Translations under genes and position numbers: made by a program
The notes under the pieces: model-generated
Seen by the model: the letters and a program-made list of their open reading frames with translations, nothing else
The model's database searches: none
What the model was told of the DNA's origin: nothing
Origin: Pseudomonas arsenicoxydans
Lineage (GTDB): Bacteria; Pseudomonadota; Gammaproteobacteria; Pseudomonadales; Pseudomonadaceae
Assembly: GCF_900103875.1 (NCBI RefSeq)
Contig: NZ_LT629705.1
Coordinates: forward strand, 4,287,001-4,351,000
Reading direction: 5' to 3'
Length of the DNA: 64,000 bases
Shown: one piece after another, positions 1 through 64,000 of the stretch
Layout of the letters: each line of letters starts with the position of its first letter
Numbering within the stretch: the stretch's first letter is position 1

Positions 1-168
<168 letters not shown>

Positions 169-183
169 GCCGCTTCAGATGTA

Positions 184-221
184 AAAAAGCCCGGTCAGCA
201 GCGATGCTGACCGGGCTTTTT
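184..221 (+). terminator. Rho-independent terminator after hpd
   Basis: A 12-bp GC-rich perfect stem (GCCCGGTCAGCA with its complement) closes a GCGA tetraloop. It is flanked by A and T runs, so it could work in both directions and also serve the convergent EamA gene. Confidence 0.9.
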
Positions 222-231
222 CATTTCAGGT

Positions 232-1119
232 TTACATGGGGCGGCGACGTTGCCGGACCAGGTGTTTGAACCCTTCAAACATCAACACCACAACGGCCAA
301 CCAGATCGGAATGTAGGTCAACCATTCTCCTGGCTTGATGCTTTCCCCAAGCAACAGCGCGACGCCTAGCAGCAATACCGGCTCGACATAGCTCAACAGC
401 CCGAAGAGGCTGAACGGCAGCAAGCGGCTGGCGATGATGTAGACCACCAGCGCCGATGCGCTGATCACCCCGAGTATCGGGATCAGCAGCGACAGCCACG
501 GGTGTTGATTAAACACGCCGAAACCCTGCTCGCCACTCTGCACAAACCAGAACGCCACCGGCAACATCAACGCCATGTCCAGCCAAAGACCGCCGAGGTT
601 GTCCGCGGCCAGGCGCTTGCGCACGATGAAATACAGGGGATAACCGATGCACACCAGCAAGGTGGCCCAGGAAAACCCACCAACCTGATACACCTCGTTG
701 ATCACCCCGAGGCAGGCCAACACCACGGCGATTTTTTGCAAATAGGAGAGGCGCTCGCCATAGGCGATCCGCCCGGTCAGCACCATGGTCAGCGGCAACA
801 GGAAATAGCCCAGCGACACATCCAGGCTGTAGCCATTGAGCGGCGCCCACATGAACAGCCAGAGCTGAACACCGAGCAGGGCCGAGGAGACGATCAGGCC
901 TGCCATCAGTTTTGGCATGCCGGCAATGCGCCGAAAAAGTTCGATCACGCGCTTCCATTCGCCGGACACCACCATGAACACGGTCATGCAGGGCACGGTC
1001 AGCAGCATGCGCCAGCCGTAAATTTCCACGCCGCTCAGGGGGGAGAGCAACGATGTGTAGTAATACATGACGGCAAACAGCACAGAGGCTGACACCGATA
1101 AAGCGATACCTTTAGACAA
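232..1119 (-). CDS. rarD: EamA/RarD-type 10-TM permease
   Basis: An integral inner-membrane protein of the drug/metabolite transporter superfamily with about ten hydrophobic segments. The start LSKGIALSVSASVLFAVMYY and the YTSLLSPLSGVEIYGWRMLL region resemble RarD (chloramphenicol-sensitivity protein) of pseudomonads. I place the start at a TTG (1119) preceded by GAGGG, because RarD proteins begin MSKG. The reading frame extends 30 codons further to an ATG at 1209, but those residues are not hydrophobic and do not resemble the family. The substrate cannot be told from sequence. It converges on hpd and shares its terminator. Confidence 0.75.
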   Translation of the reverse strand: MSKGIALSVSASVLFAVMYYYTSLLSPLSGVEIYGWRMLLTVPCMTVFMVVSGEWKRVIELFRRIAGMPKLMAGLIVSSALLGVQLWLFMWAPLNGYSLDVSLGYFLLPLTMVLTGRIAYGERLSYLQKIAVVLACLGVINEVYQVGGFSWATLLVCIGYPLYFIVRKRLAADNLGGLWLDMALMLPVAFWFVQSGEQGFGVFNQHPWLSLLIPILGVISASALVVYIIASRLLPFSLFGLLSYVEPVLLLGVALLLGESIKPGEWLTYIPIWLAVVVLMFEGFKHLVRQRRRPM

Positions 1120-1230
1120 ACTGCCCTCGCGAGGTTGAACGTGAAACGGGCGCAGAGGATACGTGGTTTTTGTGCTGAATATTGGCCGGGTGATCGATAT
1201 TTCCAACATCGTAATTAATGTCAGACCGCT

Positions 1231-1325
1231 ATCGCGAGCAGGCTCACTCCCACATTAGCTTGGCGTCGAACACAAAACCTGTGTCCCACACAAAACCCCC
1301 TGTGGGAGCGGGCTTGCCCGCGATA
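1231..1325. repeat. REP pair (type A)
   Basis: Two facing REP arms: a degenerate left arm (TCGCGAGCAGGCTCACTCCC) and a canonical right arm with GGGAGCGGGCTTGCCCGC. They fill the gap between the EamA and aldo/keto reductase genes. Confidence 0.85.
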
Positions 1326-1329
1326 AATC

Positions 1330-2343
1330 TCACGTCGTACGCGGTTTGCGGCCCGACACAAAATGGCTCACATCGTTAAACCCCGGCGTCGAGGAATGCC
1401 CTGGCACCACCAGCGAATCAATGAACGCCTCGTCCTCAGCCGTGATCTTCACCGCCTGGGCTTTCGTGTAGGCATCCCACTGTTCTTCAGTTCGCGGCCC
1501 CACGATGGCCGAGGTGACGGCGCTGTTGTTCAACACCCAGGCGATGGCGAACTCGACAATGCCCACGCCACGCTCTTGCGTGTAGCGCTGAATCTGCTGG
1601 GCAATGCGCAACGACTCGACCCGCCATTCGGTTTCCAGAATGCGCTTGTCGGCGCGGCCGGCACGGCTGTTGGCATCGGGCTTCACGTCCGGCGCATATT
1701 TGCCGCTGAGCACGCCGCGCGCCAGCGGGCTGTAAGGCACCACGCCAAGGCCATAATTTTGCGCGGCGGTGATCTGCTCGGTTTCTACCTGACGGTTGAC
1801 GATGTTGTACAGCGGCTGGCTGATCACCGGCCGGTCGACGCCCAGTTGATCGGCCACACGAATCACCTCGGCGATGCGCCAGCCACGGTAGTTCGACAAG
1901 CCCCAATAACGAATCTTGCCCTGACGAATCAAGTCGCCAATCGCCGACACCGTCACTTCCAGCGGCGTGTTGTGGTCTTCGCGATGCAGGTAATAGATGT
2001 CGAGATAATCAGTGCCCAGACGCGTCAGGCTGGCGTCGAGGCCGTTGAAAATATGCTTGCGGCTCAAACCGCTGCGGTTCGGCACGCCGTCCACCGGGCC
2101 AAAACCGACCTTGGTCGCCAGCACCCATTCATGGCGGTTGCCGGCGATCGCTTCGCCAACGATCTCTTCGGAACGGCCGTTGGTGTAAACGTCCGCCGTG
2201 TCGATGAAATTGACGCCCTGGTCCCAGGCCTTGTCGATGATCCGCAGGGAATCTTCGGTGCTGGTCTGTTCGCCAAACATCATGGTGCCCAAGGTCAGGG
2301 TCGACACCTGTAAACCCGAATGACCCAGCGTGCGATAACTCAT
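1330..2343 (-). CDS. Aldo/keto reductase
   Basis: A 337-aa NADP-dependent oxidoreductase of the aldo/keto reductase superfamily, expected to be cytosolic. The catalytic tetrad is recognisable: Asp in FIDTADVYTNG, Tyr in the same stretch, Lys in VLATKVGF and His in YYLHREDH. The N-terminus MSYRTLGHSGLQVSTLTLGT is typical of the YajO/Tas-like branch, which reduces aldehydes and ketones. The physiological substrate is unknown. It lies 70 bp downstream of a LysR gene on the same strand, so the LysR protein may control it and the two may be cotranscribed. Confidence 0.88.
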   Translation of the reverse strand: MSYRTLGHSGLQVSTLTLGTMMFGEQTSTEDSLRIIDKAWDQGVNFIDTADVYTNGRSEEIVGEAIAGNRHEWVLATKVGFGPVDGVPNRSGLSRKHIFNGLDASLTRLGTDYLDIYYLHREDHNTPLEVTVSAIGDLIRQGKIRYWGLSNYRGWRIAEVIRVADQLGVDRPVISQPLYNIVNRQVETEQITAAQNYGLGVVPYSPLARGVLSGKYAPDVKPDANSRAGRADKRILETEWRVESLRIAQQIQRYTQERGVGIVEFAIAWVLNNSAVTSAIVGPRTEEQWDAYTKAQAVKITAEDEAFIDSLVVPGHSSTPGFNDVSHFVSGRKPRTT

Positions 2344-2413
2344 GACGAAATCCTTTTACCGGTGGGAGAAAGCCTCAATCAAATACCAGAATGGTCGGGC
2401 GGGGCAATCTGAA

Positions 2414-3313
2414 TTATCGACAAAGGGCCTGACAGCGCTCCTGCAAAAACGCTTGCAGCACCTTGACCCGTTCCGACACTTGAACCCGGTGCGGGCACAA
2501 CAGATTGAACGGCACGCGTTCCCCTTGCCAGTCATCGAACAACGTCAGCAACCGCCCGGCCTGAACATCCGCGGCGACGTCGAGCCAGGCCTTGTAGACG
2601 ATGCCATGTCCGGCCAGCGCCCAACGACGGGCGACTTCACCGTCATCGGTGAGGTAATCGCCCCGCACCTGAACCTCGATCACTTCATCGCCACGGCTGA
2701 AACACCAACTGTTATAGGGCCGGCCATTGCGCAGGTAGAGCAGGGCGCTGTGCTCGCCGAGATCGGCGGGTGTTGGCGGCGTTCCGCAACGGCTTAGATA
2801 CTCGGGACTGGCGCAGGCCACGCGACGATGCTCGGGCAGAATCGGCAGCGCCACCAGCGTCGAATCGCCGGGTACGCCGAAGCGCAATGCAACGTCGACG
2901 GTTTCGCGAAACAGGTCCGAATGGCGATCGTTGAGCAGCAACTGAAGCTGAATGTTGGGGTGCTGGCGTTTGAAGTCATCCAGCCACGGCAGCAACACAT
3001 TGCGCCCGAAATCCGACGGCGCGGCCAGTTGCAAGGTGCCGCTCAAACCCTGGGTCTGATGCCTGAGCGCCTGTTCACCTTCCGCCAGCGCGGCCAGCGC
3101 CACCCGCACACTGTCCAGATAACACTGACCTTCCTCGGTCAGACGCATGCTGCGCGTGGAGCGTGCGAACAGACGGATGCCGAGGCGCGTTTCCAGGCGT
3201 TTGAGGGCGATGCTGGCAGCGGCCGGCGTGAGTGCCAGGTCGCGGGCGGCAGCGGAAATGCTCCCGGAGTCGGCGGTGCGCACGAAGATCTCCAGGTCGA
3301 GGATCGAGCTCAT
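2414..3313 (-). CDS. LysR-family transcriptional regulator
   Basis: A 299-aa LysR-type regulator. Residues 1-60 form the winged helix-turn-helix (SGSISAAARDLALTPAAASI followed by LKRLETRLG). The remainder is a periplasmic-binding-like effector domain starting near LSGTLQLAAPSDFGRN. It belongs to the subgroup often annotated as regulators of oxidoreductases. The aldo/keto reductase gene follows on the same strand. The 5' side faces the DUF6124 leader on the other strand across a gap of about 100 bp. Confidence 0.9.
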   Translation of the reverse strand: MSSILDLEIFVRTADSGSISAAARDLALTPAAASIALKRLETRLGIRLFARSTRSMRLTEEGQCYLDSVRVALAALAEGEQALRHQTQGLSGTLQLAAPSDFGRNVLLPWLDDFKRQHPNIQLQLLLNDRHSDLFRETVDVALRFGVPGDSTLVALPILPEHRRVACASPEYLSRCGTPPTPADLGEHSALLYLRNGRPYNSWCFSRGDEVIEVQVRGDYLTDDGEVARRWALAGHGIVYKAWLDVAADVQAGRLLTLFDDWQGERVPFNLLCPHRVQVSERVKVLQAFLQERCQALCR

Positions 3314-3384
3314 TGGTAAAAATCCTTTAAAGATCGGTCTTTTTTACCGGGGATTTTTACTGATTAGCAAGCAAAGGCGAGTAA

Positions 3385-3400
3385 TAAACAGCAATGTTTA
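3385..3400. promoter_or_regulatory. Palindrome TAAACA-N4-TGTTTA upstream of DUF6124 leader (copy 1)
   Basis: TAAACA GCAA TGTTTA is an inverted repeat of 6 bp with a 4-bp spacer. The same palindrome occurs before the second DUF6124 gene at 59269-59284, at exactly the same distance (16 bp) from the start of the conserved leader. This suggests a repressor or activator operator; the binding protein is unknown. Confidence 0.55.
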
Positions 3401-3416
3401 ACTGACACCTTCAGAC

Positions 3417-3732
3417 ACTCTCGCAGGCTACACATCCTTGCGCCGTTGCCTACGCCTGCGCCAGAATCCGCCGGCTTGTGCGCCTTGGGCCTGGGTCTTA
3501 TCGTTTCCGCCGTCGCTGAAGAACAGCGATCGGGTTTGGTAGCCCGGCAATTAGGCGCATAACGCCACCGTTTGTAGACCTCTTCGGGTCTCTGTTTTTA
3601 TGGTGGTCATGCGCAGGGCTCCTTCGGGGGCGCCGGTTCCTAATTGCCGGTCTACCAACCCGCGTATGGCCACCACCCATTCGTTTGGTAGCGAGGGTGA
3701 GGGCTCCTTAATCTCAATTAGGAGTTTCATCC
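3417..3732 (+). ncRNA. Structured 5' leader of DUF6124 gene, copy 1 (candidate cis-regulatory RNA)
   Basis: About 316 nt of untranslated sequence, highly similar to the leader at 59301-59623. From 5' to 3': a conserved stretch (3417-3505); a hairpin with loop AAGAA (about 3509-3532); a long stem pairing 3532-3555 with 3639-3661; inside it a stem with AGACC/GGTCT (3566-3605) and a hairpin at 3617-3634; and a last hairpin at 3704-3724 in which CTCC(T)TAAT pairs with ATTAGGAG and covers the Shine-Dalgarno. The outer stem differs in sequence from copy 2 but keeps pairing. No protein is encoded: short reading frames here are not conserved between copies. Confidence 0.6.
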
Positions 3733-4092
3733 ATGTTCAAACCAACACCCAACCCACCAGCCCCCGACGACGTTTCCCCCTACGAATCCACCGACTCCAA
3801 AAAATTCAACGAAGCCGCCGACCGCGCCCTCGACCATTACCTCAATCCCGCCAAGGCCTCGCCCCCAAGAAAACCCAGCACGATGTTCCTCATCGCGCCC
3901 GATATCGATTCGGAAAGCCTGCTGGCGCACGCCTGCGAGTCCATGGCTTCGGCGAGTGTGATGGCGAGTGATTTTGCCGGGGAGCTACAAGGGCCGCAGC
4001 GCCACAAGATGTTGGCGCTGCAGCAGATCATCATGCTGGGCGAGCTGGCGGTGAACCGGGCGCTGGATAACGTCGATCCGCAGAACGCTTGA
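3733..4092 (+). CDS. DUF6124 family protein, copy 1
   Basis: A 119-aa small soluble protein of unknown function that I recognise as the Pseudomonas DUF6124 family. It starts MFKPTPNPPAPDDVSPYEST. AGGAG lies 8 bases before the ATG and sits in a hairpin. The N-terminal ~35 residues are near-identical, also at DNA level, to the paralogue at 59624-59986. The body is divergent but keeps an alpha-helical pattern around ESMASASVMASDF and IIMLGELAVNRALDN. No signal peptide or membrane segment. It is a single-gene unit closed by a strong terminator. Nothing in the sequence gives a molecular function. Confidence 0.85.
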   Translation: MFKPTPNPPAPDDVSPYESTDSKKFNEAADRALDHYLNPAKASPPRKPSTMFLIAPDIDSESLLAHACESMASASVMASDFAGELQGPQRHKMLALQQIIMLGELAVNRALDNVDPQNA

Positions 4093-4100
4093 CGATCAAT

Positions 4101-4130
4101 AAAAAACGGCCCGAGAGGGCCGTTTTTTTT
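4101..4130 (+). terminator. Rho-independent terminator after DUF6124 copy 1
   Basis: Stem ACGGCCC-GAGA-GGGCCGT followed by eight T and preceded by six A. It can act in both directions and also ends the convergent MFS gene at 4141. Confidence 0.9.
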
Positions 4131-4140
4131 CTCGCTGAAA

Positions 4141-5451
4141 TTACACCCGCAACGTGCGCGTCATGCGCAGCGCCAGCAAGCTGCCGCAAACGATAACCCC
4201 CGCCAGCAGATACAACGCCGCATCAGTCGACCCGGTGCTGTCCTTGACCCAACCCACGAGGTACGGGCTGAGGAAACCCGCCATCTGCCCCATGGAGTTG
4301 ATCAACGCCAAACCACCGGCCGCAGCACCCGCGCTCAGCAGCGCCGTCGGTACCGGCCAGAACATCGGCAGGCCGGTGAGGGCGCCCATGGTGGCGATGG
4401 TGAGGCCGAGAATCGCGATGGCCGGCGTGGTCGCAAAGTTCACGGCGATCAACAGACCCACCGCGCCCATCAACATCGGCACCACCAAATGCCAGCGGCG
4501 CTCTTTGCGCAGGTCCGCCGAGCGACCGACCAACAACATGAACACCGCCGCCAGCAGGTAGGGAATCGCACTCAACCAGCCAATCACCAGATTGTCGCTG
4601 AAACCCAGGTTCTTGATGATCGACGGCAGCCAGAAGTTGATCGCGTAGACACCGCTCTGGATGCAGAAGTAGATCAAGCCAAAGGCCCAGATCGCCGGGT
4701 TCTTGAACACGGCCAGCAGCGAGTCGGTGGTGGTTTTCGGTTTGTTGGCCAGGTCTTCGGCGTGGTCGGCCTCCAGCACCGAACGCTCGAACGGCGTGAG
4801 CCATTTGGCGTTGGCGTAGCTGTCGCTGAGCATGAAGTAGGCGAGGGCGCCGAGGATCACGGTCGGGATGCCTTGCAACAGGAACATCCACTGCCAGCCC
4901 GCCAAACCGGCCTGGCCTGCGCCAAAGTGGTTGAGGATCCAGCCAGAGAACGGACTGCCGAGCAGGCCGGACACCGGTATCGCCGACATGAACAGCGCCA
5001 TGATGCGGCCACGGCGGAACGTCGGGAACCACTGCGAGAGATAAAGCACCACGCCCGGGAAGAACCCGGCTTCAGCCGCGCCGGTGAACAGGCGCAGGGT
5101 GTAGAACTCGGTCGGTGTGGTGACGAACAGCAGGCAGGTCGACAGCGTGCCCCAGACGATCATCATCAGCGCGATCCAGCGCCGTGGGCCGAATTTGGTC
5201 AGCGCCAGGTTGCTCGGCACGCCGCACAACACGTAGCCAATGAAGAAGATCCCGGCGCCAAGGCCGTACACGGTTTCGCTGAATTTCAGCGCGTCGAGCA
5301 TCTGCAGTTTGGCGAATCCAACGTTGACCCGGTCGAGGTAGTTGAACAGGTAGCAGATGAAGATGAAGGGGATCAAACGCAGGGTAATGCGTTTGTAGAC
5401 GGCGTTTTTTTCGTCAACGATGGCCTGGGTTGCGGCGGCGCTCTGTGACAT
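4141..5451 (-). CDS. MFS transporter (anion:cation symporter type)
   Basis: A 436-aa major facilitator with about twelve membrane segments. The motif YLFNYLDRVNVGFAKLQM and the overall layout match the anion:cation symporter (GudP/phthalate/D-galactonate-like) family. I chose the ATG at 5451 (MSQSAAATQ) because GAGAGAG precedes it; the frame extends 24 codons further without family likeness. It is divergent from a CdaR-type regulator that is followed by glycerate kinase. An acid sugar or glycerate is therefore the likely cargo (inference). Confidence 0.85.
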   Translation of the reverse strand: MSQSAAATQAIVDEKNAVYKRITLRLIPFIFICYLFNYLDRVNVGFAKLQMLDALKFSETVYGLGAGIFFIGYVLCGVPSNLALTKFGPRRWIALMMIVWGTLSTCLLFVTTPTEFYTLRLFTGAAEAGFFPGVVLYLSQWFPTFRRGRIMALFMSAIPVSGLLGSPFSGWILNHFGAGQAGLAGWQWMFLLQGIPTVILGALAYFMLSDSYANAKWLTPFERSVLEADHAEDLANKPKTTTDSLLAVFKNPAIWAFGLIYFCIQSGVYAINFWLPSIIKNLGFSDNLVIGWLSAIPYLLAAVFMLLVGRSADLRKERRWHLVVPMLMGAVGLLIAVNFATTPAIAILGLTIATMGALTGLPMFWPVPTALLSAGAAAGGLALINSMGQMAGFLSPYLVGWVKDSTGSTDAALYLLAGVIVCGSLLALRMTRTLRV

Positions 5452-5620
5452 GGCGGGCTCTCTCATTATTATGATTTTTTGTGATGCAACGGGTAAGTTG
5501 ATCGCCCAGAGAGTCTCGGCCACCCTGATGGTTGTTGTCTTTGTGCCTGAGCACAGGGTTTGTCAGCCAGCCCTGTGCGGCTGAACAACCGTCCTACCAG
5601 CGTTTTCAAGGATCCCCATT

Positions 5621-6754
5621 ATGTTCGAACTCGATCACGACCTGGCCCAGGACATCGTCGACCGGGCGATGGCCATTCTGCCGTACAACGTCAACGTCAT
5701 GGACAGTCAGGGGTTGATTCTGGGGAGCGGTGAACCGGAGCGCATCAACACTCGCCATGAAGGCGCGCAACTGGTGCTGGCCAATGGGCGAGTAGTGGAA
5801 ATCGACGCGCAAACGGCGATTCATCTCAAAGGCGTGCAACCGGGGATCAACCTGCCGCTGTTGCTCGATCAACGCTTGATCGGCGTGCTGGGCATCACCG
5901 GCGAACCGGAGCAATTGCGCACGTATGCCGAGCTTGTGCGCATGACCGCCGAGATGTTGGTCGGCCAGCGCAATCAGCAGGCCGAGCAGCAATGGCGGCG
6001 TCAGCGTTGTGATGATTTGCTGGCGCTGCTGTTGAGCGAGGCGGGGGATTCGCCGCGCTTGCTGGACGAGGCACAGCAATTGGGGCTCAAGCCGCAATTG
6101 ACGCGGGTGCCTTATCTGTTCGAGCTGGGCATGGAACACGGACCGGGGCAGACCGTCGAGGCGCTCAGCGCCTGGCTGACTTCGCGCTACCCGGACAGTT
6201 GGTGCGTGAGTTCGGCCAAGTCCTCGTTGCTGTGGTGCCGACCGGCCACCCAAACGATCGAGAACGATCGGCTGCTGGAAAAACTCGATGGCCTGGGTTG
6301 GAACATTTTGCGCATTGCGGTGGGCGGGCAGGCGGATGGACTGTCAGGGTTACGCCGTTGCTATCGGCGCGTCGGCGACTTGCTGGCCTATGGTCGCGAT
6401 GTGTTGCCGCATTCGCGCTTGCTCACGCTCAACCGTTATCGCCTGCCGGTGATGCTCTGGCGTCACCGCAATGACGATGCGCTGGATGAACTGCTCAAAC
6501 CGTTGCGCCAGGTCATCGCCAAGGACGGTAACGGTCAGTTGCTGGCGACCTTGCGCAGTTGGTGTGAGCACGATGGGCAGAGCCAGGCGTGCGCCGATGC
6601 GCTGGGGATTCATCGCAACAGTCTGCGTTATCGGATGGAGCGGATCGCCGAGCTGAGCGGGGTTGATCCGCTGAAGCTGGACGGCATGCTCGCGCTTTAC
6701 CTGGGCGTGCAGCTCTTGCCACAAACCGACGCAAATCCCCCAGGGGCGATGTAG
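5621..6754 (+). CDS. cdaR: CdaR-type sugar diacid regulator
   Basis: A 377-aa regulator. The N-terminal ~135 residues (MFELDHDLAQDIVDRAMAIL onward) form the sugar-diacid recognition domain. The C-terminal ~60 residues carry the PucR/CdaR helix-turn-helix (ADALGIHRNSLRYRMERIAE). In Escherichia coli, CdaR activates glucarate, galactarate and glycerate genes. Here it stands between a divergent MFS carrier and glycerate kinase, consistent with control of both. AAGGA sits upstream of the ATG. Its stop codon (6752-6754) lies inside the first bases of a type-B palindromic repeat. Confidence 0.9.
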   Translation: MFELDHDLAQDIVDRAMAILPYNVNVMDSQGLILGSGEPERINTRHEGAQLVLANGRVVEIDAQTAIHLKGVQPGINLPLLLDQRLIGVLGITGEPEQLRTYAELVRMTAEMLVGQRNQQAEQQWRRQRCDDLLALLLSEAGDSPRLLDEAQQLGLKPQLTRVPYLFELGMEHGPGQTVEALSAWLTSRYPDSWCVSSAKSSLLWCRPATQTIENDRLLEKLDGLGWNILRIAVGGQADGLSGLRRCYRRVGDLLAYGRDVLPHSRLLTLNRYRLPVMLWRHRNDDALDELLKPLRQVIAKDGNGQLLATLRSWCEHDGQSQACADALGIHRNSLRYRMERIAELSGVDPLKLDGMLALYLGVQLLPQTDANPPGAM

Positions 6755-6850
6755 GAGCTGTCGAGTGAAACGAGGCTGCGATCTTTTGATTTTGATTTTT
6801 AAAAACAAGATCAAAAGATCGCAGCCTCGTTTCACTCGACAGCTCCTACA
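6750..6850. repeat. Type-B palindromic repeat, copy 1
   Basis: Two inverted arms of about 42 nt (TGTAGGAGCTGTCGAGTGAA ... GGCTGCGATCTTTTGAT) flank a short AT-rich centre. Further copies are at 42318, 54499 and 55797. Confidence 0.9.
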
Positions 6851-6975
6851 CGGGGATGTGGGTATTTTTGTTTTGTGGAAATGAACAATAATCGTCATGT
6901 CGGCTTGTGCAGCGGACTGGCGTTATTGTCCGGGGCTGCTGGCAGCATGGAGCGCATTGGAACTGGAGAATTCGC

Positions 6976-8118
6976 ATGAAAATCGTCATCGCCCCCGATT
7001 CGTTCAAGGACAGCCTCAGTGCCCAGGGTGTGGCCGACGCCATTGCGCTCGGCCTGGCTGAGGTCTGGCCCGATGCGCAACTGATCAAGTGCCCGATGGC
7101 CGATGGCGGCGAAGGCACGGTGGAGTCGATTCTGGCGGCGTGCGAAGGTCAATTGCGCCGCACCACGGTGCGTGGCCCGCTCGGTGCACCAGTCGATGCC
7201 GCGTGGGGATGGTTGCCCCAGAGCCACACCGCGATCATCGAAATGGCTGAGGCCAGCGGCCTGCAATTGGTCGCGCCGGGCAAACGTGATGCCTGCACCA
7301 GCAGCACGTTCGGCACCGGTGAACTGATTCGCGCCGCACTGGACGCCGGGGCACAACGGGTGATCCTGGCGATTGGCGGCAGCGCCACCAACGACGGCGG
7401 TGCCGGGGCGATGCAGGCATTGGGCGTGAAGCTGCTGGACGCTCAAGGGCAAATGCTGGCGCCGGGTGGTTTGGCGCTCGCGGAGCTGGCCCACATCGAC
7501 CTGAGTGCAATCGACCCGCGATTGACCGCGGTGCGATTCGACATTGCGGCCGACGTCAACAATCCCCTGTGCGGACCCCACGGCGCTTCAGCGATTTTTG
7601 GTCCGCAGAAAGGAGCATCGCCCGAACAGGTGCAGCAACTGGATACAGCCCTTGGACACTTCGCCCGGTTGTGCGCCCAGGCGTTGGGCAAAGACGTCAA
7701 GGACGAACCCGGCAGCGGCGCGGCCGGTGGTTTGGGCTTCGCAGCCAAAGCGTTTCTGAATGCGCAATTCAAGGCCGGCGTGGAAGTCGTCGCCGAACTG
7801 GTCGGGCTGGCTGAAGCCGTGAACGGGGCCGACCTGGTGATCACCGGCGAAGGGCGTTTCGATGCCCAGACGCTACGCGGCAAAACCCCGTTCGGCGTGG
7901 CGCGTATTGCCCGGGAGCAGGGCGTGCCGGTGATTGTCATCGCCGGAACCTTGGGCGAGGGTTACCAGGACCTGTATGAACATGGCATCGATGCCGCGTT
8001 TGCCTTGGCCAGTGGGCCGATGACGCTGGAGCAAGCGTGCGCCGAGGCACCACGCTTGTTGCGCGATCGTGCCAGCGATATCGCGCGGGTCTGGCGAATG
8101 GCGACGCGCCAGGCCTGA
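6976..8118 (+). CDS. glxK: Glycerate kinase (type I)
   Basis: A 380-aa glycerate kinase of the GlxK/GarK family, which phosphorylates D-glycerate to feed glycolysis. The N-terminus MKIVIAPDSFKDSLSAQGVA, the phosphate loop region AIGGSATNDGGAGAMQALGV and the GEGRFDAQTLRGKTPFGVA segment are family hallmarks. I start it at 6976 because GGAG lies 8 bases upstream; the frame runs 23 codons further without likeness. It follows cdaR after a palindromic repeat and probably forms one functional unit with the regulator and the divergent MFS carrier for glycerate or aldarate use. Confidence 0.92.
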   Translation: MKIVIAPDSFKDSLSAQGVADAIALGLAEVWPDAQLIKCPMADGGEGTVESILAACEGQLRRTTVRGPLGAPVDAAWGWLPQSHTAIIEMAEASGLQLVAPGKRDACTSSTFGTGELIRAALDAGAQRVILAIGGSATNDGGAGAMQALGVKLLDAQGQMLAPGGLALAELAHIDLSAIDPRLTAVRFDIAADVNNPLCGPHGASAIFGPQKGASPEQVQQLDTALGHFARLCAQALGKDVKDEPGSGAAGGLGFAAKAFLNAQFKAGVEVVAELVGLAEAVNGADLVITGEGRFDAQTLRGKTPFGVARIAREQGVPVIVIAGTLGEGYQDLYEHGIDAAFALASGPMTLEQACAEAPRLLRDRASDIARVWRMATRQA

Positions 8119-8123
8119 CGATT

Positions 8124-8152
8124 ACCCGTCAGGCAAGCCCGCTCCCACAGGT
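8124..8152. repeat. Single REP arm
   Basis: A lone, degenerate type-A arm (GGCAAGCCCGCTCCCACAGG) directly after glycerate kinase. The rest of the 8119-8373 gap holds only AT-richer promoter-like sequence for the chemoreceptor; no clear hairpin terminator was seen. Confidence 0.7.
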
Positions 8153-8373
8153 TTTGCAATTTGACTATTAAGTGTTTCATCGATGAAACACGTGAAATGT
8201 ATTGAAATATTTTCTCCAGCCCCTGTAAAAAACCTCATCCCCCGGCCGATACAACCAATAGGCGCGCACAAACCAACTACAACGGCGCCGCCAAACTGAA
8301 AGCGCGTTCCGCCGCGCGCCCTTCAGTGATCACGGCATGGATGCTCGAAGCCTCAATCACCGAGTATCTTGCT

Positions 8374-9999
8374 ATGTCACTGCGTAATCTGAATATCGCG
8401 CCTCGAGCTTTCCTGGGTTTTGCCTTCATTGCCTTGCTCGTCATCGGGCTGGGTGTGTTCTCCGTGAGCCGCATGTCGATCATTCGCCAGGCGTCCGTCG
8501 ACATGGAAAGCACGCAGCTGCCCAGTGTCGGCTATCTGGGTAACCTGACCGAGAACGTTCTGCGCCTGCGCATCCTTTCCTTCCGGGTGTTGGTCAACCG
8601 TGACGCGAGCGCGTTGCAGGAAGCGCAAACCCGTATCAGTGCACTGATCGACAAGGTGCGTACCGCGCAATCCAGTTATGCCGCCTTGCCCGCCAGCCCC
8701 GAAGAAGCCGCGCTGTACAAGACCTTCACGGCAACGCTGGACAATTACATGCAAGCCCAGAGTCAGATGCTGGAGCTGTCGCGACAGGACAAGCTCGATG
8801 AGATGCGCGCCCTGATCAATACACGGATCAAGGACGGCACCGATCAGATGGGCGAGCAGCTGAACAAACTGATAGCCCTGAACAACAGCGACGCCAAAGC
8901 AGCTTCCGTCGAAGCGGGTGAACATTACAGCAGCGCGATTACCGGCATCGTCGTAGTGGCGGTGATTGCCGCGTTACTCACCGTGTTGCTCGCCTGGCTG
9001 CTGACCCGCAGTATCGTCACGCCGCTGAACCGCGCGCTGCAGGTGGCCCAGACCATCGCCGGTGGCAACCTGACCACCGCTATCGAAATCGATGGCAAAG
9101 ACGAATCGGCACGTTTGCTTGGCGCCTTGTCCGAGATGCAGGCCAACCTGCGCAAAACCATCGAACAGATCGCCGGTTCCGCGACCCAGCTGGGCGCCGC
9201 CGCCGAAGAACTCAGCACCGTGACCCAGGAAGCGTCCCGGGGCATCCAGCAACAGAACAACGAAATCGAACAAGCGGCGACGGCGGTCAACGAAATGACC
9301 GCCGCCGTGGAAGAAGTGGCGCGCAATGCGGTGTCGACGTCCGAAGCTTCGAACCAGTCGACCCAGGCTGCACGCGAAGGTCGTGATCGCGTGGTGGAAA
9401 CCGTCAACGCCATCCAGACCATGACCCACGACGTGCAAAACACCTCGCTGATGATCGAAGGCCTGGCCACTCAGGGCCGTGACATCGGCAAAGTGCTGGA
9501 CGTGATCCGCGCGATCGCTGAACAGACCAACCTGCTGGCACTCAATGCCGCCATCGAAGCCGCCCGTGCCGGTGAAGCTGGGCGCGGTTTTGCCGTGGTG
9601 GCGGACGAAGTCCGGGCCCTGGCCCATCGCACCGCACAGTCGACCCAGGAAATCGAAAAAATGGTCGCCGGGATTCAGAACGGTACAGGTGAAGCGGTCT
9701 CGTCGATGGCGCAAAGCAATCAGCGCACCCAAAGCACCCTGGAAATGGCCCGCGCCGCCGGTGTCGCACTGGAGCAGATCACTCAATCGATCCACTTGAT
9801 CAACGAACGCAACCTGGTGATCGCCAGCGCCTCGGAAGAACAGGCCCAGGTGTCCCGCGAAGTCGACCGCAACCTGGTGAACATCCGCGACCTCGCCACC
9901 CAGTCCGCCGCCGGCGCCAACCAGACCAGCGCCGCCACCCATGAACTGTCGCGGCTTGCGGTGAATTTGAATGCGATGGTGGCGCGTTTTGTGATTTGA
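8374..9999 (+). CDS. Methyl-accepting chemotaxis protein
   Basis: A 541-aa transmembrane chemoreceptor. It has TM1 at about 13-32, a periplasmic four-helix-bundle ligand domain to about 186, TM2 at about 187-210, and a HAMP domain ([20 protein letters not shown]). A long coiled-coil signalling domain carries the conserved hairpin tip near 375-415 ([20 protein letters not shown]). No C-terminal CheR-binding pentapeptide is present. The start at [12 protein letters not shown] is chosen because the 16 codons before it add a non-family extension. The ligand cannot be predicted. Confidence 0.93.
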
Positions 10000-10041
10000 G
10001 GTAGGGTTGAGGCTGGAGTCCGCGCGCGACAGGAGAATGAC

Positions 10042-11229
10042 ATGCGCTATTCAGCCTTGACCCAACGAATCGCCGGCGACGGAGCGGCAGCCTGGCAGAT
10101 TCATGACCGAGCGCTGGAAATGCGCGAACAAGGAATCGATGTATTGCTGCTGTCGATCGGCGATCCGGATTTCGACACGCCGCCGCCCATCGTCCAGGCG
10201 GCCATCGACAGCTTGCACGCCGGCGACACCCATTACCCGGAGGTGCGGGGCAGTCGTGGATTGCGCAGCAGTATCGCCCAGCGCCATCGTCAGCGCAGTG
10301 GCCAGGCGGTGGACGCGGATCATGTGATCGTGTTTCCGGGAGCCCAGTGCGCCGTGTATTCGGTTGCGCAATGCCTGCTCGATCCGGGCGATGAAGTGAT
10401 CGTCGCCGAGCCGATGTACGTGACCTATGAAGGTGTATTCGGCGCCTGCGGGGCCAAGGTGGTGCCGGTGGCGGTGCGTCCGCAGAACGGCTTTCGGGTC
10501 GACCCGGCGGATGTCGCGGCACTGATCACGCCGAAAACCCGGGTCATCCTGCTCAACAGTCCGAACAATCCATCAGGCGCCAGCTTGCCGCTCGACACGT
10601 GGCGAGTGCTGGCCGCGTTGTGCGTGCGCCATGATCTGTGGCTGATCAGCGACGAGGTCTATAGCGATCTGTTGTTCGAGGGCGAGCACACCAGCCCTGC
10701 GAGTTTGCCGGGCATGGCCGAGCGCACCGCGACCATCAATAGCCTGTCCAAATCCCATGCCATGAGCGGCTGGCGGGTAGGTTGGTCAATCGGCCCGAAA
10801 ACCTTGGCCGAGCATCTGGTGAATTTGTCGTTGTGCATGCTGTTCGGGATTCCGGATTTTATTCAGAACGCGGCGCAACTGGCATTGGATGAAGACCTGC
10901 CGGAAGTGGCGCAGATGCGCGAGGAGTATCGCCAGCGTCGCGATCTAGTGTGTTCGATGTTGAACGGCAGTGCCGGGCTTCGTGCGATCAAACCTGACGG
11001 CGGAATGTTTGTGATGGTCGACGTGCGCCCGACCGGGCTGTGCGCCCAGCGATTTGCCGAGCGACTGCTGGAGGGATACGGCGTGTCGGTGTTGGCCGGC
11101 GAGGCATTCGGACCGAGTGCGGCGGGGCATATTCGCATTGGGTTGGTGGTGGATCAGTTGAAGCTGGCGGATGCGTGTCAGCGGATTGCATCGTGCGCGG
11201 CGCAGCTGCTGGAGGCGCGGCGCGCCTGA
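10042..11229 (+). CDS. aruH: Arginine:pyruvate transaminase AruH-like aminotransferase
   Basis: A 395-aa pyridoxal-phosphate enzyme of fold type I. Lys237 in NSLSKSHAMSGWRVGW binds the cofactor, and NSPNNPSG is the substrate and cofactor pocket. The N-terminus MRYSALTQRIAGDGAAAWQI and the C-terminal GVSVLAGEAFGPSAAGHIR resemble Pseudomonas aeruginosa AruH as I remember it; AruH starts the arginine transaminase pathway. The partner decarboxylase AruI is not next to it here, so the symbol is a homology call, not proof of substrate. An SD-like AGGAGAA precedes the ATG. Confidence 0.75.
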   Translation: MRYSALTQRIAGDGAAAWQIHDRALEMREQGIDVLLLSIGDPDFDTPPPIVQAAIDSLHAGDTHYPEVRGSRGLRSSIAQRHRQRSGQAVDADHVIVFPGAQCAVYSVAQCLLDPGDEVIVAEPMYVTYEGVFGACGAKVVPVAVRPQNGFRVDPADVAALITPKTRVILLNSPNNPSGASLPLDTWRVLAALCVRHDLWLISDEVYSDLLFEGEHTSPASLPGMAERTATINSLSKSHAMSGWRVGWSIGPKTLAEHLVNLSLCMLFGIPDFIQNAAQLALDEDLPEVAQMREEYRQRRDLVCSMLNGSAGLRAIKPDGGMFVMVDVRPTGLCAQRFAERLLEGYGVSVLAGEAFGPSAAGHIRIGLVVDQLKLADACQRIASCAAQLLEARRA

Positions 11230-11256
11230 CGATTTTGCGTTGGCCATGCCGGCCTC

Positions 11257-11330
11257 ATCGCGGGCAAGCCCGCTCCCACATTGAATCTAGGTGAAACACA
11301 ATTCCCCTGTGGGAGCGGGCTTGCCCGCGA
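11257..11330. repeat. REP pair (type A)
   Basis: Perfect facing arms (GCGGGCAAGCCCGCTCCC and complement) lie between the convergent aruH and kguD genes, where they may also act as a transcription barrier. Confidence 0.9.
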
Positions 11331-11356
11331 AGGCTTACTGACAGACACAGAAATTC

Positions 11357-12337
11357 TTACGCTTCGGACCAAGCCCCGGCATTCACCAGGTTCTTCGGCC
11401 GTTCACCCGCCAATGCCATCAGCAGATTATCCACCGCGCACTTGGCCATCGCCTCGCGCGTTTCGTGGGTCGCAGAACCCATGTGCGGCGTCGCCACCAC
11501 GTTGTTCAACGTCAACAACGGCGAATCTTTTTCCAGCGGTTCGCGCTCAAACACATCCAGCCCCGCGGCACGAATCTGCCCGGTGCGCAGCGCTTCAATC
11601 AGCGCCGTTTCGTCCACCACCTTCCCTCGGGAAATATTGATGAAAATGCTTTCGGGCCGCATCAGGGCGAACTCCTCGGCACCGATCAATCCTTCGGTTT
11701 CAGCGGTCAACGGCAAGGTCAGGCAAATGAAATCGGCCTGCTGCAACAACTCCGTCAGGTTGCGGTATTGAGCATTGAATCGCTGCTCAACGGCTGGTTT
11801 CGGTGAGTGGCTGTGATAGATCACCGGCATGCCAAAGCCGAAATGCCCGCGCTGGGCCAACGCCTCACCGATGCGTCCCATGCCGATGATGCCCAACGTT
11901 TTGCCATGCACGTCCGTGCCGAAATGCACCGGGCCGATGTTGCGCTGCCATTGGCCGGCGCGAACCATGTTCGCCAGTTCGACCACGCGCCGGGCCGTGG
12001 CCAGGATCAGCGCGAAGCCGGTGTCGGCGGTGGTTTCGGTCAGCACGTCGGGGGTGTTGCTGAGCAGGATCCGGCGCTCGGTCAGGTAGTCGATGTCGTA
12101 ATTGTCGACACCGACGGAGACGCTGGCGATGGCCTCCAGATGCGGCGCCAGGTCCAGCAACTGCGCATCCAGTTTCAGACTGGCACCGAGCAAAGCCTGG
12201 GCCCGAGGCAGGGCGTCGCGCAGCTGCGCGATGCCCTCCGGGTTGAGGTTGTCGATCAGCGTTACGTCGGCGTGCTCATGCAGGCGCGCCATCAGCAGCG
12301 GAGAAAGTTTCTTGTACAGCACAACCTGCTTTTTCAT
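11357..12337 (-). CDS. kguD: 2-ketogluconate 6-phosphate reductase (2-hydroxyacid dehydrogenase)
   Basis: A 326-aa D-isomer-specific 2-hydroxyacid dehydrogenase. It shows the nucleotide-binding motif GIIGMGRIGEALAQRG, the catalytic Arg region INISRGKVVDE and the His region ATPHMGSATHETREAM. Its place as last gene of kguE-kguK-kguT-kguD identifies it as the reductase that turns 2-keto-6-phosphogluconate into 6-phosphogluconate, based on the known Pseudomonas putida operon. It starts 21 bp after kguT and is expected to be cotranscribed and under PtxS control. Confidence 0.9.
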   Translation of the reverse strand: MKKQVVLYKKLSPLLMARLHEHADVTLIDNLNPEGIAQLRDALPRAQALLGASLKLDAQLLDLAPHLEAIASVSVGVDNYDIDYLTERRILLSNTPDVLTETTADTGFALILATARRVVELANMVRAGQWQRNIGPVHFGTDVHGKTLGIIGMGRIGEALAQRGHFGFGMPVIYHSHSPKPAVEQRFNAQYRNLTELLQQADFICLTLPLTAETEGLIGAEEFALMRPESIFINISRGKVVDETALIEALRTGQIRAAGLDVFEREPLEKDSPLLTLNNVVATPHMGSATHETREAMAKCAVDNLLMALAGERPKNLVNAGAWSEA

Positions 12338-12358
12338 CGTTATCGTCTCAACTTCAAT

Positions 12359-13648
12359 TCAAGGGTGAGCAGTCACGGGCCGTTGCGCAGCCACGACCCG
12401 GTCACTGGCACCGGGCTTGAGGAAAATCGTCAACACCACCGAGAGCATCAACGCGCCGCTCATCAACAGATAAGAAGCACCTGGAGACCCCGTGGAGCTG
12501 TTCAGGTAGCCAACCAGATATGAACCGCCAAACGAACCAAGCGCGCCCATGCTGTTGATCAGCGCCATCGCGCCACCGGCGACGTTGGCTGGAAGGATTT
12601 CGGGAACGATGGCGAAGAACGGTCCGTAAGGCGCGTACATGCAGGCGCCGGCGATGACCAATAGCGTGTAGGACCACCAGAAATGTTCGGCGCCCAAGGC
12701 GTAGGAACCGTAGAACGCGATCGAGGCAATCAGCAGCGGCGGCCAGACGAAACGTTTGCGTTTCTGCAGTTTGTCCGAGCCCCAGGACACCAGCAGCATG
12801 CCGATCACGGCCGCCAGATACGGTAACGCCGAGAGCCAGCCGGCTTCGATCATGTCCATCTGCGCGCCGGCCTTGAGGATAGACGGCAGCCACAACACGA
12901 AACCGTAGACACCAATGCTCCAGCAGAAAAACTGCAAGGCCAGGATGATGACTTTCGGTGAGCGGAAAGCTTCGGCGTAGTTCTTCACGGCTTTGATGCC
13001 GACCTGCTCGGCGGCGAGGGCGCTTTGCAGATCCTGCTTCTCTTGTTCGCTCAACCATTTGGCCTGGGCCGGACGGTCATCGGCCAGGCGCCACCAGATA
13101 AACGCCCACAGCACCGCCGGCAAACCTTCGATGATGAACATCCAGCGCCAGCTGAAATGCTGGACCAGATAACCCGAGACCACCGACATCCAGAGCATGG
13201 TCACCGGGTTGCCGAGGATCAGAAAGGTGTTGGCGCGCGAGCGTTCGGCACGGGTGAACCAGTGGCACAGGTACACCAGCATCGCCGGCATCACGGCGGC
13301 TTCGACCACGCCGAGCATGAAGCGAATCACCACCAGCCAGTAGGCGTTGGAGACGATCCCGGTCAGCGTGGCCAGGCCACCCCAGAGGATCAGGCTGACG
13401 AAAATCAGCTTCTTCACGCTGTGCTTCTGGGCATAGATTGCGCCCGGCACCTGGAAGAAAAAGTAGCCGAGGAAGAACAGGGCGCCGAGCATCGACGACA
13501 GGCCTGGTGTGATCATCAGGTCGGCGGCCATGCCGGAGGCGGCGGCGAATCCGTAGTTGGCGCGGTCCAGATACGCCAGGCTGTAGGTGATGAAAACGAT
13601 GGGCATGATGTACCACCAGCGGCGGGCGGCGAGTGTTGCGGTTTTCAT
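12359..13648 (-). CDS. kguT: 2-ketogluconate transporter (MFS)
   Basis: A 429-aa inner-membrane major facilitator with about twelve hydrophobic segments. It starts MKTATLAARRWWYIMPIVFI and has the family motif SLAYLDRANYGFAAASGM. Operon position between kguK and kguD identifies it as the 2-ketogluconate importer of the periplasmic glucose oxidation route. An AGGAGCACC-type ribosome site precedes the ATG. The 45-bp gap to kguK has no terminator. Confidence 0.9.
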   Translation of the reverse strand: MKTATLAARRWWYIMPIVFITYSLAYLDRANYGFAAASGMAADLMITPGLSSMLGALFFLGYFFFQVPGAIYAQKHSVKKLIFVSLILWGGLATLTGIVSNAYWLVVIRFMLGVVEAAVMPAMLVYLCHWFTRAERSRANTFLILGNPVTMLWMSVVSGYLVQHFSWRWMFIIEGLPAVLWAFIWWRLADDRPAQAKWLSEQEKQDLQSALAAEQVGIKAVKNYAEAFRSPKVIILALQFFCWSIGVYGFVLWLPSILKAGAQMDMIEAGWLSALPYLAAVIGMLLVSWGSDKLQKRKRFVWPPLLIASIAFYGSYALGAEHFWWSYTLLVIAGACMYAPYGPFFAIVPEILPANVAGGAMALINSMGALGSFGGSYLVGYLNSSTGSPGASYLLMSGALMLSVVLTIFLKPGASDRVVAAQRPVTAHP

Positions 13649-13693
13649 AGTGGTGCTCCTGAGCTTGTTGTTTTTGTCGCAGCAGGTAACGGT

Positions 13694-14755
13694 TTAAATA
13701 TCTTCAGTGACTGTGCGGGCCTCATCGCGGGCAAGCCCGCTCCCACAGGGGATTTGTGTTTCACCTAGATCCAATGTGGGAGTGACGGTGCGACGATTCG
13801 ACCTGCTCGCGATGGCGTCCTCAAATTCGACGGACATTTCGGCTCGGGTCGGCAACCCCTCCATGTCCCCCCGACTCTGAACCGCGCGACTGCCAATCCA
13901 GTTGGCGCGCCGCACGGCATCGGCAAAGCTGTGATCTTCCAGCAAGGCGCTGATCATCCCGACCGCAAAGCCATCGCCAGCGCCGACGGTGTCGACCACC
14001 GTTTCAACCGGCACGCCAGCGACAAATCCCTCGTCCATATGCGTGCGGTAGTACGCGCCATGCGGCCCGAGCTTGATCGCCACCGCTTCAACGCCCAGAT
14101 TGAGGTAGAACGCCGCAATGTCGGCCGGGTCGTCGAACCCGGTCAGCAGACGTCCTTCACTCAACCCCGGCAATACCCAGTGGGCGAGGGCGGCGAGGCG
14201 GTTGATTTCAGTGATCATCAGTTGTTCGCTGGCCCACAGGCTCGGGCGCAGGTTTGGGTCGAAGGAAACACTGCGCCCGGCCTGGCGCATGCGCGTCATC
14301 AGTTCGAATGACATCTCCCGGGTCGACACGGACAGCGCCGCCGGAATGCCGGTGGCGTGCAAGTGGCGAGCGGTGAGCAACTGCTCGGAGATTGATTGCA
14401 CCGACAAGTGACTGGCCGCCGAACCACGACGGAAATACTCGACCACGGGATCGCTGCCATCGTCGGCGCGGGATTTGAGCTGAAAACCGGTCGGGTGCGC
14501 AGGGTCGATGGCGACGTTACTGCAATCCAGGCCTTCCTTTTTCAGGGTGTCGATGACAAACCGGCCCAGGGAATCGGCGCCAACCCGGCTCAACCACGCC
14601 ACGTTGAAACCCAGCCGTGACAGGCCAATCGCAACGTTGCTGTCGGCCCCGGCAATACGCTTGTGGAACTGACTTACATCGGCGAGATCACCGTTCTGCT
14701 CGGCGACGAACATCGCCATGGTTTCACCGAATGACAGGATATCGAACTCAGGCAT
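13694..14755 (-). CDS. kguK: 2-ketogluconate kinase with REP-derived C-terminal tail
   Basis: A PfkB/ribokinase-family sugar kinase that phosphorylates 2-ketogluconate. The N-terminus [20 protein letters not shown], the [15 protein letters not shown] element and the catalytic [20 protein letters not shown] (Asp of GAGD) are intact. The frame is 353 codons, about 35 longer than I expect for this family. The extra residues (about 320-353, including [11 protein letters not shown]) are translated from the REP at 13722-13815. The native end was probably near SVEFEDA. It overlaps kguE by 8 bp, showing translational coupling. Confidence 0.9.
13722..13815. repeat. REP pair inside the 3' end of kguK
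   Basis: One canonical arm (13722-13748) and a degenerate second arm with extra bases (13774-13815). They lie within the kguK reading frame and extend it. Confidence 0.85.
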
Positions 14756-15530
14756 GAGCGCTCTCCAAACGGGATTGGCCGAGGTGGGCCAGGGTGGCGA
14801 CGTGTTCGGTGGTGAGCTGGATCAGATCATCGCCTTGCAGCGGATATTCCGCCGCCCGCATGACACCTTGGGCCATGTGCCGCAGCAGTTGTTCCCATAA
14901 ATGCACATCGCTGACGGTGGGCGGGATGGCGACCAGTTTGCCGTCGGCACGGCGCGTCACGGCCTTGCAGTGCACATAACCGACATGCCGACCAAGCAAT
15001 CGGGCGGCGCTGGCGGCGGATTGGTCCTGCCAGTGCCAGTTACCAATATCGAAGGTCATTTTGATCGGCAGGTTGTGTTGCTCCACTTCGCCGAAAAAAC
15101 GCTGGAACGGTTCGATACGACCGCCGTGCAAGGTCTGGTCGTTTTCCACCAGCAGTTGCACCGGGCTTTGCGCCAGCACGCGGTTCAGGGCCTGCAGGTC
15201 ATTGTTGTCGGTGAAATAACCCAGCGACACTTTCAACCATTTGGCGCCGAACGCTTGCGCACGTTCAAGGGTCGCGCGCAGGTCAGGGTTGGGTTTCGAC
15301 TGACCGGCCAGCCACAGTTCCATCGGCGAGGAGTAGATGCTTTCCAGGCCCTGGGATTGTGTGTCCTCGGCCAGTTGCCGTGGGTCTTCATGGGTCAGCA
15401 ACTCTTCGCGCCATTCGATGCGCGTGGCACCGGCTGCGGCCAATACTTCGATAAAACTGCCTTGGCCACGTTGGCGGACAAGGTCGGCGCCATAGCTGGA
15501 AAGGCTGATGGAAACGGGTGGTTTATTCAT
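14748..15530 (-). CDS. kguE: KguE sugar phosphate isomerase/epimerase-like protein
   Basis: A 260-aa TIM-barrel protein of the xylose isomerase-like (AP endonuclease 2) family. It starts [20 protein letters not shown] and has a metal-site-like segment near [19 protein letters not shown] and GYVHCKAV. It is the first gene of the kgu operon. In Pseudomonas putida its exact reaction is not established as far as I know; an epimerase role is inferred from fold. A perfect PtxS operator lies 14 bp upstream of its start, so PtxS should block its promoter directly. Confidence 0.88.
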
Positions 15531-15543
15531 TGTTCTGCACCTC

Positions 15544-15557
15544 TGAAACCGGTTTCA
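15544..15557. promoter_or_regulatory. PtxS operator, kguE promoter
   Basis: Perfect palindrome TGAAACCGGTTTCA, the published PtxS recognition sequence. It lies 14 bp before the kguE start codon. Confidence 0.95.
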
Positions 15558-15607
15558 TTTTTGTTCAAAAAAAGGATTTCTCTAAATGTTGGGTGTTCCT
15601 GAAGGCC

Positions 15608-15682
15608 TCATCGCGGGCAAGCCCGCTCCCACAGGTGCTGTGAACACCCCAGATCCCTGTGGGAGCGGGCTTGCCCGCGATG
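15608..15682. repeat. REP pair (type A)
   Basis: Facing canonical arms between kguE and the end of ptxS, separating the regulator from the operon it controls. Confidence 0.9.
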
Positions 15683-15694
15683 GGGCCATGACAT

Positions 15695-16720
15695 TCACCG
15701 ACGGTTGCCAAGGGTCGACCCCCGTACAATCAACCGCGCCGAAAAATCCAGCGTCCGCATCGGTCCGTCATCTCCGCGCAAGCGCTTGAGCAAACACTCA
15801 AACGCACTCGCGCCAATCTCCACCGTCGGCTGCGCAAGGGCGGTAATCCCGCTGCCCACCAACGGATACCAATCCAGGTCATCCAGGGCGATCAACCCGA
15901 CCTCTTCAAACAGATTGCACTGCAATTCCCGCAACGCATGAGTAGTCGCCAACGCCGAAATGCCGTTGGCGCAGAACAGCGCTTTCGGGCCTGAGCCGGG
16001 TGTTTTCAGGAAGGTTTTCAGGTGCGAGGTCAGATCGCTGCCGGTTTCCACCACCGAGCCGGTCATCGCCGTACGTTGCTCGATCTGCGCCTTGAAACTG
16101 CCGACGCGCTCGATTCGCGAGCTGGTGCCGTCAAACGGCTCCGTCACCATCAGCACATCGCGATAACCGCGCTCTTCAAGGTGGGCGAGGGCCATTTCAA
16201 CGGCGGCCGGATTGTCCAGCCCGACCAGATCGCTCTCCAACTGCTCGACCTTGCGATCCACCAACACCATCGGCATCTCCCGGTGCAACTCGCGCAACTC
16301 ATCGCGGTGATGGCCGAGGGTGTTCACGATCAAGCCTTCGATGTTGTACGAGCGCAGCAGTGCCAGGTGTTGACGTTCCTGCTCGTCATCGCGATCGGTG
16401 TTGCACACCACCAGGCTGTAGCCGTGCTGACGGCAGGCGGTTTCCACCCCGTGCATCACGGCTATCGAATAAGGGTTACGTATATCGGCCACCAGCATGC
16501 CGATCAGGCGGGTTCGACCGCGTTTCAGGCCACGGGCCATCTGGTTGGGGCGATAGCCGAGTTCGGCAATCGCCTGTTCGATGCGCAAGGCCGTGGCGTC
16601 GGAGAGCAGGGCGCGGTCATCGCCGATGAAGCGCGAGACGCTGGCTTTGGAGACGCCGGCATGTTCGGCGACGTCGAGCATGGTGACGCGGCTGCGCTGG
16701 GCGGCGGAAAAGTCGTTCAC
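15695..16720 (-). CDS. ptxS: PtxS, LacI-family repressor of 2-ketogluconate genes
   Basis: A 341-aa LacI/GalR regulator. The helix-turn-helix is at residues 13-35 (VTMLDVAEHAGVSKASVSRF), then the hinge helix around LGYRPNQMARGLKRGRTRLI, then a two-lobed sugar-binding domain. Identity as PtxS rests on synteny with kguEKTD and on TGAAACCGGTTTCA in front of both itself and kguE. By published work the effector is 2-ketogluconate. The operator 43 bp upstream of its own start implies autorepression. Confidence 0.93.
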   Translation of the reverse strand: MNDFSAAQRSRVTMLDVAEHAGVSKASVSRFIGDDRALLSDATALRIEQAIAELGYRPNQMARGLKRGRTRLIGMLVADIRNPYSIAVMHGVETACRQHGYSLVVCNTDRDDEQERQHLALLRSYNIEGLIVNTLGHHRDELRELHREMPMVLVDRKVEQLESDLVGLDNPAAVEMALAHLEERGYRDVLMVTEPFDGTSSRIERVGSFKAQIEQRTAMTGSVVETGSDLTSHLKTFLKTPGSGPKALFCANGISALATTHALRELQCNLFEEVGLIALDDLDWYPLVGSGITALAQPTVEIGASAFECLLKRLRGDDGPMRTLDFSARLIVRGSTLGNRR

Positions 16721-16762
16721 GGAGGTGGACCTTGTTATTGGGGTAGTGGCTTCAACTTGATA

Positions 16763-16776
16763 TGAAACCGGTTTCA
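16763..16776. promoter_or_regulatory. PtxS operator, ptxS promoter
   Basis: A second perfect copy of TGAAACCGGTTTCA, 43 bp upstream of the ptxS start. It indicates autoregulation. Confidence 0.95.
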
Positions 16777-16865
16777 GGAGGCCTCAAAAAGGCTCATGCC
16801 GTCAAGCTCTGCCTGCGTAAAAAACACACCGATTGGCTACTGATTCCGATGAGCGGTAGTAAAAC

Positions 16866-16881
16866 CTGTCAGATATGACAG
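16866..16881. promoter_or_regulatory. LuxR-type box (CT-N12-AG palindrome) upstream of the 1,011-aa gene
   Basis: CTGTCAGATATGACAG is a 6-bp perfect inverted repeat with 4-bp centre. It fits the CT-N12-AG pattern of Pseudomonas las/rhl/lux boxes and is centred about 95 bp before the ATG at 16969. A 14/16 identical box lies at 23327-23342. No luxR gene is in the window, so the regulator is unknown. Confidence 0.55.
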
Positions 16882-16968
16882 TAGGCGAGATTATCGATTC
16901 GGTGCCTAATTGAAATCAGGTGGCGTTCAGCAGTGCAAAAATTAATGGCATCTCGTGAGGCTTTCCAT

Positions 16969-19900
16969 ATGTCAGAAACGAGAATAAGCAGCGATGGAAA
17001 ACCGGGTAATTTCACACCTTCAAGTAATTTCGCTGGGGTATTTGATTATGATTCGCCAGAGGCGATAGAAGTTGATGCGGATGGGGTTATTCTTCCCATT
17101 GCATACAAAAACGGTCTGACGGTTGTAATCTTATTGTGGCCCAATCCTGCACCCGCGGGGAAAACGGACGAGCTGTACGTTTATTTAAACGATGATGAGG
17201 TTTTTTACGGATCATATATTGGGCCAAATACTCAGCCTGAATTTAGAGTTGTAATCGATCCGAAATTTTTCTTAAATGATGGCGTCGTATTACTTACCTA
17301 TCAAACATTAATTGATGGCAACCCTGCGTACTCGAAGCCGCGTACTCTAATAATTCGTCGTGCGCCGCCGGCGATACTGAGTGAGCCCACCTTTCCCAGC
17401 GCTACGTTGTGGGGATATTTAAACTGCAGTTCGTCTCCTAAGTTGTGGGAGGCACTTCTTGTGGCGGTCCCTGTCCCTACGGCAGTTCTATGGCAGGAAA
17501 ATGATGAGCTTCGGCTAGGCTGGCAGGGATTTGCCTCATTAAACGGTACGGGTCAAGTTCTGGCTTCTAATGAATTCAGCAGAGTATTAACGGCTAAAGA
17601 CGTTCAAGTGGGTTATGTATTTTCGATAACTGACTACGAGCGCTATGTAAAACCTATGGAAAAAAATGCGTCTGCATTGGCCATTTATTCTATCTATCGG
17701 GCGGGTGTGCTTATCGGCCGGTCAAGTGTCGGCTTGGTAAAAATAGATCGAACGATTCCAGGTGAAGTGACAAGTTGCGGGCCGTTGGGAAGTGCGCTGA
17801 GTAGTGGCGGTTGTTCTGAGTGGGACTGTTCAAAAATTAATGGAGAGACAACAATGACTATTGATATGAAATTGAATGCTGTGCAACAGAGTGCCGATGA
17901 GTCTAGAAATCAATTAAGGCAAAATCGACTGCTTATTGGCCCAATGGCTGACTCGCCGGCACCGAATATCGTTGGGGTTGCCGAAGGTGCGTTGTGCCCG
18001 GTCGGGGTGCTAAAAAGCCTGGCGGCTCAAAACGGCACAACCACGGCAGCACGTTTACCGGATTTGCCCATCAGGATGACCATTCATGGTTGGAACAATC
18101 CGAATGACAAAGACGTCGTCATGGTTGAAGCCTACGCATTTAAAGAGGGCGTAGACGATCCGGCTCGTCCTGAACTGTGGGCATGGGAGGAGTTCCATAG
18201 CGAACCTGCGCCACCGGCTGCGACTCGACCTAACCAGTGGGAGGTCACAATCCCTGCAGGAAAATTTGTTGATCTTGCTGCAGCGGGCAGCGTATCGCCG
18301 ACTCAATGGAAATTCCAAAGTTCTGGCTCATATGACGGCAACCCGCAATTTTCTGAGATTTCGACAGTTTTTATTGACAGCTACGCACCTTTCCACAACA
18401 AAGATACTCCACGGCCACTGCAACCCACTCGGATTGATTTTCCGCTGCCCACCACTGCCCAGATTGATACCGCTTATCTGGGCACCATCGCTACCACGGG
18501 TATGGAATTCACATTACCGGTAACGAATGCCAATTGGGATTACAAGCCGACAGACAAGGCTTTTATTTACCTCACCTCGACGCTGCGGCCCACAAGGCAA
18601 CTGACACCCGTATTGACCGTTGACCCTGTTCCCGCAGATGGGAAAATCGCTATCCCGGTTGCTGAAATCGCCAAGCTGAGCAACGGCACGGTCTGGCTGA
18701 TCATGGCTTATGAAGATGCTGCCGGTAATCGCAGCCTGGATATGCTTGCAAACAGTCGCCCGGTGAACTTTGTGCCTCTGCCTATCCCGGCCCCCCCCAT
18801 CATCGATGCGGCCAGTGGCCCGGTCGATAATGTAATTGACTTGGCCGATGTGCGGTTCTATTTGCCCGGTGACGTTCCCATCAAAGTTCGTCGCCCCTTG
18901 AATACTCTGGACACGGACCGAGCCACAGTATTCTTCGAAGGCTTTGAGACGCTTGAACTAACGCCCCCTAGCCAAGAGTTTGGAGCCGCTAATGAACTGA
19001 CGTTCACCGTCAAGTGGGCAGACCTAAAACTGATCTACACGACCTTGACCGGGGGCGACCCTGATGTTCGAGAGGTGAGTGCGCCTGTTCGTTGGACTTG
19101 GGTTAGTGGTACTCGAACCAAGGATTCCCCACCGGCCACACCAGACCTGGATTTTTCATACCCCAGTGAAGAGAACATCGATGAACCCGCTCTGATCAAC
19201 AAAGCGCTTGCGAAGGTTCAATTACGCGGTGTCGACGGCATCCTCAATACGTTGACCCCTCCAGATCTTATAAAAGACCCGGATGTTGTTATCGCGTTAC
19301 CCACGGGGCCCGGAGCGCTGGGCAGCGACGTGGTTTGTACCTGGTTCTACAACGGAAGGCCTGTACAAGAGTTTTCGCCGGCAGGTCTCACTCAGTTCAC
19401 GGGGAAGCTTCCCGCCCAGAGAGTTGTTGACGGCGGGGCAGGAGCCAAGCTGACTTACTGGAGCTTTTCATACATCGGGGGGGTCAATTCACAACGCTGC
19501 CTCGATGAAACTGTCACGGTGACGACAGTTGTGAAAGTGGTGCCCGTGCCAGTGGTTTCCAGGTTATATATCGGTACAACGATCAATTGCGCATCACTGG
19601 GATTCATCCGAGGCGTTATGCCTCCTCTTCCAAAACTTGACTTTACCGTTCCTGCTAATCCGGCGCTGGCAGGTTTGCAAAGTATTACCATGCATTGGAC
19701 CGGAACCACTGATGCAGCAGGATTGAACCCTATTGCAGGTACGGATCAGGATATTACTGTGGCGGTGACCGGCAATGAAGCCACGGCCGGATTCAAGGGA
19801 GAGGTCGCCGAATACCTCACTAAAATCAAACCTATCCAGACTCGCCCTAACCCATTTCCACAACCTCCACCTGCTGCAACGTACGGTGCTCTGAGGTACA

Positions 19901-20004
19901 CGGCAGTGTGGACGGACGGTACCCGAACTACCTCAAATCCTGCGGTATATCTCGTATCGATCGTGAACGGAAATAGTGAGTACTGCGACGAGGTAAGGCC
20001 ATAG
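16969..20004 (+). CDS. Large beta-rich protein of unknown function, probable mosaic
   Basis: A 1,011-aa protein that I do not recognise. No signal peptide or membrane segment is seen. It has many short beta-strand-like stretches in modules of about 100-130 residues (for example ILPIAYKNGLTVVILLWPNP and FTLPVTNANWDYKPTDKAFI), resembling tandem Ig-like domains. Start: ATG 16969 with GAGG 8 bases upstream; an in-frame ATG at 16933 lacks a ribosome site. The first ~295 codons are AT-rich (17221-17280 has 21 G/C of 60) while the rest is GC-richer (18781-18840 has 37 of 60). Between the parts lies an in-frame ATG at 17854 with GGAGAG 7 bases ahead. That start would give a separate 716-aa product. 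The 13 bases CAAAAATTAATGG occur before both starts, suggesting fusion of two genes. Confidence 0.7.
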   Translation: MSETRISSDGKPGNFTPSSNFAGVFDYDSPEAIEVDADGVILPIAYKNGLTVVILLWPNPAPAGKTDELYVYLNDDEVFYGSYIGPNTQPEFRVVIDPKFFLNDGVVLLTYQTLIDGNPAYSKPRTLIIRRAPPAILSEPTFPSATLWGYLNCSSSPKLWEALLVAVPVPTAVLWQENDELRLGWQGFASLNGTGQVLASNEFSRVLTAKDVQVGYVFSITDYERYVKPMEKNASALAIYSIYRAGVLIGRSSVGLVKIDRTIPGEVTSCGPLGSALSSGGCSEWDCSKINGETTMTIDMKLNAVQQSADESRNQLRQNRLLIGPMADSPAPNIVGVAEGALCPVGVLKSLAAQNGTTTAARLPDLPIRMTIHGWNNPNDKDVVMVEAYAFKEGVDDPARPELWAWEEFHSEPAPPAATRPNQWEVTIPAGKFVDLAAAGSVSPTQWKFQSSGSYDGNPQFSEISTVFIDSYAPFHNKDTPRPLQPTRIDFPLPTTAQIDTAYLGTIATTGMEFTLPVTNANWDYKPTDKAFIYLTSTLRPTRQLTPVLTVDPVPADGKIAIPVAEIAKLSNGTVWLIMAYEDAAGNRSLDMLANSRPVNFVPLPIPAPPIIDAASGPVDNVIDLADVRFYLPGDVPIKVRRPLNTLDTDRATVFFEGFETLELTPPSQEFGAANELTFTVKWADLKLIYTTLTGGDPDVREVSAPVRWTWVSGTRTKDSPPATPDLDFSYPSEENIDEPALINKALAKVQLRGVDGILNTLTPPDLIKDPDVVIALPTGPGALGSDVVCTWFYNGRPVQEFSPAGLTQFTGKLPAQRVVDGGAGAKLTYWSFSYIGGVNSQRCLDETVTVTTVVKVVPVPVVSRLYIGTTINCASLGFIRGVMPPLPKLDFTVPANPALAGLQSITMHWTGTTDAAGLNPIAGTDQDITVAVTGNEATAGFKGEVAEYLTKIKPIQTRPNPFPQPPPAATYGALRYTAVWTDGTRTTSNPAVYLVSIVNGNSEYCDEVRP

Positions 20005-20022
20005 CGTTAGGGACAGCTGAAT

Positions 20023-20052
20023 CAGGAAGGCATGAAAGTGCCTTCCTGTTTT
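20023..20052 (+). terminator. Terminator after the 1,011-aa gene
   Basis: Stem CAGGAAGGCA with complement TGCCTTCCTG, 6-nt loop, followed by TTTTG. The rest of the gap to 20239 should hold the autotransporter promoter; no operator was recognised there. Confidence 0.75.
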
Positions 20053-20239
20053 GCTATTGGTTGTTCGTTGACGTGCTTAGGTTGTAGGAATAGTGGATTA
20101 ATCGTTACGGAAAGCAGGATTATTCCTACATACCAAGGCGGAAGGTGATCTGTAGTCTTGCGGACGTTTTCAGGCTGGACTGCTGCCAAACGAAAGTGGT
20201 CTAGATCATCAATGTCAGTTCTCTTCGAGTAGTTACCTT

Positions 20240-22648
20240 ATGTCTTACAGTATTTTGCCTGTGGGTGTCTCTATTCCTTGCGTTAGGACAGTGTCCATTT
20301 TTGCACTGTCTGTTTTTTTTACGTCCTACTCTCAGGCGCGCACCATAAATGTCGATGAAACCATTAGTTCGGGCGACCCTGTGGAGAATTTCGTGATCGG
20401 CAGCGGCGCCACAGTAACGGTAAACAACGCGTCGACGCTGAATGTTTCTTCAAATGGCTCTCAATTCGTTGTCAATACCGGCACTACGCAAGATATTGCG
20501 GCCAACAATGGATCGACCGTTACACTGAACAATGCCAACGTCGTCGCTCGGGCCAATCAGCCCGGGGTCAGGATTACCAATTCCAATGCGACGATTACAG
20601 ACAGCACAATTATTAGTAACGTGACAGGACTGCAGGTTGCTCGCGTCGTCAATGCTCCCTTGGCTACCACCGTCAGTTTGATTGGAACTACAGTAACCGG
20701 CGGAGAGACCGGCGCGGTTGTTAGTGCGCAAACTGTACTGAATATGCGTGACTCACAGTTGGTTGGGTCAAGTTTGTCCGGAAATGGTTTGCGTCTGGCA
20801 GGGGGAGATGTCTTTGCGCGAGGCGGTAGTCTCGTCGGTGGTCAAAATGGTGTGTTATTGAGCGGTGATAACTTTTTAAGTCGCGCAAACAGTCTTGTCC
20901 TTGATGGTGTTTGTGTCGAAGGGGTGAACGGTGCGGCAATTTCCGTTGACTCCGCCGGGCGTCCTGTGGTGACTGAGGTGCATCTAATCAATAGCGCCAA
21001 CCTGGTGGGTGGCAATGGTAATCTGTTGGAAGTCAACAACGGGGGAACTGTAAACCTGACGGTCGATAACGTCGCGTCTTTGACTGGCAATATAAAAGTT
21101 GCTACCGGGGCCATTTCGAACGTGGTATTGCAGAACAACAGTTTGTTAACAGGCAATCTGCATAATGTGGCGAGTGTTTCCTTGAACAACCAGAGCGTCC
21201 TGAAGGGGGATGTGGTGAATGACTCGACGAACCCTTCGTCGGTACTGCTCGATAATGGCTCGTCACTTGAAGGTCAAATCGTCAACTCTTCCCGGGTCAC
21301 CATCAATAATAAGGCTCAGTGGAAGGTGACTGGAGACAACGAGGTCAACGCCTTGGCCCTGAATGGCGGGACCGTAAAATTTCATGGTGCTCCCACCTAT
21401 TCCCGACTGAATGTGGTCAATTTGTCGGGTGAAGGTACTTTCGGTTTGGACGCTAATCTCGCGTCCGGTACCAGCGATTTCCTGAATGTCACCGGCACGG
21501 CTTCAGGCAAGCATCAGCTTCTGGTCACACCCACTGGCAATGAACCGACCTCAAGAAACCCGGTCAAGGTGGGTAATATCGCGGCCGGTAACGCGGATTT
21601 TTCCCTGTCCGGTCGCGCGATCGATGCGGGAGCCTTTACCTATAAGTTATTGAAGGATGGCGAAGGTCTGTACCTGGTGCCCGATAAGGAAACTGTCAGT
21701 ACGGGGACCAATGCAGCTTTGGCAATCGCCGGTACTGCACCAACCGTTTTGTATGCCGAAATGACTACGCTCAACACTCGCCTCGGTGACAGACGTTTAA
21801 ACGGTGCTGAACCGAGTGCTCGCACCCGTTCTACAGACCAATCCCAGGTGGGGGTTTGGATACGCACCTATGGCAATCAGTACCGCGTGGCCAATGCGTA
21901 CGGTGAGGGTTACTCCCAAAATCAGAACGGTGTGTCGGTAGGGGGCGATAAACAGTTATTGATGGGGGATGGACAATGGCTGGTGGGTGGTTTTGGTGGA
22001 TACAGCAAGACAGACCTGGACTTGAAACTGGGTAGCACGGCCACCATTGATAGCGTCTACCTGGGTGGTTATTTGACTTGGTATGACGCGGATTCCGGCT
22101 ACTACGTAGATACCGTGGCCAAGCTCAACCAGTTTGACAATCACGCTGAAGTGAGAATGAGCGACGGGACGCTAACCAAGAGCGACTACAAAAACCTCGG
22201 GTTGAGCGGGTCGGTTGAGGTTGGTAAACACATCGCACTCAATGGTGCCTTCTTCGTTGCTCCCTATACTCAACTTAATGCCGCCGTGGTTCAAGGCAAG
22301 GATTACACCCTTGATAACGGCCTGCGGGTAAGCAACGACAATACTCGTTCTTTGCTGGGCGAGGTGGGTGCCACGGTGGGACGCGAGATCGTTCTGGGCA
22401 ATGGCAGCAAACTGCAGCCGCGAATCAAGGCCGCGGTAGCTCATGAGTTTGTGAAAAACAATGTGGTGAGTGTCAACGACAATGATTTCAATAACAACCT
22501 GGCAACGACGAGTGTAAAACTGAGTGGTGGTATCAACTGGGCACCGACTCGGAAAAGCTGGCAGGTATACGCTGAAGTGGGAACCAGTCAGGGCAAAACC
22601 ATTGATCAGGATTGGAGCGCAAGTGCCGGTTTGAGTTATAACTTTTAA
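20240..22648 (+). CDS. Autotransporter (type Va) with beta-helix passenger
   Basis: An 802-aa protein. A signal peptide of about 33 residues ends near SYSQA. A passenger of about 480 residues is rich in Asn, Ser, Thr and Val in repeating short strands (for example GSSLEGQIVNSSRVTINNKA), typical of a right-handed beta-helix of the pertactin type. A linker follows (AEMTTLNTRLGDRRLNGA), then a C-terminal beta-barrel from about residue 535 that ends in Phe (SAGLSYNF), the usual signal for outer-membrane insertion. No catalytic triad of a protease was seen, so adhesion or surface display is likelier. Composition is AT-richer than the core genes. The divergent upstream and convergent downstream neighbours suggest one accessory module. 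Confidence 0.85.
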   Translation: MSYSILPVGVSIPCVRTVSIFALSVFFTSYSQARTINVDETISSGDPVENFVIGSGATVTVNNASTLNVSSNGSQFVVNTGTTQDIAANNGSTVTLNNANVVARANQPGVRITNSNATITDSTIISNVTGLQVARVVNAPLATTVSLIGTTVTGGETGAVVSAQTVLNMRDSQLVGSSLSGNGLRLAGGDVFARGGSLVGGQNGVLLSGDNFLSRANSLVLDGVCVEGVNGAAISVDSAGRPVVTEVHLINSANLVGGNGNLLEVNNGGTVNLTVDNVASLTGNIKVATGAISNVVLQNNSLLTGNLHNVASVSLNNQSVLKGDVVNDSTNPSSVLLDNGSSLEGQIVNSSRVTINNKAQWKVTGDNEVNALALNGGTVKFHGAPTYSRLNVVNLSGEGTFGLDANLASGTSDFLNVTGTASGKHQLLVTPTGNEPTSRNPVKVGNIAAGNADFSLSGRAIDAGAFTYKLLKDGEGLYLVPDKETVSTGTNAALAIAGTAPTVLYAEMTTLNTRLGDRRLNGAEPSARTRSTDQSQVGVWIRTYGNQYRVANAYGEGYSQNQNGVSVGGDKQLLMGDGQWLVGGFGGYSKTDLDLKLGSTATIDSVYLGGYLTWYDADSGYYVDTVAKLNQFDNHAEVRMSDGTLTKSDYKNLGLSGSVEVGKHIALNGAFFVAPYTQLNAAVVQGKDYTLDNGLRVSNDNTRSLLGEVGATVGREIVLGNGSKLQPRIKAAVAHEFVKNNVVSVNDNDFNNNLATTSVKLSGGINWAPTRKSWQVYAEVGTSQGKTIDQDWSASAGLSYNF

Positions 22649-22660
22649 AGCTGGATTATG

Positions 22661-22690
22661 AAAAAAGGAAGCGTCGGCTTCCTTTTTTTT
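22661..22690. terminator. Bidirectional terminator after the autotransporter
   Basis: Stem GGAAGC-GTCG-GCTTCC flanked by six A and eight T. It ends the autotransporter and can also stop transcripts from the convergent 153-aa gene. A second GC-rich hairpin (CGCC-TTATA-GGCG, about 22707-22719) follows. Confidence 0.85.
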
Positions 22691-22764
22691 GCGATTTTTT
22701 TGAGAACGCCTTATAGGCGCCCGGGGCGAAAAAAAACTCCCCCGGGCACGATGCAGGGCAGTAA

Positions 22765-23226
22765 TCAATTGGAATAATAGAACGCTCCTGAAATCTTGAA
22801 CGGAGGAACCAGGTGACTATCAACGGTCACATCGAGTTGGCCGCTGATTGTGCACATTTCATCGCCTTTACGTGTGAAAGAAAGGATTGCCATACCTTTT
22901 TCCGCTACATGGATATAGGGCTCATCATCCGAAGTGGAGACATAGTCGATATAGATTTTTCTGTCGGTGTCGCTGATCGGATAAGTGCCTGTTTTCGCAT
23001 CGTGGGGAACAATGATAGTAATTGTTTTGTTTTCTACAAGATCTTCACCGACTTTCTTTTGCTGGACCGCAGTGAATGTCCAGGTTTTGCCTTCGATGCC
23101 TGGATAGTCGGTGGGCTCAAGCGTGAAGTATTTCGCTTCGAAAACCTCGACTGAACCCTCGCTCAAAATTTTTACAGAGAAGTGGTTCGTTTGTTTTATC
23201 ACGGCACTGCGTTCATATGCGGTCAT
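22765..23226 (-). CDS. Unknown 153-aa beta-rich protein
   Basis: A small soluble protein that I do not recognise. It starts MTAYERSAVIKQTNHFSVKI and ends PPFKISGAFYYSN. There is no signal peptide or membrane segment. Alternating hydrophobic and polar residues predict a beta-sandwich. It has a single Cys. A GGAG site sits about 8 bases before the ATG. It is convergent with the autotransporter and shares its terminator zone. A LuxR-type palindrome lies about 108 bp upstream of its start, matching the one before the 1,011-aa gene. It could be an accessory or protective partner of the module, but nothing in the sequence proves that. Confidence 0.7.
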   Translation of the reverse strand: MTAYERSAVIKQTNHFSVKILSEGSVEVFEAKYFTLEPTDYPGIEGKTWTFTAVQQKKVGEDLVENKTITIIVPHDAKTGTYPISDTDRKIYIDYVSTSDDEPYIHVAEKGMAILSFTRKGDEMCTISGQLDVTVDSHLVPPFKISGAFYYSN

Positions 23227-23319
23227 GAGTATTTCTCCGGAGTTGACCTGGGAAAGTATCCATAAGCCAGTAATAGCCTAACGAATGGATAGTCGTATCA
23301 GAACTCACTGGAGGGCTCG

Positions 23320-23350
23320 CTGTAAACTGTCAGACTTGACAGCTTTACAG
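23320..23350. promoter_or_regulatory. LuxR-type box (nested palindrome) upstream of the 153-aa gene
   Basis: Core CTGTCAGACTTGACAG (23327-23342) fits CT-N12-AG. It lies inside a wider inverted repeat CTGTAAA ... TTTACAG. It is the counterpart of the box at 16866, and the pair points inward from the two ends of the module. Confidence 0.55.
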
Positions 23351-23417
23351 AGGTGGATTTTTGTGAGCTGTTTTAAATCCCAAAGGCTATCTGCCTATAA
23401 TTAACTGTATAAACAGC

Positions 23418-24029
23418 CTATATCCACACACAAGCCCACACCGACCCGAATAACAGAGTTGCCATGCACTGGTTAAATCGTAATAGTGCCCGCGATGAAC
23501 GCTGTCGCTTGCTAAATCCCGCACCTAATATCGCCCATACACCAAGGCAGGGCAGTGAAACCAAAAAAAATACCAAAGACAGGACGACTGTCTGCTTCGT
23601 TTGGTTTCCATGGCCACCGGAAAACACACTCAGCACTGTCAACGCCATCATCCAGGTCTTGGGATTGACCAGTTGTAAGCTAGCGGCTGCCCACAATCCA
23701 AATCGTTGCTGGTGGCTTTCAACAACATCAAAGGTCGTGACCGGCGTTATGAAAATTTGCCAAGACAAATAACTGAGCCAGGCGATCCCGCTCCATTTCA
23801 TCAGCGATTGCACCCCTGGTAGTCCGGTAACCGACTGACCAACACCACTGCCTACTAACAACACAATCAATGCCGCGCTCGCGCAGGCACCGAAAATGAT
23901 TGGTAGCGCAGCCTTGAAGCCGTACCGGGCACTGTTGCTCAGCACCAGAATGTTAGTCGGCCCCGGCGTGATGGAGGCGACGAAAGCAAACAACATAAAA
24001 GGTAGCAAGGTCGGGAACGTGGACAACAT
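23418..24029 (-). CDS. LysE/RhtB-family amino-acid exporter
   Basis: A 203-aa inner-membrane protein with about six hydrophobic segments. It carries the family hallmark FVASITPGPTNILVLSNSAR (the TPGP motif). The family exports amino acids or related small solutes. I start at ATG 24029 (MLSTFPTLL) because GGAG lies 9 bases upstream; an ATG 5 codons earlier lacks a clear site. It lies 51 bp downstream of an AraC-type regulator on the same strand, a common pairing in which the regulator controls the exporter. Confidence 0.88.
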   Translation of the reverse strand: MLSTFPTLLPFMLFAFVASITPGPTNILVLSNSARYGFKAALPIIFGACASAALIVLLVGSGVGQSVTGLPGVQSLMKWSGIAWLSYLSWQIFITPVTTFDVVESHQQRFGLWAAASLQLVNPKTWMMALTVLSVFSGGHGNQTKQTVVLSLVFFLVSLPCLGVWAILGAGFSKRQRSSRALLRFNQCMATLLFGSVWACVWI

Positions 24030-24080
24030 GGCAGCGGACTCCATAGATGAACTCAGGAGCCAATCCTCACAAAGCCTGAC

Positions 24081-24920
24081 TCAAACGTCTGGAAGATTTG
24101 AGCAGCGTTTGCGGTACATCGCCGGCGTCAGCCCGTACGCCCGGACGAACCAGCGGCCAAGATGACTCTGGTCGGCAAACCCCAATTCCATGGCGACCGT
24201 CGCCGGTTGCGCGCCGCTGGACAGCATTCGCCGCGCTTTCGACAACCGTAATTGCACCAGATACGCGTGTGGCGCCAAGCCATAGGCGGCCTTGAAAGCC
24301 CGGGTCAGACGGAATCTGTCGACACCCGCTGCGACGGCAATCTGGTCAAGACCGATGTCGAATCGGGCGTTGGCGTGCAGATAATCCCGAGCCTTTTGCG
24401 CCACCAGCGCCAGACGCGGGTCTTCGCCGTACCGAGTGCGCCAGTGCAGGTGACTGGTCAGGCGTTCGAGCAAACTGTCGAGGGCAGTTTGGCGGACGAT
24501 CTTCAGCTCACCACCGTGCAGGGTTTGAAACGCCAGGCTGGTGGCGTGGGCCAGTCGCGGGTCGCTCGCCAGCGTGTGAGCGAAACACAATTGACTGTTA
24601 TCGGGCGCGTTTTCGAAGACCGCACTCAGTTCACGCTGCAACCAAAGCGGGTCGAGGTACAGCATGCGGTAAGTGAAGCCGTCTTCGGTCGGCGCATCAC
24701 CATCATGGATATCGCCGGGTTCGAGTAAAAACACCTTGCCCGGTGTGCTCTGATGTTTCGCCCGACGGCAATTGAATTGCTGGACGCCTTGTTCGGTCAC
24801 GCCGACCAGGTAGCTGTCATGCCAATGCGGGTCGTAGGCGTGGCCCCGGAAATGCGCGCGCAGGGTCTCGATGCCGGTATCGGCGTCCTGGGCCAGTTCG
24901 ATCCAGTTGTCAGGGGACAT
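24081..24920 (-). CDS. AraC-family regulator with cupin sensor domain
   Basis: A 279-aa regulator. The N-terminal AraC-type cupin domain has a His-rich ligand strand (HAYDPHWHDSYLVGV, then LLEPGDIHDG). The C-terminal ~95 residues hold two helix-turn-helix motifs (IAVAAGVDRFRLTRAFKAAY and TVAMELGFADQSHLGRWF). This architecture is typical of regulators paired with LysE exporters, and a LysE gene follows. The effector is unknown. Confidence 0.9.
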   Translation of the reverse strand: MSPDNWIELAQDADTGIETLRAHFRGHAYDPHWHDSYLVGVTEQGVQQFNCRRAKHQSTPGKVFLLEPGDIHDGDAPTEDGFTYRMLYLDPLWLQRELSAVFENAPDNSQLCFAHTLASDPRLAHATSLAFQTLHGGELKIVRQTALDSLLERLTSHLHWRTRYGEDPRLALVAQKARDYLHANARFDIGLDQIAVAAGVDRFRLTRAFKAAYGLAPHAYLVQLRLSKARRMLSSGAQPATVAMELGFADQSHLGRWFVRAYGLTPAMYRKRCSNLPDV

Positions 24921-24996
24921 GCTGCACCTGTTAGACGGATTACCGGCCTATTTAACGCCGATGCAGAGGTCGATGCCTAGAACGTTTGTGCACGCA

Positions 24997-25638
24997 TCAG
25001 TTGAACAGTCCTGCCGCGATGTTGATCGAGAAGCCGAGGATCGCCGTGTTGAACAAAAAACCGATCAGCGATTGCGCCAGCACGATTTTGCGCATGCGCC
25101 GTGTCGCCACGCCCACATCCGAAGTCTGCACTGCCACGCTGATAGTGAAGGAGAAATACAGGAAGTCCCAGTAGTTGGGGGTTTCCAGCCCTTCAGCGAA
25201 ACGTAGCGCCAGGTCCTTGCCGTCCCAGGTGTAGAACAGGCGGGCGTAGTGCACGCTGAAAATCACCCCGATCAGTAGCCACGAGCCAATGACCGTCAGC
25301 GCGGTGAAACCGTAATGCAGGAGCTTGCGACTGGTTTCCAGGTCTTTGCTGCCGGCGAGTTCGAAGGTGATGGTCGCGAGGCTGGCAATGGCGGCAACGC
25401 ACACCACGAACAGCACCAGTCCGGCGTTTTCATCTTCGACCTCGGCAATGCGCTTCACGTCCGGGGCTTTGGCGCGCGTGGCGAGCCAGAACATCAGCAT
25501 CAGGTAGGTCCAGACCGCGGCATTCCAGCCAATGAGGATTTTGCTGATGATCGAATCGGCAGGAACCAGAATGCCTGCCGCGACGCCAAGGATAGCGGCG
25601 GCGGACAGGCGAGGGTGGGTGCGGGCGAGGAGGGGCAT
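24997..25638 (-). CDS. DUF1345 membrane protein
   Basis: A 213-aa integral membrane protein with about five hydrophobic segments, matching the DUF1345 family (the [20 protein letters not shown] stretch is characteristic). Function is unknown; the C-terminal part resembles the pore-adjacent region of two-TM channels. I start at ATG 25638 ([14 protein letters not shown]); the 20 codons upstream lack family likeness. It lies downstream of the interrupted RND pump on the same strand and is probably independent. Confidence 0.85.
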
Positions 25639-25727
25639 GATTGCTCGATGGGCCAAGGTATGCAAACACCTTAGCCTAGCGAGCTCCGTTCTGACCACAC
25701 CTGAGAAAACAACACGACCCGTGTGGG

Positions 25728-26280
25728 TTAGAGGTCTTTATGGCGCTTGCGGACCAGCTTCATCACCACCACAAAAAACACCGGCACAAACACCACCGCC
25801 AGTGTCGCCGTGATCATCCCGCCAATCACCCCGGTGCCGATCGCTTGCTGGCTCGCCGAGCTGGCTCCGGTGGCAATCGCCAACGGCACCACGCCGAGGA
25901 TGAACGCCAGTGAAGTCATCACAATCGGCCGCAAACGCAAGCGGGCGGCTTGCAAGGTCGCGTCGATCAGGTCGTGGCCTTCGTCATAAAGGCTCTTGGC
26001 GAACTCGATGATCAGGATCGCGTTTTTCGCCGACAGACCGATGATGGTGATCAACCCGACTTTGAAGAACACGTCGTTGGGCATGCCGCGAAAGGTCACG
26101 GCCAGTACGGCGCCGAGCACGCCGAGCGGCACCACCAGCAACACGGAGGTCGGAATCGACCAGCTCTCGTACAGCGCCGCCAGACACAAGAACACGATCA
26201 GCAGCGACAACCCGAGCAGAATCGGCGCCTGACTGCCGGACAAGCGTTCCTGCAATGACAAGCCGGTCCACTCCTGACCC
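25728..26280 (-). pseudogene. RND efflux permease, C-terminal fragment (cut by IS)
   Basis: The 3' part of an HAE1-type resistance-nodulation-division pump. It begins at [18 protein letters not shown] and contains TM8-TM12 ([60 protein letters not shown]). It has no start of its own. Joining it to 27957-30507 and removing one copy of the 5-bp duplication GACCC restores a single 1,032-codon frame, a normal length for this family. The lesion is therefore only the insertion. This fragment is unlikely to be made as protein. Confidence 0.92.
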
Positions 26281-27956
26281 AGGCTGTGTGAAAACACACT
26301 TGATACGTTCAACGCTGAGATTTTCTTGGATTGCCTGCGAAGTCGGTAGTAGGAAGTAAAGATTGGTCCGTGCGACCAACATCGGCGCTCATATGGCTGT
26401 TGGGGCCGCGTCAGCGGTCCCAACAGCCACTTACCGACGATCCAGCGGGATGATCACGCCCTGATCGCTTCAAGCAATCCCAAGATGCCGAAGATGCTCA
26501 TCATTCGTTTGAGGTTGTAGGCGAGCACATGAAGGCTCATCTCAGTGCTCACCCTCGGCAGGGTTTTGGTCAGGAAGTGGGTACTTCCCATCCAGTACTT
26601 GAGCGTTCCAAAAGGATGTTCAACGGTCTGTCGACGAACCCTCATCATCGCTGGATCATGTTCTAGCCGAACCTGCATCGCATCGACTACAGCCTCATGT
26701 TCCCAGCGCTTCACCCGACGCTCCTTACCCGTCGTACATTGCTTTTGCATTGCGCAGGACTGGCAGCCTGAGAAGTAATAACAATGCAATAACATGCCGT
26801 CTTCCGTCGACGAATGTCTCCTGGTTAGTAACTGCCCCGCAGGGCATCGATACTCGTCCGACGCCGCAAGATAGATGAAATCCTGCTTGCCGAATCTGCC
26901 TTCCGCTTTGCTGCCAGATGTGAGGGGTTTCGGTACGAAGGTAGTGATGCCGGCTTGCTCGCAAGCAAGGATTTCCAGACCTTTGTAATAGCCTCGATCA
27001 GCCACCACCGTTAGCGATTCAGCTCCAATTTCTTCACGCGCCTGGCTCGCCATATTGCTCAGTTGCCCACGATCATTACCAACGTTGGTCACCTCATGGG
27101 CAACGATCAGATGGTGTTTGTCGTCGACCGCTGTTTGTACGTTGTAGCCGACCGTTCCGGTGCCTCGGCCGCTCGTGGCCATTGAACGTGCATCAGGATC
27201 TGTGAGGGAAATCTGCTGGTCTGGACTTTCGTGGAGCTGCGCCTCGATTTCCTTGAGTTTCTGCATCTGCTTTTTCAGTGTTTCTATCTTTTCTTTCAAC
27301 CGCTCTGCTTTGGCCTCGGCCACTTCGGGCGTTGCCCGATCCGCCGAATCCATCGCCGCCAGATAGCGATCAATGCTCTGTTCAATCTGCTGCATGCGTG
27401 CCTTCACCTTGCCCTGAGTGAAGTTGCGGTCGCGATTATTGACGGCTTTGAACTTGCTGCCGTCGATGGCGATGATCGATTGAGAGAAGAGATTGAGGTT
27501 ACGGCAAAGCACTACGAACTGGCGGCATACGCTGCGAATGGCTTTACCGTTGTCTTTGCGAAAGTCGGCAATGGTTTTGAAGTCCGGAGCCAAACGCCCC
27601 GTTAGCCACATCAACTCGACGTTGCGCTCGGCCTCACGCTCAAGCCGGCGGCTGGACTGAATCCGATTGAGGTAGCCGTAGATATAGATCTTCAGCAACA
27701 CCGCTGGGTGGTAGGCCGGACGACCCGTTGCAGCAGGATCAACACCTTCAAACCCAAGTGCCCCCAAGTCGAGTTCATCGACGAAAACGTCGACCACGCG
27801 CACTGGATTTTCTTCGGCTACGTAATCGTCCAGACACTCCGGCAGCAAGGTGACTTGCGTCCGAGCCTCACCTTCAATGAATCGCTTCATGATCGTCCCC
27901 GCCACGATCTAAACGATCAGAAGATTAGACAATCGCAGGCGTTTTCACACAGCCTG
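26281..27956 (-). mobile_element. IS1182-family insertion sequence
   Basis: An element of about 1,676 bp with terminal inverted repeats AGGCTGTGTGAAAAC at both ends. It carries one transposase gene on the minus strand. The direct repeat GACCC at 26276-26280 and 27957-27961 is the target-site duplication. It splits an RND efflux gene in its second periplasmic domain. The 173 bp between the left end and the transposase stop hold no other gene. Confidence 0.93.
26454..27890 (-). CDS. IS1182-family transposase
   Basis: A 478-aa DDE transposase. The N-terminal DUF772/InsH-like domain includes GRPAYHPAVLLKIYIYGYLN. The catalytic residues are visible as Asp in IIAIDGSKFKAV, Asp in TVVADRGYYKG and Glu in RRQTVEHPFGTLK. 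A coiled-coil stretch lies between the first and second Asp (KIETLKKQMQKLKEIEAQ). A Cys-rich patch (CQSCAMQKQC) precedes the last motif. The start at 27890 (MKRFIEGEARTQ) follows GGGGACG; the frame extends 5 codons upstream. It is intact, so the element may still be mobile. Confidence 0.93.
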   Translation of the reverse strand: MKRFIEGEARTQVTLLPECLDDYVAEENPVRVVDVFVDELDLGALGFEGVDPAATGRPAYHPAVLLKIYIYGYLNRIQSSRRLEREAERNVELMWLTGRLAPDFKTIADFRKDNGKAIRSVCRQFVVLCRNLNLFSQSIIAIDGSKFKAVNNRDRNFTQGKVKARMQQIEQSIDRYLAAMDSADRATPEVAEAKAERLKEKIETLKKQMQKLKEIEAQLHESPDQQISLTDPDARSMATSGRGTGTVGYNVQTAVDDKHHLIVAHEVTNVGNDRGQLSNMASQAREEIGAESLTVVADRGYYKGLEILACEQAGITTFVPKPLTSGSKAEGRFGKQDFIYLAASDEYRCPAGQLLTRRHSSTEDGMLLHCYYFSGCQSCAMQKQCTTGKERRVKRWEHEAVVDAMQVRLEHDPAMMRVRRQTVEHPFGTLKYWMGSTHFLTKTLPRVSTEMSLHVLAYNLKRMMSIFGILGLLEAIRA

Positions 27957-30507
27957 GACCCAACCCGGCCGGGCCTTGCGCCACCAGACGTTCGATTTCC
28001 GCCATGGCTTCACCGGTGCTGTGGCCGGCTGCCGGTTCGCCGGAAATGGCAATCGCCGGGTAGCCGTTGTAGCGGGTCAACTGCGCCGGGCCTTGAATCC
28101 ATTTCGCCTGAACGAAGGCCGACAGCGGCACCATTTTTCCGGCATCGTTACGCACGTGGATCTTCAATACATCGGCGACCTGACTGCGCTGATCGCCTTC
28201 AGCCTGCACCACCACCCGTTGCATCCGTCCCTGGTTGGGGAAATCGTTGATGTAGGCCGAACCGACCGCCGTGGATAGCACGTTGCCAACGTCGGCAAAG
28301 GACACGCCCAGCGCGTTGGCTTGTTTGCGGTCAACCTCCAATTGCACTTGTGGCGCTTCGGCCAAGGCACTTTCGCGCACGTTCATCAGGATCGGGCTTT
28401 TCTCGGCGGCGGCGAGTAATGCGGTGCGCGCCTGCATCAATGTGGCGTGGCCGAGGCCGCCGCGGTCCTGCAAGCGGAACTCGAAACCGCTGGAAGTGCC
28501 GAGACCGTCAACCGGCGGTGGCAGCACCGAGAACGCCACGGCGTCCTTGATCTGGCTCAGTACGATGTTGGCGCGGTCGGCAATCGAGCTTGCCGAGTCG
28601 TCGCTGCCTCGATCCGACCAATCCTTGAGCGTGGTGAACGCCAGAGCAGCGTTCTGCCCGCTGCCGGAAAAACTGAAACCGAGAATCACCGTGCTGTCGC
28701 CAACACCGGGTTCCGTGGCGTTGTGCGCTTCGATTTGCTCCACCACCTGCACCGTGCGGTTTTTACTCGCGCCCGGTGGTAATTGAATGTCGGTGATGGT
28801 GTAGCCCTGATCCTCAACCGGCAGGAACGAGGAGGGCAGACGGCTGAAACACAGCCCCAGACCGATCAGTAGCACGCCGTAGATCAGCAGGTAACGGCCC
28901 GTGCGTTTCAGCGCGTAGGCGACCCAGCCTTCATAACGCTCGGTCAAGCGCTCGAAGCCGCGGTTGAACCAACCAAAGAAGCCGCTCTTTTCATGATGCT
29001 CGCCTTTGGCAATCGGCTTGAGCAGCGTGGCGCACAACGCAGGGGTCAAGGTCAGCGCGAGGAACGCCGAGAACAGAATCGAGGTGGCCATCGACAGCGA
29101 GAACTGCTGGTAAATCACCCCCACCGAACCCTGCATGAACGCCATCGGAATAAATACCGCCACCAGCACCAGGGTGATGCCGATGATCGCGCCGGTGATC
29201 TGTTTCATCGCCTTGCGTGTCGCCTCCTTGGGCGACAAGCCTTCGGTGGCCATGATGCGCTCGACGTTCTCCACCACCACGATGGCATCGTCCACCAGAA
29301 TGCCGATGGCCAGCACCATGCCGAACATGGTCAGCACGTTGATCGAGAAGCCCAGCGCGAGCATGGTCGCGAAGGTGCCCATCAACGCAACGGGCACCAC
29401 TAGTGTCGGGATCAGCGTGTAGCGGATGTTCTGCAGGAACAGGAACATCACCGCAAACACCAGCAGCATGGCTTCGCCGAGGGTGTAGATCACTTTGGTG
29501 ATCGAGACTTTGACGAAGGGCGAGGTGTCGTACGGAATCTTGTATTCGACGCCCGCCGGGAAGTAGCGCGCCAGGTCGTCCATCTTCGCCCGCACCAATG
29601 TGGCGGTGCTCAGGGCATTGGCGCCGGGTGACAGCTGCACGCTGACGGCGGTCGAAGGTTTGCCGTTCAAGCGCGTGCCGAATTGATATTCCTGGCTGCC
29701 GATCTCGACCCGCGCCACGTCCTTGATGCGCACGGTGGAACCGTCGGGGTTGGCCTTGAGGACGATGTCGGCGAATTCTTCCGGTGTCGACAACTGGCCT
29801 TTGACCAGAATGGTCGCGGTGATTTCCTGTGTCGTGCGGGTCGGCAAATCGCCAATGCTGCCGGCCGAAACCTGGGCGTTCTGCGCCACGATGGCGGCGT
29901 TGACGTCGGCCGGGGTCAGGTTGAAACCGATCAGCTTCTGCGGGTCGATCCAGATCCGCATCGCACGTTCGGCACCGTACAGCTGGGCCTTGCCGACACC
30001 GTCCAGACGCTTGATCTCGTTCATCACGTTGCGTGCCAGGTAATCGCTGAGCGCCACGTCGTCGAGCTTGCCGTCACTGGAGGTCAGGGTGATCAACAGC
30101 AGAAAGCCGGCGGAGACTTTCTCCACCTGCAAGCCTTGCTGGTTCACCGCTTGCGGCAGGCGCGACTCCACCACTTTCAGGCGGTTTTGCACATCGACCT
30201 GGGCCATTTCCGGGTTAGTGCCGGGCTGGAAAGTGGCCTTGATGGTGGCGCTGCCGAGGCTGCTCTGGGATTCGAAATACAACAGGTGATCGGCGCCGTT
30301 GAGCTCTTCCTCGATCAGGCTGACCACGCTTTCATCGATGGTCTGCGCCGAAGCGCCGGGGTACACGGCATAGATTTCGACTTGCGGCGGCGCGACGTTG
30401 GGGTATTGCGCGACCGGCAGCTGTGGGATGGCCAAGGCGCCGGCCAGCAGGATGAACAGGGCAACCACCCAGGCAAACACCGGGCGATCGATAAAAAACT
30501 GCGGCAT
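27925..30507 (-). pseudogene. RND efflux permease, N-terminal fragment (cut by IS)
   Basis: The first 850 native codons of an HAE1-type proton-driven RND multidrug pump. It starts MPQFFIDRPVFAWVVALFIL and carries the TM4 proton-relay Asp pair in GILVDDAIVVVENVER. The frame runs 10 codons into the IS (GCVKTPAIV) before stopping. It therefore lacks the end of the second periplasmic domain and TM8-12, and should not form a working pump. It follows the membrane-fusion gene by 14 bp as mexAB-like operons do. No outer-membrane channel gene is present, so a chromosomal OprM-type channel was probably shared. Confidence 0.92.
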
Positions 30508-30521
30508 AAAAAGCGTCCTGC

Positions 30522-31679
30522 TTACTGACCAGAAACCTGGGCAAGTGGAAGAGGGGTGTTGTCGATCTGGACTTTCTCACCGGGCTTGGCATGTTGCAGG
30601 CCTTCGGTGACGATGCGGTCGCCGGACTTGAGGCCGCCGGTGACGATCCAGCGATCGTTCTGCACGGCGCCCAGCTCCACAGGTTGCTGGCCGACACGCT
30701 GCTCGGCGTCGATCACCAACACATGGGCAATCCCGGCGCTGTCACGCTGGATGGCCCGTTGCGGCACGCTGATGCCTTGCTGGTTCACCGCTTGTTCCAG
30801 GCGCACACGCACGAAGCTGCCGGGCAGCAAGTCGAGGTCCGGGTTGGGAAATTCGCTGCGCAGGATGATCTGGCCGGTGCCCGGGTCGACGGTGATGTCG
30901 GTGAACAGCAACTTGCCCGGCAGCGGGTAGAGGCTGCCGTCGTCCTGGATCAACGTGGCTTTGGCCTGGCCCTGGCCCACTTCCTTCAACTGGCCGGAAC
31001 GGAAGGCGCGGCGCAGGTCATTGAGTTCCCGGGTCGATTGGGTCAGGTCGGCATGGATCGGATTCAACTGCTGAATCAGCGCCAACGGCGTGGTTTCGTT
31101 TTGCCCGACCAGCGCACCTTCGGTCACCAGCGCACGGCCGATGCGCCCGGATATCGGTGCCGTGACGGTGGCGTAACCGAGGTTGAGTCTGGCGCGGACC
31201 ACGGCGGCCTTGTTGGCGGCGACGTCAGCGGCGGTTTGCCGGACGCTGGCCCGGGCGTTGTCGTAATCCTGGCCGCTGATGGCGTTGCCTTCGATCAACT
31301 GGGCGTAGCGCTGTTCCTGCAGCCTGGCCTGGAAGGCATTGGCCTCGGCCTTGCGCAAGGACGCTTCGGCGCTGTCCAGATCGGCCTTGAACGGCGCCGG
31401 GTCGATGCGGAACAGCACGTCGCCTTGTTTCACGTCGCTGCCTTCGCGAAAGGCGCGCTGCAACACGACGCCGGCGACCCGGGCGCGGACTTCGGCAATC
31501 CGTGGCGCGGCAATCCGCCCGCTCAATTCGCTGGTGATCGACAGGGGCCGGGCTTCGACCGTTTCGACTCGCACCGTGGCCAGCGGCGCCTGCTCTTCGG
31601 CGTTCGAGGACTTGTCACACGCACTCAGCGTCAACGCCAGAATCATGAGACTGAGCCTGGCAAGCAGGTTGTTCGACAT
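30522..31679 (-). CDS. RND efflux membrane-fusion (adaptor) protein
   Basis: A 385-aa periplasmic lipoprotein. The signal peptide ends in the lipobox LSAC (Cys about residue 21). Barrel-sandwich lipoyl halves are at RVAGVVLQRAFREGSDVKQG and ATVTAPISGRIGRALVTEGA, with an alpha-helical hairpin between them (EASLRKAEANAFQARLQEQR) and a beta-barrel beyond. It links an RND pump to an outer-membrane channel. The gene is intact although its pump partner is interrupted. It is divergent from an RstA/B-like two-component system that may control it (inference from position). Confidence 0.92.
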   Translation of the reverse strand: MSNNLLARLSLMILALTLSACDKSSNAEEQAPLATVRVETVEARPLSITSELSGRIAAPRIAEVRARVAGVVLQRAFREGSDVKQGDVLFRIDPAPFKADLDSAEASLRKAEANAFQARLQEQRYAQLIEGNAISGQDYDNARASVRQTAADVAANKAAVVRARLNLGYATVTAPISGRIGRALVTEGALVGQNETTPLALIQQLNPIHADLTQSTRELNDLRRAFRSGQLKEVGQGQAKATLIQDDGSLYPLPGKLLFTDITVDPGTGQIILRSEFPNPDLDLLPGSFVRVRLEQAVNQQGISVPQRAIQRDSAGIAHVLVIDAEQRVGQQPVELGAVQNDRWIVTGGLKSGDRIVTEGLQHAKPGEKVQIDNTPLPLAQVSGQ

Positions 31680-31840
31680 GTAGATACCCCAATAATGACT
31701 GCCCGCATCCTACGGCGAGGCGACGAGGGTAGCGGTGAAGCTTTGTTGGTGCTGTGTGAAATTGTGTAAGGGTTTTACTCAGGGGCGGGTGTGGGCGTAT
31801 ATCCTTGGCGGCTTGACACTTTTTGCGACGGTTAAATCGC

Positions 31841-31934
31841 TATCGCGGGCAAGCCCGCTCCCACAGTGGCCGGTGGAGTTCACCAAATCTGTGTTCACAT
31901 CACATCCCTGTGGGAGCGGGCTTGCCCGCGATCA
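31841..31934. repeat. REP pair in a divergent promoter region
   Basis: Facing canonical arms occupy a third of the 294-bp gap between the efflux adaptor gene and the response regulator. The remaining 31680-31840 stretch should hold the adaptor promoter; no operator was recognised. Confidence 0.88.
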
Positions 31935-31973
31935 GGCCGTACCCGTTGCCACTGCACTTTCTGGAAACACCCC

Positions 31974-32675
31974 ATGCCCAACATCCTCCTGGTCGAAGAC
32001 GACACCGCGCTCTCCGAGCTGATTGCCAGCTACCTGGAACGCAACGGCTATTGCGTCAGTGTGATCACCCGTGGCGACCACGTGCGCGAACGGGCGCGGG
32101 TCAATCCGCCGGACCTGGTGATTCTTGACCTGATGCTGCCGGGGCTCGATGGCCTGCAGGTCTGCCGCTTGTTGCGGGCGGACTCGGCCACGCTGCCGAT
32201 TTTGATGCTGACCGCCCGCGACGACAGTCACGATCAAGTGCTGGGCCTGGAAATGGGCGCCGATGACTACGTCACCAAACCGTGCGAACCCCGGGTCTTG
32301 CTCGCCCGTGTGCGCACCCTGTTGCGCCGCAGCAGCCTCAGCGAACCGCAGACCGCCAACGATCGCATCCTCATGGGCAACCTGTGCATCGACCTGTCCG
32401 AGCGCACCGTGACCTGGCGCGACCAGCTCGTCGAACTGTCCAGCGGTGAATACAACCTGCTGGTGGTGCTGGCCCGGCATGCCGGCGAAGTGCTGAGTCG
32501 CGACCAGATCCTGCAACGCCTGCGCGGTATTGAATTCAACGGCACCGACCGTTCGGTGGACGTGGCGATTTCCAAGTTGCGACGCAAGTTCGACGACCAT
32601 GCAGGCGAGGCGCGCAAGATCAAGACCGTCTGGGGCAAGGGCTACCTGTTCAGCCGTTCCGAGTGGGAATGCTGA
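31974..32675 (+). CDS. Response regulator, RstA-like (OmpR family)
   Basis: A 233-aa two-component regulator. The receiver domain has acidic pocket residues in LLVEDD, phospho-acceptor Asp52 in VILDLMLPGLDG and Lys in DDYVTKP. The C-terminal OmpR/PhoB winged helix carries SSGEYNLLVVLARHAGEVLS and VDVAISKLRRKF. The ATG at 31974 (MPNILLVED) is chosen because upstream codons are translated REP sequence. The next gene encodes the cognate kinase 4 bp after its stop. The pair resembles RstA/RstB in layout. Confidence 0.9.
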   Translation: MPNILLVEDDTALSELIASYLERNGYCVSVITRGDHVRERARVNPPDLVILDLMLPGLDGLQVCRLLRADSATLPILMLTARDDSHDQVLGLEMGADDYVTKPCEPRVLLARVRTLLRRSSLSEPQTANDRILMGNLCIDLSERTVTWRDQLVELSSGEYNLLVVLARHAGEVLSRDQILQRLRGIEFNGTDRSVDVAISKLRRKFDDHAGEARKIKTVWGKGYLFSRSEWEC

Positions 32676-32679
32676 GACG

Positions 32680-33981
32680 ATGTTCAGAATCCTCTTTCGC
32701 CTCTATCTGGTGATGATCGTCTCGTACAGCGCGGCGATCTACCTGGTGCCAGACCTGGTGATCAAGGTCTTCCATGAGCGCTTTGTCACCTACAACCTCG
32801 ATTATTCGCGCGGCCTGCAAACCCTCATCGTCAAGCAGTTCCACGCCGTGCCCGAAGCGCAATGGCCGACGCTGGCCACCGAGATGGACAAGGACTTTGC
32901 GCCGCTGCACATCGTCCTGAGCCGCCCCGACGACGCCGATTTCACCCTCGATGAGCGCGAGCGTTTACAGCGTGGCGAGAATATCGTGCGCATTGGCGAC
33001 TGGGGCTGGCGCACCTTGGCGGTGGCGCCGTTGAACAAGCAGACCGTCGTGCAAATGATCGTGCCGCCGGACCCGATGGACGTCAGCCTGTTGTACTGGA
33101 GCATCAACGTGCTGATCGGCGCGACCATGCTCGCCTGCCTGTTACTGTGGCTGCGACCGCACTGGCGCGATCTGGAACGCCTCAAGGGCACCGCCGAACG
33201 TTTCGGCAAAGGCCACCTTGGCGAGCGCACACAGATTTCCCCGCACTCGAACATCGGCAGCCTGGCCAACGTCTTCGACACCATGGCCGGCGATATCGAA
33301 AACCTGCTCAACCAGCAACGCGACCTGCTCAACGCCGTGTCCCACGAACTGCGCACACCGTTGACGCGCCTGGACTTCGGCCTGGCCCTGGCGCTGTCCG
33401 ACGACTTGCCGGCCGCCAGCCTCGAACGCCTGCAAGGGCTGGTCGGGCACATTCGTGAGCTGGACGAGTTGGTGCTGGAGTTACTGTCCTACAGCCGCCT
33501 GCAAAACCCGGCGCGACTGCCCGAGCGGGTCGAAGTGTCGCTGGATGAATTCATCGACAGCATTCTGGGCAGCGTCGATGAAGAACTGGAGTCACCCGAG
33601 ATCGTCATCGATGTGTTGCTGCATGGCCAACTTGAACGCTTCGCGCTGGACCCGCGATTGACCGCGCGCGCCATTCAAAACCTGCTGCGCAATGCCATGC
33701 GCTACTGCGAAAAGCGCATTCAGATTGGCGTTAAGGTCTGTCCCAAAGGTTGTGAGATTTGGGTGGACGACGATGGCATCGGCATTCCGGATGAGGAGCG
33801 TGAACGGGTCTTCGAGCCGTTCTATCGGCTGGACCGCAGCCGGGATCGGGCAACGGGCGGGTTTGGCCTGGGACTGGCGATCAGTCGCCGGGCACTGGAA
33901 GCGCAGGGCGGTACGCTGACCGTGGAACCGTCGCCATTGGGCGGCGCGCGGTTTCGGTTGTGGTTGCCCGCTCAGGCCTGA
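32680..33981 (+). CDS. Sensor histidine kinase, RstB-like
   Basis: A 433-aa membrane kinase. TM1 is at about 7-27, then a periplasmic sensor region of about 110 residues, then TM2 at about 139-159. The juxtamembrane LRPHWRDLERLKGTAERFGK and following HAMP segment strongly resemble RstB. His222 in NAVSHELRTPLTRL is the phosphorylation site. N (NLLRNAMRYC), G1 (VDDDGIGIP) and G2 (GGFGLGLAISRR) boxes are intact. It starts 4 bp after the response regulator. The signal is unknown. Confidence 0.9.
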   Translation: MFRILFRLYLVMIVSYSAAIYLVPDLVIKVFHERFVTYNLDYSRGLQTLIVKQFHAVPEAQWPTLATEMDKDFAPLHIVLSRPDDADFTLDERERLQRGENIVRIGDWGWRTLAVAPLNKQTVVQMIVPPDPMDVSLLYWSINVLIGATMLACLLLWLRPHWRDLERLKGTAERFGKGHLGERTQISPHSNIGSLANVFDTMAGDIENLLNQQRDLLNAVSHELRTPLTRLDFGLALALSDDLPAASLERLQGLVGHIRELDELVLELLSYSRLQNPARLPERVEVSLDEFIDSILGSVDEELESPEIVIDVLLHGQLERFALDPRLTARAIQNLLRNAMRYCEKRIQIGVKVCPKGCEIWVDDDGIGIPDEERERVFEPFYRLDRSRDRATGGFGLGLAISRRALEAQGGTLTVEPSPLGGARFRLWLPAQA

Positions 33982-33994
33982 TGCGCGCTTGGTA

Positions 33995-34027
33995 GCAGTT
34001 GCCGAACCGCATGGGTTCGGTAACTGC
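33995..34027. terminator. Hairpin between convergent rstB-like and anti-sigma genes
   Basis: A 13-14 bp stem (CAGTTGCCGAACC with near-complement) and a 5-nt loop, without a clear T run. Probably a shared barrier to read-through. Confidence 0.6.
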
Positions 34028-34032
34028 CTGGG

Positions 34033-34800
34033 TCAAGCGCCAAGCCGACTCCTCAACACCTTCGCCATGTCCTCCAGTTCCGTCTCCGGGTTGTGCCCGA
34101 TCAACATCCAGGCGTGTTCCATGTCGGCCCAATACACCACATTCATGCCATGGCGGCGTTCATGGGCGAAGTGCCGACTGCCGCTGTTGGATCGAGTTGC
34201 GCACAACGCAATCGGGCCATGTGCCGGGTCGAGGTAGGTAATCTGCGCGATGGGCACGCCTTCGTATTCGAGGATTTGCGCGCGCTTGAATTCGGACCGG
34301 GGCAGGGCCAGTTGTGCAGGCGACAGGTTCAGGCCCAGCCGGGCATCGATGGTGCGCAATTGCGCGCGCTCGGTGGCTTCGTCGCTGGGCAAGTGGTCCA
34401 GGGTTTGCGGCACGTAGAGCGCCATATAGTCGGCCACCAGCCCGCGCCAGTTGCTCTTTTGCTGGCTTAGTTGCCAGCCGAGGAACAAGCGATCGGCCAA
34501 CACGCCGCTGACCACCAGCCCGGCGGCCGCCGCGAGGAACCAGCGGCGGCTGACGGCTGGGCGTTCAGGCGATGGCAGGGTGTCGAGCATGGACTGCAGG
34601 CGATCGACAGGCGCCTGTTGGGCCAGTTCGTCATAGGCTTGGCGAAACGGCAGGCTGCTGCGTGCCAGCCATTGCAGGCGCAGATTGAGCACGGAGTCTT
34701 CGGCGATGGCGGCGTCGATACGCGTGCGCTGTTCGACGTCGAGTTGGTTGTCCAGGTAGGCCACCAACTGCTCATCCGAAGGTGTCGCGCGATCGTTCAT
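34033..34800 (-). CDS. Membrane-bound anti-sigma factor
   Basis: A 255-aa protein. The N-terminal ~80 residues form the cytoplasmic sigma-binding region (SDEQLVAYLDNQLDVEQRTR), without the Cys of zinc-binding anti-sigma domains. One membrane segment lies near residue 88-106 (WFLAAAAGLVVSGVLADRLF, Arg-Arg just before it). A periplasmic C-terminal domain follows (SRHFAHERRHGMNVVYWADM). Its ATG overlaps the stop of the ECF sigma gene by 4 bp, the usual coupling that keeps factor and anti-factor in ratio. The inducing signal is unknown. Confidence 0.85.
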   Translation of the reverse strand: MNDRATPSDEQLVAYLDNQLDVEQRTRIDAAIAEDSVLNLRLQWLARSSLPFRQAYDELAQQAPVDRLQSMLDTLPSPERPAVSRRWFLAAAAGLVVSGVLADRLFLGWQLSQQKSNWRGLVADYMALYVPQTLDHLPSDEATERAQLRTIDARLGLNLSPAQLALPRSEFKRAQILEYEGVPIAQITYLDPAHGPIALCATRSNSGSRHFAHERRHGMNVVYWADMEHAWMLIGHNPETELEDMAKVLRSRLGA

Positions 34801-35282
34801 CGACGTTCTCCAGTTGAAGGATTCGGGACCGCGTGCAATGGCGGGTATTCGGCCAGTTTCACGCGGGCGGCAGCGAGTCGGCTCATGACCGTGCCGATGG
34901 GCAATTGCAGCACTTCGGCGACTTCGCGATAGGACAAGCCTTCGACGTACGCCAGGTACACCGTTTCGCGTTGCGCCTCGGGCAGGGCATCGACGCGGCG
35001 GATCACCTGGGCAGCGAGCACATGGGTCTGCGCTGCCGACTCACCGTCAAACGACAGCTGGCTTTCGGCATCCACCAGACCCTGGCCCTGGCGCACCCGC
35101 CGGGAGCGCACTTCGTTGAGCCAGATCGAATGCAAAATGCTCAGCAGCCAGCGGTCCATGCGCGTGCCCGGGACAAATTGCCCCGCCCGCTCAAGTGCCC
35201 GAACACAGGTGGCTTGCACCAGGTCTTCGGCGACATGCCGTTGCCGGGACAGCAGCAGGCCGTAACGCCATAAACGCGTCAA
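34797..35282 (-). CDS. ECF RNA polymerase sigma factor
   Basis: A sigma-70 family ECF factor of at least 161 aa. Region 2 shows QRHVAEDLVQATCVRALERA and LLSILHSIWLNEVRSRR; region 4 shows LSYREVAEVLQLPIGTVMSR. The listed start is a TTG at 35282, but it lacks a ribosome site and cuts the beginning of region 2. An excellent GGAGGT lies at 35329-35334, 4 bases before an in-frame ATC (35324-35322), and no ATG, GTG or TTG is in frame there. Either the start is a rare ATC or a base has changed. It is followed by its anti-sigma gene and preceded by a TPR gene. Confidence 0.85.
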   Translation of the reverse strand: MTRLWRYGLLLSRQRHVAEDLVQATCVRALERAGQFVPGTRMDRWLLSILHSIWLNEVRSRRVRQGQGLVDAESQLSFDGESAAQTHVLAAQVIRRVDALPEAQRETVYLAYVEGLSYREVAEVLQLPIGTVMSRLAAARVKLAEYPPLHAVPNPSTGERR

Positions 35283-35347
35283 ATGCTGGCCCAGCTCTGC
35301 CCGTATTGCCTGATCGCTGGCGATGGCGACCTCCGTTTGTCTCGATG

Positions 35348-35878
35348 TCAGGTTTTCGATGAATCGTTGATGGCTTCGGCCAGGTCCTGGTACTCCTCGC
35401 AGGTGCTGCCGCAGATCGATTTGATCCGCTGCAACTGCTCCTGAGCCAGGTCCAGTCGACCTTTGATCACATAAGCCTCGCCGAGGTATTCGCGCACTTG
35501 CGCATACTGTGGGTCGAGTTTGACCGATTGCAGGTAGTAACCGATGCCTTCGTCGGTACGCCCCAGTTTACGCGTGGCGTAGCCGCGGTAGTTAAGGGCT
35601 TTTGCAGTGTTGGGCTCCTTGAGGGTATCGAGCAGGGCCAGGGCTTCCTCATAGCGCCCGTCCTTGGCCAGGCGGAAAGCATAGTCGGTGCGGTCGGCAT
35701 CCGGCACCAGACTGCTGGTTTGCCTCAGGCATTTCTGTTGCTTGCTGTCCCAGACCTGGCCTTTGGGGCAATTGGGCTTGGCCGGTTCTTCTACATCGCC
35801 ATGCGCCCAGGCCAACGAACCGGACAAGACGGCGGTGAGCAGCAGCGGGGTGGTGAAAACAGCAAAACGCAGAGTCAT
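35348..35878 (-). CDS. Periplasmic TPR protein
   Basis: A 176-aa protein with a signal peptide (cleavage near LAWA-HGDVEE), a short Cys-containing segment (NCPKGQVWDSKQQKCL) and about three tetratricopeptide-like helices (NTAKALNYRGYATRKLGRTD, AQVREYLGEAYVIKGRLDLA). It ends in a CGSTCEEYQDL motif, so two disulfides are possible. It is the first gene of a minus-strand group TPR, ECF sigma, anti-sigma, and may be part of the signal input or the regulon (inference). Confidence 0.85.
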   Translation of the reverse strand: MTLRFAVFTTPLLLTAVLSGSLAWAHGDVEEPAKPNCPKGQVWDSKQQKCLRQTSSLVPDADRTDYAFRLAKDGRYEEALALLDTLKEPNTAKALNYRGYATRKLGRTDEGIGYYLQSVKLDPQYAQVREYLGEAYVIKGRLDLAQEQLQRIKSICGSTCEEYQDLAEAINDSSKT

Positions 35879-36073
35879 GGAAGGTGCTCCGGAGGTAGTT
35901 TCGTTTCAGTTGAGCCGCGGGCCCGCCAGCATCCCGCGGCAATTCTCATGGGCGTCATGAGGAGAACACCTCTGAGTGAACAATTATTCATTTCTGTGTG
36001 TCGATCATTACAAGGAAAGCTCAAATCCAGGCGCTATGCTCGACAGCATTCGTTGTCCATTGGGAGAACTGCC

Positions 36074-36847
36074 ATGAAAGACCAGGTCCATCATGCCGCG
36101 GCGGCGGGCTATAAGACCGCCGCCGACACCTATGTTCGCGGCCGTCCGGATTATCCGCCGCAAGTGGCTGACTGGCTGACGGGCACCCTTGAATTGGATG
36201 CGCACAAAACCGTGATCGACCTCGGCGCCGGTACCGGCAAGTTCACGGGGCGGCTGGTGGCGACCGGCGCGCAGGTGATTGCCGTGGAACCGGTGGCGCA
36301 GATGCTGGAAAAGCTGTCGCTGGCCTTCCCGGATGTGTTGGCGGTCAGCGGCACTGCGACGGATCTGCCGCTGCCCGATGCCTCGGTGGACGTGGTGGTC
36401 TGCGCCCAGGCCTTTCACTGGTTTGCCAGCACCGAGGCGCTGACTGAAATCGCCCGGGTGCTGAAACCGGGCGGTAAACTGGGGCTTGTGTGGAACCAGC
36501 GCGATACCCGGGTGAGCTGGATGCCGAAACTGGATGCGATCGTCAACGCGCTGGAAGGCGATACGCCGCGTTTTCACACCGGTGCCTGGCGCCAAGCCTT
36601 TCCTCACAAAGCGTTCGGGCCATTGCAGGCGCAGCATTTCAATCATTCGCATACTGGGACGCCAGAGGACGTGATTTTCAACCGGGTGCGTTCCATCAGT
36701 TATATCGCGGCGCTGCCTCAGGAGCAGCGGGCGAAGGTTGACGAGCAGTTGCGCGCATTGGTTGCCGGGGAAGCGCTATTGCGTGGCAAGGACGTGGTGA
36801 CGGTGCCTTATGAAACCGTGGCGTTTGTGGCGGTGAAGGGCAGGTAG
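36074..36847 (+). CDS. SAM-dependent methyltransferase (class I)
   Basis: A 257-aa Rossmann-fold methyltransferase of the Methyltransf_11/UbiE-like group. Motif I is VIDLGAGTGKFTGRL, the acidic loop is VIAVEPVAQML, and motif II/post-I surrounds VDVVVCAQAFHWFAS. The ATG at 36074 follows GGGAG; the open frame begins far upstream across the antisense TPR gene, but those codons are shadow. The substrate is unknown. It stands alone between divergent and REP-bounded neighbours. Confidence 0.88.
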   Translation: MKDQVHHAAAAGYKTAADTYVRGRPDYPPQVADWLTGTLELDAHKTVIDLGAGTGKFTGRLVATGAQVIAVEPVAQMLEKLSLAFPDVLAVSGTATDLPLPDASVDVVVCAQAFHWFASTEALTEIARVLKPGGKLGLVWNQRDTRVSWMPKLDAIVNALEGDTPRFHTGAWRQAFPHKAFGPLQAQHFNHSHTGTPEDVIFNRVRSISYIAALPQEQRAKVDEQLRALVAGEALLRGKDVVTVPYETVAFVAVKGR

Positions 36848-36861
36848 ATTGGCGGTGCGTC

Positions 36862-36936
36862 AATCGCGGGCAAGCCCGCTCCCACAAGGATCTCCAGTGT
36901 TGTAGAGATCCCTGTGGGAGCGGGCTTGCCCGCGAA
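36862..36936. repeat. REP pair (type A)
   Basis: Facing canonical arms downstream of the methyltransferase gene. Confidence 0.9.
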
Positions 36937-37063
36937 GAGGCCAGTCCAGACACTACAGAACCCTGACCAGTCCCGCTTTTGGCCGAACCACTGCCTTACT
37001 CCCCCAGGCAATGCCTTGTTATAGTCCGGACCTCATTTTTTGCCCGGTAAAAGGATCACTGCC

Positions 37064-37876
37064 ATGTCTCAGTACACCGCGTTCACCGTCGAACTGGCCG
37101 ATAAAATCGCTCATGTGCAGATCAACCGCCCGGAAAAGATCAACTCGATGAATGCCGCGTTCTGGAGCGAGATCATTGAGATTTTCCAGTGGATCGATGA
37201 CACCGACGAGGTTCGTGTGGTGGTCTTGAGCGGTGCCGGCAAGCATTTTTCCTCGGGCATCGACTTGATGATGCTCGCTGGCGTGGCCAATGAACTGGGC
37301 AAGGACGTCGGCCGCAACGCGCGCCTGCTGCGGCGCAAAATTCTCGCTCTGCAAGCGTCGTTCAATGCCGTTGATCATTGCCGCAAGCCGGTCCTGGCGG
37401 CGATTCAAGGCTATTGCCTAGGGGGCGCCATCGACCTGATTGCGGCGTGCGACATGCGTTACGCTGCCGAAGACGCACAATTCTCGATCAAGGAAATCGA
37501 CATCGGCATGGCCGCCGACGTCGGCACCTTACAGCGCTTGCCGCGGATCATCGGTGACGGCATGCTGCGTGAACTGGCTTACACTGGTCGCTCCTTTGGT
37601 GCCGATGAAGCGCGCACGATGGGCCTGGTCAATCGCGTCTACAGCGACAATGCCAGTTTGCTGGACGGCGTCATGGGCATTGCCCGAGAGATCGCCGCCA
37701 AGTCGCCGATTGCGATCACCGGCACCAAGGAAATGATCAGCTACATGCGCGACCATCGCATCGATGACGGCCTCGAATACGTCGCCACGTGGAACGCCGC
37801 CATGCTGCAATCCACCGATTTGCGCGTGGCCATGGCCGCCCATATGAGCAAACAGAAACCCGAATTTCTGGATTGA
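37064..37876 (+). CDS. Delta(3,5)-Delta(2,4)-dienoyl-CoA isomerase-like crotonase
   Basis: A 270-aa crotonase-fold enzyme. The active-site region ACDMRYAAEDAQFSIKEIDI followed by GMAADVGTLQRLP matches the ECH1-type dienoyl-CoA isomerase signature (acidic residues in KE-I-D and AAD), rather than the two-Glu pattern of plain enoyl-CoA hydratases. The oxyanion-hole segments are SSGIDLMML and GYCLGGAID. It would help beta-oxidation of unsaturated fatty acids with odd-position double bonds. The start follows AAGGA (37051-37055). nudC begins 6 bp after its stop. Confidence 0.85.
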   Translation: MSQYTAFTVELADKIAHVQINRPEKINSMNAAFWSEIIEIFQWIDDTDEVRVVVLSGAGKHFSSGIDLMMLAGVANELGKDVGRNARLLRRKILALQASFNAVDHCRKPVLAAIQGYCLGGAIDLIAACDMRYAAEDAQFSIKEIDIGMAADVGTLQRLPRIIGDGMLRELAYTGRSFGADEARTMGLVNRVYSDNASLLDGVMGIAREIAAKSPIAITGTKEMISYMRDHRIDDGLEYVATWNAAMLQSTDLRVAMAAHMSKQKPEFLD

Positions 37877-37882
37877 TTAAAA

Positions 37883-38713
37883 ATGACTTCACGCTGGACC
37901 ACTGCAGTACTGGACACCGATCAACCCGGCGGCTGGGCCGTGGCCCGCAGCCCCGAAGGTTTTATGTTCGATGACAATGGCGCGCTGTTCCCGCGCGAAT
38001 GGCTCAAGCGCCAGGACCTGTCGATCCTGGCCGAGCATGGCATCGGTCATCTGGATGGCGAGCCGGTTTATCTGCTGGAATTGAGCAGTCACAGCGAAGT
38101 GCCGGGTTGCAACTGGAAGGGCCTGCGCGCGTTCATGCTCGACGGTGATCACACGGTGTACAAAGTGCTCGGTTATGCCGCGCAGATTGGCACCTGGTAT
38201 CGCGAGCACCGCTTTTGTGGCAACTGTGGCCAAGTGGCGACCCAGGTTCCCCGTGAACGGGCGATGTACTGCGAGTCGTGTGACCTGCGCTATTACCCAC
38301 GGATTTCGCCGAGCATGATTGTGCTGGTGACCCGGGGCGATGAAGTGCTGCTGGCCCGTTCGCCACGCTTTGTGGCCGGGGTCTACAGCACCTTGGCCGG
38401 GTTTGCCGAGCCGGGTGAATCGGCCGAAGACTGTCTGATTCGCGAGGTGCGCGAAGAGGTGCAGATCGAGGTCAAGAACATCCAGTACATGGGCAGCCAG
38501 TGCTGGCCGTTCCCGCATTCGATGATGCTCGGTTTTCATGCCGAGTACGCCGGTGGCGAGATTGTCTGTCAGGAAGACGAGATCGAAGATGCCCAGTGGT
38601 TCAACGTACACGACTTGCCGCCGTTGCCGGCGTCACGCTCGATTGCCCGCTACCTCATCGACGTCTACGTGGCGCGGCGTTTAGGCCACGCTGAACCAGT
38701 GTTGCCAGGCTAA
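37883..38713 (+). CDS. nudC: NAD(H) pyrophosphatase / deNADding Nudix enzyme NudC
   Basis: A 276-aa Nudix hydrolase. A four-Cys zinc ribbon (CGNC ... CESC) precedes the Nudix box [20 protein letters not shown], in which catalytic Glu residues are intact and the last consensus Gly is replaced (VQI). The NudC-specific motif [11 protein letters not shown] (usual SQPWPFPxS) follows, with Cys in place of Pro. NudC hydrolyses NADH to NMNH and AMP and removes NAD caps from RNA. It is probably cotranscribed with the isomerase gene. Its last 33 bp overlap the convergent TSUP gene. Confidence 0.93.
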
Positions 38714-39460
38714 CCGCACGGTCAAGCCCAGCACCACGGTGATGAACACCGGACGGATGAACTTCGCACCGCCACTGATGGCGGTGCGAGCACCGAAGAA
38801 TGCACCGACCATCACCGACAGGCCCATGCTCAGGCCGATGATCCAGTCCACTTGCCCGGAAAACACAAACACCGACAGCGCCGCGATGTTGCTGACGAAG
38901 TTCATGCTGCGCGCCACGCCACTGGCCTTCACCAGATCAATCGGGTAAAGCAGCAGGCTGCTGACGGTCCAGAATGCACCGGTGCCGGGGCCTGCCACGC
39001 CATCGTAGAAGCCGAGGCTGAAGCCTTGGGTCGATTGCCACTTCTTCTTGATCGGTGCGTCGCTGTCCAGCGGCGCTTTCGGCGTGCCCCCAAACAACAG
39101 GTAAAGGCCGCAGGCGAAGACGATCACCGGCAGCATCTTGTTCAGCCATTCCGCCGGCAGATAATGCGCGACCACGGCACCGGTCAGGGCACCGACCAGT
39201 GTGCCGACGATGGCGTGCATCCATTGTCTGGGGTGGAACAACTTGCGCCGGTAGAAGGTGAAACTGGCGGTGGCCGAGCCAAACGTCGAACTCAGTTTAT
39301 TGGTGCCCAATACCAGGTGCGGCGGCAGGCCGGCGGTCAGCAGGGCCGGGGTGGTCAGCAGACCGCCACCGCCGGCGATGGCATCGATGAAACCGGCAAT
39401 GAAAGCGACGATAGCCAGGATGGCCAGGGTGGTGAGGTCAACGCTGAGTTCGAAAGGCAT
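38681..39460 (-). CDS. TauE/SafE (TSUP) sulfite/sulfonate exporter-type permease
   Basis: A 259-aa inner-membrane protein with about seven to eight segments. Two copies of the family signature are present ([20 protein letters not shown], and [20 protein letters not shown]). TSUP proteins move sulfite, sulfoacetate or other organosulfur anions. The neighbouring SfnB-like and sfnG genes deal with dimethylsulfone, so export of sulfite from sulfonate breakdown is plausible (inference from context). Its 3' end overlaps nudC by 33 bp. Confidence 0.88.
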
Positions 39461-39610
39461 GGAATCGGCTTATTCGGCGGGGTGCAGCAAGGGGCTGCGG
39501 GGAAGGGCCGACATCTTACCTAGATCCAACTTCTGCGGCGACTGGTCTGGCCTCATCGTCGGAACGCCGCCCGGGGCAAGCCCGACGATGACTGACTTCC
39601 AGACGCTACA

Positions 39611-40849
39611 TCACTTGCTGGCAGGCCCATTCCCGATCTGCCACACAAAGGGCGGCTCTGTCCCGTTGATCGCCCAATCCCCGACAATCCGCGCCTTGTA
39701 GATCAGCGGATTGTGCGACGAGACCGTCCGCGCATTGCGCCAATGCCGGTCCAGCGATTTACCCGCCCGCACATCTGACGCCCCCAGTGCATTGAACAGC
39801 TGCGTGGTGGCCCGCAGGATCAGCTCCGAGACCACCACCTGTGCCTTGGCCGATTCGATTTCCGCCGCGACATTCGCCGCCTGTTCCAGCTCTTCATCAC
39901 CCGAGAACCGCGCCAGGTACGCCCGTTGCGCCGGTTGTGCGGCCTTCAAGGCCGTTGCTTCGGCGGCATACACCAGGGAGGCGATTTCACCGACCACCTG
40001 CAGCACCTGCGCGTCCTGGCTGACGTGCGCCGCATTGCCATGGCTGTAGATGCGTTTGCGCTCGCGCACCTGATGAGCCACGTCGCGCAATGCCGCGCGG
40101 CCGATACCGGCCTGGGTGGCGAGTAGCACCAACTGATAAAACGCGGTCTGGTATTTGAACCGGGTGGAGAAATCGATGAGGTTCTCGGCGTCCACTTCAG
40201 CGTCGATAAACCGTGACGTTCCGCTGCCGGTGGTGCGCTGGCCAAACCCGTCCCAGTCATCGCTCTGGGTGATGCCCGGCTGACGAGTGCGGACGGCGGC
40301 AATCACGTCGCCACCGGTGTCGCTGCGCTGGGCATAGACGTCGATCCAGTCGGAAAACAGGCTGCCGGTGCTGTAGAACTTCTCGCCGTTGAGCCGCCAT
40401 TGATCGCCGTGGGGCGAGACTTTGGTAATGACGTCGCCGATCGCCACGCTGCCGATCTCAGTCCAGGCGTTACCAACGAGGTCACCGTCGACAAAGCGTT
40501 TGAACCAAAGGTCCCGGCCCGGTCCCGGCGGTGCGTTCAAGCGGTCCTCGGCAAAGGCGAAATGCCCGCGCAGGGCCTGGGGCACGTTGGAATCGGCTTC
40601 GGCCAGTTCGATCAGTAACTCGAACAACTGCGGCAGGGACGCGCCGCCACCGCCATATTCAACCGGCACCCGTACGGCGCCGAAACCGGCTTCCTTCAGC
40701 CATTTGATCGGCTCGTGCGGCAGGCTGCGCGATTGTTCGCGTTCAATGGCGCCAGCGGCGATGCGCTGAAAGATCGGCCGGAATCTCGAGGCCAGCGCCT
40801 CATAGTCAGTGCCAATGGACAGAGGATTGATGATCTGGTGTTCGGTCAT
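39611..40849 (-). CDS. SfnB-like flavin-dependent sulfur-acquisition oxidoreductase
   Basis: A 412-aa acyl-CoA dehydrogenase-fold flavoprotein of the DszC/SfnB branch. It has FGAVRVPVEYGGGGASLPQL, AWTEIGSVAIGDVITKVSPH and GEKFYSTGSLFSDWI. The usual catalytic Glu near the C-terminus of true acyl-CoA dehydrogenases is absent; the region reads HWRNARTVSSHNPLIYKAR, as in the sulfur monooxygenase group. ATG 40849 (MTEHQIINP) follows AAGGAG; the frame runs 11 codons further. It is divergent from sfnG. A role in organosulfur use is supported by context and family, not by direct evidence. Confidence 0.82.
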   Translation of the reverse strand: MTEHQIINPLSIGTDYEALASRFRPIFQRIAAGAIEREQSRSLPHEPIKWLKEAGFGAVRVPVEYGGGGASLPQLFELLIELAEADSNVPQALRGHFAFAEDRLNAPPGPGRDLWFKRFVDGDLVGNAWTEIGSVAIGDVITKVSPHGDQWRLNGEKFYSTGSLFSDWIDVYAQRSDTGGDVIAAVRTRQPGITQSDDWDGFGQRTTGSGTSRFIDAEVDAENLIDFSTRFKYQTAFYQLVLLATQAGIGRAALRDVAHQVRERKRIYSHGNAAHVSQDAQVLQVVGEIASLVYAAEATALKAAQPAQRAYLARFSGDEELEQAANVAAEIESAKAQVVVSELILRATTQLFNALGASDVRAGKSLDRHWRNARTVSSHNPLIYKARIVGDWAINGTEPPFVWQIGNGPASK

Positions 40850-41010
40850 GGGTCGGCTCCTTGGAACGGCAGTGAGTGCCAAGGGGGGATTGCAGGGTCC
40901 ATGCCGAGTTTGAGAGGCCCGTCATTGCGGGCGTTCAAGGGTTTGTAGCCATCGCAACTGTTGCCGCACCAACAGTCCATCAGCAAATTGCCCGGACACA
41001 CACGCGGATC

Positions 41011-41104
41011 CCTGTGGGAGCGGGCTTGCCCGCGAAAGCGGTCTGACATTCAACATCTCCATTAGCTGATACACCGCATTCGCGGGCAAGCCCGCTCCCA
41101 CAGG
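41011..41104. repeat. REP pair in reversed arm order
   Basis: Canonical arms, but with GGGAGCGGGCTTGCCCGC first and its complement second, the opposite order to the other REP pairs in the window. It lies in the 358-bp gap (40850-41207) between the divergent SfnB-like and sfnG genes. Confidence 0.88.
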
Positions 41105-41152
41105 GATTTCGCTGGGCTCAAGGCGGTCGTGTCTCCATTCGCGAATCAACGC

Positions 41153-41168
41153 TGGCACGGTTGCTGCT
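41153..41168 (+). promoter_or_regulatory. Sigma-54 (-24/-12) promoter of sfnG
   Basis: TGGCAC-GGTTG-CTGCT matches the consensus TGGCAC-N5-TTGCW with one mismatch and the strict GG-N10-GC spacing. It ends 40 bp before the sfnG ATG. In Pseudomonas putida sfnFG is known to need sigma-54 and SfnR. Confidence 0.75.
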
Positions 41169-41207
41169 CTGACCCAAGGACTTCCCCAAAGTCCCGAGGA
41201 CAAACCT

Positions 41208-42302
41208 ATGAGTCAGCAAGCCGTCAAATTTGCCTACTGGGTGCCGAACGTCAGCGGCGGGCTGGTGGTCAGCAAGATCGAACAACGCACCCACTGGGGC
41301 ATCGACTACAACCGCAAACTGGCGCAACTGGCTGAAGAGGCCGGCTTCGAATACGCCCTGACGCAGATTCGCTTCACGGCCGGTTATGGCGCCGAGTTCC
41401 AGCACGAATCCGTTGCCTTCAGCCATGCGTTGCTGGCCGCGACCACCAAGCTGAAAGTGATCGCGGCAATCCTGCCAGGCCCTTGGCAACCGGCGTTGGC
41501 AGCCAAACAACTGGCGACCATCGATCAACTGACCAATGGCCGGATCGCGGTGAACATCGTCAGTGGCTGGTTCAAGGGTGAGTTTCAAGCGATTGGCGAA
41601 CACTGGCTGGAACACGATGAGCGTTATCGTCGCTCCGAAGAGTTCATCCGCTCGCTCAAAGGTGTCTGGAGCCAGGACAACTTCACGTTCCGTGGTGACT
41701 TCTATCGCTTCGACAATTACAGCCTCAAGCCCAAGCCTCTGGGCCAGCCGGAAATCTTCCAGGGCGGCAGCTCGCGCGCGGCGCGGGACATGGCTGCGCG
41801 TGTATCGGACTGGTACTTCACCAACGGCAACACCCCGGAAGGGATCAAGGCCCAGGTCGACGATATTCGCCTCAAGGCGGCGGCCAACAACCATTCGGTG
41901 AAAGTTGGCGTCAACGCGTTTGTCATCGCCCGCGACACCGAAGAAGAAGCGCGAGCGGTGCTGGCGCAGATCATCGATCAGGCCGATCCGGAAGCGGTCA
42001 ATGCGTTTGGCGATGCGGCGAAGCAAGCGGGCAGGGCGTCGCCAGAGGGTGAGGGCAACTGGGCCAAGTCGACCTTCGAGGATCTGGTGCAATACAACGA
42101 TGGCTTCAAGACCAACCTGATCGGCACGCCGCAACAGATTGCCGAGCGCATCGTCGCGTTGAAGGCGGTGGGCGTGGACCTGGTGCTGGCCGGGTTCCTG
42201 CACTTTCAGGAGGAAGTGGAATACTTCGGCAAGCGGGTGTTGCCGTTGGTGCGTGAGCTGGAAGCCAAAGCACTGAGCAAGCCAACCGCCGCCGTAGCCT
42301 AA
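41208..42302 (+). CDS. sfnG: FMNH2-dependent dimethylsulfone monooxygenase
   Basis: A 364-aa bacterial luciferase-like monooxygenase. The N-terminus SQQAVKFAYWVPNVSGGLVV and the NIVSGWFKGEFQAIGEHWLE segment match SfnG as I know it. SfnG splits dimethylsulfone into methanesulfinate and formaldehyde using reduced FMN, so that sulfur can be taken from it under sulfate limitation. GAGGA precedes the ATG. A sigma-54 promoter lies 40 bp upstream. No flavin reductase (SfnF) is adjacent, so reduced flavin must come from elsewhere. Confidence 0.93.
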   Translation: MSQQAVKFAYWVPNVSGGLVVSKIEQRTHWGIDYNRKLAQLAEEAGFEYALTQIRFTAGYGAEFQHESVAFSHALLAATTKLKVIAAILPGPWQPALAAKQLATIDQLTNGRIAVNIVSGWFKGEFQAIGEHWLEHDERYRRSEEFIRSLKGVWSQDNFTFRGDFYRFDNYSLKPKPLGQPEIFQGGSSRAARDMAARVSDWYFTNGNTPEGIKAQVDDIRLKAAANNHSVKVGVNAFVIARDTEEEARAVLAQIIDQADPEAVNAFGDAAKQAGRASPEGEGNWAKSTFEDLVQYNDGFKTNLIGTPQQIAERIVALKAVGVDLVLAGFLHFQEEVEYFGKRVLPLVRELEAKALSKPTAAVA

Positions 42303-42317
42303 ACCCCACAAAACACC

Positions 42318-42413
42318 TGTAGGAGCTGTCGAGTGAAACGAGGCTGCGATCTTTTGATCTTAAAAAATCAAAGTCAAAAGATCGCAGCCTCGCTTCACTC
42401 GACAGCTCCTACA
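42318..42413. repeat. Type-B palindromic repeat, copy 2
   Basis: Inverted arms TGTAGGAGCTGTCGAGTGAA ... with centre CTTAAAAAATCAAAG, between convergent sfnG and DUF1348 genes. Confidence 0.9.
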
Positions 42414-42424
42414 GGGTTTTGTGT

Positions 42425-42901
42425 TTACAGGCCCAGGTCGGACAGACCCGGATGGTCGTCAGGACGGCGGCCCAGCGGCCAGTGGTACTTGCGCTCGCTT
42501 TCCTTGATCGGCAGGTCGTTGATGCAGGCAAACCGGTTGGCCATCAACCCGTTTTCATCGAACTCCCAGTTTTCGTTGCCGTAGGAACGGAACCAGTTGC
42601 CCGAGTCGTCGTGCCATTCATAGGCGTAACGTACGGCGATGCGGTTGCCGGTGAAGGCCCAGAGTTCCTTGATCAGGCGGTAATCCAGTTCCTTGGCCCA
42701 TTTGCGGGTCAGGAAACCTTTGGCTTCTTCCCGGTTGTAGGCAAACTCGGCGCGGTTACGCCATTTGGTGTCCAGGGTGTAGGCCAGCGATACGCGTTCC
42801 GGGTCGCGGGAATTCCAGCCGTCTTCGGCCAGGCGAACTTTTTCGATCGCGGATTCACGGGTAAACGGTGGCAATGGCGGACGAACTTCAGCGTTAGACA
42901 T
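42425..42901 (-). CDS. DUF1348 / NTF2-like protein
   Basis: A 158-aa protein of the SnoaL/NTF2-like fold, DUF1348 family ([20 protein letters not shown], then [20 protein letters not shown]). Members are small single-domain proteins of unknown reaction, often next to TetR regulators. Here it lies 55 bp downstream of a TetR gene on the same strand, which suggests that the regulator controls it. No catalytic residues can be assigned with confidence. Confidence 0.88.
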
Positions 42902-42956
42902 TTAAAGTCTCCCTATCAAATTAAAGTTCAAGCAACTTGTCGGGCTTATCCAAGTG

Positions 42957-43520
42957 TTACAGGTCCAATAACTTTCGCGCCATGCATTGCGCATTATCGG
43001 CGGCACTGTGATCACCCATCACAAGCGCTACGGTAATGGCACCTTCGATCAGGATCAGCAGCTGTCTGGCCAGCGTCTCCGGGTCGGCTGCGCCATATTC
43101 GGTGCAGAGCTCGCGCACGTAGTCGAGCAGCTTTTGTTTGTGGTCTTTGGCGACCAGGCGAACCGGGTCTTGCGGATCACCGGTTTCGCCACTGGTATTA
43201 ATGAATGCGCAGCCGCGAAAGCCTTCCGAGTCGAACCAGCCTTTGAGCACGGTAAACAGGTTGAGCAGGCGCTCGGCCGGGGTTTGCGCCTGATCGACCG
43301 CGGTCCTGTACCAGTTCATCCAGCGTATATCGCGGCGTTGCAGGGCGGCGACGGTCAGCTCCTCCTTGTTGGCGAAGTAGCGGTAGATGCTTTTTCTGGA
43401 GACGCCGGCGGTTTTCACCAGAAGATCCATGCCCGTGGCGGCGATGCCACTTTTGTAGATCAACTTTTCGGTGACATCCAGAATGATGTCGCGTGTGTCG
43501 TTGCTAGTGATTTCGTTCAT
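42957..43520 (-). CDS. TetR/AcrR-family regulator
   Basis: A 187-aa regulator. The N-terminal helix-turn-helix is GMDLLVKTAGVSRKSIYRYF, and the C-terminal ligand domain contains KGWFDSEGFRGCAFINTSGE, a pattern of the subgroup with a TetR_C_11-like domain. I start at ATG 43520 (MNEITSNDTRD) because upstream codons overlap the palindromic operator. A perfect AGAACGATCGTTCT site 12 bp upstream of the start suggests autorepression and control of the following DUF1348 gene. Confidence 0.88.
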   Translation of the reverse strand: MNEITSNDTRDIILDVTEKLIYKSGIAATGMDLLVKTAGVSRKSIYRYFANKEELTVAALQRRDIRWMNWYRTAVDQAQTPAERLLNLFTVLKGWFDSEGFRGCAFINTSGETGDPQDPVRLVAKDHKQKLLDYVRELCTEYGAADPETLARQLLILIEGAITVALVMGDHSAADNAQCMARKLLDL

Positions 43521-43532
43521 GTGGCAAACAGT

Positions 43533-43546
43533 AGAACGATCGTTCT
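43533..43546. promoter_or_regulatory. Probable operator of the TetR-family regulator
   Basis: Perfect 14-bp palindrome AGAACGATCGTTCT, 12 bp upstream of the regulator's start codon. Confidence 0.65.
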
Positions 43547-43586
43547 CCTTGGTCAAGCGGCAATTTTCTTCGCCGATTAAATCGCA

Positions 43587-43652
43587 ATCGCGAGCAGGCT
43601 CGCTCCCACAGGGGAATGCATTGCAAATGTGGGATTGAGCCTGCTCGCGATT
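43587..43652. repeat. REP pair (variant arms)
   Basis: Facing arms of the TCGCGAGCAGGCTCGCTCCC variant lie between the divergent TetR and pssA genes. Confidence 0.85.
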
Positions 43653-43736
43653 GCGTCATTACAGACAGTAACAAGACCCCGGCGAATCCATGGTGTAAGC
43701 TCTCTGGCTATTCGGAATTGACCCTTTGCGAGCCCT

Positions 43737-45080
43737 ATGCCGTCGCTTTTCAAACGCTCTCTGCTGCCTAAACTGCGCAGTTTTCCGCTGACCGCCGAAG
43801 CCGTCACCATCCTTTCCGGCGCCGCCGAGTTTCGACGTTGCCTGCTGGAAAAAATCGCCAGTGCCACTCAGCGCATCTATATCGTCGCGCTGTACTTGCA
43901 ACAGGACGAAGCCGGTCAGGAAATCCTTGATGCCTTGCACGCCGCCAAACTGGCTCGTCCGCAACTGGACGTGGTCGTGGTGGTGGACTGGCTGCGGGCC
44001 CAGCGCGGCTTGATCGGTGCTGGCAAGCAGCCAGGCAATTCAGCCTGGTATCAGGAAGCGACCCGTACCCACGAAAGCGAGGTGCCGGTGTACGGCGTGC
44101 CGGTGCAGACCCGCGAGCTGTTCGGCGTGTTGCATTTGAAGGGTTTTGTGATCGACGACTGCGTGATCTACAGCGGCGCGAGCCTGAACAACGTTTACCT
44201 GCACAAATTCGACAAGTACCGTTACGACCGTTATCACCTGCTGCAGAATCACGCGCTGGCCGACTCGATGCAGCACCTGATCCAGCACGGTTTGATCGCT
44301 TCCAAAGCGGTGCATCGTCTCGATCTGCCGAACCTGCCGACCACCCGCAGCCTGCGCAACGACATCGGCGATTTGCGCAGCCGCCTCAAGCACGCCACGT
44401 ACGACACCACGGCAGGCACCACGGAGAAAGCCGGGTTGTCGGTGAGCCCGTTGCTTGGCGTGGGCAAGAACAATCCGTTGAGCCGGGTGATTTGCGAGTT
44501 GATCGCCAGCGCCCAGCATCAGCTGACCATCTGCACGCCTTACTTCAATCTGCCGCTGGCGGTGACCCGGGAGATCAACCGGGCCCTGGGGCGCGGCGTG
44601 AAGATCGACATCATCGTCGGCGACAAGACCGCCAACGACTTCTACATCCCGCCGAGCGAGCCGTTCAAGGTGATCGCGGCGCTGCCGTATCTTTACGAGA
44701 TCAGCCTGCGACGCTTTGCCAAACGGCATCAGGAAAGTATCGACAGCGGCAAGCTCAACCTGCATTTGTGGAAGGACGGCGACAACACCTACCACCTCAA
44801 AGGCATGTGGATCGACAAGCGTTACACCTTATTGACCGGCAACAACCTCAACCCGCGCGCCTTCCGCCTCGACCTGGAAAACGCGCTGCTGATCGATGAT
44901 CCGAAAGGTGAACTGCTGGAGCCGCGCAGCAAGGAACTGGGGGAGATTTTCCAGAACACCACGCGCATCGAGCGCTATCAGGATCTGGAAACATTGCTGG
45001 AATACCCGCCGGCGGTGGCCAAGTTTTTGAAGCGTGTAAGTCGTGTGCGGATTGAGCGGTTGCTGTACCGGATGTTGTAA
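43737..45080 (+). CDS. pssA: Phosphatidylserine synthase (PLD-type)
   Basis: A 447-aa CDP-diacylglycerol-serine O-phosphatidyltransferase of the phospholipase D superfamily. Two HKD motifs are seen: His133 in LHLKGFVIDD and His353 in YHLKGMWIDKRYTLLTGNN. It makes phosphatidylserine, the precursor of phosphatidylethanolamine, and is peripheral to the inner membrane. Length agrees with the Escherichia coli enzyme (about 450 aa). It stands alone with a REP on each side. The C-terminus is basic (KRVSRVRIERLLYRML). Confidence 0.93.
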   Translation: MPSLFKRSLLPKLRSFPLTAEAVTILSGAAEFRRCLLEKIASATQRIYIVALYLQQDEAGQEILDALHAAKLARPQLDVVVVVDWLRAQRGLIGAGKQPGNSAWYQEATRTHESEVPVYGVPVQTRELFGVLHLKGFVIDDCVIYSGASLNNVYLHKFDKYRYDRYHLLQNHALADSMQHLIQHGLIASKAVHRLDLPNLPTTRSLRNDIGDLRSRLKHATYDTTAGTTEKAGLSVSPLLGVGKNNPLSRVICELIASAQHQLTICTPYFNLPLAVTREINRALGRGVKIDIIVGDKTANDFYIPPSEPFKVIAALPYLYEISLRRFAKRHQESIDSGKLNLHLWKDGDNTYHLKGMWIDKRYTLLTGNNLNPRAFRLDLENALLIDDPKGELLEPRSKELGEIFQNTTRIERYQDLETLLEYPPAVAKFLKRVSRVRIERLLYRML

Positions 45081-45114
45081 ACACTGGGGGGAGTTGTATT
45101 GCCTTTCAGAATGC

Positions 45115-45135
45115 CATCGCGGGCTTGCCCGCGAA
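45115..45135. repeat. Single short REP arm
   Basis: ATCGCGGGCTTGCCCGCGAA, the core hairpin alone, between convergent pssA and efeM. Confidence 0.75.
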
Positions 45136-45161
45136 GGGGCCCGCATAGACGCTAGAAAAGC

Positions 45162-45986
45162 TCAGTTCAAACCCAACTTCCCACGCATCGTCGACAAATC
45201 CTCAGCCAGCGTATTCACCGGGCCGACCAACGCCTTGCGGTCGTTGTCTTTCACTTTGTCGTAGGTCTCAAAACCACCGTCCGTGGTTTTGTACTTGGCC
45301 AGAACCCTGTTCACGCTGGCGAAGTTCTTGTCGACTTTGGCGATAAACGCTGAGTCCTGTTTCTCGATCTGCGGACGGAACAGGTCGACGATTTTCTTCG
45401 CGCCATCGATGTTGCCCTGGAAGTCATACAGGTCGGTGTGGCTGTAGCGATCTTCTTCGCCGGAGATCTTGGTGGCGGCCACTTCTTCCAGCAACGCCGC
45501 CGCACCGCCGACGACTTTCTCTGGCGGGAAGGTCAGGCCGGCCACGCGGGTTTGCAGGTCTTTCACGTCTTTGTCCAGGCCATCGGCGAGCTCGCCCAGG
45601 CCCTGGGTGCTCTTCTCGGAAAACAACGAATATTCAATGCGGTGGAAACCGGTGAAGTCTTCAGCCTTCACACCTTTTTCGTGGTCGTCGACACGGGAGT
45701 CGATGGAGGCGTCGAGGTCACTGAACAGCTCGGCAATCGGCTCGATCGATTCGTAGAAAACCCGGGTCGGGGCGTAGAGCTTTTGCGCGGTGGCCAGGTC
45801 GCCTTTTTTCACCGCCTCGGTGAACTGTCGGGTGTGGCTGGCCAGTTCGTCCAGTTGCTCGGTGACGTAGATCTTGTAGTCCGAAACCGGCCCCACCAGA
45901 TCCATCGGCGCCGTCGCTGCGAAAGCCGAAAGCGGGGTGTTGAGCAAGCCTAGGGTCAGCAATAACGCGAGTGGCGACTTTTTCAT
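45162..45986 (-). CDS. efeM: EfeM/EfeO-type periplasmic iron-binding protein (M75 only)
   Basis: A 274-aa secreted protein. A signal peptide ends near [11 protein letters not shown], then one M75 (imelysin-like) domain with the HxxE metal motif in [13 protein letters not shown]. It lacks the cupredoxin domain present in the efeO product of the same cluster, so it is the short EfeM form. It is the last gene of the cluster, 24 bp after efeB. It probably binds iron in the periplasm and passes it on (family inference). Confidence 0.88.
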
Positions 45987-46010
45987 GGGACGGTTCCGTG
46001 TGGGGGGTAT

Positions 46011-47309
46011 TTATGCGGTTGTTTTTGCAGCGGCGGCATCAAGCAGCGAGCGACCGATGAAGTCCTGGTCGCCGGTCACACCTGGCAGGGTGAAGAAGTA
46101 CCCGCCGCCGACGGGCTTGAGGTATTCCTCGAGCGGCTCGCCGTTGAGTCGGGTTTGCACGGTGATGAAGCCTTTTTGCAGATCGGCCTGGTAGCAGATG
46201 AACAGCAAACCCATGTCGAGCTGACCGTTCTTGTTCACTCCGTTGGAGTAGTTGAACGGCCGGCGCAGGATCAGGTTGGCCTGGCTCGCGGCGGTGCGCG
46301 GGTTGGCCAGGCGGATGTGCGCGTCGAGCTTGGTCAGCTTGCCTTGCGGGTCCTTGGCATAGTCCGGGACCTCGGTTTCATGGGTGCAGCCCATGGGCGC
46401 TCCGGTACTTTTGACTCGACCGAGAATGCTTTCCTGTTCCTGCAACGGCGTGCGGTCCCAGCGCTCGACGAAGTTGCGGATGATCCGCACGGCCTGATAG
46501 CTGCCGTTCGCCGCCCAGGCCGGTTCGTCGCTGCCGGGTTGAACCCAGACGATGCGGTCCATGGCTTTGGCGTCGTTGGAACTGGGGTTGGCCGAGCCGT
46601 CGCGAAAACCCAGGAAATTGCGGGCGCTCTGCGCCTGAACACCAGGTTTCACCGGGGCTTGTGGCGGTACGCTGCCTTCCTGTTTCCAGCGCACCAGCAG
46701 CAGGTCCGGCAGGTTTTTCACGATGTCGCGCAGGGCGTGGATGTTGGTGTCGGTGGTGTTGGCGCAAAACTGCAAACTCAGGTCGCCGTGGCAGCAATCG
46801 GCTTCCAGCGCATCGTTGGGGAAACCGACCATGCGGATCAGCCGCTTGGGCTTGACCTCGGCCAGACCGAAGCGCTCGTCGAACAGCGACTCTCCGACCG
46901 AAACGGTGATGGTCAGGTTATCGGGTGTTACCACCGGGCCCAGAATCCCCGAATCCACGGGCGGCAGCTTCGGGTCGACCTGAATCACCGGGCCACCCTT
47001 CATCAAGAACGCGATGCGCTCGTTAAGGGTGCGGAACAGCCGCTCCAGATCCTGGCGGTCGCTGGCCAGCACATCAAACGACACCAGCATGCCGGACGCC
47101 GGACGTGGGGTGACGATGCCGGTCTGGTGCTGGCCGTGGAAGGTGTGGCGGTCTTCGGTCTTTTCGCTGCTCGGCGCTTCGGTAACTTGCGCGGGGCTTG
47201 CGGCCATCGCCGGGCAACTGAGTGCAGTGCCGGCCAAGGCGACACCGGCTGCGCCCATGCCCATCAGGACGCGACGGCGCTGGAGATTGAAGTGTTCTGA
47301 GTCGTTCAT
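46011..47309 (-). CDS. efeB: EfeB, DyP-type haem peroxidase / deferrochelatase
   Basis: A 432-aa periplasmic enzyme with a Tat signal ([19 protein letters not shown]). The DyP signature [12 protein letters not shown] holds the distal Asp, and the haem-side Arg and His lie beyond it. In EfeUOB systems it oxidises ferrous iron, and has also been reported to take iron from haem. Its start overlaps the efeO stop by 4 bp. Length fits the family. Confidence 0.93.
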
Positions 47310-48526
47310 CGGTTTGAGTCTTCTGCGGACAGGCCGGAAAGGCCAAGGGCGGGATCGATGTCATCGAGTTCGTTGGCCAGTGTCCTGGCCTTGTCGGCGA
47401 TCTGTTTGCGCTGCTCGGCGCTGACCGTGTCGTAGCTTGCGTAACCTTCCTTGAGCTTGAAGCCGTTGAGGTCGGCGTCGAGGGCGGTGATCGCGCTGTC
47501 GATTTTCGGCAGCAACTCGGCAGCGGACTTGCTCAGCAGCGGGCGCAACAGGTCGACGACTTTGCGCGTCGCATCGAGGTTGGCCGCAAAACCATTCAGG
47601 TCGGTGTGGCTGTAGCGTTCTTCTTCACCGCTGCTGGCGCGCACCTCGGCGAGGCTGTTGAGATTGCGCACGACGATGCTCACCAGTTGCTCCGGTGGCA
47701 GCGACTGGGCGAGCAATTGCTGCTTGAGCGTGGTGACATCGCGGGTCAACTGCTGGGCCACCGGCGCCAGATCGACGAGCGTGCGTTGCTGAAACAGCGC
47801 GTATTCGATGCGGTGGAAGCCCGCGAAGGCGGGATCCTGCTCGCGTTTTTCGAAGTAATCGGCGCGGGCGTTGATCGCGTTGTCCAGTTCGGCCAGACGC
47901 TGGGCGGCCGGCGCGATCCGTTGATAGGCGGCGCGGGCCGGTGCGTACAGCGCTTGTGCCTGGCCCAGGTCGCCGGCGACGATGGCTTGCTCAAGCGCAC
48001 CGACGGCTTTGATCAGCGTCGTGCTTTGGCTGCTCAGGTACACACGAAACTCGGACAACGGCCCGATAAACGCGACCATCGACGGTTTGGCTTGGGCGGC
48101 AGCTTCTGACGCGGCCGTCGGGGTCACGTGCAAAGTGCCGCGCGGATTGCTCAGCAGGCCGCAGGTGATCGCGTAATCGCCGGGCAACAAGTTGGCGTTG
48201 ATCACCTGGCTCAAGCCAGGAGCTATGTTTTCCCGTTCTTCGAGCACCAGCACGCCGTCGAGGATTTCCCACTCCACCGCACGGTCCGAGCGGTTGACGA
48301 TGCGGAAACTGGCACGACCGGCCGGCACCGTCAGTGCATTCGGCTCGCAACTGTGCGGGTGGATGGTTACGACGACTTCGTCATGGTGGGTCTGACGCTT
48401 GGCCGCGGCCCGTTGCGAGGCGTAGTAGAACAGGCCACCGGCGGCGATCATCACGATCACCGAACCGGCTACCGCCCAGCGCAGGGCGCGGGGAGGGGAG
48501 GCCTGGGGAGAGGCTTGATTTGGCAT
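47306..48526 (-). CDS. efeO: EfeO, periplasmic iron-transport protein with cupredoxin and M75 domains
   Basis: A 406-aa protein. One membrane segment lies at about 14-35 ([20 protein letters not shown]). A cupredoxin-like domain spans about 45-135 ([20 protein letters not shown]), and an M75 domain carries the HxxE motif in [12 protein letters not shown]. It is thought to accept ferric iron oxidised by EfeB and to hand it to the EfeU permease. It starts 8 bp after efeU and overlaps efeB by 4 bp, a tight operon. Confidence 0.92.
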
Positions 48527-48534
48527 GGGTGCCC

Positions 48535-49374
48535 TTACTGGCTGGAAGCGGAAGACGGGTGTTTGGCGGGCGTTGGCGCGGGGAGAAAAAACATCACCAG
48601 CGCCACCAGCAGATACATCAGGTAAGCCCCGAGGGTGCTGACGGTCGGCGCGTCCTGATAACCGAACATCCCCGCCAGCACCGAGCCCAGTGGGCCGTCC
48701 ATTGGCAGCGTCGCACTGAAGTCGAACAGCACCGTTTGCAGGTGATTCCAGACCCCGGCTTCGTGCAGCGCTTGCACCGAGTTGGCGAGAATCCCGGCCG
48801 CCACGACGAGGATGAACAGCCCGGTCCAGCGGAAGAACGCGCCGAGGTTCAGGCGCATGCTGCCGGTGTAGATCAGGAAGCCGACGATGATCGCCAGGAT
48901 CAGGCCGAGCAGGGCGCCGATCGGTGCCGCCGGGCCTTCGCTTTGCTGAAACACCGCCAGCAGGAAGAACACCGTTTCCAGGCCTTCCCGGGCCACGGCG
49001 AAAAACACCATGGCGATCAGCGCAGTGACCTGGTGCCTGGAGCCGGTCAGTGCCTGATCAAGGGATACGTGCAGCGAATGCTTGATCGAACGCGCCACTT
49101 TGCGCATCCAGAACACCATCGAGCTGAGGATGCCGACGGCGACCAGCCCGACCACGCCTTCAAACAGCTCCTGCTGTTTCTGCGGAAATTCGGCACTGAC
49201 CAGCTCCAGCCCGCCGCCCACCAACAGCGCCAGCGCAACGGCGAGGAACACGCCAATCCACACGGCGGGCATCCACTGGCCACGGCCGGTCTGTTGCAGA
49301 TAGCTGGCGATGATGCCAACGATCAACGCGGCTTCAATGCCTTCGCGCAGCATGATCAGAAAAGGGACAAGCAT
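48535..49374 (-). CDS. efeU: EfeU, FTR1-family iron permease
   Basis: A 279-aa inner-membrane protein with about seven segments. Two REXXE iron-binding motifs are seen: REGIEA at about residue 10 and REGLET in VAREGLETVFFLLAV. It takes up iron across the inner membrane. It is first in the order efeU-efeO-efeB-efeM. A Fur-like box lies 41 bp upstream of the start, in line with iron control. Confidence 0.93.
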   Translation of the reverse strand: MLVPFLIMLREGIEAALIVGIIASYLQQTGRGQWMPAVWIGVFLAVALALLVGGGLELVSAEFPQKQQELFEGVVGLVAVGILSSMVFWMRKVARSIKHSLHVSLDQALTGSRHQVTALIAMVFFAVAREGLETVFFLLAVFQQSEGPAAPIGALLGLILAIIVGFLIYTGSMRLNLGAFFRWTGLFILVVAAGILANSVQALHEAGVWNHLQTVLFDFSATLPMDGPLGSVLAGMFGYQDAPTVSTLGAYLMYLLVALVMFFLPAPTPAKHPSSASSQ

Positions 49375-49414
49375 TCAGCACCGTCACGAAACTAGATAGG
49401 GTGCTAATTTGTAA

Positions 49415-49433
49415 CATAATGACACTCATTCCC
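49415..49433. promoter_or_regulatory. Fur-like box upstream of efeU
   Basis: CATAATGACACTCATTCCC matches 14 of 19 positions of the Fur consensus GATAATGATAATCATTATC, with the AATGA-N3-TCATT core intact. Confidence 0.65.
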
Positions 49434-49570
49434 AAATAGCACTGATTGGCATTTACCTGAACCTAGCCTGAACAACCTTAAAGATCACATTGGATCCTGT
49501 GGGATCTGCATTGGGCTGACGGCTGCGCTAAGATGCCGGCACTCAACAAGAACAAGGCGCACCTCGCTCA

Positions 49571-50587
49571 ATGTCGGAAAAAGACACCATCTCCATTCAA
49601 CTGGTGCGCGAAGCACTGCTGCAAAGCTGTGTCCCTGGCGCCGCCACCGATGAGGTGTTGAGCAAGGTCGGCATCGAGCCGGCGCTGCTGCACTCCAACG
49701 ACGCCCGCGTCCCGGCCACGGCGTATGCGCGGTTGTGGCGTCTGCTGGCCCGGCGTGGCGACGACGAGTTTTTTGGCATGGACCCGCGCAAGCTCAAGTC
49801 CGGCAGCCTGGCGTTTCTGTGCCGTTGTTCGATGGTCCAGCCGAGTCTGGCCGCCGGACTGACCTCGGGCCTGGATTTCCTATCGTTGATGCTGGAGAAC
49901 ATGCCCGCGCAACTGGTGCGTCAGCAAAGCCTGGCCGAGATCGTCCTGCTCGAAGACGACCAGGACCCGCGTCGCGCCTTCACCTATTTCACCTACTGGA
50001 TGATCGTGCACGGCGTCGCCTGTTGGCTGGCGGGACGACGGATACCGATTCTGGCCATCGAACTGCGCTGTCCGATGCCGGATTTCTGCGATGACTATCA
50101 GGTGATGTTCTCCGAGAACCTGCGCTTTGACCGACCGCGCACGCGGATGATTTTCTCGGCCGACTGCCTGGACCTGCCGATCAAGCGCAGCGCAGATGAA
50201 CTCAAGCGTTTCCTGGCCCATGCGCCAGCCAATATCCTGGTCAAGTACCGCGATCCGCAAAGCCTCGCCAGCCGGATCAAGCACGATTTGCGGCAACTGC
50301 CCGCCGAACAGTGGCCGGAAACCGAACCGCTGGCGCAACAACTGTGCATGTCGGCTTCCACTCTGCGCCGGCGACTGGCGGAAGAAGGGCAGACGTATCA
50401 AGGGCTCAAGGACAGCGTGCGCAAGGAATTGGCCATCGTCTGGCTGGCCGAGCCTCACATCAGCTTCGCCGAAATCGCCACACGCTTGGGGTTCGCCGAT
50501 GCCAGCTCGTTCTACAAGGCGTTTCGCAAGTGGTCGGGGTCTAATCCGGGGCATTATCGGAGCTTGATTCTCAACGAAGCGAGCTAG
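49571..50587 (+). CDS. AraC-family regulator (OruR/ArgR-like) of the acyl-CoA cluster
   Basis: A 338-aa regulator. The N-terminal arabinose-binding-like domain contains PATAYARLWRLLARRGDDEF. The C-terminal AraC DNA-binding domain carries LCMSASTLRRRLAEEGQTYQ and FAEIATRLGFADASSFYKAF. Gene order with the acyl-CoA synthetase, dehydrogenase and thiolase genes downstream resembles a cluster known from other pseudomonads, so it probably activates them. A nested palindrome separates it from the next gene. Confidence 0.88.
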   Translation: MSEKDTISIQLVREALLQSCVPGAATDEVLSKVGIEPALLHSNDARVPATAYARLWRLLARRGDDEFFGMDPRKLKSGSLAFLCRCSMVQPSLAAGLTSGLDFLSLMLENMPAQLVRQQSLAEIVLLEDDQDPRRAFTYFTYWMIVHGVACWLAGRRIPILAIELRCPMPDFCDDYQVMFSENLRFDRPRTRMIFSADCLDLPIKRSADELKRFLAHAPANILVKYRDPQSLASRIKHDLRQLPAEQWPETEPLAQQLCMSASTLRRRLAEEGQTYQGLKDSVRKELAIVWLAEPHISFAEIATRLGFADASSFYKAFRKWSGSNPGHYRSLILNEAS

Positions 50588-50591
50588 ACAT

Positions 50592-50704
50592 TGATCGTTC
50601 CCACGCTCTGCGTGGGAATGCCTCAACGGACGCTCCGCGTTCGGCTCTGGAAGGGACGCAGAGCGTCCCTGGCTGCATTCCCACGCAGAGCGTGGGAACG
50701 ATCA
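50592..50704. repeat. Type-C nested palindrome
   Basis: Outer arms of about 30 nt (TGATCGTTCCCACGCTCTGC ... and complement), each itself a hairpin, flank an inner pair of GACGC-type hairpins (GGACGCTCCGCG and GGGACGCAGAGCGTCCC). The only copy in the window. The remaining 50705-50834 stretch should hold the acyl-CoA synthetase promoter. Confidence 0.88.
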
Positions 50705-50834
50705 TGGCTACCTTGGCCAAACCAGTCAGACAACTTGATAGCTTTGACCATTGTCCACTTCCCCGCGCAGAGCGAGTATTTCCCTGTTACTTACGGTTCC
50801 CCCAACCCAATAAAAATACAGCGGGATTCTGGCA

Positions 50835-52499
50835 ATGCGCGATTACTTGTCTGCTACTTCACAGTTCAATTATCAGCACACCGTCGACACTTCTCTGGCC
50901 GGTAATCTGCAGGCTCTCAATGCCTGCGTCGAGTGTTGCGACCGGCATGCATTGCCGGGGCGCATTGCGCTGTTCTGGGAGGGCCGTGACGGCTCCAGTG
51001 CGACGTATACCTTCAGCGACTTGCAGGACAAAGCTGCGCGTCTCGCCAATTTCCTCCTGGCCCAAGGCGTGAAGAAAGGCGACAAGGTCGCCGGCCTCCT
51101 GCCACGCAATATCGAATTGTTGATCACCGTGTTCGCCACCTGGCGCATCGGCGCGGTTTATCAGCCACTGTTCACCGCGTTCGGCCCGAAAGCCATCGAA
51201 CACCGCTTGAGCAACTCCGGCGCCAAGGTGGTGGTGACCGACGCGGTCAATCGGCCGAAACTCGCCGATGTCGCCGACTGCCCGACCATCGTCACCGTCG
51301 GCGGACCGAAAGGCCAAGGCATCGTCCGTGGCGATTACAGCTTCTGGGCCGAACTGGCCAATTATTCTTCCACGTGTGAGCCGGTGCTGTTGACCGGCGA
51401 AGACCCGTTCCTGCTGATGTTCACCTCGGGCACCACCGGCCCGTCGAAAGCCCTGTCGGTGCCGCTCAAGGCCATCGTCGCCTTCCAGAGCTACACCCGC
51501 GATGCCGTGGATTTGCGCCCTGAAGACGCGTTCTGGAACGTGGCCGATCCGGGCTGGGCCTATGGCATTTATTTCGGCGTCACCGGGCCGATGGCGATGG
51601 GGCATCCGATCACCTTTTACGATGGCCCGTTCACCCTTGAAAGCACTTGCCGGGTCATCAACAAATACGCGATCACCAACCTCACCGGCTCACCGACCGC
51701 CTATCGATTGCTGATTGCTGGCGGCGACGAATTTGCCAAGTCGATCAAAGGCAAGCTGCGCATCGTCAGCAGCGCCGGCGAGCCGCTGAACCCGGAAGTG
51801 ATCCGCTGGTTTGCCGACAACCTCGGCGTGGTCATTCACGACCATTACGGCCAGACCGAACTGGGCATGGTCCTGTGCAATCACCATGGCCTGGAACACC
51901 CGATCCACATGGGCGCCGCCGGTTTCGCCTCGCCGGGACACCGCATCGTGGTGCTCGACGATGAATACAAGGAACTGGGCGTCGGCCAGCCCGGCATCCT
52001 GGCCATCGACCGCAGCCAATCGCCGATGTGCTGGTTCAATGGTTACGAAGGGGCGCCGACCAAGGCCTTCGTTGGCAACTATTACCTGAGCGGCGATACC
52101 GTCGAGTGGAACCCGGACGGCAGCATCAGTTTTGTCGGCCGTAGCGACGACGTGATCACTACCTCTGGCTACCGGGTCGGCCCGTTCGACGTGGAAAGTG
52201 CGTTGATCGAACACCCGGCAGTGATCGAGGCTGCTGTTGTCGGCAAACCCGACCCGGAGCGCACCGAGCTGGTGAAAGCCTTCGTGGTGATCAGCGAGCA
52301 ATACCGCCCGACGCCGGAGCTGGCAGAAGAACTGCGCCAGCACGTGCGCAAACGTCTGGCCGCACATTCATACCCGCGTGAAATCGAATTTGTCAGCGAA
52401 TTGCCGAAAACCCCAAGCGGCAAATTGCAGCGCTTTATCTTGCGCAACCAGGAAATCGCCAAGGCTCAAGAGGCCGCGGCTCACAAAGCTTCTGCTTGA
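50835..52499 (+). CDS. AMP-forming acyl-CoA synthetase
   Basis: A 554-aa adenylate-forming enzyme. The P-loop-like motif [11 protein letters not shown] lies at about residues 196-206. The adenylate motif [10 protein letters not shown], the hinge [16 protein letters not shown] and the C-terminal catalytic Lys in [11 protein letters not shown] are present. It activates a short or branched carboxylic acid to its CoA thioester. The chain length cannot be read from sequence. It is first in a plus-strand run with SDR and thiolase genes (13-bp and 12-bp gaps). Confidence 0.9.
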
Positions 52500-52512
52500 A
52501 TCGAAGGAAACA

Positions 52513-53277
52513 ATGATGCAGATCGAAAACAAGGTTTTTCTCGTTACCGGCGGTGCATCGGGCCTCGGTGCGGCCACGGCTGAAATGCTGGTCGCGGCCG
52601 GTGCCAAGGTGATGCTGGTGGACATGAACGCCGAAGCCGTAGCGGCCCAGGCCGAGCGCCTCGGCGCCCAAAGCGTGGTCGCCGACATCAGCGACGAAGC
52701 CGCCGCTGAGGCCGCGGTGCAGGCGACAGTCAAAGCCTTCGGTGGCCTCAATGGCCTGGTCAACTGCGCCGGCATCGTGCGCGGCGAGAAGATCCTCGGC
52801 AAGAACGGCCCGCATGCGCTGGCCAGTTTCAGCCAGGTGATCAACGTCAATCTGATCGGCAGCTTCAACATGTTGCGTCTGGCGTCGGCGGCCATCGCCG
52901 AAACCGAACCGGATGCCGACGGCGAGCGCGGTGTGATCATCAACACCGCCTCGGCCGCTGCCTATGACGGCCAGATCGGCCAGGCCGCCTACGCTGCGTC
53001 CAAAGGTGCAATCGTCAGCCTGACCTTGCCCGCCGCCCGTGAACTGGCGCGCTTCGGCATCCGTGTTATGACCATCGCCCCGGGGATTTTCGAAACCCCG
53101 ATGATGGCCGGCATGACCCCGGAAGTCCGCGCATCGCTGGCTGCCGGCGTGCCATTTCCGCCGCGTCTGGGCAAACCAGCCGAGTATGCCGCGCTGGTCA
53201 GGCATATCATTGAAAACAGCATGCTCAATGGCGAGGTGATCCGTCTCGACGGTGCCTTGCGCATGGCCGCCAAATAA
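52513..53277 (+). CDS. Type II 3-hydroxyacyl-CoA dehydrogenase (SDR)
   Basis: A 254-aa short-chain dehydrogenase. The NAD site is [20 protein letters not shown]. The catalytic Ser, Tyr and Lys are in [20 protein letters not shown] followed by ASKG. The close resemblance to HSD17B10-type enzymes suggests oxidation of 3-hydroxyacyl-CoA, including 2-methyl-3-hydroxybutyryl-CoA of isoleucine breakdown. AAGGA precedes ATG 52513. The thiolase gene follows after 12 bp. Confidence 0.9.
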
Positions 53278-53289
53278 GGAGGATTTGTC

Positions 53290-54483
53290 ATGACTATTGC
53301 CAACGATCCAATCGTTATCGTCAGCGCCGTCCGCACCCCGATGGGTGGTTTTCAGGGCGAGCTGAAAAGCCTGACCGCGCCGCAACTGGGTGCTGCCGCG
53401 ATTCGTGCCGCCGTTGAACGCGCCGGTATCGCCCCGGAATCCGTCGAAGAAGTGCTGTTTGGCTGCGTGCTGTCCGCTGGCCTCGGTCAGGCCCCGGCGC
53501 GTCAGGCGGCGTTGGGTGCCGGGCTGGATAAATCGACCCGCTGCACCACCCTGAACAAGATGTGCGGTTCGGGCATGGAAGCGGCGATTCTGGCCCACGA
53601 CATGCTGGTGGCCGGCAGCGCCGACGTGGTCGTCGCGGGCGGCATGGAAAGCATGTCCAACGCGCCCTATCTGCTGGATCGCGCCCGCAGCGGTTACCGC
53701 ATGGGCCATGGCCGCGTGCTCGATCACATGTTCCTCGACGGTCTGGAAGACGCCTACGACAAGGGCCGCCTGATGGGCACTTTCGCCGAGGATTGCGCTG
53801 AAACCAACGGGTTTACCCGTGAGGCTCAGGACGCGTTTGCCATTGCCTCGACCACCCGCGCGCAGCAGGCGATCAAGGACGGCAGCTTCAAGGACGAAAT
53901 CGTGCCGCTGACGGTGACGGTCGGCAAAGAACAGGTGCTGATCAGCAACGACGAACAGCCACCGAAGGCCAAACTGGACAAGATCGCTTCGCTGAAACCG
54001 GCGTTCCGCGAGGGCGGCACGGTGACGGCGGCCAACTCAAGTTCGATCTCCGACGGTGCGGCCGCGCTGGTGCTGATGCGCCGTTCCGACGCAGAGAAAC
54101 AAGGCCTGAAACCGCTGGCGGTGATTCACGGCCACGCTGCGTTCGCCGACACCCCGGGCCTGTTCCCGGTGGCACCGGTCGGTGCGATCAAGAAGCTGAT
54201 GAAGAAAACCGGTTGGTCGCTGGATGAAGTCGATCTGGTGGAAGTCAACGAAGCGTTCGCCGTCGTCAGTCTGGTGACCATGACCAAACTGGAAATCCCC
54301 CACGAGAAGGTCAACGTTCACGGCGGCGCGTGCGCCTTGGGCCACCCGATTGGCGCGTCCGGCGCGCGGATCCTCGTGACCTTGCTCTCGGCCCTGCGCC
54401 AGAAAGGCCTGAAACGCGGCGTCGCAGCGATTTGCATCGGCGGCGGTGAAGCCACGGCCATGGCCGTGGAATGCCTCTACTAA
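53290..54483 (+). CDS. Acetyl-CoA acyltransferase (thiolase)
   Basis: A 397-aa type II thiolase. The nucleophile Cys92 is in LNKMCGSGMEA. The activating His is in CALGHPIGASGAR and the second Cys in AICIGGGEA. It cleaves 3-ketoacyl-CoA, or the 2-methyl form, to acetyl-CoA and a shorter acyl-CoA. GGAGG precedes the ATG. A type-B palindrome follows and may separate it from the next dehydrogenase gene. Confidence 0.93.
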   Translation: MTIANDPIVIVSAVRTPMGGFQGELKSLTAPQLGAAAIRAAVERAGIAPESVEEVLFGCVLSAGLGQAPARQAALGAGLDKSTRCTTLNKMCGSGMEAAILAHDMLVAGSADVVVAGGMESMSNAPYLLDRARSGYRMGHGRVLDHMFLDGLEDAYDKGRLMGTFAEDCAETNGFTREAQDAFAIASTTRAQQAIKDGSFKDEIVPLTVTVGKEQVLISNDEQPPKAKLDKIASLKPAFREGGTVTAANSSSISDGAAALVLMRRSDAEKQGLKPLAVIHGHAAFADTPGLFPVAPVGAIKKLMKKTGWSLDEVDLVEVNEAFAVVSLVTMTKLEIPHEKVNVHGGACALGHPIGASGARILVTLLSALRQKGLKRGVAAICIGGGEATAMAVECLY

Positions 54484-54498
54484 GACCCGCACGCCCCC

Positions 54499-54633
54499 TG
54501 TAGGAGCTGTGTAGGAGCTATGTAGGAGCTGTCGAGTGAAACGAGGCTGCGATCTTTTGATCTTGATTTGTGGCGATCTTAAAACGATGAAGATCAAAAG
54601 ATCGCAGCCTCGTTTCACTCGTCAGCTCCTACA
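54499..54633. repeat. Type-B palindromic repeat, copy 3, with extra tandem starts
   Basis: As in the other copies, but the left end reads TGTAGGAGCT three times in a row before the arm continues. The centre is longer and contains a further GATCTT/AAGATC pair. The right arm has one change (CTCGTCAG). Confidence 0.9.
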
Positions 54634-54661
54634 GATGGCAATTGTATTTTAAGGATTTGCG

Positions 54662-55789
54662 ATGATTCCCAATGACGAACAACTTCAGATCAGCGACGCG
54701 GCCCGGCAATTCGCCCAGGAACGGCTGAAACCGTTCGCCGCCGAGTGGGACCGCGAACACCGCTTCCCCAAGGAAGCCATCGGCGAGATGGCCGAACTGG
54801 GCTTTTTCGGCATGCTGGTGCCGGAAGAGTGGGGCGGTTGCGACACCGGTTACCTGGCCTACGCCATGGCCCTGGAAGAAATCGCTGCCGGCGATGGCGC
54901 GTGCTCGACCATCATGAGCGTGCACAACTCGGTCGGTTGCGTGCCGATCCTCAAGTACGGCAACGATGAGCAGAAAGAACGCTTCCTCAAACCACTGGCC
55001 AGCGGCGCGATGCTCGGGGCGTTTGCCCTGACCGAACCCCAGGCCGGTTCCGACGCCAGCGGCCTGAAAACCCGCGCGCGCCTGGAAGGCGATCACTACG
55101 TGCTCAACGGTTGCAAGCAGTTCATCACCTCCGGGCAGAACGCCGGGGTAGTGATTGTATTCGCGGTGACCGACCCGAGCGCTGGCAAGCGAGGCATCAC
55201 GGCGTTGATCGTGCCGACCGATTCGCCGGGCTACAAAGTCGCCCGGGTTGAAGACAAACTCGGCCAGCACGCCTCCGATACCTGCCAGATTCTGTTCGAA
55301 GACGTGAAGGTGCCGGTCGCCAATCGACTGGGTGAGGAGGGCGAAGGTTACCGGATCGCCCTGGCTAACCTGGAAGGTGGCCGTGTCGGCATCGCTTCGC
55401 AATCGGTGGGCATGGCCCGTGCCGCGTTTGAAGCGGCCCGTGACTATGCGCGCGAGCGCGAGAGCTTTGGCAAGCCGATCATCGAACATCAAGCCGTAGC
55501 GTTCCGCCTGGCCGACATGGCCACCCAGATTGCCGTCGCACGACAGATGGTGCATTACGCGGCGGCATTGAGGGACAGCGGCAAGCCGGCGCTGGTCGAA
55601 GCGTCCATGGCCAAGCTGTTCGCCTCGGAAATGGCCGAGAAGGTCTGTTCTTCGGCGTTGCAAACCCTCGGCGGTTACGGTTACCTGAACGACTTCCCGC
55701 TGGAGCGCATCTACCGCGACGTTCGGGTTTGCCAGATTTATGAAGGCACCAGCGATATTCAACGCATGGTCATTTCGCGCAATCTTTAA
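54662..55789 (+). CDS. Acyl-CoA dehydrogenase, short/branched chain
   Basis: A 375-aa FAD enzyme. The flavin and substrate motifs are [20 protein letters not shown] and [10 protein letters not shown]. The catalytic base is probably Glu361 in [10 protein letters not shown], the usual position in bacterial short-chain enzymes. In this cluster a role on 2-methylbutyryl- or similar CoA is likely (inference). AAGGA lies 7 bases before the ATG. Type-B repeats bound it on both sides. Confidence 0.92.
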
Positions 55790-55796
55790 AGAAACC

Positions 55797-55896
55797 TGTA
55801 GGAGCTGTCGAGTGAAGCGAGGCTGCGATCTTTGATCTTGTTCTTAAAAAATCAACGTCAAAAGATCGCAGCCTCGTTTCACTCGACAGCTCCTAC
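55797..55896. repeat. Type-B palindromic repeat, copy 4
   Basis: Inverted arms as in the other copies, with a GCGAGG variant in the left arm and a missing T in the GATCTTTTGAT run. Lies between acyl-CoA dehydrogenase and enoyl-CoA hydratase genes. Confidence 0.9.
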
Positions 55897-55920
55897 GGAG
55901 ATCGAGCCTAGGAGTTAGTG

Positions 55921-56694
55921 ATGAGTTACGAAACGATTTTGTTGGAAATCCACGGCCGTGTCGGCCTGATTACCCTCAACCGTCCGCAAGCGCTGAACGC
56001 GTTGAACGCGCAGATCGTCAGCGAGCTGAACCACGCCCTCGATGGCCTGGAAGCCGATTCGAACATCGGTTGCATCGTGCTGACCGGCTCGAAAAAAGCC
56101 TTCGCCGCCGGTGCCGACATCAAGGAAATGGCCGAGCTGACCTACCCGCAGATCTACCTCGACGACCTGTTCAGCGACAGCGATCGCGTGGCCAACCGTC
56201 GCAAGCCGATCATCGCGGCGGTCAACGGTTTTGCCTTGGGCGGCGGTTGTGAGTTGGCGCTGATGTGCGACTTCATCCTGGCCGGTGACAATGCGAAATT
56301 CGGCCAACCGGAAATCAACCTCGGCGTGCTCCCTGGCATGGGCGGCACTCAGCGCCTGACCCGCGCCGTGGGTAAGGCCAAGGCAATGGAAATGTGCTTG
56401 AGCGGGCGCTTGATCGACGCGGTGGAAGCAGAGCGTTGCGGGATTGTCGCGCGGATCGTTCCAGCGGATGAATTGCTGGAAGAAGCGCTGAAAGTTGCGG
56501 CGTTGATTGCCAAGAAGTCATTGCCGATTGCGATGATGGTCAAGGAAAGCGTCAACCGCGCCTTTGAAGTGAGCCTGTCCGAAGGCGTGCGCTTCGAGCG
56601 CCGGGTGTTCCATGCGGCGTTTGCCACGCAGGATCAGAAGGAAGGGATGGCGGCGTTTATTGCCAAGCGTGAAGCTGAGTTCCAGGGTAAGTGA
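55921..56694 (+). CDS. Enoyl-CoA hydratase
   Basis: A 257-aa crotonase-family hydratase. Oxyanion segments are [12 protein letters not shown] and [14 protein letters not shown]. Both catalytic Glu residues are seen, in GGCELAL and [20 protein letters not shown], as in true enoyl-CoA hydratases. It adds water to 2-enoyl-CoA, such as tiglyl- or methacrylyl-CoA in this pathway. The start is ATG 55921 after GGAG; a GTG directly before it is in frame but less likely. Confidence 0.93.
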
Positions 56695-56713
56695 TGTAGC
56701 GTTTGCACTGACG

Positions 56714-56797
56714 CTATCGCGGGCAAGCCCGCTCCCACAAGTTAGGTGTTATTTGAAAGAACACCTATAACCTGTGGGAGCGGGCTTGCCCGCGATG
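56714..56797. repeat. REP pair (type A)
   Basis: Facing canonical arms between the convergent enoyl-CoA hydratase and acyl-CoA dehydrogenase genes. Confidence 0.9.
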
Positions 56798-56807
56798 CTT
56801 TTAGGGC

Positions 56808-57959
56808 TTACACCAAATAATTCTTGAGTTCGCGGGCAATCACCATCCGCTGTATCTCGCTCGACCCCTCATAAATCTGCGTGATCCGCGCATCCCGGTA
56901 GTAACGCTCCACCGGGTAATCCTCCAGATACCCATACCCGCCATGAATCTGCATCGCCGAAGAACAGACCTTCTCGGCCATCTCCGATGCAAACAGCTTG
57001 GCCTGTGACGCTTCCGACAGACATGGCTTGCCAGCGCTGCGCAACCGTGCCGCGTGCAGAATCAACAACCGCGCCGCGTTGAGCCGGGTGTGCATGTCGG
57101 CCAGCATATTGGCGATGCTCTGGTGCTCGATGATCGGTTTGTCGAACTGCACGCGATCACGGGAATAGGCCAGCGCCGCCTCGAACGCCGCACGGGCAAT
57201 GCCCAATGCCTGCGCCGCGATGCCGATGCGGCCGCCTTCGAGGTTGGACAGGGCGATGGCCAAGCCTTTGCCACGCTCACCCAGCAGATTCGCCTCGGGA
57301 ATCGTGCAGTTGCTCAGCGTCACCGCGCAGGTGTCGGAGGCGCGAATGCCCATCTTGTGTTCGGTGCGATCAACGATGAAACCGGCGGTATCGGTCGGCA
57401 CCAGGAACGCCGAGATGCCGCGCTTGCCCAGGTCCGGATCGGTCACTGCAAAGACAATCGCCAGTTTCGCTCGTTTACCGTTGCTGACGAATTGCTTAGC
57501 GCCGTTGATCACCCACTGGCCATCGCGCAGTTCGGCGCGGGTGCGCAGGTTGTGGGCTTCGGAGCCGGCTTGCGGCTCGGTCAGGCAGAAGCAGCCGATG
57601 GCCTGACCGCTGGCCAGGGCCGGCAGCCAAGTCTGTTTCTGTTCTTCAGTGCCGTAATTCAGCACCGGCCCACAGCCCACGGAGTTGTGGATGCTCATCA
57701 GCGCGCCCGTGGCGCCGTCACCTGCAGAGATTTCTTCCACGGCCAGGGCGTAGGCAACGTAGTCGACATAGGTGCCGCCCCATTCTTCCGGCACCACCAT
57801 GCCCAACAGGCCCAGTTCACCCATCTTCGCCACCAGACCGTCATCGATCCAGCCGGCCTTTTCCCAGGCTTGTGCGTGGGGCGCGATTTCGCCGCGGGCA
57901 AAGTCCCGGGCCATGTCGCGGATCATGACTTGTTCTTCGCTCAATTCGATATCGTGCAT
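56808..57959 (-). CDS. Acyl-CoA dehydrogenase, isobutyryl-CoA dehydrogenase-like
   Basis: A 383-aa FAD enzyme. It has [34 protein letters not shown] and a C-terminal [20 protein letters not shown] with the catalytic Glu. It precedes, by 3 bp, nothing but its own operon start: the hydrolase gene upstream ends at 57963, and the two are on the same strand. With a 3-hydroxyisobutyryl-CoA hydrolase-like neighbour, valine breakdown through isobutyryl-CoA is the most likely role (inference). Confidence 0.9.
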
Positions 57960-57962
57960 GGC

Positions 57963-59069
57963 TCAGCTCCCAGTCCGGTCAAAGCCTGTGAAGAAACTCG
58001 CAACGTGCCCGGCGTCCAGCGCCTGCAAGGTCGGCGGGTTCCAGCGCGGGGTCTTGTCTTTGTCGATCAGCAAGGCGCGCACGCCCTCGATCAGGTCGCC
58101 GCGCTCGAACCACTGACGGTCCAGGTGCAGCTCAAGGGCGAAGCAGTCTTCGATACTCAAGTGCCGACCACGACGCAGCATTTCCAACGTCACCGCCATC
58201 GCCAGCGGCGAACGGCTTTGCAGCAGGTCGACGGTGGTCGTGGCCCACTCATGGCTGTCGGCGACCGTGACTTCACGCAGTTGCTCAACAATACTCGGCA
58301 CATCGGGCAGGGCGAAGAAATGGTCGATGGCCGGGCGTAGCGCGCTCAATGGCGCATCGGGCAGTTGTTGCACCGCGAGACTGGCCAGCAGGCCTTGCAG
58401 GTCCTTGAGCGGTGTCCCGTGCCATTGGAGCTGATCGAGTTGCTCATCGAGCTTGGCCAGTTTTTCGCTTTCCAGGAACCAGTCGGCCAGCCCGCAATAG
58501 AGCGCATCCGCCGCGCGGATCTGCACGCCGCTGACGCCCAGGTAGATTCCGAGTTCACCGGGGATGCGCGGCAGGAAGTAACTGCCGCCGACATCCGGGA
58601 AATAACCGATGCCGACTTCAGGCATCGCCAGACGGCTTTTCTCGGTGACCACCCGCAAATCGGCGCCTTGCACCAGACCCATGCCGCCGCCGAGGACAAA
58701 ACCATCCATCAGGGCCAGTACCGGTTTGCAGTAGTGATGAATGGCGAGGTCGAGGGCGTATTCCTCGACGAAGAAATCTTCGTGCAGGGTGTCGCCGCTT
58801 TTGAAGCTGTCATACAGCGAGCGGATGTCGCCGCCGGCACAGAAGGCTTTCTCGCCGGCACCGCGCAAAACCACCGCATGCACCTGCGGATCCTGAGCCC
58901 AGGCATCGAGCTGACGGTGCAGGTGACGGACCATGTCCAGGGTGAGGGCGTTGAGGCCGGCGGGGCGGTTGAGGGTCAGGTGACCAATGTGGTTGCGAAC
59001 CTCGGCCAGCACTTCGTTCTGCGTGGCATCCATGGACGAAGTCCCTGGAGAAGAAACCTGAGCAGTCAT
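57963..59069 (-). CDS. 3-hydroxyisobutyryl-CoA hydrolase-like crotonase
   Basis: A 368-aa crotonase-fold protein with the HIBCH signature AMPEVGIGYFPDVGGSYFLP. An oxyanion segment is KAFCAGGDIRSLYD. The C-terminal extension beyond 260 residues is typical of HIBCH and absent in hydratases. It releases 3-hydroxyisobutyrate from its CoA ester in valine breakdown. I start at ATG 59069 after GGGAG; the frame runs 62 codons further upstream but these are Cys-rich and unlike the family. It is first in a two-gene unit with the dehydrogenase 3 bp downstream. Upstream 59070-59266 shows no recognised site. Confidence 0.88.
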   Translation of the reverse strand: MTAQVSSPGTSSMDATQNEVLAEVRNHIGHLTLNRPAGLNALTLDMVRHLHRQLDAWAQDPQVHAVVLRGAGEKAFCAGGDIRSLYDSFKSGDTLHEDFFVEEYALDLAIHHYCKPVLALMDGFVLGGGMGLVQGADLRVVTEKSRLAMPEVGIGYFPDVGGSYFLPRIPGELGIYLGVSGVQIRAADALYCGLADWFLESEKLAKLDEQLDQLQWHGTPLKDLQGLLASLAVQQLPDAPLSALRPAIDHFFALPDVPSIVEQLREVTVADSHEWATTTVDLLQSRSPLAMAVTLEMLRRGRHLSIEDCFALELHLDRQWFERGDLIEGVRALLIDKDKTPRWNPPTLQALDAGHVASFFTGFDRTGS

Positions 59070-59268
59070 CACTAACTCCCTGCTTTTATTGTTCTTTATA
59101 GACAAGCTCGCGCGCGAGCGATGCCGGATCGTAACAGTGCAAATTTGCCCTGTACAACCGAGAAATGTGCAGGTGCTTCCTGCATATTTGCATGGCTCTG
59201 ATGTGGGGCCTGAAAAAGGGACGTATCTATTTTCTGTCCGGTCTTGATCGCGCAATCCCTACGATAAT

Positions 59269-59284
59269 TAAACATGTCTGTTTA
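59269..59284. promoter_or_regulatory. Palindrome TAAACA-N4-TGTTTA upstream of DUF6124 leader (copy 2)
   Basis: TAAACA TGTC TGTTTA, extended here to 8-bp arms ATTAAACA/TGTTTAAT (59267-59286). Its spacing to the conserved leader (16 bp) is the same as for copy 1 at 3385-3400. Confidence 0.55.
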
Positions 59285-59300
59285 ATAGACATCTCCAGAA

Positions 59301-59623
59301 ACTCTCTCAGGCTACACATCCTTGCGTCGTTGCCTACGGCTGCGCCAGAATCCGCCGGCTTGTGCGCCTTGGGCCTGGATTTTATCGTTTCCCCGTCGCT
59401 GAAGAACAGCGATGGGGTTTGGTAGCCCGGTTATTTCACAAGGGTGCAACGCACCATAAAATGAGGCGTCTTTTCGTCTCAGCTTTTATGGTGGTCATGC
59501 ACAGGGCGTCTTTGGACGCGCCGGTTTCCTTGTGCCCGGTCTACCAACCTGCGTATGGCCACCACCTTTCGTTTGGTAGCGAGGGTGAGGGCTCCTTTTT
59601 TGGTAGCACGAGGAGTTTCACCT
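59301..59623 (+). ncRNA. Structured 5' leader of DUF6124 gene, copy 2 (candidate cis-regulatory RNA)
   Basis: Homologous to 3417-3732. Features: hairpin CCCCGTCGCTG-AAGAA-CAGCGATGGGG (59391-59416); a long stem pairing GGTTTGGTAGCCCGG ... CACAAGG (59416-59443) with 59528-59549; inside it a stem CACCATAAAA/TTTTATGGTG (59452-59461 with 59484-59493) topped by TGAGGCG/CGTCTCA; a hairpin GGCGTC/GACGCGCC (59505-59522); and a last pairing of CTCCT (59592-59596) with the Shine-Dalgarno AGGAG (59611-59615). Stems differ in sequence from copy 1 but still pair. No conserved open frame lies in it. Confidence 0.6.
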
Positions 59624-59986
59624 ATGTTCAAACCAACACCCAACCCACCCGAAACCGACGACGTTTCCCCCTACGAATCCACCGACTCCAAAAAATTCAA
59701 CGAAGCCGCCGAGCGAGCCCTCGACTTCCATTTTCCATCGAACGCCGACATCAAAGCCATTCCGCGCACACCCAGCACCCTGTTTTCCGTAGACCCTGAT
59801 GCCACGGCTGAAACCCTGGCGGTTTATCTGGTCGAGACGCTGGCTTCGGTCGATGTGATGGTCCATCAGTTGGTGGATCATCTGGAGGGTGAATCGCGTT
59901 ACGCGCTTTTGGGTATTTCGAACAGCATCATGATGGCGGAGATCACCGCTAATCGTGTGCTGGATAAAATTGATCTGCCCCAGTAG
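59624..59986 (+). CDS. DUF6124 family protein, copy 2
   Basis: A 120-aa paralogue of the protein at 3733-4092. The first ~35 residues (MFKPTPNPPETDDVSPYEST onward) are nearly the same in protein and DNA, then the two diverge while keeping landmarks such as PSTLF, VDPDATAETL, IMMAEITANRVLDKI. Soluble, no signal peptide. AGGAG lies 8 bases before the ATG and can be hidden by pairing with CTCCT. Function unknown. Confidence 0.85.
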   Translation: MFKPTPNPPETDDVSPYESTDSKKFNEAAERALDFHFPSNADIKAIPRTPSTLFSVDPDATAETLAVYLVETLASVDVMVHQLVDHLEGESRYALLGISNSIMMAEITANRVLDKIDLPQ

Positions 59987-60112
59987 GTGCGGCTAGCGTG
60001 GTGAGCAGGTAACTCGTTGAGCTGTGCGGCGGTCCCATTTTTGGGGCCGCTTCGCAACGCAACGGGGGGCAAGTCCCCCTCGCGTGTGGAAGTACAGCGT
60101 CTAGCGTGACTC

Positions 60113-60139
60113 GGGTCAGGGTATCCATCCTGACCCTTT
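60113..60139 (+). terminator. Hairpin terminator after DUF6124 copy 2
   Basis: Stem GGGTCAGG with complement CCTGACCC and a short T run. A second small hairpin (GGGGG-CAAGT-CCCCC, about 60065-60079) precedes it. The 59987-60112 stretch holds no gene. Confidence 0.65.
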
Positions 60140-60194
60140 CAATTTTTCAAGGGCGATATGCTGCGGGTCTTTGCGCTCATCTGGCGTTTTGGCG

Positions 60195-60902
60195 CTACAC
60201 GCGGCGCGACAACACTTCACCAATACTGCGACGTTTGGCATGCAACTCACTGATATGAATCAGTTGTTCGAGGTCTTCGGGTGTGACGTCGAAGAACGCT
60301 TCCATGTCCGCCAGCGCCAGTTTCAGGTCCTGGGCGGTGATCGCCTGGCTGTCGGTCGGAGGATGATCGGCAGGCACCACCGCTACCGGTTCGCTGGCAC
60401 GTTTGGGGTAGCGAATGCGCGTCAGGTTGTTGTAGGCCAAGGCGCTGAGCAGCATGGTCATTGCGCTGAGCATGACCGGGCCGAGGGCTTTCCAGTCCAT
60501 CGCAATGGTCGCCGGGTCTGCCAGCACCAACAGCAGCGCCAGTGCCCCGGCGGGCGGGTGCAGGCAACGCAGCCAGCACATCAGAATCAGCGCCATGCCG
60601 GCCGCCAGACAAGCGCTGCCCAAGGTTCGCCCGAGGACGTGAGCGACCAGTAACGAAATCACCCCGGCGCTCAAGTAACCGCCAACAATCGACCAGGGTT
60701 GGGCGAGGGCTCCGGAGGACACTGCGAACAGCAACACTGCCGAGGCGCCCAGCGGACCGACCAGGTGCTGCGCCACTTCCATGCCGAACACTTGGCTGCA
60801 AAGCCAGACGCTGAACAGCGTGCCCAGGGACATGCCGATAGCGGCGCGGCTCCATTCGGAAGGGCGGGTGTTGACGGCGGCAGGTAACCAGCGAGCAAAC
60901 AT
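60195..60902 (-). CDS. HPP-family membrane protein
   Basis: A 235-aa inner-membrane protein with four to five hydrophobic segments and the family's namesake motif in CLRCLHPPAGALALLLVL. It is followed by a soluble C-terminal tail of about 65 residues (TAQDLKLALADMEAFFDVTP). Some HPP proteins have been linked to nitrite transport in plastids; the bacterial role is not settled. It stands alone, with weak sequence for a ribosome site before its ATG. Confidence 0.85.
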   Translation of the reverse strand: MFARWLPAAVNTRPSEWSRAAIGMSLGTLFSVWLCSQVFGMEVAQHLVGPLGASAVLLFAVSSGALAQPWSIVGGYLSAGVISLLVAHVLGRTLGSACLAAGMALILMCWLRCLHPPAGALALLLVLADPATIAMDWKALGPVMLSAMTMLLSALAYNNLTRIRYPKRASEPVAVVPADHPPTDSQAITAQDLKLALADMEAFFDVTPEDLEQLIHISELHAKRRSIGEVLSRRV

Positions 60903-60931
60903 GGGGCTAACGATCCAATGAAAAACTCAGG

Positions 60932-60967
60932 AAAAAAAAAGGCTTAGCTGGGATACCCAGAAAGCCC
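60932..60967 (-). terminator. Rho-independent terminator of the MFS gene (minus strand)
   Basis: On the minus strand: GGCTT-CTGGG-TAT-CCCAG-AAGCC stem followed by nine T. It ends the transporter at 61061 before the HPP gene. Confidence 0.88.
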
Positions 60968-61060
60968 TTGAAGGTGTTCCAACTATTGGGGGAGGAACGG
61001 GGCACAGTGTGCCGCTGATTGCCGATGCTGACAAATTCATATTAATGCAGCTTCAGTGCA

Positions 61061-62239
61061 TTATTTTTGCTGCATCGCGACGCGACGTCCGCTCATGAAA
61101 CACAGGAATCCGCCCATCGCCGTCAGTGCGCTCAGGGCATAGAACATGGTCGGCGCAGGCGTGTGCATCAGCAGAAAACCGCAGATCACCGGGCTCAAGG
61201 CGCCGCCCAGTGCGGCCAGGTTCTGCGCGCCGTAATAACTGCCGCGCAGCTCTTCGGGGGCCAGGGTGTCGACGAAGAGGAATTCGGCGGGGTAAATGAT
61301 CATTTCGCCGAGGGTGAAGATGAACATGGCGATGCACCACGACACCAGGCTGTCGGCGAGGCTGAAACCGATCAGGCCGACAATGAACAGGCTGGTGCCG
61401 CCGGCGATCCAGTAGCGCAGCTGCTCGCGGTTGAGGAAACGGCCGATCTGGTATTGCAGCAGGATCACGCTGATGGCGTTGCAGGCGAGCAGGGCGGCCA
61501 TGGTTTGCAGGGCACGCTTGGAATCGTGGGTCACCAGCAGGTATTGCGACAGGTACAGGGTGAAACGCCCGTGCACCACGGTGCTGAGCAGGCAACCGCA
61601 GGTGAACATGATCAGCGTGCGATCGTTCTTCAGGGTGACCAGGGTTTTGAGAAAACTTTGCGGTTGGCCGATGGCGGGTGTCGGGGCCGCGTCCTTGGGA
61701 ATCCCGATCATCAGGAAGATGCTGAAAAACGCGATGCCGCCGGCTATCAGGAACGGCGCAATCGGGTACACCCCGGCAATCACCACGCCGAGCATCGGGC
61801 CGGTGGCGTAGCCGATGTTGGTCAGGGTGTAGCGCAGCGAAAAAGCCTTGGCGCGCTGGCCCATGGGCAGGTTTTCGCTAAGGATCGCCTTGGAGCCGAT
61901 GAGGAACAGCGCCGAGGCGGTTTCAGTGATCACCAGGGTGGCTGTGGTCAGGTAGAGGTTTTCGGCGAAGGTCAGCAGGACAAAGCCGATGGCGCTGGAG
62001 AGCATCGCAAGAATCAGCAGCCGGCGCTTTTCGAGCCGGTCGATGATGTAGCCGCCGTAGAGCGCGAGCAGGGTGGCGATGAACACCGCGATGCCCAGCA
62101 GCAAACCAACGTCCTGTTGGTTGAGGCCCAGTTTGTTGCTCAGGAACAACGTCAGCAGCGGGCTGGTGATAGCGCGGCTGACGACGATGGTCAGCGAAAC
62201 GATCATCAGGCGGCGGATAACAAGCGAGTAAGTGACCAC
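61061..62239 (-). CDS. MFS transporter (MdtH-like)
   Basis: A 392-aa major facilitator with about twelve segments. The signature GYIIDRLEKRRLLILAML in the 2-3 loop and SENLPMGQRAKAFSLRYTLT fit the drug-efflux MdtH-like group. The listed start is GTG 62239 without a clear ribosome site. AAGGA lies 13 bases upstream, and an ATG at residue 12 is another option. The substrate is unknown. It ends at a strong terminator. Confidence 0.85.
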   Translation of the reverse strand: MVTYSLVIRRLMIVSLTIVVSRAITSPLLTLFLSNKLGLNQQDVGLLLGIAVFIATLLALYGGYIIDRLEKRRLLILAMLSSAIGFVLLTFAENLYLTTATLVITETASALFLIGSKAILSENLPMGQRAKAFSLRYTLTNIGYATGPMLGVVIAGVYPIAPFLIAGGIAFFSIFLMIGIPKDAAPTPAIGQPQSFLKTLVTLKNDRTLIMFTCGCLLSTVVHGRFTLYLSQYLLVTHDSKRALQTMAALLACNAISVILLQYQIGRFLNREQLRYWIAGGTSLFIVGLIGFSLADSLVSWCIAMFIFTLGEMIIYPAEFLFVDTLAPEELRGSYYGAQNLAALGGALSPVICGFLLMHTPAPTMFYALSALTAMGGFLCFMSGRRVAMQQK

Positions 62240-62300
62240 GGTGGGGCAAATGTCCTTATTCAGATTCCAGGGTGTTCGACGTCATACCGAGTCGCTGCTA

Positions 62301-62365
62301 ATCGCGGGCAAGCCCGCTCCCACAGGAGAATGCATTCCAAATGTGGGAGCGGGCTTGCCCGCGAT
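62301..62365. repeat. REP pair (type A)
   Basis: Facing canonical arms between the MFS and MmgE/PrpD genes. Confidence 0.9.
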
Positions 62366-62390
62366 GAGTCCGGACCAGGAAACGCAATAT

Positions 62391-63740
62391 TCAAGTGAGC
62401 CACCGATCCAGAGATCCAACCGATTCAATCTCATCCAGCTGCCACAACTGACTCAGCAGTTCCTCAGCCCGCTCCCGCGGCATGACCCGCCCGGCCAAAC
62501 TAAAAAACTTCTCCTCCAGTGCAGCATCACTCAATGGATTCCCCGGCGCACCCAATGGCGGGTCGACACACAGGCTCGCCTGCCGACCGTCCACGGTCCG
62601 CAGGCTGACAACGGGCTCGCCATCCTCTGACAGTAGCGGGTCCACTTCAAGGTGAATGCGCGACATCCACTGCGCGATGCGCGGATCGCCACGTTGCTGA
62701 TCGTCATAGGCTTGCAGCCGGCAATGGCCATGCACCAGCCGGGCGGCGAGGGCATAGGGCAGGCTCATCTGCGCCGCCGCCAGTGTGCTGACATTCTGCC
62801 CGCCACACATGTCCTGGAGAAATCCGCACAGCGACACATGAACGTCTTCCACCTGGCTGGCCTGCACCTGCAATTGATCCAGCAACAGGCCCAATGCGTC
62901 GATGGCCGAGTGTGTTCCGCGACACGCCGCATAAGGCTTGATCGAGCAGCGGGCAAGTTTCCACACCACGCCCAGGTCGGCGTCCAGCGCTTCGGGCACG
63001 GCCGCGTCACCGGCCAAAGTCTTGAGAAAACCGCCCCAGACATCATCAAACAACTTTGACGGCCCGGTGATGCCTTCGCGGGCAAATCGCGCCGCCAGTA
63101 ATCCACCTTCCGCGGCACGGCCGGTGTGAAGTTTCTTGCTTTGCGAACCGTCATGAATGAAGGCCCACAGACCGCCGCTGAAGCTGCCGGCAATGCCCAG
63201 GGCCGACAGGGTTTGTGCGGCATCCAGACCAAGAATTCGCGCACACGCGGCGGCTGCGCCAAACACGCCACAGGTTGCGGTCGAATGCCAGCCGGCGCCG
63301 TTGTGGGCCGAATAGCTGCCGCACGCTTCGAGCACGCGACGGCCGATGTCGTAGCCGATGACGACGGCCGTGATCAGCTCGCGGCCACTCACCGGCCGCT
63401 CAGCCATCGACACCGCAGCCATCACGGCCGGCAGCACCACCGCGCCGGAATGGTCGCAGCCACCGGTGTCGTCCAGTTCCAGCGCATGGGCAGCGACGCC
63501 GTTGAGTATCGCCGCCTGGGCGGCACCCATTCTCAGGTCCGTGCCCCAGACCAGGGTGTTACCGGTTTCACCGGCAAATACCTGGCGAGCTTGCAGCGCC
63601 ACCGCGCTCTCGGCCCCGGCCAGGGTCGCGCCGAAGGTGTCGAGGATGTGCCGTTTGGCTTGCGCCACCAGCGCCGGTGGCAGGTCTTCGAACTGCGTAT
63701 CGACGCAAAACTGCGCCAGTCGCTGCATGCGCTCGGTCAT
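62391..63740 (-). CDS. MmgE/PrpD-family protein
   Basis: A 449-aa protein of the 2-methylcitrate dehydratase (PrpD)/MmgE family, shown by AILNGVAAHALELDDTGGCD, HSGAVVLPAVMAAVS and the SIKPYAACRGTHSAIDALG stretch. Family members dehydrate or isomerise small carboxylic acids. This one is outside any prp cluster, so the substrate is open. Its start overlaps by 4 bp the end of a polysaccharide deacetylase-like gene, so they form an operon. Confidence 0.87.
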   Translation of the reverse strand: MTERMQRLAQFCVDTQFEDLPPALVAQAKRHILDTFGATLAGAESAVALQARQVFAGETGNTLVWGTDLRMGAAQAAILNGVAAHALELDDTGGCDHSGAVVLPAVMAAVSMAERPVSGRELITAVVIGYDIGRRVLEACGSYSAHNGAGWHSTATCGVFGAAAACARILGLDAAQTLSALGIAGSFSGGLWAFIHDGSQSKKLHTGRAAEGGLLAARFAREGITGPSKLFDDVWGGFLKTLAGDAAVPEALDADLGVVWKLARCSIKPYAACRGTHSAIDALGLLLDQLQVQASQVEDVHVSLCGFLQDMCGGQNVSTLAAAQMSLPYALAARLVHGHCRLQAYDDQQRGDPRIAQWMSRIHLEVDPLLSEDGEPVVSLRTVDGRQASLCVDPPLGAPGNPLSDAALEEKFFSLAGRVMPRERAEELLSQLWQLDEIESVGSLDRWLT

Positions 63741-64000
63741 AGCAGGTAATCCCGATAATGGCGTTCATACACGGATGCCGGGTGATCCTCGGCGACAGGC
63801 GCCGCCGAATCGGCCCACCATTGCGCGACCTCGCCGGCCGTGGCGATCCAGGCGTCGTCGTGTTGCTGGATGCCTTGCAGCAATTCGCGCAACACGCCAA
63901 TCCGCCCTGGCGTGGCAATGATTTCCGGGTGCAGGCGCAGCACGTAGCACAGGCCGAACCGGTGAAACCCGGCAAAGTCCATTTGCAGGTTGCCCAAGGC
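63737..64000 (-). CDS. Polysaccharide deacetylase-family protein, C-terminal end (partial at right edge)
   Basis: The last ~87 residues of a gene that begins right of the window. The segment LHPEIIATPGRIGVLRELLQ and the DDAWIATAGEVAQWWADS ending resemble the C-terminus of NodB/polysaccharide deacetylase-fold proteins, including PuuE-type allantoinases and peptidoglycan or imidase relatives. The Met near 63997 is internal, not a start. It overlaps the PrpD-like gene by 4 bp and is translated ahead of it. Confidence 0.75.
   Translation of the reverse strand, partial: ALGNLQMDFAGFHRFGLCYVLRLHPEIIATPGRIGVLRELLQGIQQHDDAWIATAGEVAQWWADSAAPVAEDHPASVYERHYRDYLL

Follow-up and report, generated by a model that had tools for sequence, protein, structure and literature searches.

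Two loci in a 64,000-nt stretch of the Pseudomonas arsenicoxydans chromosome (hereafter, the window) carry a related leader upstream of a gene encoding a DUF6124 protein, and the question they raise is what RNA this leader specifies and what it does to the gene behind it. A sequence-only reading had described an untranslated leader of about 320 nt (3417-3732) and proposed that it represented a selected, structured regulatory RNA with no named family. The two loci were indeed related, copy 1 aligning to copy 2 over 337 of 341 queried bases with 82% identity; the complementary words on which the proposal was built (CAATTAGG and CCTAATTG in copy 1, CACAAGG and CCTTGTG in copy 2) were present where they had been placed [Table 1], and the proposed inner hairpins were found in the sequence. 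When the entire window was scanned with the Rfam covariance models, two matches over cut-off were obtained, one at each locus, both to the C4 antisense RNA, RF01695. The two scores [Table 1] exceeded the cut-off of 45 bits as well as the 68.8 bits obtained by phage P1's own C4 with the same model. The structured leader is thus real but belongs to a known family, first found in phage P1, and this match rules out a new RNA family. What is new is the chromosomal expansion of C4 RNAs with a lock-and-key code of its own in each copy examined.

Besides their scores, both copies displayed the covarying three-stem fold of the family, complementarity to two downstream segments (a2 and b2) and an upstream pair of targets (a1 and b1). 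The public P1 record annotates, in order, two promoters, a1, b1, C4 (77 nt), a2, b2 and icd, and describes a2 and b2 as the C4 target sites repressing icd ant translation, and a1 and b1 as putative targets. The window C4 RNAs share with those of P1 and P7 the three-stem RNA and the order of the targets; b2 is separated from the start codon by 10 nt in copy 1, likewise in P1. The GG at 3602 and the ACC ending at 3677 of copy 1 lie 76 nt apart, compatible with an RNase P product of about 77 nt, and C4 of P1/P7 is described as processed by RNase P in PMC5320573. Unlike their P1/P7 counterparts, the C4 RNAs studied here are chromosomal, occur in dozens of copies, each analysed copy having its own code, and mostly precede genes for DUF6124, DUF3077 or unnamed small proteins rather than icd-ant. 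Since the gene following the window C4 encodes a DUF6124 protein, the cassette is not an immI (c4-icd-ant) operon. In local scans, the upstream part of the leader scored below cut-off with both c4-a1b1 (RF03163; 35.5 bits at 3498-3550, cut-off 46.7) and isrK (RF01394; 29.9 bits at 3512-3599, cut-off 50) and is thus not assigned to the isrK family. A hairpin followed by a T-run was seen by eye at positions 4101-4133 of the window, directly 3′ of the DUF6124 gene, although the terminator scan did not list it; with this element right behind its gene, the cassette looks like a single-gene unit.

Table 1. Features of the two C4 cassettes of the window (positions in the window; strand as read).
Feature	Position	Strand	Basis or score
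Copy 1: predicted -10 element TATCGT of the cassette promoter	3499..3504	+	Inferred from TAnnnT conservation
Copy 1: first leader hairpin, likely near the transcript start; a1b1 (IsrK-like) segment begins	3512..3530	+	Sub-cut-off c4-a1b1/isrK matches, aligned copies
Copy 1: a1, upstream target of C4 segment a (TTTGGTAG)	3535..3542	+	Complementarity
Copy 1: b1, upstream target of C4 loop b (CAATTAGG); 5′ stem strand of the sequence-only reading	3548..3555	+	
Copy 1: spacer hairpin then T-run, possible weak terminator between a1b1 and C4	3576..3591	+	
Copy 1: C4 antisense RNA	3596..3680	+	RF01695, 77.5 bits; mature form expected ~3602-3677
Copy 1: C4 loop b (CCTAATTG); 3′ stem strand of the sequence-only reading	3639..3646	+	
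Copy 1: C4 segment a (CTACCAA)	3652..3658	+	
Copy 1: a2, downstream target of a (TTTGGTAG)	3684..3691	+	
Copy 1: b2, target of b (CAATTAGG), overlapping Shine-Dalgarno AGGAG at 3720-3724	3715..3722	+	
Copy 1: controlled gene, DUF6124 protein, 119 aa	3733..4092	+	PF19619, 83.8 bits
Copy 2: predicted -10 element	59383..59388	+	Inferred
Copy 2: a1	59418..59425	+	
Copy 2: b1 (CACAAGG)	59437..59443	+	
Copy 2: C4 antisense RNA	59484..59569	+	RF01695, 82.4 bits
Copy 2: C4 loop b (CCTTGTG)	59528..59534	+	
Copy 2: C4 segment a (CTACCAA)	59541..59547	+	
Copy 2: a2	59572..59579	+	
Copy 2: b2 (CACGAGG, one G-U with loop b) on the Shine-Dalgarno	59607..59613	+	
Copy 2: controlled DUF6124 gene, 120 aa	59624..59986	+	

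A folding energy of -105.2 kcal/mol (z -6.34) was predicted for the leader (3512-3735), a value matched by none of 200 shuffles, and in the best predicted fold of the uncut leader a1/b1 would be paired with C4. Across 36 C4 copies from the P. arsenicoxydans genome, in an alignment fitted to a model that derives from 35 of these same copies, 97.1% of cells pair and 16 of the 27 pairs change on both sides, neither value being reached in any of 500 shuffles. Given a leader that folds far better than shuffles and stems that covary, the view of a selected structure preceding DUF6124 holds. The interpretation of the compensatory changes held only in part. The changes are real, but loop b covaries with two targets, b1 and the ribosome-site segment b2, a pattern characteristic of an antisense code rather than of one hairpin. 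What had been described as an outer stem is the match of the b1 target to C4 loop b; a third element, the recurrence of CAATTAGG in b2, had been overlooked and, together with the two targets of segment a, identifies the pairing as one between an antisense RNA and its targets.

The proposed extent of the leader also had to be revised. Of 36 copies tried, 30 could be aligned, and among these a TAnnnT motif just 5′ of the first hairpin is conserved at 70% or more; a consensus scan for sigma-70 promoters returned no site at the copy 1 leader. From this shared motif, the transcript is predicted to start probably near 3512, which would leave 3417-3500 as upstream DNA and shorten the 320-nt leader by about 95 nt. 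At several C4 loci (e.g., L045, L029 and L025), words resembling TTCCTACA were seen by eye to recur 5′ of the promoter, at L045 twice, about 40 nt apart; they may possibly represent the site of a shared regulator.

Far from being confined to the window, C4 was matched 38 times in the P. arsenicoxydans genome (G000; 6.5 Mb, one contig), 34 times over cut-off. Thirty-five of these loci were analysed, 33 over cut-off and two below (L043, 43.9 bits; L045, 40.6 bits), after dropping L031 (68.7 bits, no gene of its own), L044 (a 65-nt fragment) and L046 (20.7 bits). At L031 (G000:C1:331268-331352), C4 stands without a gene of the usual kind behind it, and at L043 (G000:C1:6173163-6173249) it precedes a frameshifted DUF6124 gene, the start of which was placed by eye; both may be signs of birth-and-death turnover. 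In the genus Pseudomonas, C4 was found in 53 of 59 genomes, G000 included, the richest genomes surveyed carrying 30 to 53 copies each (52 instead of 53 in the richest one with a stricter E-value). Across the class, seven of 185 genomes, G000 again included, harbored C4, the other six with one to three copies, in a survey whose strict filters and few scored candidates per genome may have missed weak copies. Pseudomonadales are listed among C4 carriers in PMC5320573.

The association with DUF6124 was equally close when approached from the gene. Among the best 80 of 294 DUF6124 relatives, 76 have a C4 ending 30-80 nt upstream and four have none at that distance; by coordinate comparison, 24 of the 29 DUF6124 matches in G000 are accompanied by C4, which was not found at the remaining five (L147-L151). 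Inspection by eye of L147, L148 and L150 from G000 and of L116 and L124 from the relatives revealed a DUF6124 gene and promoter or target remnants in the leader, with no C4; the leader of L124 is short between b1 and b2, and that of L116 has a REP-like sequence in place of C4.

The expansion of C4 in a single genome was matched by that of its codes. Segments a and b were read from model-fitted alignments, and the 35 loci of G000 were found to use 35 distinct (a,b) codes made up of 30 different a and 35 different b segments. Both halves of the code fitted the locus's own target in 30 of 35 cases, against four of 1190 combinations with the target of another locus. Taken singly, exact matches of at least 6 nt linked a to its own a2 in 33/35 loci (cross, 81/1190) and to its own a1 in 33/35 (cross, 101/1190), and scores of at least 14 linked b to its own b2 in 32/35 (cross, 116/1190) and to its own b1 in 29/35 (cross, 106/1190). 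The own-target sums exceeded all 20,000 permutations, with the qualification that loci of one genome are paralogs, such that the counts are not independent and the permutations ignore kinship. At all 32 G000 loci scoring at least 14, the b2 helix overlaps the Shine-Dalgarno zone, as it does in 42 of 47 cases in the relatives. An earlier, cruder test on G000 had found the own target to be best by summed score in 27/35 loci, and loop b to be own-best in only 4/35 when compared to a wide upstream window. Controlled proteins as much as 95, 94 and 92% identical stand behind unrelated codes.

Comparable results were obtained outside this genome. In a second genome (G049), 52 C4 matches, less three without an ORF, gave 49 loci with 49 codes, and the joint fit held for the own target in 38/49 against 9/2352 in cross combinations. 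Collapsing the 76 C4-bearing loci of the best 80 relatives, with L135 excluded, left 50 distinct codes from other Pseudomonas, with joint fits of 47/50 (own) and 105/2450 (cross). With only nine distinct a codes among these 50, and 493 of 2450 cross combinations passing for a:a2, privacy in the relatives rests on b. The joint test was failed by 5/35 loci in G000, 3/50 in the relatives and 11/49 in G049, where several of the starts chosen by the script look wrong, lying 114-128 nt away.

The change of code could be followed at a single chromosomal site. In seven relatives, the cassette adjoins the same MFS gene (94.6-95.9% identity), and in two of them the LysR gene (89%) is seen as well. In the eight genomes thus compared, a1, a and a2 are identical (8/8) and b1, b and b2 vary in concert, L064 and L066 being the only two loci with a b code in common. 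The own b was best for its own b1 in six of eight cases and for its own b2 in seven of eight; among the seven with different codes, none of the other arrangements in the 5040 permutations did as well as the actual one, for b:b1 and b:b2 alike. The exceptions were L084, whose b:b2 match spans only 6 nt, and L065, with a weak b1. The compensatory change seen between the two window copies thus recurs between orthologs, in a three-way manner involving b1, b and b2.

We consider it very probable that these loci represent self-silencing C4 cassettes that have expanded on the chromosome, each using its private code to block the translation of its own small gene. Each locus would be a one-gene cassette with the leader anatomy of phage P1 c4-icd-ant, in which a single transcript, starting at about 3512 in copy 1, would run through a1/b1 and C4 to a2/b2 over the ribosome site of the small ORF. 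Cleavage by RNase P at the C4 GG (3602) would free a C4 RNA of about 76 nt, whose loop b would mask the Shine-Dalgarno sequence (b2) while segment a would grip a2, blocking DUF6124 translation on the same and on sister transcripts. In the uncut leader, C4 could pair with a1/b1 instead. As this pairing would leave the ribosome site free, protein might be made in a pulse when transcription surges, until C4 accumulates. With an a/b code of its own in each analysed copy, paralogous cassettes should silence mainly themselves. The comparisons above establish family membership, anatomy, complementarity, private codes and three-way covariation, whereas we infer the transcription, RNase P processing, repression and pulse of this scheme, and any role of the proteins.

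Behind the 35 C4 RNAs of G000 stand 24 DUF6124 genes (one frameshifted), two DUF3077 genes, three genes for BRO-N proteins and six for other small proteins (L012, L017, L037, L040, L041 and L042). Four of these six were scanned against Pfam, none giving a match over cut-off, and L041 and L042 were aligned with them. DUF3077 genes elsewhere in the genus show the same association, 27 of 29 best-per-genome loci outside G000 having a same-strand C4, in some instances several hundred bases off. The two families look related: one protein region (G000:C1:5373836-5374021) exceeded the Pfam cut-offs of both DUF6124 (76.5 bits) and DUF3077 (36.7 bits), and a comparison of the families with hhalign gave an E-value of 8.5e-5, with a probability of only 60. 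A single superfamily for all controlled proteins was considered and rejected, in that the unnamed six show no detectable relation to DUF6124 or DUF3077. No sequence relative was found in the PDB, and none of eight controlled proteins was matched in NCBIfam. The BRO-N proteins were recognized by Pfam (L009 and L035) or in a whole-genome search (L045), and the two that were tested, L009 and L045, both match phage anti-repressor Ant families. The L035 protein (G000:C1:1930665-1931318) starts with MIKVTPNPPE, as DUF6124 proteins do, as if protein bodies had been exchanged behind a shared start.

Of five phage regions fetched, those of Pseudomonas phages PAJU2, YMC11/02/R656 and PAShipCat1 have C4 directly before an anti-repressor Ant gene, and in Phipami28 and U10 C4 lies under other annotated ORFs and not before Ant. 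The PAJU2-type loci share the layout of the window cassettes, a and b matching a2 and b2 (a:a2 of PAJU2 holding one G-U), and are unlike them in that C4 is preceded by a hairpin with a long T-run and that the controlled gene, in these three of the five regions, is Ant. The leader of the L017 cassette matches nine phage records (five inspected); that of copy 1 had no phage match at the DNA level. The DUF3077 protein of L010 matched a PHROG of unknown function at 9.5e-11 and had no tblastn match in phages. DUF6124 itself was rejected as a phage gene, with a relative in one of 50,697 phage records, a C4-accompanied gene that adjoins prtR where a prophage record ends, and as a plasmid gene, with one weak match among 72,556 plasmid records. 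These associations point to a phage origin of C4 cassettes, probably followed by chromosomal spread.

Other functions may be envisaged for these loci. They could be toxin-antitoxin modules resembling type I systems, with a toxic small protein and C4 as its RNA antitoxin, as might be suggested by P1 Icd, a C4-controlled protein that inhibits cell division according to PMC8198154, and by the IsrK locus, which ends in a toxic product according to PMC4825925. We regard this as improbable. None of eight controlled proteins was matched by PADLOC. The intact proteins at the 35 G000 loci measure 87-175 aa, unlike the short, hydrophobic toxins typical of type I systems. Open DUF6124 frames moreover persist without C4, with parts of the leader retained (L147, L148, L150, L116 and L124), which argues against a potent toxin.

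A still less probable reading is that the chromosomal C4 RNAs act in trans to confer immunity against phages relying on C4-controlled antirepressors. The position of C4 before Ant in PAJU2, YMC11/02/R656 and PAShipCat1, and the three G000 C4 loci that precede BRO-N proteins, the two tested matching phage Ant families, would fit such a role, but when 111 chromosomal C4s were compared with four phage C4 loci, none fitted both targets at any of them, some G000 C4s fitting a2 alone, and none of the 42 viral_contigs stretches with the exact target code of copy 1 (three) or copy 2 (39) has C4. Phage immunity is thus without support, though few phages were tested, and the gene that C4 fits is in most loci its own. 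A riboswitch, attenuator or other new cis-regulatory RNA would account for the strong fold, the covariation and the alternative pairings of the same strand, and yet is scarcely credible in the face of an RF01695 match over cut-off, a complete P1 anatomy, and codes that differ between paralogs in a way that a shared ligand pocket does not explain. Self-silencing of each cassette by its own C4 is the reading we retain.

Our judgment is evenly divided on a broader proposal, namely that the chromosomes of Pseudomonas contain an extensive repertoire of self-silencing cassettes orthogonal to one another, the codes of which would diversify fast by concerted change of the loop and its two targets, probably under selection against cross-talk, before domesticated phage-derived small regulators. 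Such a repertoire could be, to our knowledge, one of the largest collections of orthogonal translation switches to occur naturally in a single cell, and the cassettes a source of natural orthogonal RNA parts. The findings suggest that a phage immunity RNA gave rise, within one genome, to dozens of switches that each have their own address, and a single orthologous site allows a change of code to be traced, and they give DUF6124 and DUF3077, both of unknown function, a shared mode of control. In the open-licence literature, we found no paper on DUF6124 and no description of Pseudomonas C4 cassettes with private codes.

A comparative genomics study of 2010 (PMC2864571) had already catalogued C4 RNAs and c4-a1b1. 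Many copies in one bacterial genome have a precedent in Acinetobacter baumannii AB5075, for which PMC5320573 describes 21 Group 1 C4-like sRNAs with a variable a′ loop and apparent processing at GGW motifs. There, targets are only proposed, in terms of phage or bacterial RNAs, whereas here most copies adjoin matching targets and a target gene. Our results thereby offer a testable answer to what many bacterial C4 RNAs target: their own messages.

The upstream half of the cassette invites comparison with the IsrK/orf45-anrP locus of the Salmonella prophage Gifsy-1, where, according to PMC4825925, a short upstream RNA and a read-through mRNA share complementary segments that set access to the ribosome site. 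The best predicted fold of the window leader, with a1/b1 paired to C4, resembles the alternative structures presented there for IsrK, and the isrK model, whose score on the window leader is given above, matches the a1b1 region of P1 with 35.1 bits (P1 record L189:6231-6312), likewise below cut-off. Unlike at the IsrK locus, a terminator-like site before C4 is found in only seven of the 35 copies of the P. arsenicoxydans genome, 1.4 being expected from shuffles. The main text of PMC4825925 contains neither the wording 'C4 antisense' nor 'phage P1'. Entries of a published Xylella table place C4 and isrK side by side, and it may be that the IsrK and C4 literatures describe one architecture.
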